From the NCBI GenBank assembly GCA_903813345.2, contig CAIIXF020000007.1, positions 935,730 through 999,729 on the forward strand: a stretch of DNA of 64,000 bases, given 5' to 3'. This document shows, in pieces, positions 1-64,000 of the stretch. The position numbers and the translations under genes are program-made. The DNA comes from Owenia fusiformis (lineage: Eukaryota > Annelida > Polychaeta > Sabellida > Oweniidae). The notes under the pieces are model-generated. The model saw only the letters and a program-made list of their open reading frames with translations, was not told the origin of the DNA and made no database searches. The stretch's first letter is position 1. The number at the start of each line of letters is the position of its first letter.

Positions 1-1510
1 GTAAGTTAGTTCCGAATTTTTTCATTTAACAAAGTTTAGACATTTTTATCTTGCTGCTGAAGTGATTCTGTTTTCTTGTATTGTTTCCTGTGTAACACAA
101 GCCTTTTACAATATGACTGTTCATCTATAGTTTATAACATGTTAATGGTCTTCGATCATTTGATACTTGTTATCAGAGGTTTGCCCCACAGAACAAATAG
201 CATTACATCCATGTCTTTAAATTTGAATTATAGTTTAATTGTAAGGTCATTTATGAAATATAGCTCATAGGTGTGCTATACATAGTCAAAATGAAGAGCA
301 ATTAAAAAGATCTTATATATACTTAGAACAGAATTGCTTAAAATAATGAAATAACCATCAATACAGTGCCATATTTTGGATATGGGTAAATAAAAATGGG
401 TACCATATATGTAAGAATATTACTTACTTAACCAGAATATCTCATTAATCTCTTAGACACTGGCCAAAATACCATTGTTGCCTTAATGAGCTTTGCGTTA
501 GTGTATCGGATGATAACCTGGGAGTTACACGTGGGGAAAACATGAAACATCTTAAGCCAGTTGAGTTATAAAAGAAATGTCAGTGTGGGACAAACATGGA
601 TTAAAGTATCAGTGTTTTCAACAATTTATGTGCATACTATATCAAAATCAGCTTATCAATTCACTTTTTAATCTCTTATCCAATTTGGGGTCCATATCCA
701 AACTGAGTGACTTGCATATTTTAGTCATGCAATGACACATTGAGTGGAAAGTCACTGAACTAATGTGAAGTAATAATATAATGCATAGTGTAAGTGAATA
801 AACACAAGGAGCACATGCGTCTCAAACTCGCAGCCAAATGCCATATGCCTCACCTGAATGTGCTGGTGCTCAAGTTCTCTTGGCCAACCCGACAACCCCA
901 AAAAAGGTTGTTTTGTTAGTCGGGTAATATATTATTAGAGTATATATATATCTTTTGGTGATTCAATATTCATGTTATATAATTGACATATCATTCACTA
1001 CATCTACACAAAACATTAACAAAAAATTACAACTACATCCACCAAAACTACTTTAAATCAGTTTCACATGTTACAAGTATAACAAAACATCAGTGTGCAG
1101 GTATGTCCATAATACGTAATACATGTACATGGATTTAACATGTGTGCATAATATAAATATTTTTGAAAGAGTGAATTATACTAAGTGTAAGACAGTTCAT
1201 CAGGAATTTTGTGCTGTTTTTCCAACAACATTTCTCTGTATTCTAAGTTTTTTGTGCACTGATAAAATGAAGTGAATCTCAGTAGTGAAAAAGCAAATGA
1301 AAATGATATTTATGTTTTTCTTATCATTGCCAAATTTAATTCTATGTGTTGAATGCATTACTTGCAAATAAAACTTTAGATGATTCAATAACTGGAACTT
1401 ACTAAAGGTTAGTGTTCAAAACACATTTATCTCATTGTGGATTGCAATCTCATTGTTTATTTTCTAAATAGAAACAGAAATACAAGTGAATATTATTTTG
1501 TTATTTTCAG
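1..1510 (+). other. EPG5 intron, 5' end at window start
   Basis: Base 1 opens with GTAAGT, a consensus splice donor, and the next acceptor (TTATTTTCAG) ends at 1510. The whole stretch therefore reads as one intron of the + strand gene. It is AT-rich and I see no coding segment. A small imperfect hairpin (ACCCGAC...GTCGGGT) lies near 888-926. Confidence 0.75.
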
Positions 1511-4500
1511 CTTCAAAGAACCTGTTTCAACAAATCTGTGAGATCTTCACTCCCTGGGTGCAGTCATTTAACAACAATGGTCAGATCCTGTCCCCATTCG
1601 TTGATGCGGACTCCATACTTGCCAGTGACATGATAGCCATGTTCGTAGAGTCTCTGGAGTGCATGTGTACTCACTTTGATGGTACAGAAGTTTCTTCTAT
1701 GACAGATTGAGAATTTATTTTTGTTAACAGTATTTGGAAAATATTATTCATAGCCTGACACTTAGTTATGTGCCAGTATATGTTTTCCTAGAGCTACAGT
1801 TTTTTTGTGAAATCAATAAGTGAATACCATCTTCTATTATTTTGGTCCTTAGCATGATTGAATTATGATTGTGACCCTCAAAACCGGTAATGAAAATTAC
1901 TTGAAATGCAATATGAGTTGAAATGCTTATTATCCCATCACAGTCTGGAGGGATATAGAGATGCCTCCGTCCGTCCAATCATCTGTACATACGTCATTCC
2001 GTACATCTGTCCGTCCATCCAGCAATTAATCAAATACCGTTGGCCTGTTTATGTTTGTACTGTATTTTGTTACCCTATGGGGGTAGAAGTTCTGCTTGAA
2101 TGCCAATTTTCAAAATGGCCACTCATTTAAAAATGGTGGCCATTTTAGTGCCAATTTTACAGTAATTTAGGTACAATATGTTAAACTTTGATAGCAATAT
2201 CACACCGGAATAGCCTGACAACGGTAATGGCGGGCATAACCGTCGCTTCAATTAGATTTTCATGAACTGCATGTTTAGTGGAGCACCTAGACTAAATACC
2301 TTTGGAACAACAATCGATCAAAGTGTCTTAAAACTCATTGTACAGTTAATAATGTTCTAACATCGAAATAAAGTCTTTAATTTAACCAATCAAAATGAGA
2401 TACGGGACAACGGACACTGTAATTACCATATGCCGTTGTCTTTCTGAATTACTCAAATTCAGACTCCGTTGTCATTGACGATATCAAAGACGCTATATTG
2501 TGGCGATTCAGGACCTAATTTGATCGAAATTGGGATTTCATATGAAACATCATCACAGGAGCTTAATACATACACAGAATTAGCGACGATAAAAACCCAT
2601 GAAATGAGGACCAAGTGATTAAACAGTTGAAGTGACAGTTATGTCTGCCATTTGTGACAACATTATCTGACTTTACCGTTGTCAGGCTATTGAGGTGTGA
2701 ATATGTTTTAAATGTCAAAAAATTATATAGGACATTAATATAGCTAGAAATGTAGATATCGAAGAAGCACATGGCAGCCATCTTGAAAAATGGTGGTGTT
2801 TACGTGCTATTTTATGAGTTTTGCTGTAACTGGAAAAGTAGTGGAGTGATTTTGTTCATATTTTGTATGTGAATACTCTAAGCATGTCACACTGTCTAAT
2901 AACACTTTTGGTAGAAGGCCGCCATTTTGAAATACGGCCTCCATTTTAACGTGTTTTTTTTCTATAACTCAAAAAGTAGTAGACCGATTTTGTTCATACT
3001 TGCTATGTGAATACTATAAGCATGGCACACTGTCTTATGGCACTTTTGGTAGAAGCTGGCCATTTTGAAAAATGGTGCCAATTTTAACATTTTTTACTAT
3101 AACTCAAAAAACAATAGAGCGGTTTTGTTCATATTTGATATGTGAATACTCATAAGCATGGCTCTCATCAACCATTTTGAAAATTGTGGCCATTTTTTAT
3201 GTGTTATTTTACAATTTTTGCTATATACTTTGTAAAAATGCCAGACATGGTTGTTTGATGGGATTTGCTACACTTTGGCGTTGCTGTTGTCTAGTTATGA
3301 ACTATTTTCAGATTTGATATATGTCCCCAGCCAAAGGTGCCTATCCATGTTCTGGGCCTATTATGTGGCATCATTAGTGCAACCAGGGACCCCAGAACAT
3401 GTATTACAGGGGCTACATGCTAAGTTATCAACTCTACCCTGGAATAGGTATCATCCTGACCTACAGGGCTTAGAACTTATGTTGAAGGTACTTGCAATTT
3501 TTGTGTTCAGAATTTTACATTGATTAAATATCATGATATTAAACTCCTTTGTTTTTATTAAGTTTGAATTTTGTTGATTCCATTGAAATGAACAAAACCG
3601 TAAATTCTAAAACGATGATTTGATATAAAATGAAATTATCACCCTTTTAATCATATCTCTACATATATATTCAATGTTTATCAATTTTAGCTAAAAGAAA
3701 AGAACCACCGGAGTTGCTTCACCTTTCTTGGATGTATCTTCACACAGATGCCCTGGGAAAATACCATGGAGAGCCTCATTTCCAACTCTCCACCAGAGGT
3801 CACTGCTAGCTACATGGTGTGCCTATTTCAGCTGTTTGTCAAATTATCAAAGGAGAAATCCATTATGGAAGTACAGGTGAGGACAATTCCATGTACCTCT
3901 GAACGCAGAGAGCACATTATATTATTGTTTTTGAAACCACTTTCCCTTAATCTTTTTCAATTTCAAATCTTTTTCAATTTAAAATCTATTTTTCTCTCAT
4001 GTTTTCCTTCAGTTCCCTGTTTTAGAAAAGGATAACATCAGCAGCAGCTTTTAGAGAAACCTGTTAAAGTTATAATTTTCACTAAATGTTGACTACTTTC
4101 AGACATTCTACTACCCTGCTGATTTTGTTGTTCTCTTCATTTCCAAGAAATTGACAGGCATGCAAGTTCAGATTAAGCTTTACAAGATCCAATTGATTTT
4201 TTTTCAGAATCCAGAGTTGCCAAACTTGATTGTGAAGGCTGAGAGTTTTCCATGGCACTATATCACCTCATGGGATTATGATGTCACAATAGACTGGCTG
4301 CTACATAACTGTGATAGTCGATGTGTGCTGCTTGCACAAACTGCTGATGCTGCTAGAATTCTTGGGTATGTACTTTATGTATAAATGGATGATGTATGCA
4401 GTATTTTAAGAATGTTAAAACTGATGAATTGAAATCCATGGTGCAACTTTGACGACATGTTGAAAAGTTCATTCATAGATTTTTCCGTAACCGGAAGCTG

Positions 4501-7500
4501 AATCCTTGTTTTACCCATTTTTGGTTAATCTTGAATTTTTTCTTTCTTTTTGACAGGTCGTTCAGATTTTCTACTGGGTTGGATGTAATTTTCAGATTTT
4601 CAGTGGTGCAGTACTCTGTTGCTCTTATGCTGGAATAGCTCTTATATTTATTAACACATGTGCGATAACCAAACTTTAAAATATTTATTTGCACAAGTCT
4701 GTTCTTATCATTTCAGGTTAATAAAAATTGCAGGCAGTTTCAACTCAGGGACCATGGTTACAAGTCCGGACACTGCTGCTAAACGCTGTACATACGTACG
4801 CTGTATCATTCAACTGCTCTGTCAGTGTTCTCACCTGAGTGACGTAGATACATCAGCGTTCACTGTTATCATAACAAACCTTTTAACTGAGATAGAAACA
4901 GTTGCAGGAAGTATCACATCTATTGCTGAACAAATGGAACAGTGTGTCAGTCTGACAGTTGAAGTGTTGAATATTTTGAATAACTGTAATCCAGAAAGTG
5001 AGGTGTCTGCAGTCATAACAAAAACTATCACATATTGGATAGGGTCGTCACCAAGTTCGCTGTTGTTAATGCCATTGATAACTTCAGCTTGTCGCACTCT
5101 GGCCAATGTTTCTAATATGGCACATATTATAGAAGCTTGCATGGATGCAAATTTTCACATAGGTAGGTGATGACATATCCTATAGTCCACAACTTGTTTA
5201 TGGTTGGCGGTTTGATAAACAAGTCACTGGCTCATGGTTTTGTAAGAATGATCCACTAACAAAGGTGCTTCCCTATATTCCACCAGACAGGTTTCACTGT
5301 ATATTGTTAATTATCATGTGAATTCTGATCAACAGAAATTCCATACACAAGTGTGAATTGAATTTATTATTTCAGGTGCTCATTTAGGTGCTGATGGAGG
5401 ATGGGGTCCGATTCTGACAATGCTACAAGTGCCTGAACTGAGCCTGAATGACTTTCTGCAAGAGTGTCTCAAACAGGGCTGCTATCTTACCCTCTATGCT
5501 TACATACTACAGAGACTGCCATTCAGTCAGAACCTAGGACATGAACTATCTCATATCACTAGCTTGGTGGAGTGGACTAGTCAAGCTAAACCAGGGTTGG
5601 TATTCTAGCCTACAGGCCTATATGAAATGGTCATGCCTTGCTTTGTTATGGGCCAAATATATCAGGATGTCCCATGGAGGCTAAGAAGTTAAAATAACAT
5701 GTTTATAGTAGGGGTCCTGCGATTCATCGATATATCGATGCATCGGCTCGTTTGGTGATGATACGAGCGTATCGATACGAAGACTCAAATATCGATACAC
5801 CAAAAATATTATTAACATACCTGAAATCCATCATATTTTGCCGAAATCAACTGAATATTTGACTTTTTTGAGAAATTGTTCTTATATTTTTTGTTTGGTT
5901 TCTCGCTGGACATGACACGCTCAAAATGGTGTATAAATGCGAACAGAATGCTTAGCGGATTGACAGTCAAAATGCGAACAAATAAGTTGTGTCTTCTTTG
6001 TCTTCGTATATCAACGTACTTTGTTTTATAATTATTCTATATACTTTTTGACAATTTAGTATGAATAAATATAATCTTTGAACTTTTTATTCGATAGAAC
6101 GCCCCGTTAAAAAATTGCCTACTAATATTGATAACTCTAATAAAAAAACGAACAATATTTACGTTCGGAGTATTAATCTTGACCGGAGTTTAGAAATTGA
6201 ATCTTTTGAAAACAATTGATAGAATTATGGCCGTGTAAATATCAAACATGGGTAGTTGTGATATCCTAATACGGCCCCTTATAGAAAATCTACTGTAGTA
6301 CTTTGTAACATTCCTCAGTAAAGGGAAAGCACAGCCGGACTTCAAAAATATTGCAAAATATGCATAGCTGGCTAATCTACTATACAGCAGGTAGGCTCGA
6401 TACTTGACAATAGTTTTTATGCTGCATCTTAATCAAATGTCACAGCAAGTGATAGACTTTCAACTCGACCTCAGCTACATCAGTTTTGCACCCCCTCCCC
6501 CGGTTCAACTACACTATTATGTATCGTATCTTTGCTCATATCGTGACCTGAGTATCGAGATACGTATCGTATCGTTTCATAATGTATTGTGGGACCCCTA
6601 GTTTATAGTATATAACAGTTGCTGAGTATGAGTGAAGTTTTTTTCCCATGAATTTATTCATTTTTACAATGCTGTTTCAATTTGAAACTTTTATATACAT
6701 CTATGGACCAAAAATCAATCAGTCAGAGTCAAAAATCAATCAATCCATTTCCAGGAGTGCTAATGAGAGTAAGCTGTTCCTTTGGTGGGGAAAAGTTCTT
6801 GAACTCTTGATGAGGCAGCTGGACTTTGGTGAAGACCCGCGATCTGTGATACGAGCACTATATAACTTTGTACCTGCACTTGTGACCCTGGGGGAAGACA
6901 AGGCATCTACTGGACTACTTGGTGCTATAGGGCTGGGACGTAGATCTACTCTCTCATTTAAGTAAGTCAAAGAAATGGAGAGGAGAAAGCAAATTCATCT
7001 GACCTGATTCAGGCTGATTTGAAGCAAGGAAATAAGAACACTGAATGTGATACTAGTATAGGGTTAAAATGAAAGTTTTGAAATGAGTTTGTATGAAAAA
7101 ATGTTATTATCCAAGTACATCATCATCATTTTGTTCACCAAAATATTCATAAAAATTCCAGTATAACATGTATTAGCAAATGTTGTATCCCTAGTTTTAA
7201 GTGTTGTTTTAATAGGTTTCAAATCTGATGTCTGTTCATATATTTCCAGGTTTAGACTTACAGCTCGTGCATTCTCGACATTCCTTATTTGCCAGATTCC
7301 TAACAAATCATTCCTACGTAGCAGCCCCCATGCTCCAGGTAGTACAGCAAAGATATTTATTTATTCACATTTATAAAGTAATATAAGACGTAAAGAATAT
7401 TTATAATAGTTGAAATGATTAATATCAACCAACTTGTAGAAAGCTGGGTTTGACTCAACCCAATGTTTGTTTCTCATACTCCAGGTGCAGTAGTTGACCC

Positions 7501-7747
7501 AGCCAGACAGTCAAATAGATCTCCCCAGAAAATTTCTCCAAGTAGCCAAGCCTTCCAAGCAGTTGCCAACCTAGAATCTTTAAAAAACAACAAGAGCTAT
7601 GCAGACCTGAAACAGCATGTAGAGTTTGCATTGGGATTTGTGTCAGACCCAAAACATTGCATAAGAGATGCCAACAGACTTCTCCAGCAACTTGTTGTTG
7701 TTTTGTTTCCCGATAATACATATTTGGACATACTCAAAAGGACTTGA
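1511..7747 (+). CDS. EPG5: EPG5, last nine coding exons (5' part lies before the window)
   Basis: Exons I can join in phase are 1511-1681, 3312-3487, 3691-3876, 4208-4365, 4717-5162, 5376-5595, 6755-6961, 7250-7338 and 7485-7747 (stop TGA). Every acceptor ends in AG, and the phases agree across all eight junctions, giving 637 C-terminal residues. The human protein is about 2,580 residues, so roughly the last quarter is here. EPG5 is known as a RAB7 effector that tethers autophagosomes to late endosomes and lysosomes for fusion. I recognise it from the helical C-terminal region, for example LKEKNHRSCFTFLG (exon 3) and QECLKQGCYLTLYAYILQ (exon 6), and from order and length. No catalytic motif is expected. 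The donor after exon 6 (GTTGGT) and after exon 1 (GTACAG) are weak matches. Introns 1 and 6 carry transposons. The family call is by memory of the sequence, not by a search. Confidence 0.85.
1920..3240. repeat. Composite repeat in EPG5 intron, with about 125-bp tandem units
   Basis: From about 2770 to 3200 a unit of roughly 125 bp recurs about three times. Each copy holds a CCATTTTGAAAAATGGTG-like string, a CTATAACTCAAAAAGTAGT-like string, TTTTGTTCATA, GTGAATACT and AAGCATGGCACACTGTCT. The first part (about 1950-2150) has GTCCGTCC strings and a similar CAAAATGGCC motif. The CACACCGG element at 2201-2699 splits it. It probably derives from an interspersed repeat, and I see no coding in it. Confidence 0.6.
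2201..2699. mobile_element. Non-autonomous DNA transposon, CACACCGG family (499 bp)
   Basis: It starts CACACCGGAATAGCCTGAC and ends with the inverse, GTCAGGCTATTGAGGTGTG. The flanks are AATAT at 2196-2200 and AATAT at 2700-2704, a perfect 5-bp target duplication. The interior holds repeated CCGTTGTC/GACAACGG octamers and no transposase. It matches the elements at 47819-48486 and 53631-55705. Confidence 0.85.
5709..6600. mobile_element. hAT-like non-autonomous element (892 bp) in EPG5 intron
   Basis: The left end reads TAGGGGTCCTGCGATTCATC and the right end is its inverse, ending GTGGGACCCCTA. Both ends are rich in ATCGATAC and GTATCGTATCG strings, as in hAT-type ends that I know from many animals. 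GTTTATAG occurs at 5701-5708 and again at 6601-6608, a perfect 8-bp target duplication as expected for hAT. No transposase ORF is visible in the 892 bp. It sits between EPG5 exons 6 and 7 and should be removed by splicing. Confidence 0.85.
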
Positions 7748-9012
7748 GACCTTTCTGCTCTATGTCACGTATAGGGGACTCTGTTCCCTTCCAAGTTTTA
7801 AGAGATCCCTATGCAAGAATTGCCCCCCCTCTCCATAATATATCACGAAATATTCCTGTAAATTTCAAATCGAGTGGTTTGTCTGGAAAGTGGAAATGAT
7901 CAGACAAGAAAAGTGAGACACTTCACAGACAATGCCTGCCAAGCTGACAATTTTGGTAAAAATTGAATCTTTAGCAAAAGTCAATGTACAATATTTAAAT
8001 ATAAACCTAAAATTACATATTTAAATATAAACCTAAAATAATCGTAGGACCAGGTACAATTACAGATTAAAGGAGCAGCAAAGATGAGAGATGAGTTTAG
8101 AGCAAGTTAAGGAAAAAATGTCACATTTTACAATAATTAAACATCATTCCATGTCATATGCATATTTTCTAAAATGTGCAACAGTTCTGACTGTATTTCA
8201 AAGTATCCATTGTTTGTAAGGATATCTGACAAAAAGATACACAAAAAACTGACTCAAATGATTGAATGAATTTAGACATTTCAAATCTTCAGTAAATCTA
8301 TACATCTATTCTCAATTCAATTTGAAACATTTGCTAGAATTTTACACTCCACCTTTAACGCTCTCCTGTCTTTGCTGCTACTAAAAGATATTGGCAATGA
8401 GTCATTCTGAGGTGCAGTTTAAACATTTCATTGCAACATAGATGTGCTGCTTGATTTTGTTATTAAAAAGTGCCATATTGATATTCATTGACTTTTTACC
8501 AGTTTATTTTGATGGCTGTAGTTTAATAAGTGAGTAGGCTACCGCCACTGCCCTACATTTTTATCTATGTTCACTGTATACTTTGTGGTAATAGTGAAAT
8601 TATGATACAACTTAGCTTATTATGAAAGCATAATTTAACATATTGTTATTATTTGCACAAAATAATGTATTTAAGAAATTTTAATCACACTTATTATAAT
8701 TTCAAATGGCTCATTCTATCATACAGGATTTATAGTTTCATATTTTAAAAAAAGTATGTTATTATTAAAAGGAACTTACTGAACCAATAAAATTCTGTAC
8801 AACTGAAAAATTAAGTTATTTTTATGTACTTTATTGAGAGAAGAAACCACTCGAGGCAACATATGGAAACCACCAAAAAATTCCAATAATTCTCTTCAAA
8901 AGCAAAAAATCATTAAAAACAGCAATTTTGATATTTTACAGAAAAAAGTTTATGCCTCTAGCAAATTTTGCCGAAGGTGCAATTCACAAATCACGATTAT
9001 CTGTAATAATTT
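7748..9012 (+). other. EPG5 3' untranslated region and flank
   Basis: AT-rich sequence follows the EPG5 stop. The clearest polyadenylation hexamer is AATAAA at 8786-8791, which would give a 3' UTR of about 1.05 kb. I see no other gene here. The transcript end is inferred. Confidence 0.4.
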
Positions 9013-9940
9013 TAGCTCACATCGTGAGCTTTTGCAATCACTCACTTGTCCATCTGTTTGTGCGTGCGTCTGTCCGTCCTTGCGTCCGTCCATCAACAAT
9101 AGTGGCTCATTTTAAAACCTCTGTCGATAGGATTCCTGTTTTAAGTTATTTCTGTTCAACATCAATACAAAAAACTCCTTTATGACTCCTGGTTCAAAAG
9201 CTCGCCTATTTTCAAAATGGCCACCATTTTTTTGTCTCGCGAAATCCACTTTTGGACCATTTGCCTTAAAACCTCTGTCGTTAGGATTCCCGTTTTAAGT
9301 TATTTTTGCTCAACATCAATACAAAAAACTCCCCTATGACTCCTGGTTCAAAAGCTCGCCTATTTTCAAAATGGCCGCCATTTTTGTTTCGCGAAATTCA
9401 CTTTTGGCCCATTTCCTAGCTTTACAAATAATTTCAGGTGTCCTAAATTGTAAAAAGCCATGTCACTGTAAAGAGTAGTAGTATGAAATAATTTTGTTAC
9501 AAAAAATCGGCAAAAAATCATATCCGTTTTTTATTTCAGCCATTTTACTTAACATTGATTTGTCCATCTGTCTCTCAGTCAGTACAAAATAGTGGCAAGT
9601 TTTAAAACCTCGGTCTGTCAACACTTGACTCTTTTTAAATCCTCTGTACATGTAGATAGGATTCCCGTTTTAAAATATTTTTGTTCAACATCAATAAAGG
9701 AAAAAAACCTGTGACTGCTGCTTCAAAAGTTCGCCTATTTTCAAAATGGCCACCATTTTTGTCTCAGGAAATTCACTTTTGGCCCATTTCCTAGCTTTAC
9801 AAATAATTTCAGGTGTCCTGCATTGTAAAAAGCCATGTCTTTGTAAAGAGTAGTTGTATGAAATAATTTTGTTACAAAAAATATCTTTTTTTTATTTTCT
9901 GTAATTTTTTCAGCCATCATTCACACCATGTGAGCCCAGT
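9013..9940. repeat. Composite interspersed repeat with two to three degenerate units
   Basis: It opens with the palindrome GCTCACATCGTGAGC at 9014-9028, followed by GTCCGTCC strings. A unit starting near TTTAAAACCTCTGT and running through CAAAATGGCCGCCATTTTT and GGAAATTCACTTTTGGCCCA occurs near 9110, 9265 and 9600. The longer tail, with TTTCAGGTGTCC and AAAGAGTAGT, is present twice (about 9420-9540 and 9800-9920). It ends near CACACCATGTGAGC. I recall similar palindrome plus GTCC elements from lophotrochozoan genomes, so this is a weak taxonomic hint. Confidence 0.65.
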
Positions 9941-10006
9941 ACCCACTGTACTATTTATTTTATGATCAAATTTGAGGTTTAAGCCACTGTAAGAGCCAAA
10001 ATCCCT

Positions 10007-10138
10007 GATTGAAATAATGCAAGCTCATTAAAAAACAATGATAGGTTACATTACTTACATTGATATTTTATTAGCTGATGAAAATAACTGACATGACATG
10101 AATAATATATAAAAGCAGGAAACATTTGAATTATAGTG
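10007..10138 (+). repeat. About 130-bp interspersed repeat, copy 1
   Basis: The stretch from GATTGAAATAATGCAAGCTC to TTTGAATTATAGT is nearly identical to 18479-18610 in LRRC46 intron 3. I see only a few differences. Family unknown; no terminal repeats were found. Confidence 0.8.
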
Positions 10139-10525
10139 TAATGTTATAATGGAACAGCTATTATGAAGGCATGTGCACATTACAGCTCTATCTTCTTTGT
10201 ACATATTCTTAATACATAGGCACTTGAACCCTTCGCCCTAATCCCCACTGCCAGAATAGAGAGCAGAATAGCCCAACTCTAGCATCAACAATGATGGATG
10301 TCACATATTATACTTGTCTCCTTAATTAATCTACTGGATAAGCTTAACTTACCAATTTTGACAAAATGCAATTTCATTTTCTGTATTTCACCTTTAAAAG
10401 AACCTTTGTAAGTGAAGCACCAAAGTTGTTCCACTTACAAAAGGTTTTACTGTACTTGAACTAATTGATATATACACAATCACAGAAAGCCAACACAGAG
10501 TACATATAACAAACTAATACACATA

Positions 10526-10740
10526 CAGGGTGTCCAAAAGTAACTTGACTTGTCCTCCTTAGTTCATACAACACTGATGGTGTTCAGATTATAACTCTAA
10601 CAATGCTTCATAAATTATTTTAAAACGTTGTACTTCTAGTCTCAATACATAAAAGAATATAACGGGAACATTCGAACATAATTTGAGCAGAATTAACAAA
10701 ATACCAGCACTAGTATTATTATTACTTTTGGGACACCCTG
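10526..10740. mobile_element. 215-bp MITE with mariner/Tc1-type TA duplication
   Basis: The left end CAGGGTGTCCAAAAGTAA is matched by the inverse right end TTACTTTTGGGACACCCTG, with one inserted base. TA flanks both sides (10524-10525 and 10741-10742). It has no coding capacity. The terminal sequence resembles that of the two longer mariner elements at 50127 and 54477. Confidence 0.8.
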
Positions 10741-10742
10741 TA

Positions 10743-11508
10743 GTCTGTGCCATCTTAGGACTCACATTTGTACTGCTATGTTGTCTGACCATCCTATGGT
10801 ATCCTGCTTAATCTCTAGGATTACACAAGTATATTATTCCCAATAACATAATGTTATCATTTCTCAGATTAACCATATTGTTCAAATAATACAACGAAAC
10901 ATGAAGGCCATTTTAACATTGTTGAAGATGATAAGAGAAATAACAAGCAAGCTCATTATATGACAGCATCTGCATGGTGGCCCAAGTTAAAGTTATAATG
11001 TATATGTCTTTAATTTGGCAAGCGTTTTTAATTGGCCAATCAAAAAACTCCCCAAATTAAATAGTCGCCAAGATCCTTGGAAATATGACATGTTTTTTAT
11101 TTGGTGCACAAATATTGAAGAAATTGTTCATCAACAACACTAACAATGATTATCTTGTATTGGGTAGAATGGGAGGATGTCTGGGACACTTCAAAAACCA
11201 CCAAATTAAATAGATGCCAATAGGCCCAAAAACAGAAAATCGCCAAATTAAGAAGTCCTAAATTAAAGACAAATACAGTATTCTGTATAGCAGAGAACAT
11301 GAAAAATGACCAGTTATATAAAATATCTTGAACAGTGAAACCTCTGTTAGTAGAACACTTTTTAGAGTCCCAAAACCAACTTACTTAATGTTAAATGAAT
11401 CTCTTTAAGTGGAACACCTCCCAAGTAGAACACTTTTTAGAGGTACCAATGGTGTTTCACTTAATAGACAAGTTTAACTGTGCATGTAGTTTTTAATGAG
11501 GAGTTCAA
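10743..11508. other. Spacer between the converging EPG5 and SYF2 genes
   Basis: It holds several copies of an imperfect string like CCAAATTAAATAGTCGCCAA (about 11030-11240) and, near 11340-11470, repeats of GTAGAACACTTTTTAGAG. Both look like decayed repeats. The SYF2 3' untranslated region should lie in the right part of this spacer. Confidence 0.4.
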
Positions 11509-12210
11509 TTATACAGCAGTCCCTCGTTCCAGATTCTGTTTGATCTCTGCAGTATGACTGCCATAGAATCTTTCAAGTTTCTTGTTGAATTTCATGTTTC
11601 TCTCATTGATATAATCAATATCATCATCTTCATCATGTGCTCTACGACGGCTAAATTTGGCCCTCTTAGCTTGTTGTTTGTCAATATCAGTGACAAGTTT
11701 ATCAATGGCCTCCTCTGAGTCTTTGTGACCTCCTTTCGCAACACCCATAGTATCAACACCAGGGTAAAATGCTTCTCCAAGTTTTTCTTTTTCACGTGTG
11801 TACTCATCCTTATCTGGCTTTATTTGCTTGGTTAGTCCCTGGTATTGCCTAAAAGTGGCAGCTTCATAATCTGAGAATCCTTGGTCAGGATTCTTCTTCT
11901 TTTTCTTTTTCTCCCATTTCTCTGCATCATCGGCTCCAACCTCACGAAGTCGGACCCTGTCGAAATCTTTTCCCTGTTCTTTACACTCCGCTTTAAGCTT
12001 TGCTTCATCTGACTCCCATTCAAGACGTCGCCGTTTTTGGTCCCAGTTGGCAGGGAGTTTATTTCTTTGGTCCTCTTCAACAACTTCTTGGTGGTTCAGC
12101 TTCCTGGCTTGATTCCTCTTCATCTGTAGCTCCTTTAGTTTATTCATCCTTTCTTGTTTCTTCATCTCCGCTGCGAATGCACTTTTACTTGAACCAGCAG
12201 CAGCTGACAT
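11509..12210 (-). CDS. SYF2: SYF2 pre-mRNA splicing factor (p29), single exon
   Basis: A 233-residue open frame without introns, close in length to human SYF2 (243). Conserved family stretches are easy to see: [20 protein letters not shown] near residue 37, [13 protein letters not shown] near 105, [11 protein letters not shown] near 122, [15 protein letters not shown] near 197 and the C-terminal [21 protein letters not shown]2 is a nuclear spliceosome protein of the NTC/PRP19-associated group that acts during catalytic activation; human SYF2 was also named CCNDBP1(GCIP)-interacting protein p29. The first methionine is used because it gives family-like length. The protein is highly charged and mostly helical. 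The vertebrate gene has several introns, so the intronless form suggests intron loss or a retrocopy; the frame and conserved tail are intact. Confidence 0.95.
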
Positions 12211-12521
12211 GATGTCTGTTTCTGGGGATATGTTCTAAACAATTATAGTTTTAGATAGTTTCTATAATTGTTTTTCACACCACTGTTATTGGTAATCAGT
12301 TCACATTAGTGATGGAGTTGTATTAACGACACAAAGTAGCTCCTTGTTTAACTGAAATAACAAAAAGACTATAATTTAAAATAACTATAATGGCTTAAGG
12401 TGGTTTTATTGTCACATTCAAAGGTATTACTATAAGAGCTTTCGGAAAGTTCATATAAACAAAGTTAATATAAAACTTTGTAACTTTCTTCAACAAACAT
12501 ATCGATATACATGTAATATGA
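12211..12521. promoter_or_regulatory. SYF2 upstream region
   Basis: This is the sequence directly upstream of the SYF2 start on the minus strand, and it should contain its 5' untranslated region and promoter. I see no clear core-promoter motif. A fold-back element starts at its far end. Confidence 0.3.
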
Positions 12522-13037
12522 GGTTATATAATGGTTCTTTCTGTATATCGTGTTTATACTCGAGTGAGTATATGATATATTCGCAAGTGAGCGTAGCGAA
12601 CGAGTGAATATATTATATTCTCACGAGAGTATAAAATTCACGATATACAGAATGAACCATTATATAATCTTATTATGCCACTTTAAGTTCAATTACAGTT
12701 GATTCGAACACAATCATAACAATTAAAAACCATAAAAATATCCCATAGCCAACTCAATAATGCTGATGTTGATCTTGAACCATTTATGACATTGCTTGAT
12801 TCTAGCAAATCATGCCGGAACCATTTATGACGTCACTTGATTCTAATAAATCATGAAAATGTTCATGATTTTTTTATTCATCAGTTCCCAGAATGCACTT
12901 CTACAGTGGTATACGCTGGAGTGTATACGGAGGAGTTGTATACGATGACGATATACCACTCTCCACTGTATATCGTTGTTATAGACCCATGTTATACAAC
13001 TGTAATTGGACTTAGAGTGGTATAATAAGAATTATAT
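12522..13037. repeat. Two adjoining inverted repeats (fold-back elements)
   Basis: Arms at about 12522-12553 and 12638-12669 are inverse copies with one or two mismatches (CTTTCTGTATATCGTG against its complement). A second pair, about 12661-12704 and 13000-13037, contains TTCAATTACAGTTG-like and CTTATTATGCCACT-like strings in inverse orientation. The space between holds many GTATAC/GTATAT palindromes. This fits MITE-like fold-back DNA, but no clear target duplication was found. Confidence 0.65.
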
Positions 13038-13039
13038 AA

Positions 13040-14520
13040 AAGTAACCTTTTTTAATGTTGTATATAAGAATCTCATTAGGATTTTTAGTTCAAAAAATTC
13101 CAGAAAATTATTAATGAATGAGGCTATAAAATAGATTATTGTATTTTTTGTGTGTGATTTAATTTCACCCTATTCCTGATTATGGTTTTATCGCGAAAAA
13201 TAATTAAATCCCAGGGGATTTTTTAAAGGACATGTCTCGGTTTGGAGAACAGTTTCCTGGGCTAATAATTTTTTTATGAAAAAATATAGAAATATCACCC
13301 AAATTAAATTATGAATATTCAAAAGAAAACATTTAAATCTACAAGATGTAAAAATACCGAAATTGTCCGAAGCAGGTGTAACATGCAGTACACCGATCCA
13401 ATAAAAAACAAGTCTCGATTTGGAGAAAGAAGTTCATCAGTGTACTGCACTTATAATTTTTTTATGAAAAATATAGAAATATCACCCAAATTAAATTATG
13501 GATGTTCAAAAGAGGACATTAGGACATTAGGAAAATGTAAAATGTTGGTCCAGTGTTTGTGGGCGATAAAAGGGATACAAGCAACAATATTTCTTGCATC
13601 ACGGTGCGGTACTCAAGCAAGCTGTGTGCCTACTTAACCATAAATTGATCTAGCAATTAGCAGAAATGGAAAATACTTTGCTCAGTTCTCATGTAAAATA
13701 CAAAATATTCCGATTTAAATCAGAAGATCACAAGATAAAATAGAAAAAAAATATTAGTTAAAGAGAGTTAAGGAAAACACAGAATGAAATCCTGCGCCTA
13801 TTCTAGCCATAAATCACAAACTGTGTGCATCACTAAAAGTCAATGGTAAATTTCATATCCCCCATTTTGTTGAATCCTTTGATTTGATTGGTTACCTTAA
13901 AAACAATATGGCTGACAAGGAAGTATAAAAATAATATAAAATTGATTAATCTTAAAAATGTGATTTATCTGTACAGCTCCTTTAATTCAAATGCCGAATA
14001 TATCAGGCAAAAGTGTAGCAAAGCAAGAAGTTAAGACATGATTGCGATAAATAACCCCTCCTATTTTCATGTTAAAAATGTGGGGTGACACCGTAATTGA
14101 AACAAAGGTTATTTCTTCCGGTGCACATCGCACTGACCAATCAATTGATCCTAATCAATGGATCAGAGCGTAATCTGGCAGAGAATCGTCAATTGAAATT
14201 TTCCACGCCAATTCTAGCTATAATTCATTCTATTCTACAATAAATACTGCATATGTATGATAAAAGATATTATAACATACCTATGATGATGTATAGTGCA
14301 AAGTGTACACAAGACAGCGGGCCAATATAAGTTTTGAAAAGCCCGCGCCCGCTAACTTTCTGATTGGTCAAGGCACTGACGTCATAACCAATCAATCGAA
14401 GATAAAACTGCGCGAGCAATTTCTCTAAACTCATTTCAATCATTTTCAAACCATTTGTTTGTCAATTCTATAAGAAAATGGTGCTCTCTGACCAGTCTAC
14501 ATCATCATAGATATGTTATA
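13040..14520. other. Gene-free spacer with a direct repeat
   Basis: About 13230-13325 and 13408-13510 are direct copies, both with TCTCG.TTTGGAGAA and ATAGAAATATCACCCAAATT. The 108-residue open frame here reads through these repeats and resembles nothing I know. Otherwise I see nothing. Confidence 0.5.
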
Positions 14521-14524
14521 AATC

Positions 14525-14640
14525 GTTTATGTCACTATCGTGGCACATATGCCCTCGGTTCTCAGAGATCAATGTCCCTCCCAAGGTCGGGCCATATATC
14601 ACTGAGACCTCGGGCATATATGCCACGATAGTGACATAAC
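14525..14640. repeat. 116-bp near-perfect palindrome
   Basis: The left arm (TTATGTCACTATCGTGGCAC...) and the right arm (its inverse, ending GCCACGATAGTGACATAA) meet near position 14582 at CCAAGG. About 58 bp pair on each side with a few mismatches, so the single strand would fold into one long hairpin. Probably a fold-back MITE. Confidence 0.8.
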
Positions 14641-16055
14641 CTCTAAATATCAGATGTAAGTAAAAGGTGTATTTCAAAATATAAGACCGACATTTATGTT
14701 TGGAATTATGACATTTGAGATCAAAAAATGCAAATTACTTTGAGGTTAATTTTCCATTGAATTTTGGTAGTGTGCATACTTTTCAAACTGTATGCCTATC
14801 ATTGGACTTGGATGGGAGTTGGACAACTTGGATTCAGACCAAACCCATTAACGGATGTCGGCAAGGGCAGATTCAGATCTATAGGTAGTGACAAAACTGC
14901 AAGCAACATGTACTATTGATCAACTAATCTATTCCTTACGATCATCTCGACCACAATATCTCCCAAAAGATCCGCAATATGTTGTAAAATGGTGACGTTT
15001 GTAATTTACGTAAATCTAACACACTAGTTAAAGATAATCCAATTTATCCATTCTTTATATGAGATCTATATCGTACCTAGATTAGACGACAATATTCCTA
15101 AATTTTGAAATTGACAATGAATTCACACAGAGACATGTAGCACTATGATATGAGATGAGCACTATGATAGGCCCTATAGTATAATAATAAGGGTAATAAC
15201 ACTTCACTACTTCCGGGTTCTGTAAATGAAAAAAAAACAAAAAAACTGTTGTTCAGAATTCCACAATAAGGGTCTCATTTTTAAGAAAAATTATTTAGCG
15301 GCAACATACATGTCATTATATAACTTGTAGACACGCTGCAAATATGATTTTTTCGTCTTATCTGTTACCTTAGCATCAGACCATGAAGTCCTCGACAGAC
15401 ATATTTTTCATAGTTTACCTTATCAATCGATTTCTCCCTCAATGTTTCGTCGATTGATCTCTGGTTTGATCCAGTTGTAATACACACATACGCAATAGTA
15501 TACGCTGTTCCAATTTTACTATTATTGTTCAAAAATGTGTAAAAGCATACTAATTTTAAAAATACGACTGTTGAACGATCTGCCGCGATCTTGAAATAAT
15601 GACGGAGTAAACTTGACCCGTCTGACCTTTCACATTTCATTTTTAAAACGGCAAAATAACATATTTTTACAGGCTGAACAGCATAAGCGCAGCATCCCTA
15701 CAAATCTCTAGTGGGTAAAGGATTCTACGAGTAAAGGACAAGTTAATTGGCGAAAGATTTGGGGAGAAATCGCTATAAAGGTGAGTTTTGGTTGGACAGC
15801 ACCTAACGGTCTTAGCATGGGTATCAGAAAGTAAAGAAACTTTTTTATTTAAATTTATCTAAATGTTAGGCAGTGACATTTATCTTACAGAAGAAAGATT
15901 TTTTTTCAAAATGAGACCCTAATTATAAAATTCTGACCAATAATTCATATATTTTTTTTACTTCCAGTTTTCGAAATTTGTCGGCGTTATAATACTTCTC
16001 TATATAAAGCATATCAGTCTCCCATATCAGGCAGCCCCATATCAGTCATCATAAA
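14641..16055. other. Gene-free spacer with a decayed inverted-repeat element
   Basis: AGGGTCTCATTTT near 15268-15285 is matched in inverse near 15907-15935, with neighbouring AGAATT. A decayed element of about 680 bp may lie between them. No target duplication is clear. The 91-residue minus-strand frame at 15365-15640 lies inside it and looks like chance. Confidence 0.35.
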
Positions 16056-16063
16056 CGTGCTAC

Positions 16064-16623
16064 TTACTCCCGTCGAGAGCTACTTAGATTTTGAAAGTAT
16101 AGCTCTCTATCGCTAGAATCAACAGCTTAAGAATCCTGACTTCAAAGAAAATTTCAGGGAATTCAGCTGACTCATGTTGCACATTATATACCTGAAAATG
16201 TATCCTACATCGCCATCTTTCATTCAGCTCAACTATAGAACGTCTCACTGCCCTATGTATCGATCAGGACTTCATTTTATTGGTCCTGTCAAAAGTTTTG
16301 GCCAGGTATATTCAATATGGCGGCTTGACGTTTCCCAAGTTGCGCATGCGTCGATAGTATTTCCGTTTAACCGCCATATTGGAAATGGGTATCGAACAAA
16401 AAACGATTAGAACTCCTGATCGCCATAGAAGCACATCCGCGATCCTACATGCACGGGGAAAGTAGACACATATGAGCCCATATGTAGGCTACAGTTTGAG
16501 ACAAACAGCAAGCCGTTGACTGGCGCTGATCAAATTAAGATGTCACAATTCTTCAGCTGGGAGATCCTCACGATGGAGAGCTATACTTTCAAAATCTAAC
16601 ATGGTAGCTCTCGACGTGAGTAA
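16064..16623. mobile_element. 560-bp non-autonomous DNA element with 8-bp target duplication
   Basis: The ends are inverse copies: TTACTCCCGTCGAGAGCTAC at the left and GTAGCTCTCGACGTGAGTAA at the right. Further inside, the arms share AGATTTTGAAAGTATAGCTC and its inverse. CGTGCTAC occurs immediately outside both ends (16056-16063 and 16624-16631). An 8-bp duplication fits hAT or P superfamilies. There is no transposase. It lies about 390 bp upstream of the LRRC46 start codon, so it could sit in or beside that promoter. Confidence 0.85.
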
Positions 16624-17008
16624 CGTGCTACAAGATCCTGTGTGAAATCAGAAGAAATGAATTGAAAAAATTGATAAAAATCATTCTATCATTTCTGCTC
16701 ACATTTTACATTCAACCACAATATAAACTTACCTATGTAATCTAGTATATATAGAATTACAACTTAACAGCATATTACTGGATACAACTCTACCCTATGA
16801 CTGATATTTGAGAAAATGTAGACAATTTACGAAATTTGTTTTCAACCGGAAGTGTAAAAACAATGGAGAAATTCCGAGATTTCAAACGAGAAATGCGCCA
16901 TTTTCAAAGTTTACATTGGTGATAATTTTTATTTAGACTATATTATTGCATTTTGAGACGTATTGAATGTTTTTAGCTCTATTTGAAAATACATAATAAA
17001 TTTAAAAT
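16624..17008 (+). promoter_or_regulatory. LRRC46 upstream region
   Basis: The proximal promoter and 5' untranslated region of LRRC46 are expected here. No TATA or initiator motif stands out. AATAAA-like strings directly before the start codon reflect the AT-rich leader. Confidence 0.3.
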
Positions 17009-20000
17009 ATGGAGGATTCAGAAGATTCTTTTGTGATTACAGGTAAGCAAAACTATTCATCAAAAATCAAAACAAATAAAATTTCTTGAAAAATAAAATA
17101 AAATTTAAAAATAGCTCTAGATCTAGCTCTACAATTTCGAGTTTGGAACACAGGAACCTGTATCACGAGCTTCTATTCTTTCCCAGGAGGCCACCAATCG
17201 ATGTCAGGTGTTGATGCAAGTTCAAGTTTGGAACAAAAAGAATGACATGGATTTGCTGAAGTGAGGATTTCCCATGTTAAAAATAAGAGAATTTTCAAGA
17301 GGTCATACATCAGTGGATGAGAGTATACAATATGTAAAATATACAAATTTTAAGGGATATGTATCTAGACAATATTTGAGACTATATGGCTTTCAAAACA
17401 CCATGGTTTGGATATGGTGATAGAAAATCCACCTGTCATTTATTTTGTTCCAAACGCTAGGCTATGCATAGATCTATAATTTCGGCATCACCGAGGACTA
17501 GATTGGGTAGAACTAGAACAGTGACGGCTCTTGCCATAAATCAGTGTTCATATATCGATATCCTTGTAACAATAACATGGTCATGAATGTGTTGAGTGGT
17601 CCATTATAACGGTGCTATCATGTCCCAAACTATTTCAGAGCCTAAAGCATCCAGGATTTCACTGCACATGATTGGTCAACGGCATTTACCACCAGGTTCA
17701 AAACAATGGCCTTATGAGCAAATGTAAGTATATGTACACACATATCATTATCCACAAGGCAATGAGCTCCCTAGCATTAGAGCAACCATGCACTGCATAA
17801 TGTACCATTGAAAATATGTAGTCTTGCTTCAAGTCCTTTTGATCCCCCAATACATGCCTCACTTCTACACAGGTAAAACAGATTAGATGTGGGGGGCAAT
17901 CCAATAGGATTGGTGCAAGACTAAAAATCTGAAATTCACATGCTGTGCTGTTAAAAATCTGTTTGCACCCTACCAAAAGTGTGAAATAGTAATATTTAAA
18001 AAAGTGAGATGATATAAATGATTGATATCTGATGGCATGATATAGTTGATACATTAACTATGGCCTTTGAATATGAAGTATAATATAGTGAGCTAGATTT
18101 TGTATCCTAATTTCAAATGTCATCAAGTGAAAAAAAAATTCTGATTTAACCCCTCTCTTACTTTCATATTTAATCAAATTGTAACAAATTAATATATTTT
18201 GTATTTTAGTGTTGAAGAGCTTAACAAGATCACCCACCTAAGGCTAGACAGGGAACATATAGCTGAGATTGATGGGCTAGAACTACTGGGGAAGTCAATC
18301 ACAAATGTATATTTACAACAGGTATTTTCTAAAGTTTATTAGATAAATACTGTAAATATATAACCAATGTGTTGACACTAAAGATTTGACATTTTCGTCA
18401 TAAACGGATATTGAGTTCTTACTTAATTAAGATAATGGGCAAAAAGCTCCATGCGATGTTAAATAGCATAATAGACTATGATTGAAATGATGCAAGCTCA
18501 TTAAAAAACAATGAGAGGTTACATTACTTACATTGATATTTTATTAGCTGATGAAAATAACTGACATGACATGAATAATATATAAAAGCAGGAAACATTT
18601 GAATTATAGTATACAGAGTGGTCCAAAAAAGTGAACCCTTGGAACAAGCTATTTCTCAGTTATTACTTGCATTAATGATTGATCATAAACCAGGTCAAAA
18701 TAAATTGTTCATTGAGAATTTAAGAGTTCACTTGATTTAAATTCCTGATACAGTTGTACATATTGTAGCATACGTATAAAACTATTCATACTTTCAGAAC
18801 CAGATAAAGGTGATTGAGAACCTGGAATGTTTGGAAAATCTCAGCTTTCTGACACTTGCGAATAACAAGATACAAAAGATAGAAAATCTGACTCGGCTTC
18901 CTAAATTAGCATTTCTTGACCTGTCTGAGAACAACATTACAGATTTTGACATAGGTGAGGAATTCTATTCATAAGTGCTATAGATAGAAAAGTGACAGTT
19001 CCCAGTTCCATCTTTAGTGAAAAATACAAATCACAATTAAAGGGAAACAAAACAAATGTGAAATCATATGAGCAAGAAAGTTGCAAGATGTGATAAAGTA
19101 ACAACAATGTATGAAGATTATGTAGGCACTCATCTATGTTATAAAGTGATCTTGTCAAAACTTAATATTCCATTTTTAATATATATACATGTACATGTAC
19201 TTCATATAACAATAATACAGATGGAGTAGAAAGAACTGATGCCAACTACATAAAGATATTTGTACTATTTAGTTTATCCTTACACTCACATGTATAGAAA
19301 ATTGAATTCTCTTTGGTCTATCTAAAGATTTGTTGTTTGATTTTTACTTCCAGATGAATTACCACAAACTCTAGTCATCCTAAACTTAAAAGGAAACCCC
19401 TGTATTAAAGTTCCAGATTATAGGTACTGTGTAAAGTATTTTTTGAACCAAAAATACAGTTAGTGAAATAATTTGATTTTAAATTGCAAACAGATGAAAA
19501 TAAACAATTTATTATATAATGGAGGGACTACAACTGGAAGAAAACAAATACAATCATAATCATTATTCTCCAGCATCTTTAGACATTTTAAATATTAACA
19601 TGTTATATATGTGATTTATGAAATGTTTCTTTCAGAGGAAGAATCATTCAAGACCTGCCAAAGTTGAGACAACTTGATGGGGTTGATATAACAAAACAAG
19701 ATCGTAGAGATGTTGGCTACAGTGTGTCCAGTAGCAGCGAGGATGAGGAAAGCGAGGAAGAGGAAGAAGAAAATAACAGAATGTCACAATGTAAGTTTTA
19801 TTATAGTCTTGCATCAAGCCTCTGTGTTTTAACCTCCCCATTTCTTCTGATACACTGGTTGAAGAAACAGTAGGGGGAGGGGGGGGGGCAGACTGATTTG
19901 AGATTCATGGTGATCTTGTATGAAAATGAAACAATGAATGTATACAAACCCAGAAAAGCAGGTGCTTCAGGGACCAGGTTTCATCTTGGTATAACTGTCT

Positions 20001-21284
20001 TCATATGGACTATAATGCACAACTTTGTGACAATATATCATTAGAATTAGGTTTTATCTTGGAATAACTGTCTTCATATGGGCTATATAATGCACAACTT
20101 ATGACAATATATCATTAGAATTAGGTTTTATCTTGGTATAACTGTCTTCATATTGGCTATATAATGCACAACTTTATGACAATATATCATTAGAATTAGG
20201 TTTTATCTTGGAATAACTGTCTTCATATGGGCTATATAATGCACAACTTTATGACAATATATCATTAGAATTAGGTTTTATCTTGGTATAACTGTCTTCA
20301 TATTGGCTATATAATGCACAACTTTATGACAATATATCATTAGAATTATGTTTTAACTTGATATAACTGTCTTCATATGGGCTATATAATGCACAGCTTT
20401 ATGACAATATATCATTAGAATTAGGTTTTATCTTGGTATAACTGTCTTCATATGGGCTATATAATGCACAACTTTATGACAATATCTCATTAGAATTAGG
20501 TTTTATCTAGGTATAACTGTCTTCATATTGGCTATATAATGCACAACTTTATGACAATATATCATTAGAATTAGGTTTTATCTTGGTATAACTGTCTTCA
20601 TATGGGCTATATAATGCACAACTTTGTGACAATATATCATTAGAATTAGGTTTTATCTTGGTATAACTGTCTTCATATGGGCTATATAATGCACAACTTT
20701 ATGACATATATCATTTGAATTAGGTTTCGTCTTGGTATAACTGTCTTAATATGGGCTATTTAATGCACAACTTTACGACAATATCTCATTACAATCATGA
20801 AAATGAACAGCAATTAATATTATGATTAAGAGTATTAAGTTTTGACGCTAGGAAGTGTTGTATTGATCTCACTCATCAATCTCTTTTCATCTTAATGTTG
20901 TTATATTCTCTTCTCCACTTTTTTGTGGATGATGTTTGGCAGTTGAGCTTTGTCATTTGGAGGTTGGTGTTTGGCATCCTGTAACAAATGACATGTTTTG
21001 ACATTTCACTTTCTTGTTTATTCTAAGTATTCCAGTTCAATTCTGATGTAAACAAAATAATTGCATGTCAAAATTTGCTTTCAGTGGGTGGTACATTTGA
21101 AGGAGCGACTTGTGATATGCTGATACGTTCACAACAGAGACTTGAAGACAACTTAAAACAGCATCAAAAACGTCGTACAATTGTTGATAATCTTCGTCTT
21201 GATATGAAACTACCCCCAAGTAGAAACTCTCGCTCAAATACAGCAAGGAGTTCTGTGACGCCAAGCAGTGGTGATGCAGGATAG
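17009..21284 (+). CDS. LRRC46: LRRC46, leucine-rich repeat protein 46 (seven exons)
   Basis: Exons: 17009-17042, 17639-17723, 18210-18321, 18798-18954, 19354-19423, 19636-19790 and 21085-21284 (stop TAG). They join in phase to 270 residues. After a short N-terminus, four to five leucine-rich repeats follow (about residues 42-150), with units such as LENLSFLTLANNKIQKIENL and LPKLAFLDLSENNI. Then come a cap segment (LPKLRQLDGVDI), an acidic run (SSSSEDEESEEEEEENN, about 183-199) and a charged tail containing RRTIVDNLRLDMKLP. Exon order and the VRLDRE-like start of the repeats (THLRLDREHI) match vertebrate LRRC46, which is linked to cilia and the sperm flagellum in mouse. Exon 2 is called from phase, splice sites and alignment to the family N-terminus. 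The last intron holds a minisatellite. Confidence 0.85.
18479..18610 (+). repeat. About 130-bp interspersed repeat, copy 2, in LRRC46 intron 3
   Basis: Nearly identical to 10007-10138. It is followed directly by ATACAGAGTGGTCCAAAAAA, which resembles the start of a mariner-type end, but I found no matching right end. Confidence 0.75.
19977..20795 (+). repeat. 75-bp minisatellite, about 11 units, in the last LRRC46 intron
   Basis: Units start near 19977, 20050, 20124, 20199 and then about every 75 bp. Each reads roughly GGTTTTATCTTGGTATAACT then GTCTTCATATGGGC, TATATAATGCACAACTTTATG and ACAATATATCATTAGAATTA. Units 2-5 alternate between two variants (TTGGAATAAC with ATGGGC, TTGGTATAAC with ATTGGC), so the array has grown partly as 150-bp dimers. 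The last unit is the most diverged. Confidence 0.95.
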
Positions 21285-22961
21285 TGCTTGAGGATCACAT
21301 CGTCAATGTATGATAGTGATAATCTCAAACTAAAGGAGAGATGCAAGTGGTTATTGTACAAAGTTGTTAGGGATAATATATTTTGAAAGCTGAGGTTTGA
21401 ATCATAAAAATTTGAATTGACAAGCCAGAAATTTGAGGATTCAGGAAAAAACTGGATTGACTGTGTTCAACACACCTAAGTCATATGTTTGCATTTGCTG
21501 CAAGATGGACAGTGGACATGCATTATTTACTGTGTAGTTCATGGACTACTATTTTACGTGCTAATTTTTATTGTCTCATTTCTTGAAAGGATAGTTTTTT
21601 AACTTGCTTCATGGCACAAATATATCTATCCATCCAGTGATTACTAGTATGTTATTTTTTGAAGAAACATTCCATTTTTGCTTTTCTTTTCTTTAACCTC
21701 TTGAATACCCAGAGTGATGGATATATCCGTCACAAATGAAATAAGACTGGTGCCCAGAGGGACGAGAAAATCCGTCACAAAATTTTTCACAAAAATTGCT
21801 CTCATTTGAACAATTTTCATCCAATTTACACAAAAATTGTTTTAAAACGTGTAGAAATGATCTCTGCCGTCCAATTTTACTAAGCTGAGCATCTAAAGTT
21901 GTATAGGTATGTAATAAAATGTCAAAAGGTGGCAAAAAATGAAAAATTCTCTGGTTTCATGCCAATTTTAGAATCTGGGAGGTTAAAGATGGCAGTTAAT
22001 AAATACTGTAGCTTGATTTTGAATATTTATTTATATTTATTAAATGTTTTTTGTTATACATCGATGGTTGAGCTATCATGCCCTCAAGAGATCTTGCATA
22101 TTTGTGCCAGATGCATGTAATAAATCATTAAAAATGAAAGGCTGGTTTGTGTCACTCACAAATCATATGTCAGACTGATGTACACTACAATAAGCAAGAT
22201 TTACTTGATCTCATCATTTTTACATTGATTTCAATAGATATTCACAGAATTTATGTTAATATGTTTATGTTAAATGTAAATATAGTACATGTGTTTTTAA
22301 GATGTATGAATAGTCTTATTTAATAATTATATAACATCTTTCTTTACAATAATATTGAATTCTAATTTTGAAGTTTATTGAAATTTTCATTGAACAGGGT
22401 CTCTCCGATCTGTTGTACTTAACATCACCATATAGGTAGTATGTTCTACCTCATTTCATCAAAGAGATGGATGACTGAGCAAATGATGAAATAGTCAGCC
22501 AAGCATGAAGTTCGCCAATAAGAGATAACAGAAACAAAAAGTATGAGGCATTCTCAGTCTGTAGCCTTGATCGATGATGGTCTATCTTTCTAATGTCAGG
22601 TTGCATATTCTACATGTTTACTGTATATCTATTGTTACGTAAGTTATTGCAAATGACCGGTCATGTTATTATTGGATATGAGTATTTTTATTCCTATATA
22701 TATATTTTTTTAAATGTCAGTCCTTTTGGTAAATCTAGTCCAAAAGTATCTGGAAATTGTCATTAGATAGAAGTTTGCAATGAATTCTTATACTGTTCCT
22801 TCAATAAACTAATCGTTCACCATTATTGTTATGTTGCTTTCTCTTTCAAAAAGTATTATTTCCATTTTGACTTTTCGTGCTTATTCAACATACAGTGAAA
22901 CCTGTACGGTATGTGTATAATTTTTTGGTCTTAAATTATCTCCCTTCTCCCATGGTCTCAA
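21285..22961 (+). other. LRRC46 3' untranslated region and flank
   Basis: Polyadenylation hexamers AATAAA occur at 22119-22124 and 22803-22808, giving possible 3' ends about 0.85 or 1.5 kb after the stop. No second coding frame of interest is seen. Confidence 0.4.
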
Positions 22962-23051
22962 ATATTAAGAACACCTATTAATATTAAGAACACCTATCAA
23001 TATTAAGAACACCTATTAATATTAAGAACACCTATTAATATTAAGAACACT
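22962..23051. repeat. 19-bp tandem repeat, about 4.7 copies
   Basis: The unit ATATTAAGAACACCTATTA repeats exactly every 19 bp with a single base change in the second copy. Confidence 0.95.
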
Positions 23052-24960
23052 TTTGGCCCGTCCCAGTGTATGGTGTTTGGCTTTGACAGGTTTTAATCTT
23101 CATGAATATATAAAATGAAACTTTCTGGCTTTGCCAGACAATTAGAACAAATACTTCATGTCAGAATGCATCTTCCGAACACAGGTAGTGGATGATGTCT
23201 GGAACCCTGCGTTCGGAAGATGGTCTAATTCTACCTCTTTTAACTAGGTTTTGTATTTTGCAGACTCTTCATATGTGAGATGTTTCCGATGTATTGAATC
23301 AATGTGTCAATTAAGATGATTCACTGGAGTTATATCTGTAAGCCTAATAAGCCCAAACCGGCAATATAAAGCAATTAGTCTAATGCCTTTTATCTCTCTG
23401 TTCAGTAACAATACAATAAGACAATATACCTCTCTGTGAGCCCACACAAAGTACAATTATCACCACAACTTGGGTATAGAATATCACTGCAACTACAGTA
23501 TAATGAAACGATCACAATTTTATTTCAATTATAAAGAATAATGAAACATTGGCTCTTCTGTCAGCTTCGTTGATGACATCATTTTCAACAATTGTTGCCA
23601 TGGAGACATTTCATGGACAAGTCATATTCTACTTTCCCCAATGTAATTGCATGGGTAAGTCATATTTTCTTGATAGATAGAAGCATGAAATTCAGCCAGG
23701 CATTCTAAATCGTATGGATATGTCAGAAAATCATGACACTTCAATTGAAATGAAGATAAACCGTGGGGATAACAAAATTACTTGGTTGAAATGATTTGTA
23801 GAGGAAAGCCAATTGCTGATAATTGTTATCGATAAATAGTAGACTAATCATATCAGACATTTTCCTGGAGATATATTACACAGAGAAAAAGAGAGTGTAC
23901 CCCCCCCCCCAGATTACTATTTTGAAGGAGTATTTTCTGATACAAATCCTCCTCACAGACAATACAAAATATTTTTTCCAATTAAAGTGTCATATTTATA
24001 TTGGGCATGCTGAATAATGTAAAGCACTTACTTGCCACTTTGACTTTTTTGATAAAACAGTGTAATATTTATCACTATGTGCCTTTTTATTACTGGTTTT
24101 AACAGCATTTACACATGCCAAATATCCAGGAGTGGGATATGCATTATCTATCGGTCATAACACAACTTATATCAAGATAAAGTATCGGATTACTTGTCCT
24201 CACAATTGGAACATCATATGCAAGATGCAAAGAATGCATTGAATTTGTATTACTCGTAATTTATAGAAGTGGTCTGACAGCGGCTGATGATAATGTGGCC
24301 TTTATCTGTTTGTCATCATTATGTAGAACATCGTCTTATTTTTTAATTTTAGGCCAAATTTTGAAGAAAATGGGCCTCAAAATTTCAAAATTCGGGCCCA
24401 CTTTTTGGTTTTAGGGACCCAAAAGTTTTTTTCTCAGACCAGAAATTTGGCACCCCCTTGTTGGTTCCCAGATCCGCCCCTGAACATTGACTTCTAACTG
24501 TGTGAATCGTGTGATCTTACATCTATGACATCCATGGTGACCTACTTCTTTTCTGGTGACACTGCAATTTTGATTGACCTTGTTACTTCAATGCTTTCGA
24601 CAATGATAACCATTAACCCAACTCTCTTTGGATATATTATTACGAACAGTAATCAATCTCAATTAAACATAACAGATTTGTCCAGGTTCTGATAAATGCA
24701 TTCCCAATTGGTCTTTACCTAATTAAATCATGAAAAAACTAGTTCACAAACAAGTTTATCTCACTGGGGACAATGCCATTGTAACAGAATTCGATATTTC
24801 CTGGCATAAATATCTAGGTTCCAATGTGAATGTTAAAAGTATTATGATTTGTCGGAGATGTTTATTACTTTTTATTTTGATATCGTGGAGTTGGTATGAA
24901 ATTGCTTTGCCAATAGACGACACATTTTACATACAGTTTAAGTATTATTTTTAGTGTATT
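23052..24960. other. Gene-free spacer downstream of LRRC46
   Basis: No gene recognised. An imperfect hairpin with CTTCCGAAC and GTTCGGAAG lies at about 23171-23220. Around 24360-24482 a decayed repeat with CCAAATTTTGAAGAAAATGG-type strings ends in CAGATCCGCCCCTG, a common transposon-like end, but its partner end was not found. Confidence 0.4.
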
Positions 24961-24969
24961 GCATTGCAA

Positions 24970-25373
24970 AAAAGGTTGCAAACATTTTTAACCATCCGGT
25001 CTTATATATTTGACTTTGTCCATAAGCTCCCCTGTTTTCTATGTCAATTTAAAGCTCGTCTATTTTTTCAATTGAATAATGCAAGGAACTAATTTATCTT
25101 CCATATGATATTTTCCAGACACTTTTGACAAGAACACCCAAGTGTAAAAAGAATCGTTGATCGAACTGATACCAGAAATTACTTTAATATTCTTCTCTTT
25201 AGAACTGGATTACCCCAGGGAGCAGACTATGTTCAAGATAATTTAAAGATTACTTATATTGCTTTTTACCATTTTCTTCAACGATGATTCAGGTTTTATT
25301 TTATTTCTGTGTCACGGGTTTAGAACTACATTTCTTCTTGAAAGCCCATGAGAGTTCTAATGTATTGCAGTTA
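24970..25373. repeat. Left fragment of duplicated block copy 1
   Basis: This aligns by eye with 56120-56360: shared strings include TTTTTCAATTGA.TAAT, TTTATCTTC, TTTGACA.GAACACCCA and TCT.CTTTAGAACT. It is the same block that continues at about 45.9-53.3 kb, cut here by the 20.6-kb insertion. Confidence 0.65.
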
Positions 25374-25959
25374 CACCCCAGTCACATTTCCTACAGCGAC
25401 CGTGCGGTCTATCATTTCTGCGGCCAGTAACATTTCTACGCTCGCCGTGGAATTTCTGCGCTCTCATACTTTTGCAGTCACATTTTCCACGGCAGCCGCA
25501 CGGTGAATTTTAAATTTCTGTTGATAAATAATACTTTTTCATTTTATTTACATCGGGACAATTTATAAATGTTATTCATAGTGCTAGGATGTAATATCAA
25601 ATGAAAAGTGATCGTGAAACATTGACAAACTAGAGATCGAACGATCTAAGATTGCAAGCAATCTTACGGAGGCCCTATATTCGTTTCTGAACATTCAAAG
25701 GCCAGCCAAAGGTCAAATCTCTAATACAAGGTCATATATGAACTCCAGACAACTTGTAGATGATTTTTAAAAAAGGTTGGTCGAATTAATGCAAGTTGAA
25801 ATTTGACCTTGAAAAATTCCGAAATTTGACCTTTTTTCAGTTTTGAGCTATAATATCTCAAAACTGGAGCCAAATTTTAATAGATAATCAATTGCTAATA
25901 TGTGTAGAACCTTTAGTAGAGGAATATATATTCTGACTTTCATTTCAAAATATTGATTT

Positions 25960-26480
25960 GCAGAGCTGTCAAGTGTCCCGCGAATGGCGGGATTATCCCG
26001 CGAATTTGATCAAAATTAGGCTAATTCGCGTGTCCCGCATTGTCCCGCGAAGTCCCGCAAAATGTGGCTTTGACCTCCGCGAATTTCCGAAATTGTTGCA
26101 ATCCCCTATATTTTGATTATCTTATCTTATATAAGAAGCTAAGTTTTTGCACTTTTGAGGAGTAAAGTTTACCTAATTTTAAGTACCTAGCATGCTGTTG
26201 TTTGGTATCAAAATAAAGGGGAAGGGTTCAACTTTCATTTTAATTACGAAAATAGGGATGTAGGTCACAAATAGTTCCAACGTTGGCCTTTTTACTACCC
26301 GTGTGGCCTTCATCTCAGAACTGAGCAAATGTTAGCAAACGCGAGTTACGATAAATGTACGCTGATATCTAGAAAGGGTTTGTATAAAAAACCGGGTACC
26401 GGGTAGTAAATCCTCCATGCTGGGTTCAAACTTGGTACCCGGTACCCGGTCAAAAAAACGGGTACCCAAAAAACGAAAAA
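25960..26480. repeat. Decayed insertions with TCCCGCGAA and GGTACCCGG strings
   Basis: About 25964-26100 has AGCTGTCAAGTGTCCCGCG and repeated TCCCGCGAA motifs. About 26389-26470 has palindromic GGTACCCGG strings. Both interrupt the M3 body. I could not find the opposite ends. Confidence 0.45.
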
Positions 26481-26497
26481 TACGAATATATAACATA

Positions 26498-28420
26498 ACT
26501 AGATTTGTGAAATTGAACAAGTTCAATTTAAGACTCCAGATTTATTTGACCTAGATAGATCAGTAAAGAGCTGAGTAAGTAACTGAGTAATTAGCTGAGT
26601 AAGTACCTTAGTAGTAGTTGAGTAAGTAGCTGAGTAAGTAACTGGGTAAAAAGCTGAGTAGGTAGCTGAGTAAGTACCTGAGTTAGTAGCTGAGTAAGTT
26701 GCTAAGTAAGTAATAACTAATAAAGTAATTGAGTAAGTAGTCAAATAAGTAGCTGAGTAGGTAGAGAGGTAAAGTAGGGTATGCAGGAATTTTTGAAAGT
26801 TTATTTGATCAATCTGCATTGTGAATACTGGCAAGTGCGAATTTCAAACTTCAAAATTGCGTAGAAAAAAACCGGGGGTCGGATTGCAATTTTAATTTCA
26901 GATCCGGATTCCTGAGGAAATTCTACCCCTAATTCATAACTCATACGTTAAATTTGGAGAACTTTTTATTTTGACCTACATTTCGATCACCATATCTCAA
27001 AAGTGGGTCAAAAAACTTCTTGACGGCAAAAAGTTAACATTATTAGCACACTCTTTGCTACATGTATACAAAATTTCGAAGAATATCATTGAAGTGTAGT
27101 GTCCGAATTGCGAAAATAAGAAAAAACTATGAATTTGACCTAGATTTTGAGCTAGGTATTTTGGTGTCCAAATTTTGAAGGAAAGTAGCTTTTGAGGTCC
27201 CCTTCTTCTATGGGCTTTCATTATGTTTAGCTGTACTCATTCTATATCTTGTATTTTTACACTTCAAAAAATTATTCAGTCCCATTGATTTAACATGGGG
27301 CACCAAATTTAGCGATTTTTGAGCTTTCAAAACGTCATAACTTCTGAACAAGATGTCGAATCGAAATTTAGTTTGCAGATTCGGATTCCTGACAAAATTC
27401 TACCCCTAATTCATAACTCATACGTTAAATTTAGAATTTTTTCTTTTGACCTACTTTTTGGACACGCCATAACTTCCGAACCGGAAGTCGGATCGAAATT
27501 TGGTTTGCAGATTCAGATTCCTGACAAAATTCTACCCCTAATTCATAACTCATAAGTTAAATTTGAAGAATTTTTTATTTTGACCTACTTTTGGGACACC
27601 ATATCTCAAAAGTGGGTCAAAATACTTCCTGACGGCAAAAGGCTAACACTATTAGCACACTCTTGGCTACATGTATACACAATTTCGAATAATATAATTA
27701 AAGTGTAGTGTCAGAATCGCAAAAATAAGGAAAAACTTTGAATTTGACCTAGATTTTGACCTAGGCATTTTTGTGTCCAAATTTTTAAGCTAGATGGCTT
27801 TTGAGGTCCCCTTCTTTTAAAAGCTTCCATTATATTTAGCTGAACTCAGTCTATATTTCGTATTTTTCACTTCAAAAAAATCTTTTTTCCCATTGACTTA
27901 ACATGGGCACCAAATTTAGCGATTTTTGAGCTTTCAAAACGCCATAACTTCCGTACTAGATGTCGGATCGAAATTTGGTTTGCAGATTCAGGTTCCTGAG
28001 ATCATTCTACACTTACTTCATACCTCACATGCTGAATTTGGAGAATTTTTTGTTCTGACCTACTTTCCGGACGTCATATCTCAAAATCGGTACGAGTAAT
28101 CAAAAATCTGATGGCATATCTTTGAAAGAGCTGTTTCTAAGCTACATGATGAAAAAAAGACAAAGTTGTTTCAATAAATAACGACGAAGATAATTGAAAG
28201 AATGTTGAAAATGCAAGATTTGACCTAGTTCTTGACCTTTGACCTAGATAAAAATTTGACCTAATTTCCCATCATCCCAGATACATTCCCTAGTTAATCA
28301 TGTAAGCAGCTTAAAGTAAGCTCTTCTAGTTGGTGAGAAATCTGGGAAGGAGGAAGAAGAATAATAATAATAAAGAAAACTGGCAAAAGCAATAGACTCC
28401 AGATTTTCATCTGGAGTCTA
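26498..28420 (+). mobile_element. Complete Helentron-like (HINE/DINE-type) element, type M1 reference copy
   Basis: The 5' end reads ACTAGATTTGTG, then the palindrome AAATTGAACAAGTTCAATTT, then motif M1 AGACTCCAGAT. The 3' end is a hairpin at 28393-28420 made of TAGACTCCAGAT and its inverse ATCTGGAGTCTA, followed by AATTA. The core has a tandem repeat of about 12 bp, AGCTGAGTAAGT (26569-26764), then modules with CATAACTTCCGAACC-like and TATCTCAAAAGTGGGTCAAA strings. A 5' subterminal motif repeated in a 3' hairpin plus a tandem-repeat core is the layout described for DINE-1/HINE elements of the Helentron group. Assignment is by structure only; there is no Rep/helicase here. Confidence 0.7.
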
Positions 28421-30565
28421 ATTAGATTATGAGAAAACGTGTAAGATTTGTTTTGAATTTGCAAAAATGTATGTAACATGATTCAAAATTGAGCTAGAAA
28501 TTTTGACCTTTTTCAGTTTTTGAGCTCTTATATCTCAAAACTGGTGCAAAATTTTAATAGATAATCAAATGCTAATATGTGGAGAAAAAGTGGAGGAATA
28601 TATATTTAGACTTTCATTAAACTATATTGATTTGTAGTAACAAATTTTGAGAAACTTGGAAAACACAGTTTGTGATTTAATTCAATGACCTTGACCCTTG
28701 ACCTTGCAAAATTTACTTTTTTGGACCTCTTCGGGTCTTTTGTGATTAAATGCACTTAAATTTAATCCAGAAAATCGATTTGTAAAATCAACTTTTTTGA
28801 CCTTTCGGAGGTCACTGAAGGTCAACAAAATGTCGAGGGTCAAAAGTAAGGTAAGATTTGGAATCCTGAGAACTTGTAGATGAGTTTTAAAAAAAGGTTT
28901 GGTCAATTTAGATCAAGTTGAAATTTGACCTTGAAAATTTTCGAAAATTGACCTTTTTCAGTTTTGGAGCTCTAATATCTTAAAACTGGTGCAACATTTT
29001 AAAAGATAATCAGTTGCCAATATGTGTAGAACCTTTAGAGGAATATATATACAGACTTTCATCAAAAAATATTGATTTGTAGTCACCAATTTTGAGAAAC
29101 TTGGAAAACACAGTTTGTGATTTAATTCAATGACCTTGACCTTTGACCTTGCAAATTTTACTTTTTTGGATCTCTTGAGGTCTTTTGTGATTAAATGCAC
29201 CTAAATTTGAATCCAGAAAATTGATTTGAAAAATCAACTTTTTTGACCTTTCGGAGGTCACTGAAGGTCAACAAAAGGTCAAAGGTCAAAAGTAAGGTAA
29301 GATTTGGAATCCTGAGAATTTGCATATGAGTTTTAAAAAAAAGTTTGGTCAATTTAGATCAAGTTAAAATTTGACCTTGAAAATTTTCGAAATTCGACCT
29401 TTTTCAGTTTTTGAGCTCTGATATCTCAAAACTGGTGCAAAATGTTAATAGATAATCAATTGCTAATATGTGAAGAACCTTTAGATGAATATATATTCAG
29501 TCTTTCATGGAAAAATATTGATTTGTAGTCATAAACTTTGAGAAACTTAGAAAACACAGTTTGTGATCTTGTTTGATAACCTTGAACCTTGACCTTGAAA
29601 ATTTTACTTTTTTAGACCTCAGTATATCTTTTCTGATTGAATTAATTTAAATTTGAATCCAGAAAATTAATTTGAAAAATCAACTTTTTTTGACCTTTCG
29701 AAGGTCACTGAAGGTCAACTAAATGTCATAGGTCAAAACTAAGGTCAGATTTGAGTTCCTGAGATCTTGTAGATGCTTTTTAAAAAAAAGTTTGGTCAAT
29801 TTAGAGCAAGTTGAAATTTGACCTTGAAAAATTTCGAAATTCGACCTTTTTTCAGTTTTTGTGTTCTAATATCTCAAAACTGGAGCAAAATTTTAATAAA
29901 TAGTCAATTGCTAATATGTGGAGAACCTTTAGAGGAATATATATTCTGACTTTCAGTAAAGAAAATTGATTTTTAGTCTCAAATTTTGAGAAACTTAAAA
30001 AACACAGTTTGTGATTTCGTTTGATGACCTTGACCTTTGACCTTGCAAATTTTACTTTTTTGGATCTCTTGGGGTCTTTTGTGATTAAATGCACCTAAAT
30101 TTGAATCCAGAAAATTGATTTAAAAAAATAAACTTTTTTGACCTTTCGGAGGTCACTGAAGGTCGACAAAAGGTCAAAGGTCAGATTTGGAATCCTGAGA
30201 ACTTGTAGATGAGTTTTAAAGAAAAAATTGGTCAATTTGAAGCAAGTTGAAAAAATACCTTTTTTGACCTTTTTTTGACCTCAATATCTCAAAATCTAGG
30301 CAAAATTTCCCTAGACGGCAAAAGGCTTAGACTAATAGAATACTAATATCTATCTGTATGCAAAAATTCAGCCAAAAATATTGAAGTGTAGTGTCAGGAT
30401 TTGAGAAACTTGAAAAAAACTTAGATTTGACCTAGATTTTGACCTTTGACCTTGACCTAGATATGAACTAATTTCCCGACAAGTCCAGCCCAGGTCCCTA
30501 ATAGGACTATATATGAGATAAGTCAAAGCTAGCTGGAAGTTGGAGAAAAAATGCTAAAAAGAATA
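28421..30565 (+). repeat. M3 body: tandem 400-450 bp modules rich in TGACCT
   Basis: The modules recur with starts near 28500, 28950, 29400 and 29850. Each runs through ATATCTCAAAACTGGTGCAA, TAGATAATCAATTGCTAATA, TATATATTCAGACTTTCAT, GAGAAACTTGGAAAACACAG, TGACCTTGACCTTTGACCTT, and GACCTTTCGGAGGTCACTGA. The short minus-strand frames found in several copies are by-products of this repetition, not genes. Confidence 0.85.
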
Positions 30566-33500
30566 ACTAGATTTTGGAAATTGAACGAGTTCAATTTCAG
30601 ACTCCAGATCTAGACTTTTTTTAGCCGAGTCATCCAGAATAAGCCAAGTCATCCAAAATGAACTAAGTCATCAAGAAAAAGAAGGATGGATGGATGGATG
30701 GATGGATGAAAAAGGAAGGAAGGATAGGATAGAATAGGAAGGAACGATAGGATAGAATAGGAAAGAAGGATAGAATAGAATAGGAAGAAGGGATAGAATA
30801 GGAAGGAGAGGAAACGAAGCAAGGGTAGATAGGAAGGATAGGATAGGATCAGAAAGGAAGGATGGATGCATTTTTCAATATTTTCTTCTCTACTCTTGAC
30901 TTTCTATCAGGATACCATCAGATCGATTTTTCTTGAAATTTCAAAACGCCATAACTTCCGAACCGGAAGTCGGATCGAAATTTGATTTGTAGATTCAGAT
31001 TCCTGACAAAATTCTCCCCCTAATTCATAACTCATACGTTAAATTTGGCGAATTTTTATTTTGACCTACTTTTCGGACACTTCGGAACCGGAAGTCGGAT
31101 TGAAATTTGGTTTGTAGATTCGGATTTCTGAGAAAATTCTACTCTTAATTCATAACTCAAACGTTAAATTTGGAGAACTTTTTATTTTGACCTACTTTTC
31201 AGACACCATATCTCAAAAGTGGGTCAAAATACTTTCTGACGGCAAAAGGCTAACGCTATTTATTAGCACACTCTTGGCTACATGTATACACAATTTCGAG
31301 GAATATAATTAAAGTGTAGTGTCAGAATCGCAAAAATAAGGATAAACTATAAATTTGACCTAGATTTTGACCTAGGGATTTTTGTGTCCAAATTTTGAAG
31401 TTAGGTAGCCTTCGAGGTTCCCTTCTTACATAGGCTTTCATTATTTTAAGCTGTACTTAGTCTATATCTCGTATTTTACACTTCAAAAATTTTTTTGTTC
31501 CCATTGACATAACACGGGGCACTAAATTTAGCGATTTTTGAGCTTTCAAAATGTAATAACTTCCGAACCAAAAGTCGGATCGAAATTTGGTTTGCAGATT
31601 GGGATTCCTGAGAAAATTCTATACTTAATTCATAACTCAAATGTTAGATTTGGAGAAATTTATATTTTGACCTACTTTTCGGACACCATATCTCAAAAGT
31701 GGGGCAAAATACTTTCTGACGGCAAAAGGCTAACACTATAAGCACACTCTTGGCTACATGCATACAAAATTTCGAGGAATATAATTAAAGTGTAGTGTCA
31801 GAATCGCAAAAATAAGGATAAACTATGAATTTGACCTAGATTTTGACCTAGGGATTTTTGTGTCCAAATTTTGAAGTTAGGTAGCCTTCGAGGTTCCCTT
31901 CTTTCATAGGCTTTCATTATATTTAGCTGAACTCAGTCTATATTTCGTATTTTTCACTTCAAAAAAATCTTTTTCCCCATTGACTTAACATGGGCACCAA
32001 ATTTAGCGATTTTTGAGCTTTCAAAACGCCATAACTTCCGAACCGGAAGTCTGATTCGAATTTGGTTTTCAGATTCGGAATCCTGATAAAATTTCCTATA
32101 AGACCAATATCCTGGACATTTGATTCGGAGAACCTTTTTTTGGACCTCGTTTTCGGACACTGATATCTCGAAATCTGTTTGAGATATCAAAAAACTAAAT
32201 CGACCCTAGGTTTTCTACTTTTTTATAAGGAACACAATGAAAAAAAACCGGATCGAAAATATTGAAGGACGACCGAGAAAATCGAAAAAAGTGACAAAGT
32301 ACTGGATTTGACCTAGTTCTTGACCTTTGACCTAGATAAAAATTTGACCCAATTTCCGAGGAACTAGATTCTGGACCTAAATTGACCAAATGACTGACTT
32401 TACTGAAAACCTTATGGTTATTGAGAAAACTGGTTTAGAATAAGAATAAGAATAAGAACTAGACTTTGGAAATTGAACGAAGTTCAATTTCAGACTCCAG
32501 ATCTAGACTTTTTTAAGCCCAGTCATCTAAAATAAGCCGAGTCATCCAGAATAAGCTGAGTCATCCAGAATAAGATGGATGGATAAAATAGGAAGGTAGG
32601 ATAGGATAGAATGGGAAGGAACGATAGGATAGAATAAGAAAGAAGGATAGGATAGAACAGAATAGGAAGAAAGGATATGATAGGAGAGGATAGGAAGGAT
32701 AGGAAGGAAGGATAGATAGGAAGGATAGGATAGGATAGGATCAGATAGGAAGGATGGATTAATTTTTCAATATTTTCTTCTGTACTCTTGACTTTCTATC
32801 AGGATACCATCAGTTCGATTTTCCGAAATTTCAAAACGGCATAACTTCCGAACTGGAAGTCGGATCGAAATTTGATTTAAGGATTCGGATTCCTGACAAA
32901 ATTCTACCCCTAATTCATAACTCATACGTTAAATTTGGCGAATTTTTATTTTGACCTACTTTTTGGACACGCCATAACTTCGGAACCGGAAGTCGGATCA
33001 AAATTCGGTTTGCAGATTCAGATTTCTGAGAAAATTCTATTATTAATTCATAACTCAAACGTTAAATTTGGAGAACTTTTTATTTTGACCTACTTTTCTT
33101 ACACCATATCTCAAAAGTGGGTCAAAATACTTTCTGACGGCAAAAGGTTAACACTATTAGCACACTCTTGGCTACACGTATACAAAATTTCGAACAATAT
33201 AATTAAAGTGTAGTGTCAGAATCGCAAAAATAAGGAAAAACTTTGAATTTGACCTAGATTTTGACCTAGGCCCTGGACTTGATTTAGACCTAGATTTGAC
33301 TTGGACCTGGACTTGGACCTGGACTTGGATTGAATGAGAAGGAAGAATAGGATATAATAGGAAGGAAGGATAGGAAGGAAGGATAGATAGGAAGGGAGAA
33401 TCATCCAGAATAAGATCATCTAGATAGAAAGGATAGGATAGACCTAGATTTTGATCTAGGTCCTGGACTGGATTTGGACCTAGACTTGACTTGGACAAAA

Positions 33501-34061
33501 CTGGACTTGGACCTGGACTTGACCTTGACTTGGACCTCAAAATGGACTGGACTGGTATTTTTTCAATTTTATTTCACTTTTCTTGACATTCTATGAGGGT
33601 ACCATCAGATCGATTTTTCTCGAACTTTCAAAACGTCATAACTCCTGAACCGGAAGTCGGATTTCAATTCGGTTTTCAGATTCAGAATCCTGAGAAAATT
33701 TCCTATAAGACTAATATCCTGGACATTGGATTCGGAGAACTTTTTTTCGGACCTCGTTTTCGGACACTGATATCTCGAAATCGGTTCGAGATATCAAAAA
33801 ACTAAATCGACCCTAGCTTTCCTACTTTTTTATGAGGAACACAATGAAAAAAACCTGGATCGAAAATACTGAAGGACGACTGAGAAAATCGAAAAAAGTG
33901 ACAAAGTACTGGATTTGACCCAGTTCCTGACCTTTGACCTAGATAAAAATTTGACCCAATTTCCAAACAACTAGATACTGAACCCAAATGAACTATATAA
34001 TGGTCTTTATTGGATACCTTATGGTTAAGGAGAAAACGTGTTTAGAATAATAATAATAATA

Positions 34062-36888
34062 ACTAGATTTTGGAAATTGAACGAAGTTCAATTTCAGACT
34101 CCAGATCTAGACTTTTTTTTAGCCGAGTCATCCAGAATAAGCCGAGTCATCCAGAATAAGCTGAGTCATCTAGAAAGAGATGGATAAATAAAATAGGAAG
34201 GTAGGATAGGATAGAATAGGAAAGAACGATAGGATAGAATAAGAAAGAAGGATAGGATGGAATAGAATAGGAAGAAAGGATAGGATAGGATAGGAAGGAT
34301 AGGAAGGAAAAGATATGAAGGAAGGATAGATAGGAAGGATAGGGTAGGATGAGATAGGAAGGATGGATGAATTTTTCAATATTTTCTTCTCTACTCTTGA
34401 CTTTCTATCAGGATACCATCAGATCGATTTTTCTCGAAATTTCAAAACGCTATCACTTCCGAACCGGAAGTCGGATCGAAATTTGGTTTGCAGATTCGGA
34501 TTTCTGACAAAATTCTACCCCTTATTCATAACTCATACGTTAAATTTGGAGATTTTTTATTTTGACCTACTTTTCGGACACGCCATAACTTCCGAACCGG
34601 AAGTTGGATCGAAATTTGGTTTGCAGATTCGGATTCCTGACAGAATTTTACTCTTATTTCATAACTCAGATATTAAATTTGAAGAACTTTGTATTTTGAC
34701 CTACTTTTCGGACACCATATCTCAAAAGTGGGTCAAAATACTTTCTGACGGCAAAAGGCTAACACTATTAGCATTTTCTTGGCTACATGTATACACAATT
34801 TCAAAGAATATAATTAAAGTGTAGTGTCAGAATCGAAAAAATAAGGAAAACCTATGAATTTGACCTAGATTTTGACCTAGGCATTTCGGTGTCCAAATTT
34901 TGAAGCTAGATGGCTTTTGAGGTCCCCTTCTTTTAAAGGCTTTGATTATATGAAGCTGAACTCAGTCTATATTCCGTATTTTTCACTTCAAAAAAATATT
35001 TTTTCCCATTGACTTAACATGGGCACCAAATTTAGCGATTTTTGAGTTTTCAAAACGCCATAACTTCCGAATCGGAAGTCGGATCGAAATTTCGTTTTCA
35101 GTTTCGGAATCCTGAGAAAATTTCCTATAAGACTAATATCCTGGACATTTGATTTAGAGAACTTTTTTTTGGACCTCGTTTTCGGACACTGATATCTCGA
35201 AATCGGTTTGAGATATCAAAAAACTAAATCGACCCTAGATTTCCTACTTTTTTATAAGGAACACAATGAAAAAAAAACGGATCGAAAATATTGAAGGACG
35301 ACCGAGAAAACCGAAAAAAGTGACAAAGTACTGGATTTGACCTAGTTCTTGACCTTTGACCTAGATAAAAATTTGACCCAATTTCCGAGGAACTAGATAC
35401 TGAACATAAATTGACCAAATGATTGACTTTACTGAAGACCTTATGGTTATTGAGAAAACTTGCTTAGAATAATAAGAATAAGAATAACTAGATTTTGGAA
35501 ATTGAACGAAGTTCAATTTCAGACTCCAGATCTAGACTTTTTTTTAGCCGAGTCATCCAGAATAAGCCGAGTCATCCAGAATAAGCTGAGTCATCTAGAA
35601 AGAGATGGATAAATAAAATAGGAAGGTAGGATAGGATAGAATAAGAAAGAAGGATAGGATGGAATAGAATAGGAAGAAAGGATAGGATAGGATAGGAAGG
35701 ATAGGAAGGAAAAGATATGAAGGAAGGATAGATAGGAAGGATAGGGTAGGATGAGATAGGAAGGATGGATGAATTTTTCAATATTTTCTTCTCTACTCTT
35801 GACTTTCTATCAGGATACCATCAGATCGATTTTTCTCGAAATTTCAAAACGCTATCACTTCCGAACCGGAAGTCGGATCGAAATTTGGTTTGCAGATTCG
35901 GATTTCTGACAAAATTCTACCCCTTATTCATAACTCATACGTTAAATTTGGAGATTTTTTATTTTGACCTACTTTTCGGACACGCCATAACTTCCGAACC
36001 GGAAGTTGGATCGAAATTTGGTTTGCAGATTCGGATTCCTGACAGAATTTTACTCTTATTTCATAACTCAGATATTAAATTTGAAGAACTTTGTATTTTG
36101 ACCTACTTTTCGGACACCATATCTCAAAAGTGGGTCAAAATACTTTCTGACGGCAAAAGGCTAACACTATTAGCATTTTCTTGGCTACATGTATACACAA
36201 TTTCAAAGAATATAATTAAAGTGTAGTGTCAGAATCGAAAAAATAAGGAAAACCTATGAATTTGACCTAGATTTTGACCTAGGCATTTCGGTGTCCAAAT
36301 TTTGAAGCTAGATGGCTTTTGAGGTCCCCTTCTTTTAAAGGCTTTGATTATATGAAGCTGAACTCAGTCTATATTCCGTATTTTTCACTTCAAAAAAATA
36401 TTTTTTCCCATTGACTTAACATGGGCACCAAATTTAGCGATTTTTGAGTTTTCAAAACGCCATAACTTCCGAATCGGAAGTCGGATCGAAATTTCGTTTT
36501 CAGTTTCGGAATCCTGAGAAAATTTCCTATAAGACTAATATCCTGGACATTTGATTTAGAGAACTTTTTTTTGGACCTCGTTTTCGGACACTGATATCTC
36601 GAAATCGGTTTGAGATATCAAAAAACTAAATCGACCCTAGATTTCCTACTTTTTTATAAGGAACACAATGAAAAAAAAACGGATCGAAAATATTGAAGGA
36701 CGACCGAGAAAACCGAAAAAAGTGACAAAGTACTGGATTTGACCTAGTTCTTGACCTTTGACCTAGATAAAAATTTGACCCAATTTCCGAGGAACTAGAT
36801 ACTGAACATAAATTGACCAAATGATTGACTTTACTGAAGACCTTATGGTTATTGAGAAAACTTGCTTAGAATAATAAGAATAAGAATA
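34062..36888 (+). repeat. Two identical consecutive M1 units
   Basis: Unit 34062-35486 and unit 35487-36888 look identical along their length except for a 23-bp deletion in the GGATA-rich part of the second. The next units (36889, 38289) differ at scattered sites. This points to a very recent tandem duplication, or to an assembly artefact. Confidence 0.85.
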
Positions 36889-39800
36889 ACTAGATTTTGG
36901 AAATTGAACGAAGTTCAATTTCAGACTCCAGATCTAGACTTTTTTTTAGCCGAGTCATCCAGAATAAGCCGAGTCATCCAGAATAAGCTGAGTCATCTAG
37001 AAAGAGATGGATAAATAAAATAGGAAGGTAGGATAGGATAGAATAAGAAAGAAGGATAGGATAGAATAGAATAGGAAGAAAGGATAGGATAGGATAGGAT
37101 AGGAAGGAAAAGATATGAAGGAAGGATAGATAGGAAGGATAGGGTAGGATGAGATAGGAAGGATGGATGAATTTTTCAATATTTTCTTCTCTACTCTTGA
37201 CTTTCTATCAGGATACCATCAGATCGATTTTTCTCGAAATTTCAAAACGCTATCACTTCCGAACCGGAAGTCGGATCGAAATTTGGTTTTCAGATTCGGA
37301 TTCCTGACAAAATTCTACCCGTAATTCATAACTCATACGTTAAATTTGGAGATTTTTTATTTTGACCTACTTTTCGGACACGCCATAACTTCCGAACCGG
37401 AAGTCGGATTGAAATTTGGTTTGCAGATTCGGATTCCTGGCAGAATTCTACCCTTAATTCATAACTCATATATTCAATTTGGAGAACTTTTATTTTGACC
37501 TACTTTTCGGACACCATATCTCAAAAGTGGGTCAAAATACTTTCTGACGGCAAAAGGCTAACACTATTAGCATATTCTTGGCTACATGTATACAGAATTT
37601 CGAAGAATATAATTAAAGTGTAGTGTCAGAATCGAAAAAAAAAGGAAAACCTATGAATTTGACCTAGATTTTGACCTAGGCATTTCGGTGTCCAAATTGT
37701 GAAGCTAGATGGCTTTTGAGGTCCCCTTCTTTTAAAGGCTTTGATTACATGAAGCTGAACTCAGTCTATATTCCGTATTTTTCACTTCAAAAAAATATTT
37801 TTTCCCATTGACTTAACATGGGCACCAAATTTAGCGATTTTTGAGTTTTCAAAACGCCATAACTTCCGAACTGGTAGTCAGATCCAAATTTCGTTTTCAG
37901 ATTCGGAATCCTGAGAAAATTTCCTATAAGACTAATATCCTGGACATTTGATTCGGAGAACTTTGTTTTTGACCTCGTTTTCGGACACTGATATCTCGAA
38001 ATCGGTTTGAGATATCAAAAAACTAAATCGAACCTAGGTTTCCTACTTTTTTATAAGGAACACAATGAAAAAAAACCGGATCAAAAATATTGAAGGACGA
38101 CCGAGAAAATCGAAAAAAGTGACAAAGTACTGGATTTGACCTAGTTCTTGACCTTTGACCTAGATAAAAATTTGACCCAATTTCCGAGGAACTAGATTCT
38201 GAACCTAAATTGACCAAATGACTGACTTTACTAAAAACCTTATGGTTATTGAGAAAACTGGTTTAGAATAATAAGAATAAGAATAATAACTAGATTTTGG
38301 AAATTGAACGAAGTTCAATTTCAGACTCCAGATCTAGACTTTTTTTAGCCGAGTCATCCAGAATAAGCCGAGTCATCCAGAATAAGCTGAGTCATCTAGA
38401 AAGAGATGGATAAATAAAATAGGAAGGTAGGATAGGATAGAATAGGAAAGAACGATAGGATAGAATGAGAAAGAAGGATAGGATAGAATAGAATAGGAAG
38501 AAAGGATAGGATAGGATAGGAAGGATAGGAAGGAAAAGATATGAAGGAAGGATAGATAGGAAGGATAGGGTAGGATGAGATAGGAAGGATGGATGAATTT
38601 TTCAATATTTTCTTCTCTACTCTTGACTTTCTATCAGGATACCATCAGATCGATTTTTCTCGAAATTTCAAAACACTATCACTTCCGAACCGGAAGTCGG
38701 ATCGAAATTTGGTTTGCAGATTCGGATTCCTGACAAAATTCTACCCCTAATTCATAACTCATACGTTAAATTTGGAGATTTTTTATTTTGACCTACTTTT
38801 CGGACACGCCATAACTTCCGAACCAGAAGTCGGATCGACATTTGGTTTGCAGATTCAGATTCCTGACAAAATTCTATACTTAATTCATAACTCATATATT
38901 CAATTTGGAGAACTTTTTATTTTGACCTACTTTTCGGACACCATATCTCAAAAGTGGGTCAAAATACTTTCTGACGGCAAAAGGCTAACACTATTAGCAT
39001 ATTCTTAGCTACATGTATACACAATTTCGAAGAATATAATTAAAGTGTAGTGTCAGAATCGAAAAAATAAGGAAAACCTATGAATTTGACCTAGATTTTG
39101 ACCTAGGCATTTTGGTGTTCAAATTGTGAAGCTAGATGGCTTTTGAGGTCCCCTTCTTTTAAAGGCTTTGATTATATGAAGCTGAACTCAGTCTATATTC
39201 CGTATTTTTCACTTCAAAAAAATATTTTTTCCCATTGACTTAACATGGGCACCAAATTTAGCGATTTTTGGGTTTTCAAAACGCCATAACTTCCGAACCG
39301 GAAGTCAGATCCAAATTTCGTTTTCAGATTCGGAATCCTGAGCAAATTTTTTATAAGACTAATATCCTCGACATTTGATTTGGAGAACTTTTTTTTGGAC
39401 CTCGTTTTCGGACACTGATATCTCGAAATCGGTTTGAGATATCAAAAAACTAAATCGACCCTAGGATTCCTACTTTTTTATGAGGAACACAATGAAAAAA
39501 AACCGGATCGAAAATATTGAAGGACGACCGAGAAAATCGAAAAAAGTGACAAAGTACTGGATTTGACCTAGTTCTTGACCTTTGACCTAGATAAAAATTT
39601 GACCCAATTTCCGAGGAACTAGATACTGGACATAAATTGACTGAATAATGATCTTTATTGGAAGCCTTATGGTTATCGAGAAAACTGGGAAAGAATAATA
39701 AGAAAGAATAATAAAGAATAACTAGATTTTGGAAATTGAACGAGTTCAATTTCAGACTCCAGATCTAGACTTTTTTTAGCCGAGTCATCCAGAATAAGCC

Positions 39801-42800
39801 AAGTCATCCAAAATAAGCTAAGTCATCCAGCAAAAGATGGATGGATAGATGGATGAAAAAGGAAGGAAGGATAGGATAGAATAGGAAGGAACGATAGGAT
39901 AGAGTAGGAAAGAAGGATAGAATAGAATAGGAAGAAGGGATAGAATAGGGAATAGGAAGGAGAGGATACGAAGCAATGGTAGATAGGAAGGACAGGATAG
40001 GATCAGAAAGGAAGGATGGATGCATTTTCCAATATTTTCTTCTCTACTCTTGACTTTCTATCAGGATACCATCAGATCGATTTTTCTTGAAATTTCAAAA
40101 CGCCGTGACTTCCGAACCGGAAGTCGGATCGAGATTTGATTAGCAGATTCAGATTTCTGACAGAATTCTACCCCTAATTCATAACTCATACGTTAAATTT
40201 GGCGAATTTTTATTTTGACCTACTTTTCGGACACGCCATAACTTCGGAACCGGAAGTCAAATCGAAATTTGGTTTGCAGATTCGGATTTCTGAGAAAATT
40301 CTATTCTTAATTCATAACTCAAACATTAAATTTGAAGAACTTTTTATTTTGACCTTCTTTTCGGACACCGTATCTCAAAAGTGGGTCAAAATATTTTCTG
40401 ACGGCAAAAGGCTAACGCTATAAGCAAAGTCTTGGCTACATGTATACACAATTTCGAGGAATATAATTAAAGTGTAGTGTCAGAATCGCAAAAATCAGGA
40501 TAAACTATGAATTTGACCTAGATTTTGACCTAGGGATTTTGGTGTCCAAATTTTGAAGTTAGGTAGCCTTCGAGGTTCCCTTCTTTCATAGGCTTTCATT
40601 ATTTTAAGCTGTACTTAGTCTATATCTCGTATTTTACACTTCAAAAAAATCTTTTTTCCCATTGACATAACATGGGGCACCAAATTTAGCGATTTTTGAG
40701 CTTTCAAAATGTCATAACTTCCGAACTGTAAGTCGGATTGAAATTTGGTTTGCAGATTCGGATTCCTGAGAAAATTCTACACTTAGTTCATAACTCACAC
40801 GTTAAATTTGGAGAATTTTTTATTTTGACCTACTTTTCGGACACCATATCTCAAAAGTGGGGCAAAATACTTTCTGACGGCAAAAGGCTTACACTATTAG
40901 TGCACTCTTGGCTACATGTATACAAAATTTCGAAGAATATAATTAATCTGTAGTGTCAGAATAGCTAAAATAAGGAAAAACTTTGAATTTGACCTAGATT
41001 TTGACCTAGGCATTTTGGTGTCCAAATTTTGAAGCTAAATGGCTTTTGAGGTCCCATTCTTTTAAAAGCTTTCATTATATTTAGCTGAACTCAGTCTATA
41101 TTTCGTATTTTTCACTTCAAAAAAATATTTTTTCCCATTGACTTACATGGGCACCAAATTTAGCGATTTTTGAGCTTTCAAAACGCCATAACTTCCGAAC
41201 CGGAAGTCCGATCCAAATTTGGTTTTCAGATTCGGAATCCTGAGGAAATATCCTATAAGACTAATATCCTAGACATTTGATTCGGAGAACTTTTTTTTGG
41301 ACCTCGTTTTCGGACACTGATATCTCGAAATCGGTTTGAGATATCAAAAAACTAAATCGACCCAGATTTCCTACTTTTTTATGATGAACACAATGAAAAA
41401 AACCCGGATCAAAAATATTGAAGGACGACCGAGAAAATTGAAAAAAGTGACAAAGTACTGGATTTGACCTAGTTCTTGATCTTTGACCTAGATAAAAATT
41501 TGACCCAATTTCCAGAGAACTAGATTCTGAACCTAAATTGACTGTATGATTGTCTTAACTGAAGATCTTACGGTTATTGAGGAAACTTGCTTAGAATAAT
41601 AATAATAATAATAACTAGACTTTGGAAATTGAACAAAGTTCAATTTCAGACTCCAGATCTAGACTTTTTTTAGCCGAGTTATCCAGAATAAGCCGAGTCA
41701 TCCAAAATAAGCTGAGTCATCCAGAAAAAGATGGATGGATGGATGGATGGATGAAAAAGGAAGGAAGGATAGGCTAGAATAGGAAGGAACAATAGGATAG
41801 AATAGGAAAGAATAATAGAATAGAATAGGAAGAAGGAATAGAATAGGAAGGATAGGAAGGAGAGGATACGAAGGAAAGGTAGTCGGATCGAAATTTGGTT
41901 TGCAGACTCGGATTCCTGAGAAAATTCTACCCTTAATTCATAACTCATATGTTAAATTTGGAGAATTTTTTATTTTGACCTACTTTTCGGACACCATATC
42001 TCAAAAGTTGGTCGAAATACTTTCTGACGGCGAAAGGCGTACACTATTAGCACACTCTTTCCTACCTGTATACAAAATTTTGAAGCAAATCATTTAAATA
42101 TAGTGTCAGAATCGCAAAAATAAGGAAAAACTATGAATTTGACCTAGATTGTGACCTAGGGATTTTGGTGTCCAAATTTTGAAGTTAGGTAGCCTTTGAG
42201 GTCCCCTTCTTTCATAGGCTTTCATTATTTTAAGCTGTACTTAGTCTATATCTCGAATTTTACACTTCAAAAAAATCGTTTTTCCCATTGACATAACATG
42301 GGGCACCAAATTTAGCGATTTTTGAGCTTTCAAAACGTCATAACTTACGGATCGGGAGTTGGATTGAAATTTGGTATGCAGATTCGGATTCCTGAGAAAA
42401 TTTTAGTCTTAATTCATAACTTATACGTTAAATTTGGAGCAATTTTTATTTTGACCTACTTTTCGGACACCATATCTCAAAAGTGGGTCAAAAAACTTTC
42501 TGACGGCAAAAGGCTAACACTATTAGCACACTCTTGGCTACATGTATACAAAATTTCGAAGAATATAATTAATCTGTAGTGTCAGAATCGCAAAAATAAG
42601 GAAAAACTTTGAATTTGACCTAGATTTTGACCTAGGCATTTTGGTGTCCAAATTTTTATGAAAAGAAGGTTATGAGGTCCCTTTCTTTTATGGGCTTCCA
42701 TTATGTTTAGCTGTACTTAGTCTATATCTCATATTTTACACTTCAAAAAAATATTTTTTCCCATTGAATTAACATGGGGCACCAAATTTAGCGATTTTTG

Positions 42801-43267
42801 AATTTTCAAAACGCCATAACTTCTGAACCGGAAGTCAGATCGAAATTTGGTTTTCAGATTCGGAATCCTGAGAAAATTTCCTATAAGACTGATATCCTGG
42901 ACATTGGATTCGGAGAACTTTTTTTTGGACCTCGTTTTCGGACACTGATATCTCGAAATCGGTTTGAGATACCACAAAAATAAATCAACCCTAGACTTTC
43001 TACTTTTTTATGAGGAACACAATGAAAAAAAACCGGATCAAAAATATTGAAGGACGACCGAGAAAATCGAAAAAAGTGACAAAGTACTGGATTTGACTTA
43101 GTTCTTGACCTTTGACCTAGATAAAAATTTGACCCAATTTCCCACCAACTAGATACTGAACCTAAATCAACTGTATTATGGTACTTACTGGATACCTCAT
43201 AGTTATTGAAAAAACTCCCAAAGAATAATAAGAAGAATAAGAAGAATAAGAATACTGGCAAAAACAA

Positions 43268-43652
43268 TAGACTCCAGATTGACATCTGGAGTCTAATAAG
43301 AAGAAGAAGAAAAAGAATAATAAGAAAACTGACGAAAACAATAGACTCCAGATTTCATCTGGAGTCTAATAATAATAAGAAAACTGACGAAAACAATAGA
43401 CTCCAGATTTCATCTGGAGTCTAATAATAAGAAAACTGACGAAAACAATAGACTCCAGATTTTCAATCTGGAGTCTAATAATAATAAGAATACTGGCAAA
43501 AACAATAGACTCCAGATTGACATCTGGAGTCTAATAAGAAAACTGACGAAAACAATAGACTCCAGATTTCATCTGGAGTCTAATAATAAGAAGAATAAGA
43601 AGAATAAGAAAACTGACGAAAACAATAGACTCCAGATTTCATCTGGAGTCTA
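43268..43652. repeat. Stack of seven 3' terminal hairpins
   Basis: Hairpins with stem TAGACTCCAGAT / ATCTGGAGTCTA and loops of 3-5 bases lie at 43268-43295, 43342-43368, 43397-43423, 43449-43477, 43506-43533, 43556-43582 and 43626-43652. Each is preceded by GAAAACTGACGAAAACAA or ATACTGGCAAAAACAA and followed by AATAA. Each looks like the 3' end of one M1 element. Confidence 0.95.
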
Positions 43653-44398
43653 ATAAATAAATAAACTAGATTGGAGAAATTGAACAAGTTCAATTCAAGA
43701 CTCCAGATTTAGATTGTTTATCTCAAAACCAATTTGAGATCTGATATTAATGAAAGGGTTGAGATTGTTACAATTTGGTGGCAGCGGTGGGATTTTTTTG
43801 AGATTTCAAAAGCCCATAACTTGTGAACCGGAAGTTGGATCTCAATTTTGTTTTCAGATTTGGAATCCTGAGAAAATTTTCTATTAAAACCTTGATTTGA
43901 ACTTCGATATTAATGAGAAATAAAAAAAATATCGGTCCGATTGACATGACGTGGGGATATCATCAAATCATTTTTTCAAAATTTCAAAATGTCTTAACTC
44001 CTGAACCGGGAGTCGGATCACAATTTCGTTTTCAGATTCAGAATCTTGAGACAATTTCCTATTAAATTAATACCAATTTTAATGGATTTGGAACATTTAA
44101 ATAATTCACTTTTTTTTTAAAGTCAAAATTCTCAAAATTCTTTAAAGTTACAATAAAAAAAAATTAGTTCACTTAAAAGCGCTTCTTCTTAGCTACACGA
44201 TGAAAAAGAAATTGAGAAAAAATAATTAACCATAACAAAGATAATTGACAATTTGTAGATTTGACCTAGATTTTGACCTTTGACCTAGATAAAAATTTGA
44301 CCTCATTTCTTAAAAACTAGGTCACATACCCTAACTGACCATGTAATTAGATTTACACCAAATCTTCTAGTTACTGAGAAAACGTGCTAATAAGAATA

Positions 44399-45581
44399 AC
44401 TAGACATTTAAAATCGCCACGGGGGCGATTTCGTAGAATGCCGTTCCTCGCCGCAGCAGCAAATTCGGTGCACAATTGACCTTTTTCAAGGTCACGCAGA
44501 GGTCGAATTCCAAAACCGAAAGCATATTTGATATCATATTTTGCCATATTTTTGAAATTTTGGCACTCAATTTAAAAACCCGTACCCTTATCCTCCCAGA
44601 CGCGCTTTAAAGCGCTGTCGCGTGCCCCCTATATAGATTAGGAAAACAAAGTGTTAAACTTGTTATTTCTTGATACCATTTAGGCAGTCATAATATACAG
44701 TAATCTGCTCTATATGGCTCCTTGAACAGGTAAAACAAGAAATAAGTTTTACATCATTTTACGGTAAAGGTCAAAGGTCAAGGTCAAAATGTTGACCTAA
44801 TTTACTCTAGTTTAGTACAGTGTAATACAATGGTACCAATTTCGAATCAATTTGAGCAATTTTAGCAATTTAACCTTTTTGACCTTTTCAAGGTCACCCG
44901 GAGGTCAAATTCCAAAACCACAAGCATATTTAGAATCAGGGACATCCATACTTCATACTTGCAAAGAATTGGAATGAAAATCCTAGTTTTCAACTTTGAG
45001 GTCATATGAAGTTCAATGTCAAAGGTCAAGGTCAAAATGGTGACCTAATTTACTCTATCCGAGTACAGTGTAATACAATGGTACCAATTTGGAATCAATT
45101 TGAGCGATTTTGATTTTTGAACTTGTTGACCTTTTCAAGGTCACTCAGAGGTCGGATTCCAAAACCGAAAGCATATTTGGAATCAGGGGCTTCTATTCTT
45201 TATATCTGCTCAGAATTGGGATCGGATACACAGTTTTCAAATTTTGCCCCCCTGAATGGGGCACCCAATTTTAAAACCCGGAATATATGTGAAATGGCAA
45301 TTGTGAGGGATGGCATATGCAAATTTTGGGTAAAAAATAAAAATGGTTACTCCTTGTACGTGCAAAAATGTAAAAATTTGCGATTTGACCTTGGCTAATT
45401 AGGGAGGGGCTAATTAGAAAAATGAAGGCATTTCCCTGTAGCCCAGGAACATGTCAAGGTTGATGGTATATGCTAATTAGCTGACATGTCGGTGTGTGCG
45501 GAGAAATCTTGCGTGGAATAATAAAAATAAGAAAAAGGCGAAAACTATAGAATGCCGTTTCTTCGAAACACGGCATTCTAA
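44399..45581 (+). mobile_element. Hairpin-ended element with a different terminal motif (type M2)
   Basis: The 5' end reads ACTAGACATTT, then the palindrome AAATCGCCACGGGGGCGATTT, then TAGAATGCCGTT. The 3' end (45549-45581) is a hairpin of TAGAATGCCGT and its inverse ACGGCATTCTA, followed by ATAAGAA. So the 12-base motif at the 5' end is reused to build the 3' stem, as in M1, but the sequence is unrelated. The body has AGGTCA tandem sites at 44768-44786 and 45023-45034, and two repeated modules with GAATCAATTTGAGC. The 93-residue frame inside shows no known family. Confidence 0.75.
44768..44786 (+). promoter_or_regulatory. Three AGGTCA hexamers in DR1 plus DR0 order
   Basis: The sequence reads AGGTCA-A-AGGTCA-AGGTCA. 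A DR1 of AGGTCA is the consensus site for RXR, HNF4 and COUP-TF type nuclear receptors. Here it belongs to a transposon body; binding is untested. Confidence 0.5.
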
Positions 45582-45936
45582 TAAGAATAATAAGAATACA
45601 GGCAAAAGCAATAGACTCCAGATTTTCAATCTGGAGTCTAATAAATAAATAAAGAAGAATAACTACAAAAATGATAGGAGGCCCCTTGAAGGGCCTCCTA
45701 ATACTGATTCAATCTTGTTGAGCCAGTTGATTTATACGGGGACCTCAGAAATGAACAAATATTATAACTACGAGTTATAATTTCTACGGCGACCATGCGG
45801 CCTGTAAAAACTGGATACGCCGTACGGAGGCCGCAAGGCGAGCGTAGTTTTCCTACGCTCGCCGCAGAAATACACTGATTTAATTGATCTGCGGTCGACG
45901 CACGGCCTCCGTACGACAAATGTGACTGGGGTGTTA

Positions 45937-47340
45937 ATAGAGTAAGCCACACTAGTTCTAATACATTTCAAGTCATTATATCACGTAAGTCCTAACAAAT
46001 TAGTATGGCTCAAGATTTCTAAGACAATTCAGTTTATAAAACAAGGCATTAACATGACAAAATGTCACCACCTAGTTGCTCACAATATTATTAATTCAGT
46101 CTTAAGTCAGATTTGAATTTCTGAGAATTTGTAGATGATTTTGAAAATAAAAATTGATCAATTTGAAGCAAGTTGAAAAAAGACCTTTTTGACCCTTAAG
46201 AAGGTCAAATATTTTTTTGACCTTGAGAATGTCATTGAAGGTCAAATCTATAGTCAGATTTGAACTTTTGAGAACTTCTAGATGATTTTGAAAAAAGATT
46301 GGTCAATTTGAAGCAAGAATAAAAAATACCTTTTGAACCTTGAGAAGGTCAATGAAGGTCAAATTTCAAATCTTAAGTCAGATTTGAACTTCTGATAACT
46401 TGTAGATAATTTGAAAAAAATATTGTCAAAAAAGTACCTTTTTGACCTTTTTTTTATCTTGAAAAGGTCATCGAAGGTCAAATCTGAAATATAAAGTCAG
46501 ATTTGAACTTCTGAAAACTTGTAGATGATTTAAAAAAAACTGATGTCAGTCTAAACACATTCTGATACTCATAACATCTTTCTGTTTCACCTGAAACTCA
46601 GGGCTGAGAAGATTTGAGATGTCAAGGTTTATCATGATGGTCTAAACAGTATTTGTTAAAGTTATTGGAAGATTGAGAATTGTTACAGACGCCAACCGCC
46701 GATCACCAACCGCCGTCACAAAGAACTGAGACCACAACCTGTCACCATTTTTTGGTGGTGACATAATAAACTACATGAGCCTAAGCACGAACCGTCAATA
46801 GATAAAGCCACAAGAGTTCTAAACATTCAGTCAAGACTAGCACGACAGGTTGGTCCACAGTTCGAGGCTGTTATGGGATCTTACAAAAGGCTTGCGATTG
46901 ACAACTTAAGTAGATTTACGTGAAGTACTTCCATTCCCCTTCTCATCACCACGACAAACCTGAGACCAGATGCTGGCTCCTTTTCTTCAGACAGCATGAC
47001 GTGTGTGACGATAATAATTATACGAATACCATGAACGATCCGTCTGCAAATAGCATAAATGGGAACAAGAAACGATCCACGATAATTCTAGTAGATTTCA
47101 GTCAATGGAGTAGGCCACAAGAATTCTCACACATTTCTATCAAAAGGCCGGATCTCGTCGAAAGTTCTTAAAACATTCAGTCAATAGTATACGTCGCAGT
47201 AAATAGATACAGTATTAAATATTATAACATAAATGACAAAATGTATTGATCTCAAAGTATCAAAAAGTTGGATTTTGGGTTTACAATTTAACTAAACATA
47301 CAATTTTAGCATCAGCCTAACGCATCATTTTGAAAACGAT
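45937..47340. other. Right flank of the 20.6-kb block, gene-free
   Basis: About 46090-46540 holds four short M3-type modules with CAGATTTGAACTTCTGA and AACTTGTAGATGATTT, outside the TIR element. Three diverged copies of AAGCCACAAGAGTTCTAA-like sequence lie near 45945, 46804 and 47112, and another lies just left of the block at 25341. The rest shows nothing recognisable. Confidence 0.5.
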
Positions 47341-47818
47341 ATGCCTTGAAGTAATTGGCATTTGCCGATGTTGATAAATTATCCGATTGTGATCTCTTAT
47401 TCCAAATGCAAGGAAATATTAGTGACGACACTTTTCAGTTTCTCAAAGAATGGTTTTTGCATCATATTTTTATCACTATACACCTACGGCATGAAAAGTT
47501 TCAAAAATAGAAGAGACAGCTTAAAACTCTTAGAAACGGTATTTGTTTTTTATTAGGTGTACCTTTTTGGTCTCCATAGAATATGGTTGTTATAGAAATA
47601 CTAGTATGGGTTTATTATACATGCCTTTCAATGGAAACGAAAAGATTCCACTTTATCATCAAGTTTATACTTGAGGGAGTTTGTCGATATCAAAATTGGA
47701 AAATAGCATTTAAGAAATGAAGCTTTTAAATGCATGGAATGAAATCATATGTCGCAAAATACTATATACAGTATATACATGGATGCGTAAACATGGATTA
47801 GGGGATTCGTTCGTATGT

Positions 47819-48486
47819 CACACCGGAATAGCTTGACAACGGTAAAGGCAGATACCGTTGTCACATAACCGTCGCTTCAATTAGATTTTCATGAGCTGTA
47901 TGTTAATAGGGCGACTTGATTAAATTCCTTTGGTACTGCAATCACTCAAAGTGTTTTTCTACTGATCATATAGTTAAATATGTTCTACCATCGAAATAAA
48001 GGCTTTAATTCTACTGATCGGAATATGACACAGGACAACGGATACTGTATAAATGACAACGGTAGGTGTGGGTCAAATGTGATGTAAAATCGAGGTGGCA
48101 GCGGTAATATTTGACAACGGTATATGTAAAGGCAACGGTAAAGTGTCTATTTACCGTTGTCATTTCCCTATGTTCCAATGCAATACATCCATCATGGTCC
48201 GTTGTCACATCTTATCATATGCCGTTGTCTTTGTAAATAATTTCAACTTCAGATTCCGTTGTCATTGACGATATCGAAGACGCTATATTGTGGCGATTCA
48301 CGACCCCATTTGATATAAATATTGGGATATCGTATAATACATCTGCACACGAGCATAACACATGCACAGAATATAAGCGATGATAAAGTCCCATGAAACG
48401 AGGACCAAGTGATTAAAGAGTTGAAGCGACGGTTATGTCCGCCATTTGTGACAACGGTATTTGCGTTGTCAGGCTATTCCGGTGTG
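47819..48486. mobile_element. Non-autonomous DNA transposon, CACACCGG family (668 bp)
   Basis: The ends are CACACCGGAATAGCTTGACA and its inverse TGTCAGGCTATTCCGGTGTG. About eleven CCGTTGTC/GACAACGG octamers (one or two imperfect) lie inside in both orientations. TATGT is at 47814-47818 and at 48488-48492, one base off the right end, so the target duplication is only approximate. No ORF of the right size for a transposase is present. It carries the uninterrupted site used as empty-site reference for the element at 54477. Confidence 0.85.
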
Positions 48487-49427
48487 ATATGTGTGGGGGG
48501 CTTTAGATCATTGGCTGGGATATCGGGACTTTTAACATTTGCATTCACATTGACATTCTTTCAAACAAGTCAAAGTTTGTATCCGCAACCGCATTTCGTT
48601 TTACTTGAACACATAAATCTGGTGAATGCGTTACGGATTTTAGATTCATTGGGCTTAAAACGTTACATGCGAAACCTCTATACAAGTATTCTGACATTCT
48701 CGGGTCCAGCCACTTTTCTTTGTTCAGATTAATGTCTTGATGTACGAAACTTCTGTCATCTCCCGAGACTCCGATCTCCTTGTTTTTATTTGGCATATAA
48801 TGAATAGACTATAGAACATAATGGATCTTGTGGCTGTGCTACAATCTACAAAAACAGGAATTTGAAGTATCATGCAATATTGGATCCCTGTGACACCATC
48901 CCAGAAATAAAAAACAAAACAAAACAACACAACACCAATAAATCATACATGCCAATGTCATTTTTATGGGAAACCATTGGTTATATCTGAAAATATAATG
49001 ATACTATATCCTCATATTCTCTTTTACAAATATCATTCTTCATCTTTTATCAAAAGACACAAAAGGGCAATAAAGCCAATATCTGCATTTGAAAACATTA
49101 ATCTATATAAATGGGTAGTCACATTTACGAAAGTGTCCCAGCCGGGTTAGTAATAGAATTATGAATTCATGTGTTATGTGATTAGCTGCACAGTTAATAA
49201 ATAAATAATCAAAGGTTATATCATCCTTCATTTTAATGCACGAACATGCCCAGGAGAAAATACACATTGTTTTTAGTATATTGTATTTTATCTTTTTTGA
49301 TGACATACCTGTTTGTATATTATAAGAAAATAAGCACCTGCATTAAGTTTGCGATGAAGGTTTCATGTACATTTACTGTATAGGCAGTATCGAATACTAA
49401 TGATGCCGAGAATGATGCGTTCCTAAT

Positions 49428-49971
49428 ACATAGGGGTTATGCACTGGGAGGTTTTGGATACAGGGAATATCCCGGGGATACCGTGCATAACTGTTGTATT
49501 CCATACCTGATGAGGTTTGAAATAATAAGCAAGCTCATAATATTCTCTGGTGTGTTTACTTGCAAAATATATAATCTTTAATAATATAATTTTTAAGTAT
49601 TTGACGTGTATTTCTCACATAAAGCTATCTTGTACAAATGAAATGTTTATAACATTTTTGTATTTTGTTTAGTTCAATGCGGAAAGTAATTTTTATTGTT
49701 GGATGTACGTTTGGCCCTATTAGGGCATCAGTAAAAATAAATCCTATTATAATTATACGTAGCCATCGTATATCACCGAGAAAGGCTTATGCGGGACATA
49801 GGCCTACGATTCATATGTCCCGGATCCTCGTTGGAGCGGGACATACGAAACATATTTGCCCGGATATGGAATATATTCCCTGTTGATTTGTCCCTGAAAC
49901 CTCATCAGGTATGGAATACATATGGGTTATGTACTGGGAGGTTTTGGATACAGGGAATATCCCGAGGGATA
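49428..49971. repeat. Repeat with direct and inverted copies
   Basis: A segment of about 53 bp with ACTGGGAGGTTTTGGATACA and GGGAATATCCCG occurs at 49428-49481 and 49918-49971 in direct orientation. A 22-bp string containing CCATACCTGATGAGGTTT at 49497-49518 is inverted at 49897-49918. The element type is unknown. Confidence 0.8.
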
Positions 49972-50126
49972 TATAAATATGTATAGACCAACTTAGGGAT
50001 AGAAATATAATATCTGATCTTATTTCTACACCGTCCCCTTCTCTATCACAATCAAGAAACAATAGTGTATAAGACAAGAAGGGACGAGATTTACAGAACG
50101 CGCTATGCATATATATTATGCATATA

Positions 50127-51213
50127 CGAGGGGTGATTCAAAAGTAATGGACAAAAATTTATAGGTATACTTAACATTGTCCAATCAGTCTAATTTTCTG
50201 ACAGACATTAGATCATTCAATTATCTACTAAGTGTCAAATTCGTGTCTAACTGCATTCAATATTGTATCAGCTATGGGTAACCATGGTAACTAGGGTACG
50301 CATGGGCGGAATCCATTTTTGAATGATAATTGAATATTTTGGTCATTTCTGTTTCATTTCATTTAAAGACTCCAACACATATGCTGTGTCTATAAATTGG
50401 TAAATGAATTGCCAAGGAAGACTCACATATTCATTCATATGCTGGTGAGTTCTTAGTTCACCAGCAAATTGTACTGTACTATATCTTAATGATTTTTTTA
50501 GAATAGTGAATCAAAGAGAGTCAGAAAGTGAGTCAGACTCTAAGATTCACATGTATCCAAGAAATGCCCAGAATTAGAAGAAATGTGACATTTACAACAA
50601 TTAAAGTCAAACAAAGGATTTTCAAAGTATAATTGGTAGTAAAAGGAGACAAGACAGGTTATTGTCAGGAAAATCAAAAACACACAAGGCATTTTCAAGG
50701 CAAGCCTTTAGATATTGTACAGGCACTTCAATGGAGGTGATGAGAGGGTTTTGAATCTTAAGTGATCTAAAAGACCACAAACTTGCCACAAGAATAACAA
50801 CAACAATATTCATCTTGTAGAAGCAATCTTAAATGCAGTTGGGAGATTGACACTGAAGGAAATAAGTGCCATAACAGATGATCTAAATATTAAATAGAAT
50901 GTAAATGAATGATCAGGCATGACGTGAATTATGGTTGAACGTATTGTGCTACTGTCTTCAATCATTGAAAACGCTAACTTTTCATGAAAATGCATTTTAT
51001 TACGATGGGGATATACTTAAAAAGCCAATTCCGGGTATAAGGACCCTAATGCGGGAGATGTGCTATATCTTGAAATGTATTTCGATTGATGTGATACAGT
51101 TTTCACAACTAATAGATAATTGGTTGATCTTCATATGTACCAAATTTCATACAAATTGGGTGGGAGTAAGCTTGCCTATAACATTTTGTCCATTACTTTT
51201 GAATCACCCCTCG
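50127..51213 (+). mobile_element. Degenerate mariner element (1,087 bp)
   Basis: Terminal inverted repeats of about 27 bp start CGAGGGGTGATTCAAAAGTA at 50127 and end with the inverse at 51213, with TA on both sides. Inside, around 50780-50900, the + strand reads in one frame NIHLVEAILNAVGRLTLKEI followed by SAITDDLNI. This resembles the second helix-turn-helix region of mariner transposases. Stops and lost segments break the frame and the catalytic D,D motif is not seen, so it is a dead copy. Confidence 0.85.
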
Positions 51214-51571
51214 TATGATGTATTTGCCGAACTCATTAAATAAATAAATAATTCTTGACAAAACATCACTTCTAAAACTAGTATCAATTCATAAAATACG
51301 CAAAATATGTCATTTACATTATGAGACAAAATATGATTTAAACATGTTACAAGTATACCCATGTGGTTTAGATCAATACCATGGTATCCTGAATCAATTA
51401 ATAATGCTTGTACAGTCAAGATTGAACAGATGGATGTTTACATTCACTTAGCAAAATATCAAATTTTGAAAGAAATGTTGGTGTCGGAAATAAGTAAGCA
51501 TATCTGGAAAACTAAAACGTGAACGTGGTGAATATAATAAAGTCCAAGAACGACATTGATTCGAAGGTAAC

Positions 51572-51765
51572 CTAAGCTTGTATTCGCGGATGCAAACAGC
51601 GACCAGTGACTACCGGATTAACCTACTATTTTATGACCAACTCATTTAAATATGAATGGAATAGTGGCAGGTTTTATTCATATTCAAATGAGTTGCTCAT
51701 AAAATTGTAAGTTAATCCGGTAGACGACAGCCGAAAGTTGCATTCGCGAATACAAGCTTAGTCTA
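51572..51765. mobile_element. 194-bp fold-back element
   Basis: The outer arms, TAAGCTTGTATTCGCGGATG and the inverse CATTCGCGAATACAAGCTTA, and the inner arms, TACCGGATTAACCTAC and GTAAGTTAATCCGGTA, pair along nearly the whole length. The paralogous block has no counterpart: GAGGTAACTTCAGTCTATTT near 61592 reads straight through. This is therefore an insertion after the duplication. Confidence 0.8.
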
Positions 51766-52276
51766 CTTATCGATCAGCAAGTTGCCCTACGATTTATCTC
51801 TCTGCAACAGACACAAGAATAAAACAAGTACATATGACTGAACCGCCATTCCCATTAAAGTAATCACCACGCAAATGTTAATAATTAGACAAGTCGATGT
51901 CAGTGAAAAGGCAGTTCATATGCAGAAATATATTCGATTACGATCTGCTATTTGACTGATGTTAGTAGTCAATGGTCATACATCACTAGATTAAGCTATA
52001 GGGTTACCCGATTTAACTATCTCGTTCTTAAAACTGTTGCTTTTGAATAAAGAGTATTGTCAAACACGAGAAACATTTTTTTCTGAAGAGAGTGGACGTT
52101 AGAATAACAGTGAATAACAAGATTGGATACCACTTTTAAAGTATGGATGAATATCAAGTTGAAGACAGAATTACTATCGATTAACACCGGATTAAGTCGT
52201 GATATAAGTATATCAGTATATAGGATTCTAGTTTTCAATTTATAAATGTGTAGCAGACACTTCAAAGGATAATATA

Positions 52277-52331
52277 ATGGAAGGTGATGTCAGAGTGTGG
52301 ATATTCATTGGTGTGTTTCTCACACTAAAAG
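52277..52331 (+). CDS. Candidate first exon encoding a signal peptide, copy 1
   Basis: ATG opens a 55-nt frame, MEGDVRVWIFIGVFLTLK plus one base of the next codon, ending at a strong donor (G|GTAAGG). The hydrophobic core VWIFIGVFLTL after a charged start is typical of a signal peptide. The reading frame, donor and intron start are repeated exactly at 62117-62171. I cannot find the following exon in the window, so the product is unknown: a secreted or membrane protein is inferred. It could also be a remnant copied without the rest of its gene. Confidence 0.5.
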
Positions 52332-53311
52332 GTAAGGTTGTCCTCTATATTTATCTCGAATCAGACATAAACGGTTAATCATCAGCTCATCCTCCTTCTA
52401 ATTCAAATATAATCTCTAGAATTGTAATGAATGATTGATGATGATCTTGTATCAAAGGGTCATGTTGATGATACTACACACGTCCCTTGATAATTGTATC
52501 ACTTCCCATATTTTATTAACTATTTTCGGGTAAAATTCAGTATAGTGCACATAGTGCCTTTAAGTTTAGTTGAAATTGAAAACAGAACATATTCGCGAAC
52601 TTTGTAGCTACGCCTTCCAATGGTTTAATTTCGCTTCTTCGAAAGAGAACTTTCTTATGAAGTTCTTACTCACTGTTTCACGCCTCTACTGATCGAAAAT
52701 ATATCAACATATACACGCGTGATATATTTCAATTAAATTAGCATTGAACTATTTTTACATGGTATATAAAATGTGTATCATACTTGAAGTCTTTTTAGAG
52801 GTCTACATCACATAATACACGTAGTTCTTTTAATTTGAGATGACACGAACCCTTTTTAAAATACGCCTTTTATTCAATGGAGATTCAATAACAGATAAAT
52901 ATCCTACATCAGCTATCAATTTATTTGAATCAAATATTAATAGTTGATGTTTTTGGATACTTATATTACGTACCTGTCAATGCAATTTAGACTACCTGTC
53001 AAACTAATCTCTTTCAGATTTCGAATCAAATGGCAGTTTCCTTAAAACAGACATTTGTGATTCAAATCAGATTATTTTTTTGTCCCTAGGTTTATAGTAG
53101 TGAAAATGTATAAATAGTGCGTTTATTTCATGTGTAGAAATATGTGTTGAAACAGCTTGTGTTTAAACATATCTGAACACAGTCTGCCGGGTACATTACA
53201 GAACTAGTATAATACACATTTTGAATATTTTATGAGTAATTAAAAACATTTCTAACAACTGAATCTGTAAATGCTTAAGATTCAGTAGATATATGTTTTG
53301 TGATTTTTGGA

Positions 53312-53527
53312 CTATGCCAATAACTTTTCGAAGGGATGTTGACTTTGACTCCCGCGGCTTGCACCCTTTGATTCATGCTCTCTGAGACCTGATTTCGTTT
53401 GTTCTACAAGATCTTTTGGAATGACTTTAGCTAGCTGTTCAATGTGATGTAAATGCCCCATGGTCTTGTTATTTCCGATGTTATCTAATACCATAAAAAC
53501 AATCATAGCTACATGATAAAAGTACAA
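53312..53527 (-). CDS. Possible terminal exon of an unknown minus-strand gene
   Basis: The frame ends DNIGNNKTMGHLHHIEQLAK, VIPKDLVEQTKSGLREHESK, GASRGSQSQHPFEKLLA and stop. The composition (charged, few Leu/Phe/Ile runs) differs from the many chance frames around it. An acceptor-like TATTAG lies just before DNIG. No family is recognised and no partner exon was found; the next sequence upstream on this strand is transposon. It may be a pseudogene piece or chance. Confidence 0.25.
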   Translation of the reverse strand: MYFYHVAMIVFMVLDNIGNNKTMGHLHHIEQLAKVIPKDLVEQTKSGLREHESKGASRGSQSQHPFEKLLA

Positions 53528-53831
53528 TTGTAAATTAATGATAAAGCGTATTCTGATTTGATACTTTTATTAAACAGATTTTCCTCGAAGTAATATGTTT
53601 TGGCACCTGTGTCATGTAACATTACCCTTTCACACCGGAATAGCCTGACAACGATAAAGTCACATACTGTTGTCACAAATGGCGGACATAATCGTCGCTT
53701 CAACTCTTTAATCACTTGGCCCTCGTTTCATGGGACGTTATCGTCGCTAATATTGTGCATGTGTTAAGCTCGTGTGATGATGTATTATATGAAATCCCAA
53801 TTTCTATCAAATGGGGTCGCGAATAACGCAA

Positions 53832-54251
53832 ATGCGAGTAGGTAGTTACCAGTTTCACCACCAGGTGGCTCGCTCGGGTCAGATAGCATGGCGGGTATAG
53901 TGGAAAGTTCCCTTTAACTTAAATTACATCTGTTCAAGTGTTTCAATTTTCATATAGCCCTTATGTATCTAATAGTTATGCAAATTAAAGTATGTCCAGT
54001 AAAAGAAAATGTTATATGTCCAATACAAGAAAAGATATTTCACTTTTTGTGATTTTGTAATATGGGGTCTATGGGGAATCAACCCGAACTAGAAGTCACA
54101 TTTTCAAAAAATATTAAATTTTCAAAGTTGATAAACAATTTTCGAAACCATATTTTTAGATGTATTTTTACATGTAGATTTCAAATATGACATCACTTTG
54201 ACTGAATTTTGAATATTTAATGACGTAAATCAAGATCATTTCTACTCGCAT
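53832..54251. mobile_element. 420-bp insertion nested in the CACACCGG element
   Basis: It is bounded by the short inverted repeat ATGCGAGTAG / CTACTCGCAT. In the sibling at 47819 the flanks (rule: GGGGTCGTGAAT next to GCCACAATATAGCG) are adjacent. A few extra bases at both junctions make the target duplication unclear. No ORF. Confidence 0.65.
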
Positions 54252-54476
54252 CTAGTCTATTGCCACAATATAGCGTCTACGATGTCGTCAATGACAACGG
54301 AATCTGAATTTGAAATAATTTACAAAGACAACGGCATATGGTAAGATGTGACAACGGACTATGGTGAATTATTGCATTGCCTCCGTTGTCATTTATACAG
54401 TATCCGTTGTCCTGTGTCATATTCCGATCGGTAAAATTAAAGCCTTTATTTCGATGGTAGAACATATTTAACTATA

Positions 54477-55541
54477 CGAGGGTTGTCCCAGAAGTAATGC
54501 ACTATATGGTCTAACTTTCTTTAATATTCTTCAATTCAGCTGAAATTTTGTGTATATAACAATTGAAGTTTTATCTATTATATCCTGAAGTTTCAGCATC
54601 TAACATTAATATTAAGTCTTAATATTGTTGCTATAGCAACATGGGGGTAGGGGTAGGTGGGGCAGGTATCAATTTTTCTAATTATGAAAAGATCCAAAGT
54701 GTTATTTTATTAATATTTCTTTTTTTAAAATAATCAAAATGTTTTGGAAATTGTTAGATTTATTCAGCATGATGATAACCAAGTACAAATAATGTCATTT
54801 GGCACTGTGATGTCATAATAATACAGTTCAATAGTCACAAATTCAAATATAGTCACAGTCGAGAATTTGCAAAATGGCTAAAATTTTCACCTGATAACAG
54901 AAGGCCTTGCTTTTGGTGGCCTAATTTCATTGTTCACTTGGACACATAGCCATGCAAAACTTATGCTACTGTGAAGAAAGTATAAAGGAGTATATACCAG
55001 ATAGAACAACAATTATGAGGTGGCAGAAGAGATTTAAAAGAGATGACTGGACCCTGAATGACAACTCCAAACATGGGAGGCAAAAACTCCACAAGTCACA
55101 GTGGAAGAAATTGCCAAGTGTGTTTGACCTGACAGGCATCAAAAGTACATAACATGCAAAGGGCAATATTTTGAAAAAATGTGAAATGGGACACTGTGCA
55201 ATATACATCCATTAAATCTAGGATGTGCTCATAGTAATTTAGTATCTTAAAATGTATTTTTGGGCATACTTCTTGTAGCTACACAAAATGGTATTTGTTG
55301 ATTAATTATTTTATATTTTCAATTTTTTATTCCTTTTGATGTGACTGTATAACCTGCCCCGCCCTACCCAAACTCACCAACTTGATTTTATTACAACATC
55401 AAGATAGTTTTATCAGTCAACATGAAAATTGGTAGAATAATCAAAATGTCTCTAAGGAACATTTACTGAAAATTTCATGGAAAAATATCAATTATTGATA
55501 AAGTTAGAGCATATAGTGCATTACTTCTGGGACAACCCTCG
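54477..55541 (+). mobile_element. Degenerate mariner nested in the CACACCGG element (1,065 bp)
   Basis: Terminal inverted repeats of about 37 bp begin CGAGGGTTGTCCCAGAAGTA, with one mismatch. The flanking TA is at 54475-54476 and 55542-55543. The sibling element at 47819 keeps the uninterrupted site (TTAACTATATGATCAG on the matching strand), so this is a proven insertion at TA. A surviving frame at 54952-55152 includes TTIMRWQKRFKRDDWTLNDN followed by SKHGR, like the N-terminal helix-turn-helix of mariner transposases. It stops after 66 residues, so the element is not autonomous. Confidence 0.9.
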
Positions 55542-55710
55542 TATGATCAGTAGAAAAAACACTTTGAGTGATTGCAGTACCAAAGGTATTTAATGTAGTC
55601 GCTCTATTAACATACAGTTCATGAAAATCTAATTGAAGCGACGGTTATGTCCGCCATTTGTGAAAACGGTATCTGACTTTACCGTTGTCAGGCTATTCCG
55701 GTGTGCCTTT

Positions 55711-56930
55711 TGTGATAGGTAATTTTAGTAATGTAATACCATGCGGAATTGGTCATTTCATTCATTTTTCGTTTGAACGTTTGGGTAACATCATTGTTTC
55801 TGAGAGACAATTTCACGTTTTGATTTCGGCTAAATTGGATAAGAGAGTGTTTCATGCACCAAATGCTTGCATTGAAATTGTTCACATTGCAAAATTTGTA
55901 TATAACATTTGATGATACACGTTCACAGCATGAGAAAAATAACGAAAATCATTACATTAATTCCTTAACCACTTTTCACTTCTTAGTGCACACAATGCCT
56001 GCGTCGAACCATATTTACACAAATTGATATCATAGAAACCATTGAGAATACTTACTTGAATACTCGAATGCCAAGACATCTACAATAATTGCGTTATCGG
56101 GAACTTGTTAAAGGCAGACAGACATATAACATTTCTACCCATCCTGTCCATTTATAACTTTGTTGTTCCTGCGGGATTCCCCTCCTTTGCAAGTCAATTA
56201 AAATACTTTTTCAATTGAGTAATACACGGCGCCGCTCATTTATCTTCTGTTTGATGTATTCCAGGCACTTTTTGACAGGAACACCCAGGCGTAAAAGTCT
56301 CAATGATCAAACTAGTTGTTAAACTAATCCCCTCTTTAGAACTTGGCAATCTCTGGGCTAATTTACATAGCACGTATACAGTAAAATCTGTATACGAGGG
56401 TTGTCTTATGGAGCCGCAAAAGGTGTTCACTGATTGTAGGTGTTCACTAAACACAGCTGTTCCTTATAGAGAGGTGTTCACTAAGACAGGTTTTGCTGTA
56501 TTTCCTTAGTGATGGTTCGGATTCCTCTTTATTTTCCAAGGGACTTACAGTATTTCCAAGATATACTTACAACGAGATGATTTATTGTCTTGATTTCATT
56601 CTCATGATGAGTTGAGATACGTCCACGATTAACAAGAAAATGTAAGGCAGGACAGATTAGAGTTTGAAGATTAGTAAAATAAGAAGATATATTTGTCGAC
56701 TTGAAACACTGGTTAACACCGTACATAGAAAACATAAATATACATGATAGAAAAGGAAAATCTCAAAAATCCTTATACATTTCACTTAATTTTTGAGTTT
56801 TAAGAGCCCAGACCCATTCTAACACTTATCTGTCTATAAAACGAGTCACAAACAATACAAATCAAAAATAATTCATTGCTAAACAATCAGCTAAACAAGT
56901 AATTTCAGCATCTCTTTGATACTATGTTTT
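55711..56930. other. Start of duplicated block copy 2
   Basis: 56120-56360 aligns with 24970-25220. About 56400-56510 has three GGTGTTCACT repeats. The 75- and 68-residue frames here resemble nothing I know. In this copy the space corresponding to the 20.6-kb insertion is only a few hundred bases. Confidence 0.5.
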
Positions 56931-59399
56931 GACAATTTATCCGATTGTGGATAATTCCCACATTTAGTGATATTTTTCTGGAAATACCCAAAGAATGGTA
57001 TTAGTATGGTTGGTTGCTACCATGCAAATATAAAGATATATGAAAAGCACACCTTTTCAAAGAAAATAGCAGTGAGAATCTTTTGCAAACGGGATTGTAT
57101 TTTTGATCAATTGAAAACAAACCTCTGTGATCTCCACAGAGTATGGTAATGATAGCATTGAATGAAACCTATACCCTCAATAAGCTCTATGGAATATCCT
57201 GAACTTTTTAAGTTTTTTACTGTGCCAGAAATTCTATATTTATTTCAATGCATGGTTTCAGAAGTATGCAATAATCAATTAGTTCAAAGTAAATAGCTCT
57301 ATTCCCATTTTTTGTGTTGAATTAAACCTGGCAATTTTTTCATTAGCCATCGAGGTCTCTTGGGACTACATCAATATCAATTAGATTTGCTTTTAGTTTT
57401 CTTTCTGCTTACAGTTACGAAAATATTCCACCTTTATCGTTCAGTTCTTGTAGAGTTGTCGATATCTAAATTGCCAGTGTGTATTTTAATGAAATTATTT
57501 GACCGAAACAGCTCTGCAGTGCATACAGTGTAATTTACTATTACCACCACCATACATGACGATTGTGGTAATCGCATTACATAAATGAATATAAAAGTTC
57601 TGGTCAGTTTGGCATCGTCCAATGGATTTTGGAGAGACCTTGTGCGTGAACTAGCTAATGCGAACGTGTATATTATGACTTCTAAGGATTCTGTCTCAAG
57701 TTCTATTGTTTTTTCCAGATACCTTATTACAACTCCTTGGATCTTTATACCATGTCGTACAAATACAAGGCTACTATGAAGGGAGAACTAATCCCATGGG
57801 ACCATAATTCTACACGTTCATGTACAAGATCCATTTGCTTGATCGAATTGATAATGTACACGATTTATTGTTGAAAGCTGAACTATAAATTCGGGCATTG
57901 TTTCAAGCTCAGTTCCGACACACTAACCCTTTTAATGCAAACCTCTTATTAGAGACATGAATCTTATAATGTTAACACTTTCAGACATATCATTCCCAGA
58001 GGAGGATAAAATTCCCCGATGGCAGGACGTCTAAAACCCCCATCCATTATTGTGTCTTCTCTCCCATCTAGCAAAATCCATCAAATCATTACTCTCTGCT
58101 ATATTTAATTTCGAAAAACCCTTCTCTGAGAGCATCACTCAAAACACTTTATTGCCACTCTCCTTTCATTTACACCAAGGTTGGATTTCCTCAGTATTCC
58201 ATACACTCTCAAATCAGGTGAAAATACTGACGAAGTGATTTTTTCAGACGGAACTAAAGAAATTGGAACGTTTTTGTCATGTTAGTTATCTTTAACATAC
58301 GATAGTCCGGGAGCCAGCAAAGATTTAATTCACATCTCGAGTACAAAAGCTTTGAGGCCTGTAATTAGTAGATGTGTACCTGACGTCCTGAAATTGCAGC
58401 CCTAAGGGATAGGTTTGGGCGGCTGGGTCTATCAACAGGAGGTGCTCTTCGGAATGCCCCTAAAATTGGTTTTATTCAACATGCCGAGTACATCGCACAA
58501 GCAAATGCCAAAGTATTCCTTTTGAGAAGAAGATGCTACCTCATTTGAGCCGTCTCGTGAGAGGCCTCAGTTTGTTCAGGGGAGCTAATTGAAGATAGGT
58601 TTAGTGGCATAACTGTCAGTGTCAATAAGACCAGGCCATATATCTTATTCCTTTCCAAAGACAATATATCCCAGGTTTAATTTCACAATGTTTTCTAATA
58701 CGCAAAATGGAAGATTAATGCTGTTGTGTTTTTACAATTTACGAACTATGCACTGCGTGGCTTTCTAGAATGTCTCGGCCATAAATCCTGTAATTTCAGA
58801 TATATCTGAGATTGAAGGGAACAATCGTCATTGCAACTATTTGTTCAGGAGTGAGCTAATTGAGCCGTTGATGTGCTTTAACTATCTTAGAATGTCATTC
58901 CGGCCTCGACCTGTCCAAGTAACACAAACTCTAGAAATTAAATAATGTAAATTCAACAAAACGTTTCTAGCCATTTTAAGGTTGCCTGAATATGAAACAA
59001 CAAAGTAATTGCAACAGCAAAATTCTCTTGTTTTATGATTCATACAGTATATAACTAAATAGATTAAACAGATGATCAAGTACTCCTTTATAAGAGTTAT
59101 TTCACTGATTTTAGCATATTCAAACATGACACTTTTGGCATTTGTATTCCGGGCATAGAATGTATTGATCTTATGTCACATCCTATACCCATTGCGGCAT
59201 TCTCACGTCGAGACATTTTTCTTCTTTGTTAAGTGAAGCAATATAAACGTCTTGGGGTATGAAACTTCCGTCATCTCCCGAAACTTTCTTGTTTCTCGTG
59301 GATTAATATTAGTCCCCCGATATGAGATATAAAATGTTTTATCCCATACTTGGACGTGTTACAGGTACATAAAGCTGGTTTGTAAAAACTTATATTTTT

Positions 59400-59875
59400 A
59401 TCAGCGGGCAGATATAGCTTTACGTCCCGCTCCGAGCGGGCAGATATATTATATCTGCCCGCTACGTCATAATCGCTGTTCCCGTGTTGGTTCTTTTTTG
59501 TAACGTTCGCATACTGTAAACGACAATGGAGAAAAACGCAGACAATCTCGACCTGTTTGATGCTTTAAAGAAGGGAAGGAGCAGTGTACCGGCGTTAATA
59601 ATCAAAGATTTGAATAGGAAAGAAACAGGAATACAAAACTGGACATGAATATTTAAAGAATATTCCACGGTTGGTTGCAAAGTTTCTGAACTTTGGCAAA
59701 TTGAACAATGTGATTGGTACGGGATAAACAGATCATCCTATAGTCGGTTCAGGATATTTGGATTATCCCTTGGCCAATATAATATATCTACCCTCGGGAC
59801 CTACGGCCCTCGGGCAGATATATTATATTGGCCTCGGGATAATCCCAATATCCTGAACCTCATATAGGATAATCT
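59400..59875. repeat. Palindrome-rich element with a 40-codon frame
   Basis: Near 59405-59465 GCGGGCAGATATA recurs in direct and inverse orientation. Near 59745-59860 GGATATTTGGATTATCCC and CCAATATAATATATCT are followed by their inverses. Between them, 59526-59648 opens with MEKNADNLDLFDALKKGRSS and stops after 40 residues. This looks like the remains of a mobile element; the family is unknown. Confidence 0.5.
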
Positions 59876-62116
59876 CTATTTATTCATATGTGCAACCAAA
59901 TATACAATCATATTGGATCTAGTACAAGTCAAATTGCCAGCGGCTCCGTTTTTAAATAAAAAGTAAAGGTTTTGTGTACACATAAACGTTGTTGCAGATG
60001 AGATCGTGCAATGACTGTTCGAATCAATGAGCGATGACTGAAGCATGACTTAAGACCTCAAATTAAAGAGACTTACGCATATTTACAGGAACTCCATTAA
60101 ACGTAATAAATAATGCAGCGCAAGAAATGATGGGAAGTACTTGAAGAATGACGGAGAATCAAGCATCTCTTAAAGTAATGCGTACCATTTTGTTTTTGAG
60201 CCAGATGTTCATGTTTGATTTAGTCGTTGGAATGTAAGAAGCCATTCTGTCGACGGTGATGAACTGTGGCATTTCAGGCTCTTCTCTAGTGAGATGCTAC
60301 CCTTTGCATTCGTTTGACTTCACTTCTTAAAAGAGAGCTTCGTCTTCTTCTGTAGTTTAACTAGACTCTGCACGCAGGGTAGTGAGATGCCATGGTGTAT
60401 TATGGGTTCGAGACACAAGAGAGCCCCGATTTGAAGCATTTTGAGATCTTTCATCTCGACTTGAATGTAAGTCATCTTAAACTTGTGGAGATTAAACTAC
60501 CAGTTTTTGTGTACATGTATTAATGAAAAGATTCACTGTCTCATCTCTCAACAAAAGACAAGATCATGCTAGGATGAGCACAACAGGTAATTTCTCATCA
60601 AGGCTAACAGCTTTTATAACAGCCAGCAGAAATGACAAATATGAAACTTTGCCATTGGCAATTATTCATGTTTTATTCATATATGACTGCAAGCCAAGTT
60701 GTTTTTATAATGTGTATCCAAAACAAAAACTTTGAACAACAGTACGGCAAAAATGGTGCAAGTGAACGTTAAGAGTACATGTATTAACATAAGATAATAT
60801 AAGACAGTAAGAAAATAACAAACACTTACCCGTATTCATAACTCTCAGCATGTAATGATTTTCAAACATAACAATGAATCTTTCGCAAACAATGATGACA
60901 ACATAACATAAAGCAGTGGAGCAATGGATTTATTCTATTTGGTTTTGACATATTTTGGTTGACTGGAATATGGTTGGTTATATAATTACACGTTTAGGTT
61001 TTTAGTGTGTTATTTGAAGAAACATTCTCTCAGAAGAAACAACATATTAAGTCGTGTTAGGGTGGGGGTTTCTTGGTGATATCCTAAAGGGATGCCCTTC
61101 GTTTATTTTACCATTTATTCATGTTATCATTGCGAGGTCAAAAACTAGTTGTTACAAAATCAAATATGTACATATGCTTTTCAATGGAACAATATTTTGA
61201 AAGTTGAATGCCCTTAAGAAAAATTATTAATGCTACAATAACCATTAGTGCTTAAAAACGTGCATGTATCATTTCAAGCAGCGGGTGAATCCTTGTTTTC
61301 AATCTGCAAAATATGTTTATTTACATTGTGAGACTGAAGATGATTTTGAACATTTTACAATGATACTCTTTGTATGGCTCAGATCAATACCTTGCCAAGT
61401 TGGTATCTTGAATCAATACGGTTCTTGCCGTCTCAATTGAGCTGGTAAATGTTTACATTCACATCGTAAAATATTAATTCACAACACCGTTGGTGAAATT
61501 ATTGAAATAAGACAACATACTTGAATGTGAATACAATCCTAGAGATTAAAATTATATACAGAGACATGAAGAATGTTTCATTACATTGACTGAGGTAACT
61601 TCAGTCTATTTATCGTAGATTAGCAGCTTGCTATTGGATCTTATTAACCGAAACAGATAACGAAAGAGTGAATGAAATAAACAGGCATGACCTGATGTCA
61701 GGGTCTAAAATTATGTCATTCGTATTAAAGTAATCGAGTTAGGGTAAATGATCGGAGAACATAATTAATCAGTGACTGTGAAGTTGCTGTGTTTAAATAT
61801 ATTGGATTATGATCAACTCTATTTTGTTATAGAACACTTGATTAATGAGCGATACCATGAACACAAGAACATTTAAATATCTCATTTGTAAAGTTGTAGC
61901 TTTTGAATAAAGCTGAGAGAATATTACCAACCAGGATACATTAAAGTAGAGTCAGTGTCAGACAACGCATTTGGATACCACTTGGATAGCCTTTGAAGAA
62001 TATTCATAGGAAAACTGTGGATTACCACCAGATTAGGTCTTGATTTGAATTCGCAAGACTCTAGTTTATAACCTCTGAATGTACCAGGTACAACAGATAT
62101 CTCAAAGGATAATATA

Positions 62117-62171
62117 ATGGAAGGTGATGTCAGAGTGTGGATATTCATTGGTGTGTTTCTCACACTAAAAG
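62117..62171 (+). CDS. Candidate first exon encoding a signal peptide, copy 2
   Basis: Identical in sequence to the exon at 52277-52331, including the G|GTAAGG donor. The near-identity reaches from about 62102 to 62287 with two substitutions, while sequence further out is much more diverged. That suggests either selection on exon and adjacent intron or gene conversion. The downstream exons would lie beyond the window on the right, or the two exons may be alternative starts of one gene. Confidence 0.5.
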
Positions 62172-62299
62172 GTAAGGTTGTCCTCTATATTTATCTCGAA
62201 TCAGACACAAACGGTTAATCATCAGCTCATCCTCCTTCTAATTCAAATATAATCTCCAGAATTGTAATGAATGATTGATGATGATCTAGCATTAGAGGG

Positions 62300-64000
62300 G
62301 TACAGTATATTGATGATGCTTCACACGTCCCTTATTAATTGTCCCACTCCCAATGTTATTTGACATTTTAAACATGGCCATCAATAATTTCTATTTTGGG
62401 GACAACGTACAATATTAGAGTGCATTTGGGGACATAAAGTTAAACACACAACTTATTCACGATTTTCATGCTTTTCAGTTGCATGTTTCTACGGATGAAA
62501 AACTATTTTTCAAATAATGAATTGGCATTGATCTATTCCTTTGCATGGTAAATAGAATTTGTATCATACAGAGTCTAATTATAAAAGGGGAAAGCATTTT
62601 GAGCATTCATCATAAAATGTTCGCTTCGAGATGACAATAATCGTTTTCTTAAAATACGTCCTTTATTCAATGGATATCCTTTTACAGATTAATATCCTAC
62701 CTACGATCTCAATAACATTACTGTATTGTAAACCCAAATCTTGATATTTATTGTTTGCATTTGGTCCCTGTAAATCCGATAAAGAATACTTGTCAAAGTA
62801 TTCTTTTTATTTGTGAATCGAACAGTTTTTTTTAAAACAGAGATTTGTGATTCAGATCAGAATTCATGAAGGTTATCATTTCACTTTTTCGTCCTTAGGT
62901 TTTAATTTAATAGAAAATGTGTAATTGTATGCGTAGATATATAGGGATGTTGTTGAAGGTACATGACAACAGCTTGCGTTTATATATTTGAATATATATG
63001 TGTGCAGGGTGATACGTGATACATATTGTTGTTGTTACGACTTTGTAATAACATTTTCAGTAATACTGCAACAATGCAAGTATTTTTGCATTTTTCTATC
63101 GATATGGAGTCTCCCTTTTATTTATAGTAATACAGCCATAGGCCTAGCAGGTTTTAAAAAATATATTTCATATAGAAATGATGAAATGCATATTCTTATG
63201 TAATTCTGTTCTGGCTTAATAAGTGCTATAAATCTGAATAAATAGATGTCAGCATTTGTTTTTATTTGGTTGGGCCAGACTGACATAAGCTTTCATGGCA
63301 AAACACTTGCAATAATGATTTATCAAAAAGCGTTGGTTGAATCTGTCTAGAACAAAACCCGGGCTAAAACCCGAATGGCATACTATGTGATAACCCTGCT
63401 TATGTACATATTTTGATAAATCATGACAATTTTGGTTGTTGAACGAATAAACCAAAGTTTTAAAGAATTTTAACATTGCATCAAATTAGATTTGGCCCAT
63501 GCTTTTAAAAAAAGTTGAGAAAGTCTTGAAAATGTTTTGAATAACATAACTACATAAATCAAAATTATTTTTCCAGAAAAACTTTTCGCTGAATTCAAAT
63601 ATGCTATTAGAGAAAAACTCATTAGTGGTTTAATATTTTAATCTCTTAAAATCTCACAAATCGAGTATTAGCGAGATTTCAAAGCTATATAGAGATTATG
63701 AGGTACTATCCGTACACGGTTTGTTTATCTACGCGTGGTATGAGGAAAGTAGTTCTATTCGAAACCTGATCGGGGACTTCAATGGTATACTACAGCACAA
63801 TCTTTGGATAGAATACTCTCATTTGCTGGCATATTTGATATTGGTGAATTGGTCAGTGTACATAAATATGATGACGTTTTGGTACTCGTATTATGTAAGA
63901 GAGCAGAACTTTTGATTTTCGTGGGATATTTTTGTTGAAAATTTTCGACATGGAGGTGAGATGCTTTGCTGTATTTCTCTGAAATTCTTTGAAAATCGAT
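62300..64000. other. Sequence right of duplicated block copy 2
   Basis: Probably intronic if the exon at 62117 is real. I see no clear exon. ATGGAG followed by GTGAGA at about 63952 has the shape of a start codon next to a splice donor, but six bases are not enough to call it. Confidence 0.35.

Follow-up and report, generated by a model that had tools for sequence, protein, structure and literature searches.

Nested same-strand insertion of HINE-like elements beside their own and sister-family hairpins in the Owenia fusiformis genome

Helentrons are rolling-circle transposons with an endonuclease-carrying protein. Published HINEs, the non-autonomous Helentrons, carry a palindromic subTIR close to the 5′ end, and their second subTIR and palindrome are located 38–60 bp and 8–35 bp, respectively, from the 3′ end (PMC4067079, PMC7492417). 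For FoHeli (Helitron2) of Fusarium oxysporum, self-insertion was proposed as the source of multiple termini, with one nested case and a model with two termini of one kind (PMC5148889). In the SaTar/microsatellite-associated MULEs of guayule, rice, and pineapple, insertion into microsatellites builds arrays of elements (PMC5907723, PMC8449440). The tandem Helitrons of plant centromeres (Xiong, Dooner and Du 2016, cited in PMC5148889) are reported to be queues of one kind of end and are reportedly attributed to rolling-circle replication that leaves only one opposite end.

Here, we describe a window of 64,000 nucleotides (C7:935730-999729; the whole stretch of DNA that was analyzed) and the 498 Mb genome of O. 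fusiformis (525 contigs) searched along with it. The system shares with HINE/DINE-1 elements and Helentrons (PMC4067079; Cg_HINE of the Pacific oyster, PMC7492417) the palindromic subTIR, the adjoining microsatellite, the body, the second subTIR with its palindrome, and the T-rich target, as well as an autonomous protein that combines Rep, PIF1 helicase, and a C-terminal endonuclease. It differs in that elements here commonly insert recursively into their own microsatellite strip, which is not described in the sections of those papers that bear on layout. FoHeli offers few cases with short duplicated ends, and neither a fixed site nor stacks of opposite ends read as brackets appear in the relevant sections. 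The SaTar and MULE arrays are explicitly non-nested and consist of MULEs with terminal inverted repeats, whereas the target strip here lies inside the element, so that the arrays become nested; the SaTar type, in which no element interrupts another, was rejected with the reconstruction of 45 interrupted host pairs. Unlike in the plant centromere arrays, the opposite ends are present as a stack. A sequence-only reading of the window had considered self-targeted nesting of a Helentron-like element not to be a standard description. This was corrected in part, in that Helitron self-insertion itself was already published (PMC5148889); no description of recursive same-site nesting of Helentrons was found in the titles and abstract beginnings of the literature searched, mostly without subscription papers.

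Element layout and relation to Helentrons

Three families were named by their arms: family A by AGACTCCAGAT, family B by AGAATGCCG, and family C by GGAGGCCC. In the orientation in which the window is read, each family A "5′ end" consists of AACTAGA, a palindrome (GAAATTGAAC..GTTCAATTTC), and the arm AGACTCCAGAT. The family A hairpin is made of the same arm followed by TAATAA, and strips of (AAT/AAG)n separate stacked hairpins. Families B and C, found outside window positions 30566 to 43652, follow the same plan. In reverse complement, the layout reads ATT, subTIR hairpin, spacer, (TTATTC/TTATT)n, body, subTIR, palindrome, and TCTAGTT. The subTIR hairpin is directly behind ATT, and at the other end the subTIR starts 34 bp from AACTAG and the palindrome spans 12–34. 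This is the published HINE layout, with the second subTIR just below the published range of 38–60 bp. The microsatellite beside the 5′ subTIR, a HINE feature (PMC7492417), is present as the (AAT/AAG)n strip before each hairpin, and the T-rich target of Helentrons and HINEs is met by AAT^AA flanks (the caret marks the junction). As part of the overall explanation given below, it is very probable that the elements are HINEs. The Helentron-like identity assigned by the sequence-only reading thus held, but its 5′ and 3′ were swapped relative to published usage: its 3′ hairpin is the HINE 5′ end (subTIR hairpin and microsatellite), and its 5′ end is the HINE 3′ end. A canonical Helitron (Helitron1) was rejected, as the 5′ TC end is absent and the ends are AACTAGA and, reverse-complemented, ATTAGACTCC.

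The genome contains 58 matches to the Rep domain (Helitron_like_N), many of them in open frames of ~3000 aa. Many of the 58 are on short contigs rather than long ones, for example C13 (6) and C515 (4), which gives the impression that Helentrons accumulate in poorly placed parts of the assembly. An ORF of 3143 aa on C1 comprises OTU, DUF6570, Rep, PIF1, and endonuclease domains; Exo_endo_phos (E 2.6e-10) matches its last part, that is, an apurinic-like endonuclease fused at the C-terminus. The Rep motif of Helentrons is RG-S-PHxH, in which S replaces L (PMC4067079), and the C1 ORF has RGSPHVH (YEFQMRGSPHVH, region of residue 1899). The ORF is situated between a family C end (C1:21095503) and a family C hairpin (C1:21130645), each with ~1.3 kb of family C body. 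These two bodies are direct repeats in the C1:21095503-21130645 copy, and exchange between them could possibly yield the short 1.4-kb family C element. That the 33 kb between the C1 family C ends form one element was judged from three copies only. A Helentron copy on C6 has the same left terminus, which is continuous with sequence outside family C; its right family C terminus was not found within the fetched piece. The C500 copy agrees with family C termini by distances only. Of the Rep matches on C1, C2, and C3, that on C1 alone was seen to be flanked by catalogued family C termini, so that the other Helentrons probably carry ends unlike those of family C. No autonomous partner with family A termini (GACTCCAGAT) was found in a search limited to C1.

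Bracket order in the window and in the genome

The outermost bracket of the window is a family C element on the forward strand, as are all window features given here (25628-45704; end 25628-25677, hairpin 45675-45700). Its parts at 25628-25963 and 29264-30569 are 97.9% and 88.9% identical, respectively, to units of a family C nest. A single uninterrupted family A element (26497-28424, span 1924 bp) lies within the bracket. Around it, at ~25964-28498, the family C element is interrupted by GTCCCGCGAA-like text that has no match to the family C units compared and in which the single family A copy is embedded; the limits of this repeat are only approximate. The family A nest follows (30565-43656). 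Eight ends (ACTAGA...AGACTCCAGAT) are queued at 30566 (U1), 32458 (U2), 34062 (U3), 35487 (U4), 36889 (U5), 38289 (U6), 39721 (U7), and 41614 (U8) with no TAGACTCCAGAT hairpin between them, and seven such hairpins (H1–H7) are then stacked in (AAT/AAG)n strips (43220-43652), at 43268, 43342, 43397, 43449, 43506, 43556, and 43626, H7 reaching 43652. The pre-hairpin text starts anew at each hairpin, as GAAAACTGACGAAAAC in five of the seven and GAATACTGGCAAAAAC in the other two. U8 and H1 delimit the innermost uninterrupted copy (41613-43299, span 1683 bp), which has the end subtype AAA-TC and the text AATACTGGCAAAAAC. A ninth family A end at 43665 is the start of the next element (43664-45644, span 1977 bp), which shares its strip of the family C host with the nest and houses in its own strip a family B element (44398-45584; end 44399, hairpin 45548-45580). 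The order of the window is accordingly C( A( ) A(x8 )x7 A( B( ) ) )C, opening with family C at 25628 and closing at 45700. The three families are nested without a single crossing bracket, and the sole imbalance is one surplus A end. From bracket order, with U3 and U4 counted once, the inferred pairing is H1 with U8, H2 with U7, H3 with U6, H4 with U5, H5 with U4/U3, H6 with U2, and H7 with U1.

The surplus end is accounted for by the duplicate bodies U3 and U4 (34062-36888). Their first 1350 bases are 100.0% identical (ungapped columns), and a short stretch is absent from one of them; the next most similar body pairs in the nest reach 97.0–97.4%. A second nest with one surplus end (C1:21194500-21202051) contains a neighboring pair 99.9% identical. 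As the duplicated unit comes without a hairpin, exchange between the flanking strips seems, by inference, a simpler origin than a circle copied twice. Recent duplication does not explain the surplus at C1:19836581-19852933 (8 ends, 4 hairpins), where no near-identical neighbors were found and the best pair, which is not adjacent, is 96.5% identical.

Exact patterns gave 2811 "5′ ends" and 2537 hairpins in the whole genome and none with the reversed controls; the pattern of the window is therefore not due to chance. Hairpin–hairpin junctions, with 10–40 bases between the fixed parts, numbered 1263 genome-wide (control, 0). On C1:0-24.64 Mb, where stacks were not preselected, 96 ends and 90 hairpins formed 41 same-strand clusters. 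Four further ends and 11 further hairpins above C1:24.64 Mb were excluded from the cluster counts because the two sets examined extend to different places. One of the 90 hairpins is degenerate and was added by hand with an approximate coordinate; the order was unaffected, and a sequence parse gave the same order. Seventeen clusters had at least three events. Brackets were exactly balanced in 7 of them, including one of 8/8 (C1:3414057-3430532) and one of 24/24 (C1:22590005-22643085), and none of the 17 was balanced when read backwards. The other 10 were unbalanced, with a hairpin surplus in 7 and an end surplus in 3. The numbers of ends and hairpins per multi-event cluster were correlated (Spearman 0.73, n = 17; 0.67 without the largest cluster). 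The probability of a balanced order alone is 0.04 for the 24/24 and 0.11 for the 8/8 cluster; such an order is only mildly unlikely by chance, and the labels described below consequently weigh more.

A relaxed search, covering one end class only, revealed one shortened start in the 24/24 nest (palindrome and arm lost), changing the count to 25 versus 24. The best identity of its body is 95.8%, hence it is no recent duplicate. It is positioned immediately before a three-fold inner nest that closes at C1:22622789, after which unrelated sequence follows instead of a family A strip. The hairpin of the shortened copy was thus likely lost, at the place that the brackets predict, and the 24/24 nest is imperfect. 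In two copies, at the C1:16248839 locus and in the C1:22629386 region, the shortened end has two CTAGA texts without the palindrome and arm that would stand between them, perhaps lost by exchange between those texts. The segment C1:22612753-22622816 comprises ten kb without family A ends or hairpins inside the 53-kb nest. At C1:16248839, a count of 1 versus 2 became 2 versus 2 after a shortened start was found, and at C1:7765428-7776709, two ends were gained for three hairpins once more sequence was examined. An early impression that many stacks lack ends was dropped; it was partly due to an end pattern that missed the ACATGTAAATTG subtype and partly to sequence pieces that were too short. Sister families take part elsewhere as well: family C forms a self-nest at C1:20765731-20771334 (4 ends, 4 hairpins), and a family B element resides within a family A strip at C1:3426872-3428504.

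Mirrored labels and the site of insertion

Bracket pairing was evaluated with labels carried by the two ends of an element. Ends were split into two classes by the letters preceding the arm, and each hairpin was labeled by the text before it. In 38 uninterrupted copies, every type of pre-hairpin text goes with one end class only, although six of these 11 types are each represented by a single copy; contiguous pairs >3.2 kb were excluded from this table and kept among the 43 cases tested. With last-in-first-out pairing, the labels fit in 41 of 43 interrupted-host cases, compared with 32.0 (sd 2.56, 20000 draws, P 0.00015) for random valid pairing and 29 of 43, below random, for first-in-first-out pairing. 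Among the 45 interrupted host pairs reconstructed, 38 of the 40 that could be classified agree, and the text of the remaining 5 was unclassified. Labels based on loop letters had earlier given 60/68 for last-in-first-out pairing versus 46.9 (sd 3.2) for random and 43 for first-in-first-out pairing; they were replaced by the pre-hairpin text because the loop TTTTCAA was found with both end classes. At C1:3943321-3950246, for instance, GAA loops belong to the hairpins that close the outer and the inner end, both of the ACATG subtype; between them, an end of the other class has a TTC loop in its closing hairpin. The window itself is a weak test of mirrored labels because all eight queued ends belong to one class.

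The junctions are AAT^AA-like in nested and in outermost or single copies alike. On the strand read here, 22 of 25 outermost copies and 54 of 61 nested ones carry, within the AAT^AA flank, a T three positions ahead of the end text. Insertions concentrate, on one strand, in the (AAT/AAG)n strip by the hairpin or at the outer edge of the hairpin. In the fetched loci, 55 of 56 hairpin–hairpin gaps measured 18–42 bp, and the 56th is filled by a family B element. In the unselected C1 set, 46 of 47 such gaps were short, the long one being that same family B case, and 11 of 13 steps from a hairpin to an end were abutments. Neighboring pairs within 5 kb were on the same strand in 142 cases and on opposite strands in none. 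Uninterrupted copies (38 copies <3.2 kb) have on average 4.87 AATAA motifs within the body and 4.05 within the 60 bp preceding the hairpin, so the bodies are not short of such motifs. No family A insertion into a family A body was found among the 47 hairpin–hairpin steps of the unselected set.

Most of what the sequence-only reading had claimed was borne out. The eight ends and seven hairpins, the restart of the pre-hairpin text, and the attribution of the unmatched end to the duplicate at 34062/35487 all held. Repeated self-insertion at the same site is supported by bracket order, mirrored labels, non-crossing families, and the occurrence of both single copies and nests of other depth elsewhere in the genome, though 10 of 17 clusters are unbalanced. 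Random pairing of hairpins with bodies, which would have refuted it, was not seen. For the expected mirrored order of divergence, terminal branches from a limited sample gave no clear signal, with no difference between hosts and inserts (91 bodies of about 2800 copies; among 42 same-group host–insert pairs, the host branch was longer in 15, shorter in 22, and tied in 5; P 0.65).

Proposed mechanism and alternative explanations

Nested same-strand insertion at one kind of site, in three sister families, is shown by these sequences, and insertion of HINEs beside their own or sister terminal hairpins very probably explains the bracket loci. The evidence for nesting comes from one assembly, without reads, a second individual, or empty sites. 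The sequences show copies placed, on one strand, in the AATAA-rich strip or at the outer hairpin edge of an older element that belongs to their own or a sister family. Each insertion shifts the hairpin of the host outward and adds a new strip and hairpin inside. The fresh strip lets the next insertion nest again, and the locus comes to be read as brackets. By inference, the Helentron protein may prefer the T-rich complement (TTATT) of the strip, which would make every copy a landing pad for the next, and a body may occasionally be duplicated between flanking strips, leaving surplus ends such as that of U3/U4.

The alternative that survives best is a general preference for (AAT)n-like microsatellites without self-targeting, in which the elements' own strips would merely be the commonest tracts. 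AAT^AA junctions are also found for single copies in other DNA, and microsatellite-targeted MULEs provide a precedent (PMC5907723). On the other hand, many left flanks of the outermost copies examined are AT-rich yet not long microsatellites, and, despite the AATAA motifs of the bodies, the 47 hairpin–hairpin steps included no family A insertion into a family A body. Such targeting would alter the cause and not the nesting. Free microsatellites were not counted, so this alternative remains viable, though we lean slightly against it.

Rolling-circle concatemers, which the sequence-only reading had left as an alternative, would supply several bodies per transposition event, with truncated inner copies, beside an independently grown array of hairpins. 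Tandem Helitrons with truncated inner copies are known (PMC7492417), plant centromere arrays are cited in PMC5148889, and ends outnumber hairpins at some loci. However, a single nest can mix subtypes and even families, which pair in mirrored fashion, the first-in-first-out fit is worse than random, neighbors in the window other than U3/U4 differ by at least 2.6%, and the hairpins are not single, their number matching that of the ends in 7 of 17 clusters. We consider this origin very improbable. The same applies to the view of the hairpin stack as an ordinary minisatellite that grew by slippage or unequal exchange, independently of the number of ends. In its favor, hairpins exceed exact ends in 7 of 17 clusters, and the 6 kb fetched at C1:656900-663400 contain three hairpins but lack an intact end. 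Against it, the counts of ends and hairpins correlate, adjacent stacked hairpins are often unlike in preceding text and loop, the labels obey bracket order, and some deficits of ends disappeared with more sequence or shortened ends (C1:7765428-7776709, C1:16248839). An assembly artefact, conceivable as repetitive loci are prone to misassembly and no reads were used, is all but ruled out by the recurrence of the pattern, with different contents and mirrored labels, at many places on long contigs.

Nested insertion of HINEs has consequences for annotation and for the study of transposition. If these loci were annotated as tandem arrays or as minisatellites of hairpins, individual elements whose parts lie far from each other would be overlooked; one such element spans about 53 kb here. 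A bolder reading, which is slightly less likely than not and rests on an inferred preference, is that in this lineage Helentrons bring along a landing pad that reproduces itself, namely a T-rich strip inside the element that is favored by their own machinery. New copies would then be steered in fixed orientation into older ones, a nest would be a sink that grows with its own size, and nests of this kind may have gone unrecognized among published tandem Helitron arrays whose inner copies are truncated. To our knowledge, little is known about how Helentrons choose their targets. Since bracket order gives the order of insertion, the nests naturally document many insertions at a single kind of site, and target preference, the orientation rule, and the order of transposition become testable from sequence.
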